From NCBI GenBank assembly GCA_945905915.1, contig CAMDQL010000028.1:1-19519 (forward strand): a DNA stretch of 19,519 nucleotides. Direction: 5' to 3'. Shown here one piece after another: positions 1 to 19,519 of this stretch. Positions within the stretch are counted from its first letter, which is position 1. Each line of letters starts with the position of its first letter. A model generated the notes under the pieces. It was given only the letters and a program-made list of their open reading frames with translations, was not told the origin of the DNA and ran no database searches. This DNA comes from Flavobacterium psychrophilum (GTDB lineage: Bacteria; Bacteroidota; Bacteroidia; Flavobacteriales; Flavobacteriaceae). The position numbers and the translations under genes were made by a program.

Positions 1-1809
1 ACTTCGACATCCGCTTTGATCAACAGTGTATAAATTAATTGAATAAATACCAGGATTTGGGTAGGAATGAGTTACGTTTTGTCCAACTGCGGTTGTATTA
101 TCTCCAAAATTCCAATTATACGTGGCGCCAGTTCCGCTGGTTCCAAAAGTTGCTAATCCATTAAGTGAAATCACTTGATCTTGACAAACCTTTATAACGG
201 TATCTGCTGCAGGAGCAGGAGTTGAACTTGCAATTGAAGAAGTTATGGCTTGACATGGTGGCCCACACACAATTGAAGCATCCCAACCTGCAGCATTGAT
301 CGAAGAATTAGAGGTAAATACAAAAATCAAACATCCATTACCAGTGGGATTACTTGCCGTGTATGAAGGGATAATATTAGTTCCTGAATATGTTCCTACT
401 AATAGTGCTGTGGCTAAATTATCTCCATCATAAATTGAAAATGTATCATTGGCAACATCAAAAGAATTGAAAAATACCGTCACAGATTGTCCTACATTTG
501 GACATATTTTTGTATAACCCCTTGTGGAAGGTAAATTATTAGGATAATTACCTGTTGGCCCTCCAAGATCATAAAAATGATCCCCTGCACAATAATTAGG
601 CGGTGGGGCACATGTTACATTTGAAGTCCATCCAGATCTAACTCCAAAACCATCACTTTTAAAAACAAATGTTAAACAACCACTTGCATGAGTTGATGTA
701 AAAGGTCCTGGAATTGTTGTTCCCCAATACCCTCCAGCAACCCCTCCGGGCACATTACCTGGGCCATTACCACTTGATATTAATGGAGAATTAGTGTCGG
801 GCCCATCATATACATAAAGCGCATCCCAGTTAGTTTCTGTATTAAAAGATGTGAAAGTCACAGTTACAAGTTGACCTGGTGTAGTTGGACAAATAACAAC
901 CGGTGAGGCAAAATTATTATAGCTGTTAGTATAATCTCCAGTTGCTCCTCCAGGGTCAACAAAATTTCCACCACATTGAGGGGGTAAAGCTGTAGTTGTA
1001 AAACTTCTAACAATAGACCATGGACTAGGATTGTCTACATCGCACATCGTTCTAACATAAAAATCATAACTTGTTAATGCAGACAGACCCGTTAAATTTC
1101 TTGGATTTGTAGTTACTTGGATTATCGTACCTTGTGACGGAGTTGCTCCAGGAGTAAATCCTGTTGGGCCATATTCTATTTCCCAAGGACCCGCAGGATT
1201 AGGACTATTCCAAGATAACATTGCTGAAGTCGCTAAAGGTGTTGCCGCTAAAGCAGTTGGCGTAAGACATCGAGAATCTACTTTAACATCATCTATTAAC
1301 CATCGATCACCATTGTCATTTTCCATTACAAATGCTATAAAAACATTTTGTCCAATGTATGCTGTTAATGGCACAAATTTTTGTTGCCATAAAGTAGGAT
1401 CAAAATCGGTTTCTGTCCAAGTTTGAACTGTTGTGTATGCGGCAGGATTATTTTGATTTGTAGCTGGAATTGCCGGAGCAACTCTTATACTATAGGTACT
1501 TCCAAAATTTGCTATTTGTGTTTTTCGAGCATAGAAACGAACTTGTCCATTTGCAGGAACAGTAACAGAAGGTGAAGCCAGCCAATCTATTGAAGTGGTT
1601 CCATCAGTTACATTTTGACCATTTATCCTTGCACAAGCTACACCTGTTCTAAAAAAATTTGTTGTTCGAATCCACTGATTGGTTCCTATTCCATTATCAA
1701 AAGCAGCCCATCCAGTAGGCGGAAATGTAGTACTTTCAAAACCTTCTGGAAATTGTGCATAACCTAGTATGGTAAAGAATGTCATGAAAAAAAGTAATAG
1801 TTTTTTCAT
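1..1809 (-). CDS. Secreted multidomain adhesin (choice-of-anchor J, FN3, CUB-like, PKD), N-terminal part
   Basis: I translated this by eye from the ATG at 1809. The frame is open for 603 codons and runs off the left edge, so the C-terminus is missing. Residues 1-18 (MKKLLLFFMTFFTILGYA) are a signal peptide. About 20-180 look like a choice-of-anchor J/cleaved-adhesin domain (FPPTGW near the start, DRWLIDDVKV near the end). About 180-275 look like fibronectin type III (TALAATPLATSAMLSW). Two similar CUB-like domains follow at about 277-400 and 403-515, each with a YDG motif and a GCL.FVF strand. A PKD domain starts near 520 (NWNFGDN, THSYPNPGIYSINLY). Proteins of this build in Flavobacteriia usually end in a T9SS sorting domain, which cannot be seen here. 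Likely role: cell-surface or secreted adhesion; the ligand is unknown. Domain assignment is from motif memory, not a search. Confidence 0.85.
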   Translation of the reverse strand, partial: MKKLLLFFMTFFTILGYAQFPEGFESTTFPPTGWAAFDNGIGTNQWIRTTNFFRTGVACARINGQNVTDGTTSIDWLASPSVTVPANGQVRFYARKTQIANFGSTYSIRVAPAIPATNQNNPAAYTTVQTWTETDFDPTLWQQKFVPLTAYIGQNVFIAFVMENDNGDRWLIDDVKVDSRCLTPTALAATPLATSAMLSWNSPNPAGPWEIEYGPTGFTPGATPSQGTIIQVTTNPRNLTGLSALTSYDFYVRTMCDVDNPSPWSIVRSFTTTALPPQCGGNFVDPGGATGDYTNSYNNFASPVVICPTTPGQLVTVTFTSFNTETNWDALYVYDGPDTNSPLISSGNGPGNVPGGVAGGYWGTTIPGPFTSTHASGCLTFVFKSDGFGVRSGWTSNVTCAPPPNYCAGDHFYDLGGPTGNYPNNLPSTRGYTKICPNVGQSVTVFFNSFDVANDTFSIYDGDNLATALLVGTYSGTNIIPSYTASNPTGNGCLIFVFTSNSSINAAGWDASIVCGPPCQAITSSIASSTPAPAADTVIKVCQDQVISLNGLATFGTSGTGATYNWNFGDNTTAVGQNVTHSYPNPGIYSINLYTVDQSGCRS

Positions 1810-1843
1810 TATTTTAATGTAAATTTAAGGTTTGATTAATATT

Positions 1844-1851
1844 CAAAGTTA
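1844..1851 (-). promoter_or_regulatory. -7 promoter box for the adhesin gene
   Basis: On the minus strand this reads TAACTTTG, a full match to the Bacteroidota -7 consensus TAnnTTTG, about 35 nt upstream of the adhesin ATG. No clean TTTG -33 box is seen at the expected spacing; a GTTTT lies about 18 nt upstream. The call is inferred from sequence and position only. Confidence 0.45.
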
Positions 1852-1937
1852 ACAATTTATCTTATTTATAAAACATCTATCGACAAAATATATTAAATAT
1901 TCGATAAAGTGTTTATTTTAAGGTAATATATTTTGTG

Positions 1938-1945
1938 TATTTTTG
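1938..1945 (+). promoter_or_regulatory. -7 promoter box for lpxH
   Basis: TATTTTTG matches TAnnTTTG and lies 25 nt upstream of the TTG start of lpxH, which would give a short leader. The -33 region has no perfect TTTG. It sits in a very A/T-rich divergent region shared with the adhesin promoter. Confidence 0.45.
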
Positions 1946-1969
1946 TAAAAACTTACTAAAAAGATAATT

Positions 1970-2719
1970 TTGAGAGAAAATTCAAAAATATATTTTGCTT
2001 CCGACCAACATTTTGGTGCACCAACTTCAGAAATTAGTTTTCCTAGAGAACAAAAATTTGTAGCTTGGTTAGACGAGGTTAAAAAAGACGCTGATGCCAT
2101 TTTTTTACTAGGCGATTTATTTGATTTTTGGTTCGAATATAAAACCGTTGTTCCTAAAGGTTTTGTTCGTGTTTTAGGAAAATTAGCCGAAATAAGAGAT
2201 GCTGGGATTCCTATTTATTTCTTTGTAGGAAACCACGATTTATGGATGGGCGATTATTTTGAAAAAGAACTCAATATTCCTGTTTATCACGATAATAAGG
2301 AATTTACCTTTAACGGAAAAACCTTTTTAATAGGTCACGGTGACGGAAAAGGTCCTGGCGATAAGGGTTATAAACGCATGAAAAAACTATTTACCTATCC
2401 ATTTTCAAAATGGTTGTTTCGTTGGTTGCATCCTGATGTTGGTGTGAAATTAGCGCAATATTTATCGGATAAAAACAAACTTATTTCTGGCGCGGAAGAC
2501 GTGAAATTTTTAGGGGAAGAAAATGAATGGTTGGTTCAATATTGCAAACGTAAATTAGAAACAAAGCATTATGACTTTTTTGTTTTTGGACACCGCCATT
2601 TACCTATGGAAATTACTTTAAATGAACAGTCAAAATACATCAACTTAGGAGATTGGATTGGTTATTTTACCTATGGTGTTTTTGATGGCGAAACATTTGA
2701 ATTGAAAAAATACGAATAA
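1970..2719 (+). CDS. lpxH: UDP-2,3-diacylglucosamine diphosphatase (LpxH-type metallophosphoesterase)
   Basis: Calcineurin-like phosphoesterase of 249 aa. All metal-binding blocks are present: SDQH (D12, H14), GDLFD (D49, D52), GNHD (87-90), GHGD (122-125) and GHRH (207-210). LpxH enzymes hydrolyse UDP-2,3-diacylglucosamine to lipid X and UMP at the inner membrane in lipid A synthesis, and Bacteroidota members look like this. The start must be non-ATG. An in-frame TAA lies at 1946-1948, the next ATG is residue 93, and the first metal motif is at residue 12, so TTG at 1970 (or ATT at 1967) is used. The gene is monocistronic: the adhesin diverges upstream and the MFS gene converges downstream. 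The exact substrate is inferred from family resemblance; a related phosphoesterase is possible. Confidence 0.85.
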   Translation: MRENSKIYFASDQHFGAPTSEISFPREQKFVAWLDEVKKDADAIFLLGDLFDFWFEYKTVVPKGFVRVLGKLAEIRDAGIPIYFFVGNHDLWMGDYFEKELNIPVYHDNKEFTFNGKTFLIGHGDGKGPGDKGYKRMKKLFTYPFSKWLFRWLHPDVGVKLAQYLSDKNKLISGAEDVKFLGEENEWLVQYCKRKLETKHYDFFVFGHRHLPMEITLNEQSKYINLGDWIGYFTYGVFDGETFELKKYE

Positions 2720-2740
2720 AAAGTGCTATTGAAAACGAAT

Positions 2741-2850
2741 TTGCGTTAGGGATGGAAGCGGCATCCTCCGATAAACAAAAACAAAAATTTATTTGTAGTT
2801 TTTGCTAATCGGAGATATAGCGTACAGCCCGACCCTTGTGGTAACGCCCA
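2741..2850. ncRNA. Structured GC-rich intergenic element, resembles Flavo-1 RNA
   Basis: The 136-nt gap between convergent lpxH and the MFS gene holds a compact fold. GCGTTA (2743-2748) pairs with TAACGC (2842-2847), and GGG (2749-2751) can pair with CCC (2833-2835). An inner hairpin has CTCCGAT (2766-2772) pairing with ATCGGAG (2808-2814), then, after symmetrical 3-nt bulges, CAAAAAC (2776-2782) pairing with GTTTTTG (2798-2804). The outer parts are GC-rich in an AT-rich genome. From memory, the strings GCGTTAGGGAT, AGCGGCATCC and AGCCCGACCC recur between genes in Flavobacterium and fit the conserved Flavo-1 RNA motif, which has no known function. The element is nearly symmetrical, so the transcribed strand is not decided. 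There is no U-tract, so a simple terminator is less likely. The structure is seen directly; the family name is a recollection. Confidence 0.6.
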
Positions 2851-2855
2851 AAAAA

Positions 2856-4097
2856 TTACTTTTCTATTTGTAAATCTCTGAATTTTGGTGAAGCCACTGC
2901 GGTGGTTCCTGCTACGAATAACGTCATTATACCTCCAAAATCTACAGCGTTTACAACTCCAAATAATTTAGATGTTAGTCCGCTTTCAAATGCTCCTAAT
3001 TCATTGGAAGAACCCACAAAAATGGAATTTACGGATGAAACTCTTCCGCGCATGTCGTCAGGGGTATAAATTTGAAGAATTGTGGAACGAATAACTACTG
3101 AAAATCCATCGGTAACCCCACTTAAAAATAAAGCAATTACCGAAATCCAAAAGTTTTGGGATAATCCGAAAACGATAATACAAATTCCAAATCCGAAAAC
3201 GGCTAATAGTAATTTTTTACCCGTATTTTTTTCGATAGAAAACATCGTAGAAGCCAGCATAGTTAGTAATCCACCAATGGCTGGTGCGGCTCTTAAAATT
3301 CCGAAACCTTCTGAACCTACTTGTAAAATATCTTGTGCAAAAATAGGTAATAAAGCTACTGCCCCACCAAATAAAACCGCAAACATATCTAACGAAAGTG
3401 CGCTTAAAATAATTTTATTTTGAAATACAAATCTAATTCCGGCCTTTAAACTTTCTGAAATGGGTTCGCCAATTTTTTTATTTAAAATGGGTTTTTTACT
3501 AATTTGTAACAACATAAAAATTCCTAAAAAAATAGAAATTGTCACGAAAATCATAGAGTTGAAAACGCCAATTCCGCCAATTAAAAATCCAGCTAAAGCG
3601 GGCCCAATTACGGCAGAAACTTGCCAAGATGAACTGCTCCAAGTAGCCGCGTTTGTAAATTGTGTTTTTGGAACAATTAATCCTAACAAACTAAAAACAG
3701 ATGGAATGATAAATGCACGAATGATTCCACCTAAAAAAACCAATGCATAAATAGCATATAAAAATGGTTGTTTTCCAATGGTTATAGCGGTTTCAGGATA
3801 AACCAAATAACAAAATAAAATACTGATTGTTGCCGTTCCTGCAAAACATTTGAGCAACATATTTCTTTTTTCAGATTGGTCTACGATATGACCGGCAAAC
3901 AGCGCCATAACTATAGCTGGAATTACTTCCATAAGCCCAATTAATCCTAATGACCAAGGGTCTTTGGTAATTCGGTATACTTCCCATTCTATTAAGACAA
4001 ATTGCATGGACCAAGCCAACACAATGGCTAATCGCATAAGTATAAACCAACGAAATTCTGGGATTCGTAATGCTGAAAATGGATCTTTTTTTGTCAT
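2856..4097 (-). CDS. MFS transporter, EntS/MFS_3-like exporter
   Basis: Polytopic protein of 413 aa with about 12 hydrophobic segments, the normal size of a Major Facilitator Superfamily permease. The loop between TM2 and TM3 carries a degenerate motif A (GHIVDQSEKRN, residues 69-79), and the C-half has TPDDMRGRVSS, typical of the MFS_3 group that includes the enterobactin exporter EntS and macrolide-efflux-like proteins. It probably uses the proton gradient to export a small molecule; the substrate cannot be read from sequence. It follows recJ on the same strand after a 73-nt gap and may be cotranscribed with it. It ends facing lpxH, with the structured element at 2741-2850 between them. The start is the ATG at 4097, just after an A-rich leader. 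Confidence 0.85.
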   Translation of the reverse strand: MTKKDPFSALRIPEFRWFILMRLAIVLAWSMQFVLIEWEVYRITKDPWSLGLIGLMEVIPAIVMALFAGHIVDQSEKRNMLLKCFAGTATISILFCYLVYPETAITIGKQPFLYAIYALVFLGGIIRAFIIPSVFSLLGLIVPKTQFTNAATWSSSSWQVSAVIGPALAGFLIGGIGVFNSMIFVTISIFLGIFMLLQISKKPILNKKIGEPISESLKAGIRFVFQNKIILSALSLDMFAVLFGGAVALLPIFAQDILQVGSEGFGILRAAPAIGGLLTMLASTMFSIEKNTGKKLLLAVFGFGICIIVFGLSQNFWISVIALFLSGVTDGFSVVIRSTILQIYTPDDMRGRVSSVNSIFVGSSNELGAFESGLTSKLFGVVNAVDFGGIMTLFVAGTTAVASPKFRDLQIEK

Positions 4098-4170
4098 ATT
4101 TTTTTCCGCAAAGACGAGAAGATTCTCGCAAATGTCGCAAAGATTTTATTATTTAATATTTATTTTACAT
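4098..4170. repeat. Degenerate self-complementary tract between recJ and the MFS gene
   Basis: The gap contains CGAGAA (4115-4120) and TTCTCG (4123-4128), a 6-bp palindrome with a 2-nt loop. It is flanked by repeated CGCAAAG/TCGCAAA words at 4107-4113, 4127-4132 and 4135-4141. Such word-like tracts appear in several other gaps of this window with different vocabulary. It could form an intercistronic RNA hairpin. No poly-U tail follows, so termination is uncertain. Confidence 0.5.
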
Positions 4171-5865
4171 TTAATTGGTTCTTACATCACGCAATTGCAA
4201 TTGCAAACTAACCGTTCCGTTCCATTCGTTTTCTTCTAAAACATAAACGGCTTCAAACGGATTTCTGTTTTTTACAACATCTATTTTATCTCCAAGACCA
4301 AAACCAATCGCGTTGAAATTTGGCGAATTATTTTGTTTCACGAAGGCTTTTAAATGTTCCGCATCGTTACCCAATGTTTTCGCATAACCCGAATCGATTA
4401 TATTTTTCGACAAAAAAACAGGTGTCATATTTTCTGGACCGAAGGGTTCAAATTGTTTTAGAATGCGCATAAATTTTTCATCAAGATCCGAAAAATTCAT
4501 TTCTAAATCTACTGAGATTTCAGGAATTAATAAATCGGGATGAATGGTTTTTTTGACTTCGTTTTCAAACGCATTTTTGAAATTTTCGTAATTTTCTTCT
4601 TTCAACGTCATTCCTGCGGCATACATATGTCCTCCAAATTGCTCCAAATGTTCGGCACACGCTTCTAAGGCATTGTACACGTCAAAATCTTTTACCGAAC
4701 GTGCCGAGGCGGCTAATTTATCGCCACTTTTTGTAAAAACAATCGTTGGACGATAATACTTTTCAACCAATCGAGATGCGACAATTCCGATAACGCCTTT
4801 ATGCCAATTTTCTTGATATACAACCGTTGAAAATCGGTTTTGTTCGTTGTTTTCTTCGATTTGAAGTAACGCTTCTTTGGTAATTTGTTTGTCCAATTCT
4901 TTTCTGTCCGAATTGTGCTGCTCAATTTCAGAAGCAAATTGTTCCGCTTGTTCTAAATTGTATTCGGTTAAAAGTGCTACGGCTTCGTTTCCGTGTTTCA
5001 CTCTTCCGGCAGCATTAATTCTTGGTGCTACAATGAAAACGACATCAGTAATCGTCAATACTTTTTTCTTTACATTTTGAACTAAGGCTTTAATTCCTGG
5101 TCGCGGATTCGAATTAATCACTTCCAAACCAAATTTTGCTAATACCCTATTTTCACCCGTAATTGGAACAATATCAGCTGCAATGGCTGTGGCAACCAAA
5201 TCTAAATAAGGAAGTAAATCTTCAATAGTTTGATTTCTGTTTTCGGCTAACGCTTGAATCAATTTAAACCCTACTCCACAACCACATAATTCGTCATACG
5301 GATAATTGCAATCAGTACGTTTTGGGTCTAAAACCGCAATGGCATCAGGTAAAAAATCGCCAGGTCGGTGATGGTCGCAAATGATGAAATCGATGTTTTT
5401 TGCTTTCGCATAATTCACGTGGTCGATCGACTTAATCCCACAATCGAGTGCGATTATTAAGGAAACATCGTTGTCTTCGGCATAATCAATTCCGAGATAT
5501 GAGATTCCGTAACCTTCGTTATATCGGTCTGGAATATACGTCGCCACATTAGTATAAAAACTACGCAAATAACTCGAAACTAAAGAAACAGCGGTTGTTC
5601 CATCTACATCATAATCGCCAAAAACTAGGATATTTTCGTTATTGGCAATGGCTTTTTCGATACGAGAAACGGCTTTGTCCATATCTTTCATTAGATACGG
5701 ATTGTGCAAATCTTCTAAAGTGGGACGGAAAAATGTTTTGGTTTGCTCGAAGGTTTCTATTCCTCTTTGAACTAATAAAGTAGCGATGATTTCATCGACT
5801 TGAAGGGCGTTTTGTAAGGCTTGTACTTTTTCTTTTTCTGGCTTTGATTTTAGATTCCAACGCAT
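4171..5865 (-). CDS. recJ: Single-stranded-DNA-specific exonuclease RecJ
   Basis: 564 aa, near the usual RecJ length. DHH-superfamily motifs appear in order: GDYDVDG (83-89), DCG (141-143), DHH (164-166), GCGVGFK (195-201), PRINAAGRV (281-289, the start of the linker/DHHA1 part), SARS (387-390) and GGH (411-413) in the DHHA1 domain. The C-terminal ~110 residues fit the OB-fold domain. RecJ is a 5'-3' ssDNA exonuclease, metal-dependent through the Asp/His clusters, working in RecF-pathway recombination, base excision and mismatch repair. The start is the ATG at 5865, about 57 nt downstream of a TATCTTTG box on the same strand, so recJ probably has its own promoter even though rsmI and the GIY-YIG gene lie upstream in the same direction. 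All key motifs are intact. Confidence 0.97.
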   Translation of the reverse strand: MRWNLKSKPEKEKVQALQNALQVDEIIATLLVQRGIETFEQTKTFFRPTLEDLHNPYLMKDMDKAVSRIEKAIANNENILVFGDYDVDGTTAVSLVSSYLRSFYTNVATYIPDRYNEGYGISYLGIDYAEDNDVSLIIALDCGIKSIDHVNYAKAKNIDFIICDHHRPGDFLPDAIAVLDPKRTDCNYPYDELCGCGVGFKLIQALAENRNQTIEDLLPYLDLVATAIAADIVPITGENRVLAKFGLEVINSNPRPGIKALVQNVKKKVLTITDVVFIVAPRINAAGRVKHGNEAVALLTEYNLEQAEQFASEIEQHNSDRKELDKQITKEALLQIEENNEQNRFSTVVYQENWHKGVIGIVASRLVEKYYRPTIVFTKSGDKLAASARSVKDFDVYNALEACAEHLEQFGGHMYAAGMTLKEENYENFKNAFENEVKKTIHPDLLIPEISVDLEMNFSDLDEKFMRILKQFEPFGPENMTPVFLSKNIIDSGYAKTLGNDAEHLKAFVKQNNSPNFNAIGFGLGDKIDVVKNRNPFEAVYVLEENEWNGTVSLQLQLRDVRTN

Positions 5866-5870
5866 AGTTT

Positions 5871-5905
5871 GTGATGAATTAAAAATTATGAATTACGATT
5901 TTTGG
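5871..5905. repeat. AATTAAAAATTATGAATTAC-type tract in the recJ leader
   Basis: The recJ 5' leader contains TGAATTAAAAATTATGAATTACGA, written here in pieces: TGAATTA, AAAATTA, TGAATTA, CGATTT. It is a near-tandem of a 10-11 nt word and largely self-complementary through AATT cores. It resembles the other intergenic word tracts in the window but uses a different word. Confidence 0.35.
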
Positions 5906-5921
5906 CTTATAGTATGTATAA

Positions 5922-5929
5922 CAAAGATA
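5922..5929 (-). promoter_or_regulatory. -7 promoter box for recJ
   Basis: On the minus strand this reads TATCTTTG, a full TAnnTTTG match, about 57 nt upstream of the recJ ATG. The left arm of the inverted repeat around the GIY-YIG gene starts 16 nt further upstream (5946), so the cassette abuts or replaces the -33 region of this promoter. No TTTG is seen at the usual -33 spacing. Confidence 0.5.
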
Positions 5930-5945
5930 TAAAAAAAATTCTTAG

Positions 5946-5977
5946 TTGTCATTTCGACGTAAGGAGAAATCACATAA
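5946..5977 (+). repeat. Left arm of 32-bp perfect inverted repeat flanking the GIY-YIG gene
   Basis: The arm begins TTGTC and ends CACATAA; its reverse complement occurs without mismatch at 6327-6358. It contains a 20-nt hairpin at 5951-5970: ATTTC pairs with GAAAT, then tandem G.A/A.G mismatches, a C-G pair and a GTAA (GNRA-type) loop. It starts 11 nt after the GIY-YIG stop codon. Weaker similarity between the two sides continues about 10 nt further out (AAATT..TTAG), with small gaps. From memory, close variants (CATTTCGAC...GGAGAAATC) are scattered repeats in many Bacteroidota genomes. Confidence 0.9.
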
Positions 5978-5988
5978 TTTTTTAAAAA

Positions 5989-6315
5989 TTATTTCTTAAA
6001 ATGATGATTTAAAAATTCGAAATCAGGATTCATACTTTTTATTAGATCCATCTTCTTTTCTCGTCTCCATTTTTTTATTTCTTTTTCTCTTGCAATTGCT
6101 TCTTCCACCCAAACGAATTTTTCATAATAAACCAAAAACTCTAAATTATACTTTGAAGCAAAAGTTTTATTACCTAATTCTAAATTTTCTATGTGTTGAC
6201 TTAATCGTTCTTTTAAATTATTGGTCATTCCAATATAATATGTGGAACGATATTTATTGGTAATTATGTAAACATAATAGGAATGAAAACCTGTTTGTGG
6301 ATTAAATTCATTCAT
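5989..6315 (-). CDS. GIY-YIG family endonuclease (URI domain), inside an inverted-repeat cassette
   Basis: Single-domain protein of 108 aa. The GIY half-motif is YYVYIITN (13-20) and the YIG half-motif is YYIGMTNNLKERLSQH (26-41), with the conserved Arg (R37) and His (H41). The helix EEAIAREKEIKKWRREKK (71-88) carries the likely catalytic Glu (E77) and a basic, possibly DNA-binding, tail. The domain cuts one DNA strand per active site with a metal ion; the target is unknown. The family is the small stand-alone COG2827/YhbQ-like group, often multicopy in Bacteroidota. The start is the ATG at 6315; 11 nt upstream of it and 11 nt after the stop lie the two arms of a perfect 32-bp inverted repeat, so gene and repeats form a 413-bp unit. 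It sits between rsmI and recJ on their strand. The nuclease fold is well supported; mobility is inference. Confidence 0.92.
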   Translation of the reverse strand: MNEFNPQTGFHSYYVYIITNKYRSTYYIGMTNNLKERLSQHIENLELGNKTFASKYNLEFLVYYEKFVWVEEAIAREKEIKKWRREKKMDLIKSMNPDFEFLNHHFKK

Positions 6316-6326
6316 GCTTTTTAACT

Positions 6327-6358
6327 TTATGTGATTTCTCCTTACGTCGAAATGACAA
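6327..6358 (-). repeat. Right arm of 32-bp perfect inverted repeat flanking the GIY-YIG gene
   Basis: Exact reverse complement of 5946-5977, beginning TTATGTGATTT and ending ATGACAA on the plus strand. The internal 20-nt hairpin is at 6334-6353. The arm ends 11 nt before the GIY-YIG ATG, so it lies in the 5' leader of that gene. A transcript covering the cassette could pair the two arms and enclose the whole coding region in a stem. Confidence 0.9.
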
Positions 6359-6430
6359 ACTAAATTTTAACTTATGATAAATTATCACTACTAAATAAAT
6401 AACTGCTAACTAAAAACTAATGACTGAACA
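6359..6430. repeat. Word-like tract between the GIY-YIG cassette and rsmI
   Basis: The segment after the right arm contains ACTGCTAACT, AAAAACTAAT and GACTGAACACT, near-repeats of an AACT(A/G)A word that ends directly at the rsmI stop codon (6431-6433). It is part of the general pattern of degenerate intergenic tracts. No clear hairpin with a U-tract is seen, so an rsmI terminator cannot be assigned here. Confidence 0.35.
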
Positions 6431-7102
6431 CTATTTTTTTCCCCCAACACAAACCACAATTTCCCCTTTTGCCGGTTTTTCTTCAAAGTGTTTTAAAACT
6501 TCTTCGGCAGTTCCACGAATAGTTTCTTCGTGCAATTTTGAAATTTCTCTGGAAACAGAAATGGGTCTATCCGCACCAAAATACTGAATAAATTCGGTTA
6601 ATGTTTTGTTTAATTTATGTGGAGAAACGTATAAAATCATAGTTCTGGTTTCTTCGGCTAAAACCAAATAACGCGTTTGTCTGCCTTTTTTATCGGGTAA
6701 AAAACCTTCGAAAACGAATTTATCATTCGGCAAACCACTATTTACCAAAGCGGGTACAAAAGCTGTCGCTCCAGGTAAACAATCTACTTCAATTCCGTTT
6801 TCTACACAAGCGCGTGTTAATAAAAAACCAGGGTCGGAAATGGCTGGCGTTCCCGCATCGGAAATTAAAGCAATCGTTTCGCCCCCTTTTATTCGAGCAA
6901 TTACATTTTCTACCGTTTTGTGTTCGTTATGCATATGGTGACTGTGCATGTGCGTAGTAATTTCAAAATGCTTTAGTAATTTTCCGCTAGTACGAGTGTC
7001 TTCGGCTAAAATTAAATCGGCTTCTTTTAGCACACGAATGGCACGAAACGTCATGTCATCTAAATTGCCAATTGGCGTAGGAACTATATATAATTTACTC
7101 AT
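6431..7102 (-). CDS. rsmI: 16S rRNA (cytidine-1402-2'-O)-methyltransferase RsmI
   Basis: Tetrapyrrole-methylase-fold protein of 223 aa. Signature blocks are PTPIGNLDDMTFRA (8-21), ADLILAEDTRTSGKLLKHF (28-46), ALISDAGTPAISDPG (78-92) and LPGATAFVPALVNSGLP (109-125). RsmI uses S-adenosylmethionine to 2'-O-methylate C1402 in the ribosomal P-site decoding region, as a partner of RsmH. The E. coli protein is about 60 residues longer; this one ends after VVCVGGKK, a short form common in Bacteroidota, so I do not read it as truncated. The ATG at 7102 is the natural start because the first motif begins at residue 8. It is the first of three or four same-strand genes reaching to 2856; the upstream acidic protein gene ends 77 nt before it. 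Confidence 0.95.
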   Translation of the reverse strand: MSKLYIVPTPIGNLDDMTFRAIRVLKEADLILAEDTRTSGKLLKHFEITTHMHSHHMHNEHKTVENVIARIKGGETIALISDAGTPAISDPGFLLTRACVENGIEVDCLPGATAFVPALVNSGLPNDKFVFEGFLPDKKGRQTRYLVLAEETRTMILYVSPHKLNKTLTEFIQYFGADRPISVSREISKLHEETIRGTAEEVLKHFEEKPAKGEIVVCVGGKK

Positions 7103-7179
7103 TTAAAACAATTTAAAACACGAATTTCACGAATTAGCACAAATTATTTATCGTGTTAATTTGTCTAATCTGTGTTCAT
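7103..7179. repeat. Cacgaatt-type self-complementary tract upstream of rsmI
   Basis: The 77-nt gap between the acidic protein gene and rsmI is built from variants of CACGAATT and its complement. AACACGA (7118-7124) pairs perfectly with TCGTGTT further right (7151-7157), and TTAGCACAAATTA is nearly complementary to TTAATTTGTCTAA. Similar CACGAATT tracts are, from memory, common between genes in Flavobacterium. They can form a hairpin in RNA from either strand. Confidence 0.5.
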
Positions 7180-8070
7180 TTATTTAAATTTATTTTCTAC
7201 AATTTCTATGAAACGCGCTTCATATTCTTCGTTTCCTTGCCAATTATTATAATCGGGTTTTACAAAATCATGAATAAAACTTTCAGCTTCTTCAAAATTA
7301 TCAAAGGTATTTAATTGAGAAAGTACTCTATTGAAATCTTCGGCATTACCTCCAAATAATTTTTTTTCAAAAGCAATACGATCATTTAACCCAATGTTGA
7401 TGCCTTTACTTAATTTATCATTTAAAGACGTTGTTTTGTCCTCTTTTTGTTTCTTTTCAGATGGTTTTTCAACTTTATCTTCAACAATTGAAGTTGGCTC
7501 AATTTCGGAACCAATTTCAGGCGATACAGCTTCAAAAGTAGCTTCATTTGCCTGTTCTACAGCAACCGGAACATCATCTACCTTTACAAAATCAAGTTCT
7601 TGATAATCGTGAACTAACATGTCTTCAAACGAAATTTGCTTGGCAACTGTTTCTTTTTGTTTGGAAATAGGGTTTGGTGTTTCTTCTAGCTTTTGTTCTG
7701 TTGCAATTGTTTCTTCTTCGTCCTCAATATCTTCTTCAATCAATTCAGTAACCATTATTTTTTCTTCAATAATTGGATCAGAAATTGTTTCTTCTACAAT
7801 AGGAGTTGTCGCTTGTATATTGGCTTCTGTTTCTTCTTGAATTGGAGTTGAAAAAATTTCAGTAGGTTTTCCTTCCAACATTTCTTCAAAAACAGCTTCA
7901 GGAATTTCGTTTTTTACTAATTCGAAATTTTCTTCATAAAAGCGTAAAATCGTCAATTGATCATACAAATTTTTTGCTTCTTGTTGCAATTGAAGGGTAT
8001 CAGAATGATTTTTTAACTTTAGAATTCGGTGCGCAATACTGATTAATTCAGCGGAAATTCTTTTCTTCAT
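7180..8070 (-). CDS. Conserved acidic protein of unknown function
   Basis: 296 aa, no signal peptide and no membrane segment, so probably cytoplasmic. Three parts are visible. Residues 1-70 are a basic-to-mixed helical region (KKRISAELISIAHRILKLK). About 71-212 are a low-complexity, very acidic stretch rich in Glu, Thr, Ile and Val that is probably disordered. About 213-296 are a compact C-terminal region with LNDKLSKGINIGLNDRIAF, KLFGG, DFNRVLSQLNTFDNFEEA and KPDYNNW. The conserved-looking ends joined by an acidic linker match a hypothetical protein that I recall next to tdk in other Flavobacteriia, but I know no function. It diverges from tdk across 102 nt. The start is the ATG at 8070. The helical ends suggest a protein-interaction role; that is inference only. 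Confidence 0.85.
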   Translation of the reverse strand: MKKRISAELISIAHRILKLKNHSDTLQLQQEAKNLYDQLTILRFYEENFELVKNEIPEAVFEEMLEGKPTEIFSTPIQEETEANIQATTPIVEETISDPIIEEKIMVTELIEEDIEDEEETIATEQKLEETPNPISKQKETVAKQISFEDMLVHDYQELDFVKVDDVPVAVEQANEATFEAVSPEIGSEIEPTSIVEDKVEKPSEKKQKEDKTTSLNDKLSKGINIGLNDRIAFEKKLFGGNAEDFNRVLSQLNTFDNFEEAESFIHDFVKPDYNNWQGNEEYEARFIEIVENKFK

Positions 8071-8111
8071 AACTTTATTAGATGGAATTGAATATATCGA
8101 TACTTTTTTAA

Positions 8112-8119
8112 TATTTTTG
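8112..8119 (+). promoter_or_regulatory. tdk: -7 promoter box for tdk-murF/alr
   Basis: TATTTTTG matches TAnnTTTG; an ATTG at 8087-8090, 21 nt upstream, can serve as the -33 element. Transcription from it would begin near 8125, downstream of the TTG at 8122 and upstream of the ATG at 8173, which supports the ATG as the tdk start. Confidence 0.5.
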
Positions 8120-8172
8120 TTTTGCTTACAAATGTAGCAGAAAATAATTTTTTAACGTACGAAAGATACAAA

Positions 8173-8805
8173 ATGTTTCTCGAAAATACAGTAAATCAAC
8201 AAGAACAATTTGGTTGGATAGAAGTAATTTGTGGTTCTATGTTTTCTGGTAAAACAGAAGAGTTGATTCGCAGATTAAAACGCGCTCAGTTTGCCAAACA
8301 AAAAGTGGAAATCTTTAAACCGGCTGTAGACACTCGTTATGACAATGAAATGGTAGTGTCGCACAACAAAAATGAGATACGCTCTACTCCTGTTCCTGTG
8401 GCCGAAAATATTCGGATTTTAGCACAAGGTTGCGATGTTGTAGGTATTGACGAAGCTCAGTTTTTTGATGAAGAAATTGTGGCGGTTTGTAATGATTTAG
8501 CCAATTCGGGCATTCGAGTAATCGTTGCCGGATTAGATATGGATTTTAAAGGAAACCCATTCGGACCGATGCCAGCGCTTATGGCAACAGCCGAATACGT
8601 TACAAAAGTACACGCTGTTTGTACCAGAACTGGAAATTTAGCACATTACAGCTTTAGAAAGTCTGATGACAAAAGACTCGTTATGCTTGGCGAAACTGAA
8701 GAATACGAACCTTTGAGCCGTGCCGCTTATTTTAAAGCCATAAGAGAAAACATGGAAGTAAAAGATGTTGAAATTATAAACAAGCAAAAAGAAGATAATC
8801 AATAA
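8173..8805 (+). CDS. tdk: Thymidine kinase
   Basis: Type II thymidine kinase, 210 aa from the ATG at 8173. The P-loop is GSMFSGKT (21-28), the Walker B-like block is DEAQFF (93-98), and GLDMDFKGNPFGPMP (120-134) and EEYEPLSRAAYF (176-187) are typical. It phosphorylates thymidine to dTMP with ATP in pyrimidine salvage. The frame is open upstream to a TTG at 8122, but that codon lies only 2 nt after a promoter box; starting at 8173 gives the N-terminus expected for flavobacterial Tdk. The usual four zinc cysteines of the lasso domain are mostly missing: only C150 of the first CxxC is present, and the last pair is replaced by SRAAY. This seems normal for the lineage. murF-alr begins 1 nt after the stop, so the two are probably cotranscribed and coupled. 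Confidence 0.95.
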   Translation: MFLENTVNQQEQFGWIEVICGSMFSGKTEELIRRLKRAQFAKQKVEIFKPAVDTRYDNEMVVSHNKNEIRSTPVPVAENIRILAQGCDVVGIDEAQFFDEEIVAVCNDLANSGIRVIVAGLDMDFKGNPFGPMPALMATAEYVTKVHAVCTRTGNLAHYSFRKSDDKRLVMLGETEEYEPLSRAAYFKAIRENMEVKDVEIINKQKEDNQ

Positions 8806-8806
8806 T

Positions 8807-11251
8807 TTGAATCTCAATATCAACCATATTATTTCGTTTTGCAAAGGCGTTTTTCGCGGAAATTCGACTGAATTTACCGTAAGTCATATTTCGATTGATA
8901 GCCGTTCGTTGCAAAATGGAAATAACACCTTGTTTTTTGCTATAAAAGGACAAAATCATGATGCACATTTGTATTTGGAAGAGTTGATTGCAAAAGGTGT
9001 TCGTTATTTTGTGGTCGAATCTATTCCGGAACATTTATCCGAAAAAGCAAATTTCATTATCGTTGAAAATTCGTTGAAAGCATTACAACAAACTGCGATT
9101 GGTTATCGAAAACAATTTGATTTTCCGTTTGTGGGAATAACGGGAAGTAACGGAAAAACGATCGTGAAAGAATGGTTGAATTTCTTGTTGAGTCCGAATC
9201 ATTTGATTGTTCGAAATCCGAAAAGTTATAATTCACAAGTGGGTGTTGCTTTATCTATATTAGGAATAGAAGGTAATTATGATTTAGGCATTTTTGAGGC
9301 CGGAATTTCGCTGCCCAATGAAATGTTGCATTTAGAAAATATTATTCAACCTAAGTATGGTATTTTAACAACTATTGGTTCGGCACATGATGAAGGATTT
9401 CCAAATCGGGATGCTAAAATCAAAGAAAAAATTAAACTTTTCGAAAATTGTACGGATATTTTCTTGGAAAAGAATGCTGAAATTGAAACTTTACTTTCAG
9501 AAAATAGTAACAAACACACTTGGAGTTTTTCGGATGAAAATGCGCAACTTTTTGTTTCGAAGAAAAGTGAAAATGACAAAACCAAATTAACCTTTAAAAA
9601 CAAAGACAATTCCTTTAGTGTAAATATTCCGTTTACTGATGAAAATTCGATTGAAAATGTGATTACTTGCGTAAATTTCATGCTTTTTTTAGGCGAAGAA
9701 ATTGCCTTTATACAAAATCTAGTTGCCGAGTTATACCCAGTTGAATTAAGACTTCAAGCTAAAAAAGGCATCAATAATTGTATGGTAATTGATGATAGTT
9801 ATTCGGTCGATTATCCATCATTAAAAATTGCATTGGATTTCTTAGAACAGCAAAAATTACATAATAAAAAAACGATTATTTTATCGGATATTTTTTCAGA
9901 TGGAATAGTGATTGAAACACTTTATGATCAAGTAAAACAATTGCTTTCCAAAAATAAAATTGAGCGAATTATTACCATTGGCGAAACCATAGGAAAACAA
10001 CTTAACGATTTGCCTAATGTGATTTCGTTTGCTACAACTCAAGAATTTTTACAACAATTTAATCTTCAATCGTTTCAAAATGAAACTATTCTAGTTAAAG
10101 GTGCGCGCGGATTTAATTTTCATGAAATTGTGGTGGTGTTAGAAGAAAAAAATCACGAAACCATATTAGAAATCAATCTCGACGCGATTAGTCACAACTT
10201 GAATTTCTATAAATCCAAATTAAAACCAGAAACTAAAATTATGGTTATGGTTAAAGCGTTTGGTTATGGAAATGGTGGTTATGAAATTGCAAAATTGCTA
10301 GAACATCATAAAGTAGATTATTTAGGTGTGGCTTTTGCCGATGAAGGAATCGAATTGCGAAAAGCTGGAATTTCGACTCCAATTATGGTTTTAAATCCAG
10401 AAAATAGTAGTTTTAGAGCGATGATTGCTTATAATTTAGAACCCGAAATTTATTCGATTACAGGTTTACAAGACTTTTTAAAAATAGCACAAGAACAAAA
10501 TATCTCAAATTATCCGATTCATATTAAATTAGATACCGGAATGCATCGATTAGGATTTGAAGCGCATTTAATTTCCGAATTGTGTTCATTACTAAAAAAC
10601 AACAATTTTGTTAAGGTGAAAAGTGTGTTTTCGCATTTAGCGGCAAGTGATGATTTGCAATTTGATGATTTTACGCAACTGCAATTTCAACGATTTGATG
10701 CGATGTTTGAAGAAATAGAAAAAATAGTAGCTTCAAAACCAATTCGTCATATTTTAAATACTTCAGGGATTTTCAATTATGCCGATAAGCAAATGGGAAT
10801 GGTACGATTAGGGATTGGTTTATATGGCATTGGAAATTCGGAACAAGAATTACAAAGCTTGGAAAATGTAAGCACTTTAAAAACAATCATTTCACAAATT
10901 AGAGCCGTTTTACCCGAAGAAAGCATTGGTTATAGCCGAAAATTTCGAGTGTCAGAAAAAATAAAAGTGGCCACTATTCCTGTTGGCTATGCCGATGGCA
11001 TCAGAAGAGCTTGGGGTAATGAAAAAGGTTTTGTAACCATCAATAATCAAAAAGCAACTATTTTGGGTTCAATTTGTATGGACATGATGATGGTTGATGT
11101 TACTAAAATTAATTGCTCTGAAGGCGATGAAGTTATCGTTTTTGGTACAAATCCAAAAATTACTGAAATTGCAACTGCAACTGGAACTATTTCTTATGAA
11201 ATTTTAACGGGTATTTCACAACGAGTAAAACGAATTTTCTATAAAAATTAA
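8807..11251 (+). CDS. Bifunctional MurF (UDP-MurNAc-tripeptide:D-Ala-D-Ala ligase) / alanine racemase
   Basis: Natural fusion of 814 aa. The N-terminal half (~1-445) is a Mur ligase with ATP loop GITGSNGKT (110-118), the EAGIS block, TIGSAHDEGF and a following KEKIKLF that should carry the structural Lys. The C-terminal half (~450-814) is a PLP-dependent alanine racemase with VKAFGYGNG (PLP Lys K483), LDTGMHRLGF, GYSRKF (catalytic Tyr Y709), PVGYADG and GSICMDMMMVDV. It should make D-Ala and add D-Ala-D-Ala to UDP-MurNAc-tripeptide in the cytoplasm. The fusion is well known in Bacteroidota. The start is forced to be non-ATG: an in-frame TAA lies at 8777-8779 and the first in-frame ATG is near residue 175, so TTG at 8807, 1 nt after the tdk stop, is best. 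Both active sites look intact. Confidence 0.95.
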   Translation: MNLNINHIISFCKGVFRGNSTEFTVSHISIDSRSLQNGNNTLFFAIKGQNHDAHLYLEELIAKGVRYFVVESIPEHLSEKANFIIVENSLKALQQTAIGYRKQFDFPFVGITGSNGKTIVKEWLNFLLSPNHLIVRNPKSYNSQVGVALSILGIEGNYDLGIFEAGISLPNEMLHLENIIQPKYGILTTIGSAHDEGFPNRDAKIKEKIKLFENCTDIFLEKNAEIETLLSENSNKHTWSFSDENAQLFVSKKSENDKTKLTFKNKDNSFSVNIPFTDENSIENVITCVNFMLFLGEEIAFIQNLVAELYPVELRLQAKKGINNCMVIDDSYSVDYPSLKIALDFLEQQKLHNKKTIILSDIFSDGIVIETLYDQVKQLLSKNKIERIITIGETIGKQLNDLPNVISFATTQEFLQQFNLQSFQNETILVKGARGFNFHEIVVVLEEKNHETILEINLDAISHNLNFYKSKLKPETKIMVMVKAFGYGNGGYEIAKLLEHHKVDYLGVAFADEGIELRKAGISTPIMVLNPENSSFRAMIAYNLEPEIYSITGLQDFLKIAQEQNISNYPIHIKLDTGMHRLGFEAHLISELCSLLKNNNFVKVKSVFSHLAASDDLQFDDFTQLQFQRFDAMFEEIEKIVASKPIRHILNTSGIFNYADKQMGMVRLGIGLYGIGNSEQELQSLENVSTLKTIISQIRAVLPEESIGYSRKFRVSEKIKVATIPVGYADGIRRAWGNEKGFVTINNQKATILGSICMDMMMVDVTKINCSEGDEVIVFGTNPKITEIATATGTISYEILTGISQRVKRIFYKN

Positions 11252-11311
11252 ACGGCCATTTTATATTTTGTATCTTCGTAAAACTAAAAAATTAATCTAA
11301 AATCCCTAATT

Positions 11312-11701
11312 ATGTTAAAAGAATTCAAAGCTTTTGCCATGCGAGGCAATGTTGTAGATTTAGCCATTGGTGTTGTTATTGGCGCTGCTTTTGGAAAAAT
11401 TGTAAGTTCGTTCATTGAAGATGTTATTACTCCATTATTACTAAAACCTGCTTTAGAAGCTGCTAACCTATCAAAAATTGAAGAGTTAACTGCTTTTGGA
11501 GGTGTAAAATATGGAATGTTTATTTCGGCAGTAATTAATTTTGTTATTGTAGCCTTTGTGCTTTTTTTAATTATTAAAGGGATTAATGCTGCTAAGAAAA
11601 AAGAGGCTCCTGCGGCAGAAACTCCTGCTGGACCAACTCAAGAACAACTATTAGTTGAAATTAGAGATTTATTAAAAAAACAAAGCAAAAATATTTCTTA
11701 A
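11312..11701 (+). CDS. mscL: Large-conductance mechanosensitive channel MscL
   Basis: 129 aa, standard MscL length. The N-terminal amphipathic helix and TM1 read MLKEFKAFAMRGNVVDLAIG followed by VVIGAAFGKIVSSFIEDVITP (to about 42), the most conserved part of the family. A periplasmic loop follows (~43-65), then TM2 (~66-93, FISAVINFVIVAFVLFLIIKGI) and a charged cytoplasmic helix (LLVEIRDLLKK at 115-125). The homopentamer opens under membrane tension to release solutes on hypo-osmotic shock. The gap upstream has TATCTTCG at 11271-11278, one mismatch from TAnnTTTG, so a separate promoter from murF-alr is possible. ftsX follows after 126 nt. Confidence 0.97.
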   Translation: MLKEFKAFAMRGNVVDLAIGVVIGAAFGKIVSSFIEDVITPLLLKPALEAANLSKIEELTAFGGVKYGMFISAVINFVIVAFVLFLIIKGINAAKKKEAPAAETPAGPTQEQLLVEIRDLLKKQSKNIS

Positions 11702-11827
11702 TTGAAGTGTTTTTTTATTTGAAACTGCTTTAATTCTATTAAATCTCGGTTTCATAGTTAAAACTTTGTTGTTATTTACTCTGTAAACAAAATTTCTTTA
11801 CTATTTTTACGACTTAAATACAGTTTT

Positions 11828-12703
11828 ATGGCATCATCATTTGAAAATTACAACAAACGAAGATTAATTTCATCTTATTTTTCAGTCGCTTTAAGTATCT
11901 TTTTGGTATTATTTCTATTGGGAACTTTAGGATTATTTGTAATTAACTCAAAAAAAATATCAGATGATTTTAAAGAGAATATTCCGATGACGGTTTTCTT
12001 TAATAATGAAGCAAACGATAGTATTCTAAATTTATTTGATGTTGAATTGAAAAATGCAAAATTTATAAAAGATTATGCCTTTGTTCACAAAGACAGTGCT
12101 GCAAAAAACAATGTGGATATTGTAGGGAAAGACTTTATGGAATTTTTAGGATTTAATCCGCTTCAAAATTCTTTTGACATTCACTTAAAAGGTGATTATG
12201 TAAATGGAGAGAGCATCAAAAAAATTGAACGAACTTTTCGGAAAAATGAAATGGTTACCGAAATTATTTACGACAAACAGTTGGTTGATTTAGTAAATAA
12301 TAATGTAAAAGAAATAAGTTTTTGGATCTTGATTGTTAGTAGTGTTTTAACCGTTGTTGCTATGTTATTAATTAATAGTTCCTTGCGTCTTTCGGTATAT
12401 TCGCACCGTTTTACCATAAAAACCATGCAAATGGTGGGCGCCACAAAATCTTTTATTAGAAAACCATTCATTTGGACCAGTATTAAATTAGGATTGATAG
12501 GTTCAGCATTGGCAATTATCGGATTAATTGGGGTTGTCGTTTATGTTGATGGTTTATTTCCAAGTTTAGGCATTGCTAAAGATTATGTTTCCATAGGAAT
12601 TGTAGTATTTGGTGTGTTAATTATAGGAACAATCATTACTTCAATCAGCACCTATTTTGCCACTCAACGTTTTTTAAATTTAAAAACCGACGACCTTTAT
12701 TAG
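11828..12703 (+). CDS. ftsX: Cell division protein FtsX (permease-like)
   Basis: 291 aa with FtsX topology: a cytoplasmic N-terminus, TM1 at about 17-40, an extracytoplasmic domain of about 120 residues, then three TM segments near 165-185, 217-238 and 252-275. The KTMQMVGATKSFIRKPF block after the second TM is typical of FtsX. With the ATPase FtsE it forms an ABC-type complex that activates peptidoglycan hydrolases at the septum. FtsE is not in this window, which is usual when the pair is split, as in many Bacteroidota. The start is the ATG at 11828; a TATTTTTA at 11802-11809 is a one-mismatch -7 candidate. The next gene (DUF3098) starts 28 nt after the stop, so ftsX probably leads an operon with DUF3098, uppP and truB. 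Confidence 0.93.
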   Translation: MASSFENYNKRRLISSYFSVALSIFLVLFLLGTLGLFVINSKKISDDFKENIPMTVFFNNEANDSILNLFDVELKNAKFIKDYAFVHKDSAAKNNVDIVGKDFMEFLGFNPLQNSFDIHLKGDYVNGESIKKIERTFRKNEMVTEIIYDKQLVDLVNNNVKEISFWILIVSSVLTVVAMLLINSSLRLSVYSHRFTIKTMQMVGATKSFIRKPFIWTSIKLGLIGSALAIIGLIGVVVYVDGLFPSLGIAKDYVSIGIVVFGVLIIGTIITSISTYFATQRFLNLKTDDLY

Positions 12704-12731
12704 TGTTCAGTCAATTTAAAAAAATATAAAA

Positions 12732-12968
12732 ATGGAAAACAACAATAACCCTGAATTTCTTTTTGATAAAGTAAATTATAAAGTTCTTTTAATAGGATTA
12801 GCTGTTATTGCCCTTGGATTCATATTAATGAGTGGTGGTGGAAGCGAAGATCCAAATGTTTTTAATGAAGCCATTTTTAGTTTTAGACGCATTCGTTTAG
12901 CGCCTGCTGTTGTGCTACTTGGATTTGGAATTACAATTTATTCGATATTAAAAACCAAAAAAAAATAG
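12732..12968 (+). CDS. DUF3098 small membrane protein
   Basis: 78 aa with two hydrophobic helices (about 19-37, VLLIGLAVIALGFILMSGG, and 56-72, LAPAVVLLGFGITIYSI). The family-typical FSFRRIRLAP segment lies between them and a lysine-rich tail ends the protein. I recognise it as DUF3098, a Bacteroidota family commonly found between ftsX and uppP. Its function is unknown; conserved linkage suggests a link to division or undecaprenyl-phosphate recycling, which is inference. The start is the ATG at 12732 in an A-rich context; the stop is TAG at 12966-12968. Confidence 0.85.
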   Translation: MENNNNPEFLFDKVNYKVLLIGLAVIALGFILMSGGGSEDPNVFNEAIFSFRRIRLAPAVVLLGFGITIYSILKTKKK

Positions 12969-13034
12969 TTTTCGGTTTTCTGTCACAGTTTTCAGATGAA
13001 CTGCGACTGAGAACTGCGACTGAGAACTAAAAAA
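12967..13034. repeat. Actgcgactgagaact tandem/palindromic tract before uppP
   Basis: The gap between DUF3098 and uppP contains GAACTGCGACTGA twice in tandem, 14 nt apart (about 12999-13028). It begins with AGTTTTC (12967-12973, overlapping the TAG stop), which can pair (one G-U) with GAGAACT (13022-13028). The tract runs from stop codon to the A-run directly before the uppP ATG. It is another example of the word-like intergenic tracts here. Confidence 0.6.
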
Positions 13035-13820
13035 ATGAATACACTTCAAGCTATTATCCTTGCCATTATTGAAGGAATAACCGAATTTCTTCCTGTTTCT
13101 TCAACAGGCCATATGATTATTGCGTCTTCTTTTTTTGGTATTGCTCAAGACGATTTTACAAAACTTTTTACGATAGTAATTCAATTAGGGACCATACTTT
13201 CGGTAATTGTCTTGTATTTTAAACGTTTTTTTCAAACGCTTGATTTTTATTTCAAATTATTTGTTGCCTTTGTCCCTGCAGTAATTTTTGGATTATTATT
13301 GGGTGATTTTATTGATGGATTATTAGAAAATCCTATAACCGTTGCTATTTCATTAATTATTGGTGGATTTTTATTACTAAAAGTAGACCAATGGTTTAGC
13401 GATGCTGAAGGAACCGAAATTTCGTATTTAACCGCTTTTAAAATTGGTTTGTTCCAATGCTTAGCGATGATTCCAGGTGTTTCAAGAAGTGGCGCTAGTA
13501 TTGTGGGCGGAATGACCCAAAAATTATCAAGAACTACGGCAGCCGAATTTTCATTTTTCTTAGCAATTCCTACTATGTTAGGCGCTACTTTGAAAAAATC
13601 ATACGATTATTATAAAGCTGGTTTTGTACTTTCTGATGAACAAACTAATTTATTAATTATTGGAAATGTAGTAGGATTTATTGTAGCCTTAATCGCTATC
13701 AAATCATTTATTGGGTTTTTGACTAAACACGGATTTAAAATCTTTGGTTATTATCGAATAATCGCCGGAATTGCTATTTTATTAATTCATTTCTTCGTAC
13801 AAAAACTTACTGTAATCTAA
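13035..13820 (+). CDS. uppP: Undecaprenyl-diphosphatase UppP (BacA family)
   Basis: Integral membrane phosphatase of 261 aa. The two catalytic regions are [15 protein letters not shown] (13-27) and PGVSRSGAS (147-155), both intact, including the Glu, Ser, His and Arg residues known from BacA. It dephosphorylates undecaprenyl pyrophosphate to the monophosphate carrier used for peptidoglycan and surface polysaccharide export, and gives low-level bacitracin resistance. The segments between the motifs and the C-terminal third are strongly hydrophobic, consistent with about eight TM helices. Its stop overlaps the truB start in TAATG, so the two are translationally coupled. A palindromic tract separates it from DUF3098. 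Confidence 0.97.
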
Positions 13821-14518
13821 TGAGCGTCGAAGAAATTTTAGACGGCAAAGTGCTGTTAATAGACAAACCTTTAACATGGTCATCTTTTCAAGCGGTGAAT
13901 AAATTGAAGCACATTTTAAAACGAAAATACGATTTACCAAAGAAATTTAAAATAGGTCACGCCGGAACTTTAGATCCATTAGCAACCGGTTTGTTGATTA
14001 TTTGCACCGGAAAATTCACTAAAAAAATTACCGAAATTCAAGCTCAAATTAAAGAATATACCGGAACTATTGTTTTAGGCGCTACTACTCCATCTTACGA
14101 TTTAGAAACCGAAGTAGATGCTACTTTTCCAACTGCTCATATTACGGAAGCACTTATTTTAGAAACTACCCATAAATTTCTGGGTGAAATTGACCAAAAA
14201 CCGCCTGTTTTTTCTGCCATTAAAAAGGATGGAAAACGATTGTATGAACATGCTCGTGCAGGTGAGGAAGTCGAAATTCAATCGAGAAAAACCACTATTT
14301 ACGAATTTGAAATCACCAGAATTCAGTTGCCAGAAGTAGACTTTAGAGTACAATGCAGCAAAGGAACTTATATTCGTTCTTTGGCTTATGATTTTGGATT
14401 AGAACTTCAATCTGGCGGCTATTTATCGGCGCTTCGACGAACAAAAATTGGTAATTATTCAGTTGAAAATGCTATTTTGCCTGATGATTTTGAGCAAACA
14501 CTTCCCAATGAAAAATAA
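13820..14518 (+). CDS. truB: tRNA pseudouridine(55) synthase TruB
   Basis: 232 aa, the short bacterial TruB form without a long C-terminal PUA extension. The catalytic block is GHAGTLDPLATG (46-57) with the nucleophilic Asp D52; LLIDKPLTWSSF (12-23), KPPVFSAIKKDGKRLYEHAR and CSKGTYIRSLAYDFG are also typical. It isomerises U55 to pseudouridine in the T-loop of tRNAs and acts as a tRNA chaperone. The ATG at 13820 shares its A with the uppP stop (TAATG). The next gene begins 11 nt before the truB stop, in another frame, so uppP-truB-hydrolase look like one tightly coupled unit. Confidence 0.96.
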   Translation: MSVEEILDGKVLLIDKPLTWSSFQAVNKLKHILKRKYDLPKKFKIGHAGTLDPLATGLLIICTGKFTKKITEIQAQIKEYTGTIVLGATTPSYDLETEVDATFPTAHITEALILETTHKFLGEIDQKPPVFSAIKKDGKRLYEHARAGEEVEIQSRKTTIYEFEITRIQLPEVDFRVQCSKGTYIRSLAYDFGLELQSGGYLSALRRTKIGNYSVENAILPDDFEQTLPNEK

Positions 14519-15128
14519 AACGTTATTTATAATAGTATTGTTGTTTCAATTTAGTTTTTCTCAAAACATAAAACTAAAAACAGGCGATATTTTATTTCAA
14601 TCGATGAACTGCGGTCCATTGTGTGAAGCCATAAACGAAGTAACCGAAGGCTATCAAGGAAAAGATTTTAGCCATTTAGGAATGGTTTACATCAAAAACG
14701 ATTCGATATTTATAATTGAAGCAGCCGGAGAAGCGGTGAAAATCACACCATATGAAACCTTCAAAACGTATGCCAATGAACCTATGTATATTGGAAGACT
14801 AAAGAAAAAATATCGGAAATATATTCCTGAAGCCATTGCTTTTTCATTGCAACAAGTGGGTGTTCCTTATGACGATGAATATTTATATGATAATGGAAAA
14901 TATTATTGTTCGGAATTAATTTACGACGCATTTCTGCATTCTTATAAAAAACCTTTGTTTGATTTATTTCCGATGACTTTTAAATCGCCTAAATCAAATG
15001 ACTATTTTGAAGTTTGGGCAGAATATTACAAAAAACTAAACTTGGAATGCCCAGAGGGTCAATTAGGTTGCAACCCTGGTGGAATTTCTACTTCTGATAA
15101 GTTGAGAATTATTGGAACTATTAAGTGA
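14508..15128 (+). CDS. Secreted YiiX/YebB-like NlpC/P60-type cysteine hydrolase
   Basis: 206 aa from the ATG at 14508. Residues 1-19 (MKNKTLFIIVLLFQFSFSQ) form a Sec signal peptide, so the protein is exported. The rest resembles the YiiX/YebB group of permuted papain-like NlpC/P60 enzymes: TGDILFQS (25-32), DFSHLGMVY (53-61, candidate catalytic H56), EAAGEAVKITP (71-81) and YYCSELIYDAF (132-142, candidate nucleophile C134). Family members are thought to cleave amide or ester bonds, perhaps in peptidoglycan or lipids; the real substrate is unknown. The frame is open further upstream to 14448, but only the later ATG gives the signal peptide, and the upstream residues overlap truB heavily. The chosen start still overlaps truB by 11 nt. 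It ends facing the thioredoxin-like gene. Confidence 0.85.
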   Translation: MKNKTLFIIVLLFQFSFSQNIKLKTGDILFQSMNCGPLCEAINEVTEGYQGKDFSHLGMVYIKNDSIFIIEAAGEAVKITPYETFKTYANEPMYIGRLKKKYRKYIPEAIAFSLQQVGVPYDDEYLYDNGKYYCSELIYDAFLHSYKKPLFDLFPMTFKSPKSNDYFEVWAEYYKKLNLECPEGQLGCNPGGISTSDKLRIIGTIK

Positions 15129-15240
15129 TTTTGTTTCACAAAGTTTCTCAAAGTTAAACACGAAGTCCCACAAAGTTTTATAAAAATCTGTTTAAATCAG
15201 CTTTGTGAAACATCTGTGTAATCCGCGTTCAATTTTTAAC
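15129..15240. repeat. Cacaaag/ctttgtg inverted tract between convergent genes
   Basis: TGTTTCACAAAG (15132-15143) is the exact complement of CTTTGTGAAACA (15201-15212), giving a 12-bp stem with a 57-nt loop. The loop holds further CAAAG words (TCAAAG, CACAAAG), so several alternative pairings exist. The right part, TCTGTGTAATCCGCGTTC, matches a word family I recall as frequent between Flavobacterium genes. Lying between convergent genes, it may act as a two-way terminator, although no long U-run directly follows the stem. Confidence 0.55.
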
Positions 15241-15840
15241 TTAAACGCGCTCCTGCATTTCCATAATTTCTTGCTGAATCGAAACTCCTTTATCGTGTAA
15301 ATACCATTTTTGCAATTCAATTTTTGCCGTTTCATCTACTACACCATGAGTTGCTTTGTAATCAATAATCAATTGTTTTGCCCCATGAGGTCTTGGTCCC
15401 CAATCGGCAAGAATTTCAAAATTTTCTGCATCTAAAACAATTAATTTAGGAATCGCCTTGCCTCCATTGGTTAAAAAATGTTGCATTAATTCATCGTTAT
15501 CATCACGCAAAGCAATTTTCAAGTCAATTTTATCGGTTACTTCGGCCATTTTATGGATAACTGGAACGATTTGAGCTGCATCGCCACACCAACCTTCACT
15601 TAAAACCAACCAGATGTATTTTTTATCTAAACTTTGAAGTTTATTTATTATTTCAGGCAAAATATCTATAGTTTTTTCTAAACGATTCATTCGTGTTTCA
15701 TTCAATTCAGAATAATGTAATAAATCTATAGATTGTTCATGACCTGTTGATTTACCTTGTGTAATTAAATGAGCAATATGTTTTCTATATTCGGCAAAAG
15801 AAAAACTAGTTTGCAGTGCTTTTTGAATGGTTTTTATCAT
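15241..15840 (-). CDS. Thioredoxin-fold protein with a single active-site cysteine
   Basis: 199 aa from the ATG at 15840. The C-terminal two thirds have a thioredoxin-like fold: YIWLVLSEGWCGDAAQ (75-90) at the active-site position and AIPKLIVLD with the expected cis-Pro. The active site is WCGD, with one Cys (C85) and Asp where a redox thioredoxin has the second Cys, so classical disulfide reduction is unlikely. Such proteins are annotated only as thioredoxin family; a mono-thiol or structural role is possible. The N-terminal ~65 residues are helical (SFAEYRKHIAHLI). The frame is open to a TTG at 15861, but that codon lies inside a TAAATTTG promoter box, which argues for the ATG seven codons later. 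No signal peptide, so probably cytoplasmic. It is alone, convergent with the hydrolase gene and divergent from pyrH. Confidence 0.85.
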   Translation of the reverse strand: MIKTIQKALQTSFSFAEYRKHIAHLITQGKSTGHEQSIDLLHYSELNETRMNRLEKTIDILPEIINKLQSLDKKYIWLVLSEGWCGDAAQIVPVIHKMAEVTDKIDLKIALRDDNDELMQHFLTNGGKAIPKLIVLDAENFEILADWGPRPHGAKQLIIDYKATHGVVDETAKIELQKWYLHDKGVSIQQEIMEMQERV

Positions 15841-15858
15841 CTTTTTAGCTTTATTTGA

Positions 15859-15866
15859 CAAATTTA
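15859..15866 (-). promoter_or_regulatory. -7 promoter box for the thioredoxin-like gene
   Basis: On the minus strand this reads TAAATTTG, a full TAnnTTTG match; TTTC lies about 19 nt upstream as a weak -33. It is 19 nt from the ATG at 15840 and overlaps an in-frame TTG, which decides the start. The leader would be short. Confidence 0.45.
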
Positions 15867-16007
15867 AGTCTATTTTTGGAATTTGAAAGTAAGAATTGTT
15901 ACAAATGGATTACTGTTAATAATGGGTTATAACAAATTCGGAAAAGGTATTTGAAAAATTGTCTTTATAAATGTTACAACATTTTTTTTAGGAAAAAACG
16001 AATTAAC

Positions 16008-16015
16008 TATATTTG
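16008..16015 (+). promoter_or_regulatory. pyrH: -7 promoter box for pyrH
   Basis: TATATTTG is a full match to TAnnTTTG, 67 nt upstream of the pyrH ATG, giving a leader of about 60 nt. The -33 region is T-rich (TTTTTTTAGG) without a clean TTTG. The 140 nt further upstream, toward the thioredoxin-like gene, show nothing else I can name. Confidence 0.5.
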
Positions 16016-16044
16016 CAAAACAAATCTATACAGTATAACGACTT

Positions 16045-16065
16045 GAGCTTGCGACAGCAAGACTC
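16045..16065 (+). promoter_or_regulatory. Hairpin in the pyrH 5' leader
   Basis: GAGCTTGC (16045-16052) pairs with GCAAG (16057-16061) and, after a bulged A, CTC (16063-16065), with a GACA loop. The 8-bp GC-containing stem stands out in an AT-rich leader, 17 nt before the pyrH ATG. No U-tract follows, so it is not a terminator. It may stabilise or regulate the pyrH-frr mRNA, possibly by protein binding; function is unknown. Confidence 0.5.
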
Positions 16066-16082
16066 CTTTAAAATAAACAGTA

Positions 16083-16790
16083 ATGAAGTACAAAAGAATT
16101 CTTCTAAAATTAAGTGGTGAAGCTTTAATGGGTGAAAGACAATATGGAATTGACCCCCAACGATTAGCTGAGTATGCCGCCGAGATCAAACAAATTCACG
16201 ATAAAGGAGTAGAAATTGCTATTGTTATTGGTGGTGGAAACATTTTTAGAGGAGTTTCTGGAGCGAGTAATGGAATGGACAGAGTTCAGGGTGATTACAT
16301 GGGAATGCTGGCAACCGTAATTAACGGAATGGCATTACAAGGTGCTCTTGAAGAAGCTGGAATGCAAACTCGTTTACAAACCGCATTAAAAATAGAAGCC
16401 ATTGCAGAGCCATATATCAAAAGAAAAGCAACACGCCATTTAGAAAAAGGTAGAATTGTAATTTTTGGTGCCGGAACTGGAAATCCATATTTTAAAACTG
16501 ATACCGCAGCAGTTTTGAGAGGTATTGAAGTAAGTGCTGATGTAATTTTAAAAGGAACACGAGTAGACGGAGTATATACTTCAGATCCAGAAAAAAATGT
16601 AGATGCTGTTAAATTTGATTATATTTCATTTGAAGAGGTATTAGCAAAAGGATTGAACGTAATGGACACTACCGCTTTTACTTTGAGCCAAGAAAATAAG
16701 TTGCCTATTATTGTTTTTGATATGAATAAAGAAGGTAATTTATTAAAAGTGTGTAAAGGGGAAACGATAGGAACAACAGTAACAATATAA
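16083..16790 (+). CDS. pyrH: UMP kinase
   Basis: 235 aa, standard length for bacterial UMP kinase of the amino-acid-kinase fold. Typical blocks are [14 protein letters not shown] (4-17), [10 protein letters not shown] (48-57), [36 protein letters not shown] and [14 protein letters not shown]. It phosphorylates UMP to UDP with ATP in the cytoplasm, normally feedback-inhibited by UTP and activated by GTP. The start is the ATG at 16083, after a leader with a -7 box and a hairpin. frr follows after a 70-nt gap entirely filled by a palindromic tract; pyrH-frr adjacency is conserved across bacteria and fits a shared transcript ending at the terminator near 17450. Confidence 0.97.
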
Positions 16791-16860
16791 TTTTGTTTCA
16801 CGTTTCACGTTGTTATTGTTCTTAACTTGAAACCTGAAACCTTAAACCTGAAACAAAAAA
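16791..16860. repeat. Gtttca/tgaaac palindromic tract filling the pyrH-frr gap
   Basis: TTTTGTTTCA (16791-16800), starting at the first base after the pyrH stop, is the exact complement of TGAAACAAAA (16849-16858), ending 2 nt before the frr ATG. Inside, GTTTCACGTT and AACTTGAAAC are complementary with one mismatch, and ACCTGAAAC/CCTTAAACCTGAAAC are near-tandem words. The whole gap can fold into one long hairpin that would place the frr start region in a stem. Confidence 0.65.
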
Positions 16861-17424
16861 ATGACAGAAGAAATTAACTTTATTTTAGACAGTGCAAAAG
16901 AAGCTATGGTAGGTTCTGTTGCCCATTTAGAAAAAGAATTTTTAAATATTAGAGCCGGAAAAGCTTCTCCGCAAATGCTTGGCGGTGTTTTTGTAGATTA
17001 TTATGGATCGCAAACAGCACTTTCGCAAGTAGCAAATATTAATGCCGCAGACGCTAGAACATTAACCGTTACGCCTTGGGAAAAAAACATGTTACATCCT
17101 ATTGAAAAAGCAATTATGATTGCAAATTTAGGGTTAAACCCAATGAACAATGGAGACAACATCATTATTAATATTCCTGCCTTAACGGAAGAAAGACGAC
17201 GTGACTTAGTAAAACAAGCTAAGGCAGAAGCTGAAGATGCAAAAATTGGAATTAGAAATCATAGAAAAGATGCTAATTCTGATATTAAAAAAGAAGAAAA
17301 AGAAGGAACCGCAGAAGATATTTGTAAAAAAGCGGAAGACGACGTGCAAAAATTAACCGATTCATTCATTAAGAAAATAGACGAAATTTTAGCCGATAAA
17401 GAAGCCGAAATCATGAAAGTATAA
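16861..17424 (+). CDS. frr: Ribosome recycling factor
   Basis: 187 aa, close to the E. coli length of 185. Family blocks are HLEKEFLNIRAGKASPQML (22-40), LTVTPWEKNMLHPIEKAI (in the beta domain), NIPALTEERRRDLVKQAKAEAEDAKIGIRNHRKDAN and the C-terminal helix with KLTDSFIKKIDEILADKEAEIMKV. RRF splits post-termination ribosomes together with EF-G. Start at the ATG at 16861, preceded by an A-run that serves as the translation leader usual in this group. It follows pyrH and is followed by a strong intrinsic terminator, so it closes the transcript. Confidence 0.97.
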   Translation: MTEEINFILDSAKEAMVGSVAHLEKEFLNIRAGKASPQMLGGVFVDYYGSQTALSQVANINAADARTLTVTPWEKNMLHPIEKAIMIANLGLNPMNNGDNIIINIPALTEERRRDLVKQAKAEAEDAKIGIRNHRKDANSDIKKEEKEGTAEDICKKAEDDVQKLTDSFIKKIDEILADKEAEIMKV

Positions 17425-17429
17425 ATTTA

Positions 17430-17460
17430 AATCCCGATTCACACTCGGGATTTTTTATTT
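17430..17460 (+). terminator. Rho-independent terminator after frr
   Basis: AATCCCGA (17430-17437) pairs perfectly with TCGGGATT (17445-17452) around a 7-nt loop (TTCACAC), and the T-run TTTTTTATTT follows. It starts 6 nt after the frr stop. It is the clearest intrinsic terminator in the window. Confidence 0.93.
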
Positions 17461-17464
17461 TAAA

Positions 17465-17472
17465 TATCTTTG
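17465..17472 (+). promoter_or_regulatory. -7 promoter box for the DUF5686 gene
   Basis: TATCTTTG is a full TAnnTTTG match, 21 nt before the ATG at 17493. It begins 5 nt after the T-run of the frr terminator, so the -33 region lies within the terminator hairpin itself. No TTTG is found there. Confidence 0.5.
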
Positions 17473-17492
17473 TAACTACTTAAAAAACATAC

Positions 17493-19519
17493 ATGAACTA
17501 TTTTTGGCTTTTTTTGTGTTTCATTTTTTCTTCTAATTTGATTTCGCAAACCAAAATCAAAGGGCAAGTTATTGATTTTGACAATGCCGTTCCTATTGCT
17601 TTTGCATCCGTAACTTATAACAACGAAACAATCACTTCGGACTGGGAAGGAAAATTTTATGTGTTACTTATTGATGAAAAACTACCCATTAAAATAAACA
17701 ACAAAGGGTTTTATGAAAAAATAATATATGCCTCAAATAAAACATCCACTCTCACAGTAAAGCTAGTAAATGATTTAAACACCAAAAAAAAGGAAATCTA
17801 CTCAGAAATTGAAGTAAATAATATTATCAAAAAGGTCATTGAAAATAAAAAAAACAATGATCCTAGTAAAGCACTTTCAAGTTTTCAATACAAAAACTAT
17901 GAATACCTGCAAGTAACCGCTAACCCTGATAGTATTTCTAGTAAAATTGACACTATTTTCAGAAAAAAATTATTTGGAAAACCACAAATAAAACTCGATT
18001 CGACTAATTATAAATTTAAAAAAGTTGTAGAAAAACAACATTTGTATCAAACCGAAAAAGTTACACTCATTCAATTCGCTAAGAAACAAACCAAGGAAAC
18101 TATTTTAGCCACAAGAATGGCCGGTTTTGATCAACCAGTTTATGAATATTTAGGGCTAAAATTAGTATCTTATTCGGTATATGAAAATCCGTTTGAAATT
18201 ATGGAAATTCCAGTTCAAAATCCCATTTCAAATTATGGCCGAAGATTATATACTTATAAATTAATCGATACGGTTTCCATTCAAGGTAGAAAAGCATATC
18301 GAATTTATTTTCAACCAAAAAAATTAAATGCCAATAAACTAAGAGGCTTATTATATATAGATGCCGAAACATTTGCAATTTCAAAAGGCTATTATCGAAT
18401 TTATGGTTTTGTAAACATCAATGCCACTTATACCTTTAATTACTTGTCTGAACATGGAATTTGGTTTCCAGAAAAACAATCATTTAAAGTCTTAAAAGGG
18501 AATAATTATGACGATATTACTATTTTAGGCGGTACCATAAAATTTAGTTCTTCGTTGGAAAACTTCGAACGTAAAAATGCAACCGATCAAGCGTATTTGC
18601 ATATCGAATCAAAACCTTATGATATCGAAATTAATCAACCGGTTTCAATCACAAAGCCAAGAGTAAAAATAGAAGTGCCACAAAGCAGTTTGAAAAAGCC
18701 TTCTGATTATTGGAATGTTTTCACAAAAGACACTTTAGACATACGAAAAATAAAGACCTATACAATAATTGATAGTTTGTCGCTTTCCGAAAGAATAGAA
18801 CATAAAATTTTTCTCGGACGCAAAATAATTAACGGATATTTTCCGGTTTCAATAATTGATATTGATTTACGAAGCATTATAAAATATAATAATTTTGAAG
18901 GATTCCGATTTGGAATAGGTGGAATAACCAATAACAAACTTTCTACAAAATATAAAATCGCATTTTATGGCGCTTATGGATTAAAAGATGAAAAAACCAA
19001 GTTTGGCATTACGCCATCGTATCTAGTTCATGAAAAATCTGAAACATGGATAAGTGCGTCTTATTCTGATGATATTAATGAAATTGCGCAAACCAATTTT
19101 GCAACCGATTCAAGACGATTTAAAATTTATGACCCTCGCCCTTTCAATATCACAACTTTCTACAATAACAAATTGAGCTCTGTTTTTATTGAAAGTAAAT
19201 TTTTGCCAAAAACAACTAGTTATTTTGCCCTTTCACAAAGTCAAATTACTCCTTTATTTGATTATACATTTGTCAATAATGGTGTGACCTATAACAATTA
19301 TAATATTACTTCCTTTCAAATAGGCTTTCAATGGAATCCGTTTAGTAATTACATGCAAACGCCTGTTGGAAAAATTGAAATGGATAAACGCCATCCAAAA
19401 TTTTCAATACAATACACCAAGACCTTACCAAAAATAGCAGAAAATGATTTCGATTTTTCTAAAATAGATTTCAAAACCTATTATGAATTGCCTTATTTAT
19501 CGGGTCAAAAAAGTGCGGT
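17493..19519 (+). CDS. DUF5686 / carboxypeptidase-regulatory-like surface protein, N-terminal part
   Basis: I translated this from the ATG at 17493; the frame stays open for 675 codons to the right edge, so the C-terminus is missing. Residues 1-19 (MNYFWLFLCFIFSSNLISQ) form a signal peptide. About 20-93 are a carboxypeptidase-D regulatory-like beta domain (KIKGQVIDFDNAVPIAFASV, with TSDWEGKFYV). The rest matches my memory of DUF5686: IIKKVIENKKNN, FQYKNYEYLQV, GRKAYRIYFQP, LYIDAETFAISKGYYRI, then strand-rich segments that may form an outer-membrane barrel (RFGIGGITNN, KIAFYGAYGLKDEKTKFG). Role unknown; probably outer-membrane associated and Bacteroidota-specific. It has its own -7 box right after the frr terminator. 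A full member is usually over 800 aa, so roughly the last fifth is probably missing. Confidence 0.85.
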   Translation, partial: MNYFWLFLCFIFSSNLISQTKIKGQVIDFDNAVPIAFASVTYNNETITSDWEGKFYVLLIDEKLPIKINNKGFYEKIIYASNKTSTLTVKLVNDLNTKKKEIYSEIEVNNIIKKVIENKKNNDPSKALSSFQYKNYEYLQVTANPDSISSKIDTIFRKKLFGKPQIKLDSTNYKFKKVVEKQHLYQTEKVTLIQFAKKQTKETILATRMAGFDQPVYEYLGLKLVSYSVYENPFEIMEIPVQNPISNYGRRLYTYKLIDTVSIQGRKAYRIYFQPKKLNANKLRGLLYIDAETFAISKGYYRIYGFVNINATYTFNYLSEHGIWFPEKQSFKVLKGNNYDDITILGGTIKFSSSLENFERKNATDQAYLHIESKPYDIEINQPVSITKPRVKIEVPQSSLKKPSDYWNVFTKDTLDIRKIKTYTIIDSLSLSERIEHKIFLGRKIINGYFPVSIIDIDLRSIIKYNNFEGFRFGIGGITNNKLSTKYKIAFYGAYGLKDEKTKFGITPSYLVHEKSETWISASYSDDINEIAQTNFATDSRRFKIYDPRPFNITTFYNNKLSSVFIESKFLPKTTSYFALSQSQITPLFDYTFVNNGVTYNNYNITSFQIGFQWNPFSNYMQTPVGKIEMDKRHPKFSIQYTKTLPKIAENDFDFSKIDFKTYYELPYLSGQKSA

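Follow-up and report, generated by a model that had tools for sequence, protein, structure and literature searches.

The whole stretch of Flavobacterium psychrophilum DNA that was analysed (the window, 19,519 nucleotides) carries between rsmI and recJ a small GIY-YIG nuclease gene enclosed by two inverted copies of one hairpin, arranged as follows:

5946–5977, forward strand: arm 1, a hairpin repeat 3' of the GIY-YIG gene and the perfect reverse complement of arm 2
Within arm 1, forward strand: tag TGTC (5947–5950), stem ATTTC (5951–5955), loop (5956–5965), stem GAAAT (5966–5970) and tail CACA (5971–5974)
5989–6315, reverse strand: GIY-YIG nuclease gene, 108 aa (PF01541, E = 2.1e-17)
6327–6358, reverse strand: arm 2, the same hairpin 5' of the gene, with its tag TGTC at 6357–6354
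5929–6375, no strand assigned: possible extent of the whole cassette, marked by weaker inverted similarity around both arms

The preliminary description, which proposed that the nuclease spreads these hairpins, was exact as to this arrangement. The 32-nt arms are perfect reverse complements, each lying exactly 11 nt from the GIY-YIG ORF, and the tags of both point outward. A chance origin is ruled out, since only about 3e-11 perfect 32-bp inverted repeats no more than 1 kb apart are expected in the window from its base composition. The weaker inverted similarity pairs 5929–5986 with 6318–6375 (58 nt, 79% complementary). On folding, the arm gives an imperfect palindrome (TGT-C-ATTTC / GAAAT-C-ACA) that contains one C·C mismatch and has a 5-bp stem (8 bp with the mismatch), a 10-nt loop and the CACA tail. 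The window has no Rfam match at gathering scores, and a scan of its forward strand for TGTCATT(T/C)CGA yielded no further copies of the TGTCAT(T/C)(T/C)CGA type in the 19.5 kb; the whole-genome repeat counts given below are taken from the genomes of relatives. Elsewhere in the window, positions 8807–11251 form a single 814-aa ORF, which resembles what we take to be a MurF ligase fused to an alanine racemase.

The PF01541 match spans residues 13–88 of the 108-aa protein, which is thus little beyond a catalytic domain. Y16, Y27, G29, R37, E77 and N96 are invariant in an alignment of 41 relatives, and the window protein retains the catalytic-type Tyr, Arg, Glu and Asn residues of an active GIY-YIG nuclease, the role of which is presumably that known from work on UvrC and I-TevI. 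The AlphaFold model (mean pLDDT 90.1) has as its top structural match, a weak one, the UPF0213 protein BH0048 (1zg2, E = 1.1e-3), followed by Slx1, a nuclease of branched DNA, at E = 0.05 and weaker. By sequence, the protein matches 1ywl (E = 0.0013); among PHROG families it comes closest to a GIY-YIG homing endonuclease (E = 5.5e-6), and the PADLOC matches are all weak, the best of them again being a homing endonuclease (E = 5e-4).

Relatives of the gene are regularly accompanied by similar hairpins. A scan of species genomes gave 350 stretches encoding a relative, the best 80 of which were kept. An inverted repeat in the flanks of 46 of these best loci scores higher than any shuffled control (maximum 13.5); among its lineage forms are TGTCATTTCGAC...GGAGAAATCACA for Flavobacterium and TGTCATTTCGAACGAG...GAGGAGAAATCTTCT for Mucilaginibacter. 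A flank detector, designed after these repeats had been seen, required a (T/C)GTCAT tag, a perfect stem of at least 5, outward orientation of the tag and a distance of at most 250 nt from the gene. The loci submitted to it were picked by protein similarity and not by repeats (165 loci, reduced to 148 distinct ORFs, 145 of them far enough from a contig end to be testable). Tag-outward hairpins were found on both sides of 74 of the 145 GIY-YIG genes, on one side of 40 and on neither side of 31, compared to 8, 99 and 619, respectively, of 726 control ORFs from the same loci (odds ratio for both sides 94, p = 1e-56). A looser detector found both sides occupied in 83/145 GIY-YIG genes versus 9/645 other ORFs. 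The 31 hairpin-free relatives, which include all six Arenibacter loci and all eight of the diverged members recovered by profile search (L158–L165), count against a role of the nuclease as mobiliser of the repeats. On a tree of the 148 members (99 columns kept), where few branches are resolved, the label "no hairpin" changes 18 times versus 28.6 in shuffles. In the 15 loci compared, the arms showed no significant similarity to the remaining hairpins of their own 12-kb locus (p = 0.20). A further family of tagged palindromes, TGTCATTGCGAGGTAC.AAGCAATCT, was noticed in three of the loci (L018, L032, and L071).

The hairpins are conserved as paired structures. With a search pattern leaving two stem positions per side free between two letters, 293 of 298 hairpins were paired at these positions, while 1000 shuffles in which the partners were redealt gave a mean of 149.5 and a maximum of 168. 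The TTC/GAA of the window is swapped for TCC/GGA, CTC/GAG, or CCC/GGG in other hairpins, so that it is the pairing rather than the letters that is kept. The two positions next to the tag on its outer side are mostly T (68% and 61% of 317 hairpins).

As the preliminary description had expected, the arm is not confined to the window locus but dispersed in the genomes of relatives. Of 121 Flavobacterium genomes, 97 contain matches to the pattern TGTCATTYCGAN{2,30}GRAATC, with a maximum of 197 copies in one genome, compared to 0 to 2 per genome for the reversed-pattern control. Neighbouring copies tend to have their tags outward: in the loci of relatives, 118 of 235 neighbours no more than 120 nt apart stand in tag-outward order, and among the copies listed for the Draconibacterium, Thermonema, and Reichenbachiella genomes the same holds for 14/14, 15/19, and 7/7 neighbours within 150 nt, respectively. 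All 36 listed tag-outward pairs of these three genomes join arms of unequal length. Shuffling produced the same result 68, 45, and 805 times in 2000, respectively, so that unequal arms have nominal support in two of the three genomes. Regularly spaced tag-outward pairs, solitary copies, and gene-flanking copies are all present, which is the REPIN-like footprint that had been foreseen.

The gene-bearing and gene-less forms can be compared most closely in Draconibacterium. The two arms at the ends of its cassette L057 are of different types, the exact strings of which recur elsewhere in the genome, and the same two types, with two and one letters changed, bound a gene-less 77-bp pair (G029:C1:2524965-2525041). 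Together they look as would be expected of an autonomous element and its non-autonomous derivative. When the arm strings of cassettes were compared with their own genomes in four cases, identical copies were found elsewhere in Draconibacterium and Thermonema; the L058 arm had no exact match elsewhere in its genome, and the perfect score of L074, being the copy itself, was not counted. Three Flavobacterium loci (L092, L093, and L094) also hold paired copies of about 100 bp with a similar spacer (..TCGACAAAGATTG..), which is a MITE-like family beyond bare hairpins.

The number of repeats varies with the presence of the gene, in agreement with what had been predicted from the window. Among the 121 Flavobacterium genomes, the median is 14 repeats in the 68 with a close gene (E below 1e-20; one genome with none), 2 in the 31 with a weaker match (nine with none), and 0 in the 22 with no match (14 with none). 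Repeats are also correlated with genome size (rho 0.64); with size removed, the rank correlation with repeats is 0.40 for gene count and 0.60 for the best match, both uncorrected for kinship. In a phylum sample of 296 Bacteroidota genomes, at least two repeats are present in 93 of 172 genomes with the gene versus 20 of 124 without it (p = 1e-11, likewise uncorrected for kinship). In both samples, therefore, the number of repeats and the GIY-YIG family are not independent of each other.

The link between gene and repeats that had been proposed thus stands as an association but not as a strict one, given that there are genes without arms and repeat-rich genomes without the gene, and the latter also count against mobilisation by the nuclease. 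Thirteen of the 296 Bacteroidota genomes hold at least five repeats and no gene match at 1e-5. A profile search of 15 repeat-bearing exceptions (these 13 plus G130 and G134 of the genus sample) recovered the gene in three, including G134, where weak matches were already known. Among the exceptions whose copies were listed, four genomes (G243, G293, G309, and G344, the last with 15 of its 18 copies listed) show no tag-outward pair, which fits relics. On the other hand, G130, G232, and G370 have tag-outward pairs while lacking the gene by search, and these pairs are beyond a nuclease-driven model unless the gene has been lost or help has come from elsewhere.

Comparison of the rsmI–recJ interval among relatives looks like gain, loss, and relocation rather than a fixed gene. 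The nearest species by RsmI (95–96%; L166) has no cassette there. In L167 (G113; RsmI 94%), the arms are present, the right one altered, and enclose a different small ORF together with a 3' remnant of the GIY-YIG gene, which can be read as cargo exchange or decay inside the arms. One right-arm-like sequence remains in L172 and L176, degenerate in the latter. A full cassette stands just upstream of recJ in L001 and L003, the former from F. celericrescens, with a nuclease 95% identical to that of the window and an RsmI 88–89% identical. In five loci (L007, L011, L083, L085, and L088, with L007 and L083 from the same genome), the gene is just downstream of recJ, and many other relatives' loci have no recJ nearby. 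The L007 record is titled Bifidobacterium breve in a genome grouped with Flavobacterium (G056), a label that looks wrong. Relatives do not, therefore, all carry the gene at this site without repeats, an outcome that the preliminary description had named as contrary to its proposal. None of the rsmI–recJ comparisons shows a clean insertion joint.

At two other sites, alleles with and without the gene were compared. In Azospirillum lipoferum, sufB and sufC are separated by 617 bp that hold the cassette together with its repeats, compared to gaps of 87 to 129 bp in three congeners, in which no such repeat was seen by eye. At gltA–lpxB of Sinorhizobium, strain Ak57 holds a gene array, and strains K101 and C101, without the gene, hold a single hybrid palindrome, whose left half corresponds to one REP and whose right half corresponds to the other (L196 and L197 versus L119). 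As a general excision footprint such hybrids were rejected, because only 6 of the 121 Flavobacterium genomes have any double-tagged hybrid palindrome.

The statement that the window unit has no target duplication was confirmed, and no general target site duplication was found among 149 units. Direct repeats of at least 6 near the unit ends occur in 10 of them, more than in any of the 50 shuffles (mean 1.8%, maximum 4.7%), and a minority may therefore have a target duplication. In six stretches of about 25 kb from Sinorhizobium meliloti pSymB, the core of the CGTC repeat searched for was absent from all, and the two indel places of at least 25 nt both concern other sequences. One observation from pSymB is a strain-specific insert of 181 bp (L210, L211, and L214 versus L206, L212, and L213) bearing another palindrome (CCCCTCCCCAACCCCTCCCCACAGG...), unlike CGTC REPs.

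The system had been expected in Bacteroidota, and it proved wider than this phylum: relatives in Alphaproteobacteria and Neisseria stand with canonical CGTC REPs, and one cyanobacterial plasmid locus is arranged alike. REPs have been divided into those with a GTAG tag, associated with RAYT transposases, and those with a CGTC tag, for which no dedicated transposase is known according to excerpts of Di Nocera 2013 (PMC3733652); the CGTC superfamily includes dRS3 of Neisseria as well as RPE-4 and RPE-6 of Rickettsia, and in Table 1 of that paper no transposase gene is listed as associated with CGTC repeats. A plasmid collection gave 17 and 42 records with relatives, some of them chromosome-sized. 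Among 17 of its loci, whose flanks were partly read by eye and which include two sets of close kin (L120/L127 and L122/L205), tagged hairpins in any orientation stand on both sides in 12, downstream only in three (L122, L201, and L205), and on no side in two (L200 and L202). Two "plasmid" records, of 4.9 Mb (L126, Aeromonas) and 2.2 Mb (L198, N. gonorrhoeae), appear to be chromosomes.

CGTC repeats surround the relatives in Rhizobiaceae, Azospirillum, and Neisseria. The distance from the beginning of a canonical CGTC hairpin to the annotated gene start downstream of it is exactly 50 nt in L119, L120, L121, and L127 and about 80 nt in L125. The Neisseria gene lies inside an array of hairpins that fit ATTCCC(N8)GGGAAT, the pattern given for dRS3 (PMC3898611), and at the Planktothrix plasmid locus the gene is flanked on either side by TGTC pairs. 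As for the end motif of the superfamily (CGTC/TGTC/CCTC), the window has TGTC, nine loci have CGTC (L119, L120, L121, L125, L126, L127, L198, L199, and L203), and two have CCTC (L204 and L205). The complementary AT at the first two stem positions is found in the window (ATTTC/GAAAT) and in Rhizobiaceae (ATCCTCGGG/CCCGAGGAT), its presence outside the window being partly a matter of selection, since AT on either side was a requirement of the search patterns and detectors. In the proteobacterial loci the stem length is 8 or 9, and most ends read ATCCA. The repeats of Rhizobiaceae and Neisseria are CGTC REPs in the sense of PMC3733652, and those of Bacteroidota have in common with them the tag and the AT stem start, but not the stem length, loop, or tail. 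Among the open-access matches listed, no title or abstract links a GIY-YIG gene to REPs, and the excerpted text of a 2025 REP survey (PMC12306157) does not mention GIY-YIG, nuclease, or transposase.

Taken together, the cassette is probably a short mobile element of the REP/REPIN type whose GIY-YIG nuclease works on its ends and in trans. The gene lies between dispersed hairpins and its relatives likewise adjoin them, which makes the nuclease a good candidate for the missing enzyme that spreads such repeats. The observations in favour are the family-wide association with hairpins, the dispersed and paired copies, the conserved pairing, the co-variation of copy number with the gene, and the whole cassette of one species at a site that is empty in three congeners. 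To our knowledge, GIY-YIG enzymes are hydrolytic nucleases and not strand-transfer enzymes, which counts against this reading.

GIY-YIG nucleases are classic homing enzymes, and the main rival, an unlikely one, is that the gene is a selfish homing endonuclease targeting pre-existing repeat pairs that something else has spread: it would cut between or in the hairpins and be copied in by repair. The PHROG match speaks for this, the gene does lie between two complete repeat pairs in L091, L092, L097, L099, and L199, and the gene-less Sinorhizobium strains K101 and C101 keep a single hybrid palindrome at gltA–lpxB. Homing alone, however, leaves unexplained both why copy number tracks the gene and how the A. 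lipoferum cassette came to stand, repeats included, at a site that is repeat-free in its congeners.

It is considerably less probable that a Y1 transposase of the IS200/RAYT type, or some other transposase or integrase, is what moves the repeats in trans, with the GIY-YIG gene as passenger cargo. Y1 genes are indeed present in 87 of the 121 Flavobacterium genomes, with up to eight IS200-like matches each, and one exception, G130, combines 16 repeats and eight Y1 matches with no GIY-YIG match; in Neisseria, a filamentous prophage integrates at dRS3, and its integrase has been proposed to recombine dRS3 copies (PMC3898611). However, in a sample of 30 Flavobacterium Y1 loci (L255–L284, the best one per genome; ORF found in 29), hairpins flank none of the 29 genes on both sides, one on one side, and 28 not at all, so that Y1/RAYT was rejected as the repeat partner for the genes examined, and five genomes (G040, G064, G088, G089, and G103) hold 14 to 74 repeats with no Y1 match. 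Finally, it is very improbable that the hairpins have no link to mobility and are ordinary intergenic terminators or insulators accumulating around small dispensable genes, which they could be if acting in RNA, as has been proposed for REPs (PMC3733652), since both flanks are occupied in only 3 of 270 control ORFs of 90–200 aa from the same loci and the cassettes of Draconibacterium and Thermonema have arms of the types that are dispersed elsewhere in their own genomes.

Under the preferred reading of a nuclease that mobilises the repeats, the two tag-outward hairpins (TGTC-AT...AT) would be the ends of the element, and the nuclease would act on its own ends and, in trans, on gene-less pairs and solitary copies. 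It might recognise the hairpin in single-stranded form during replication or transcription and nick at or near the tag, after which the freed element may be copied or joined elsewhere by host replication and repair. The working would be REP–RAYT-like, with a hydrolytic nuclease replacing the HUH/Y1 transposase. A broader proposition is that the single-domain GIY-YIG nuclease is the dedicated mobiliser of CGTC/TGTC REPs across Bacteroidota, Pseudomonadota, and Cyanobacteriota, dRS3 included, as a second, independently evolved system parallel to RAYTs, hydrolytic and with no known strand-transfer chemistry; its chances of being right or wrong appear evenly balanced. If nucleases do act in this way, a known nuclease fold would gain a new role as spreader of bacterial repeats, and a large share of the dispersed palindromes in several phyla would gain an origin. 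The association names a candidate enzyme, and a single purified protein with a single oligonucleotide would be enough to put the question to the test.

Among known systems, the single-domain GIY-YIG proteins of UPF0213 resemble the window protein in size and fold. Homing endonucleases of the I-TevI type share the GIY-YIG catalytic domain and a patchy distribution, while the window protein is little more than that domain, and neither an intron nor a single conserved target gene is seen here. CGTC REPs are similar in having a tag beside a stem starting with AT and in being dispersed palindromes, often in opposed pairs, and the Rhizobiaceae and Neisseria loci carry their canonical form beside the GIY-YIG gene. 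Unlike them (stem of 8–9 bp, loop of 4–5 nt, and a tail that is mostly CCA), the hairpins of Flavobacterium have a stem of 5 bp (8 bp if one mismatch is allowed), a loop that is longer, and CACA as their tail; and a GIY-YIG gene is associated here, while Table 1 of PMC3733652 pairs CGTC repeats with no transposase gene. The closest parallel in architecture is the REPIN–RAYT system (REPtron), with which the cassette has in common that a nuclease gene stands between inverted copies of a dispersed palindrome, which also occurs solitary and paired without the gene. It differs in that the enzyme is a PF01541 GIY-YIG nuclease and not an HUH/Y1 tyrosine transposase, that the tag is TGTC and not GTAG, and that none of the Y1 genes examined in the same genus has these hairpins on both sides. 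The best-supported reading is that small GIY-YIG nucleases partner TGTC/CGTC repeats as RAYTs partner GTAG repeats.
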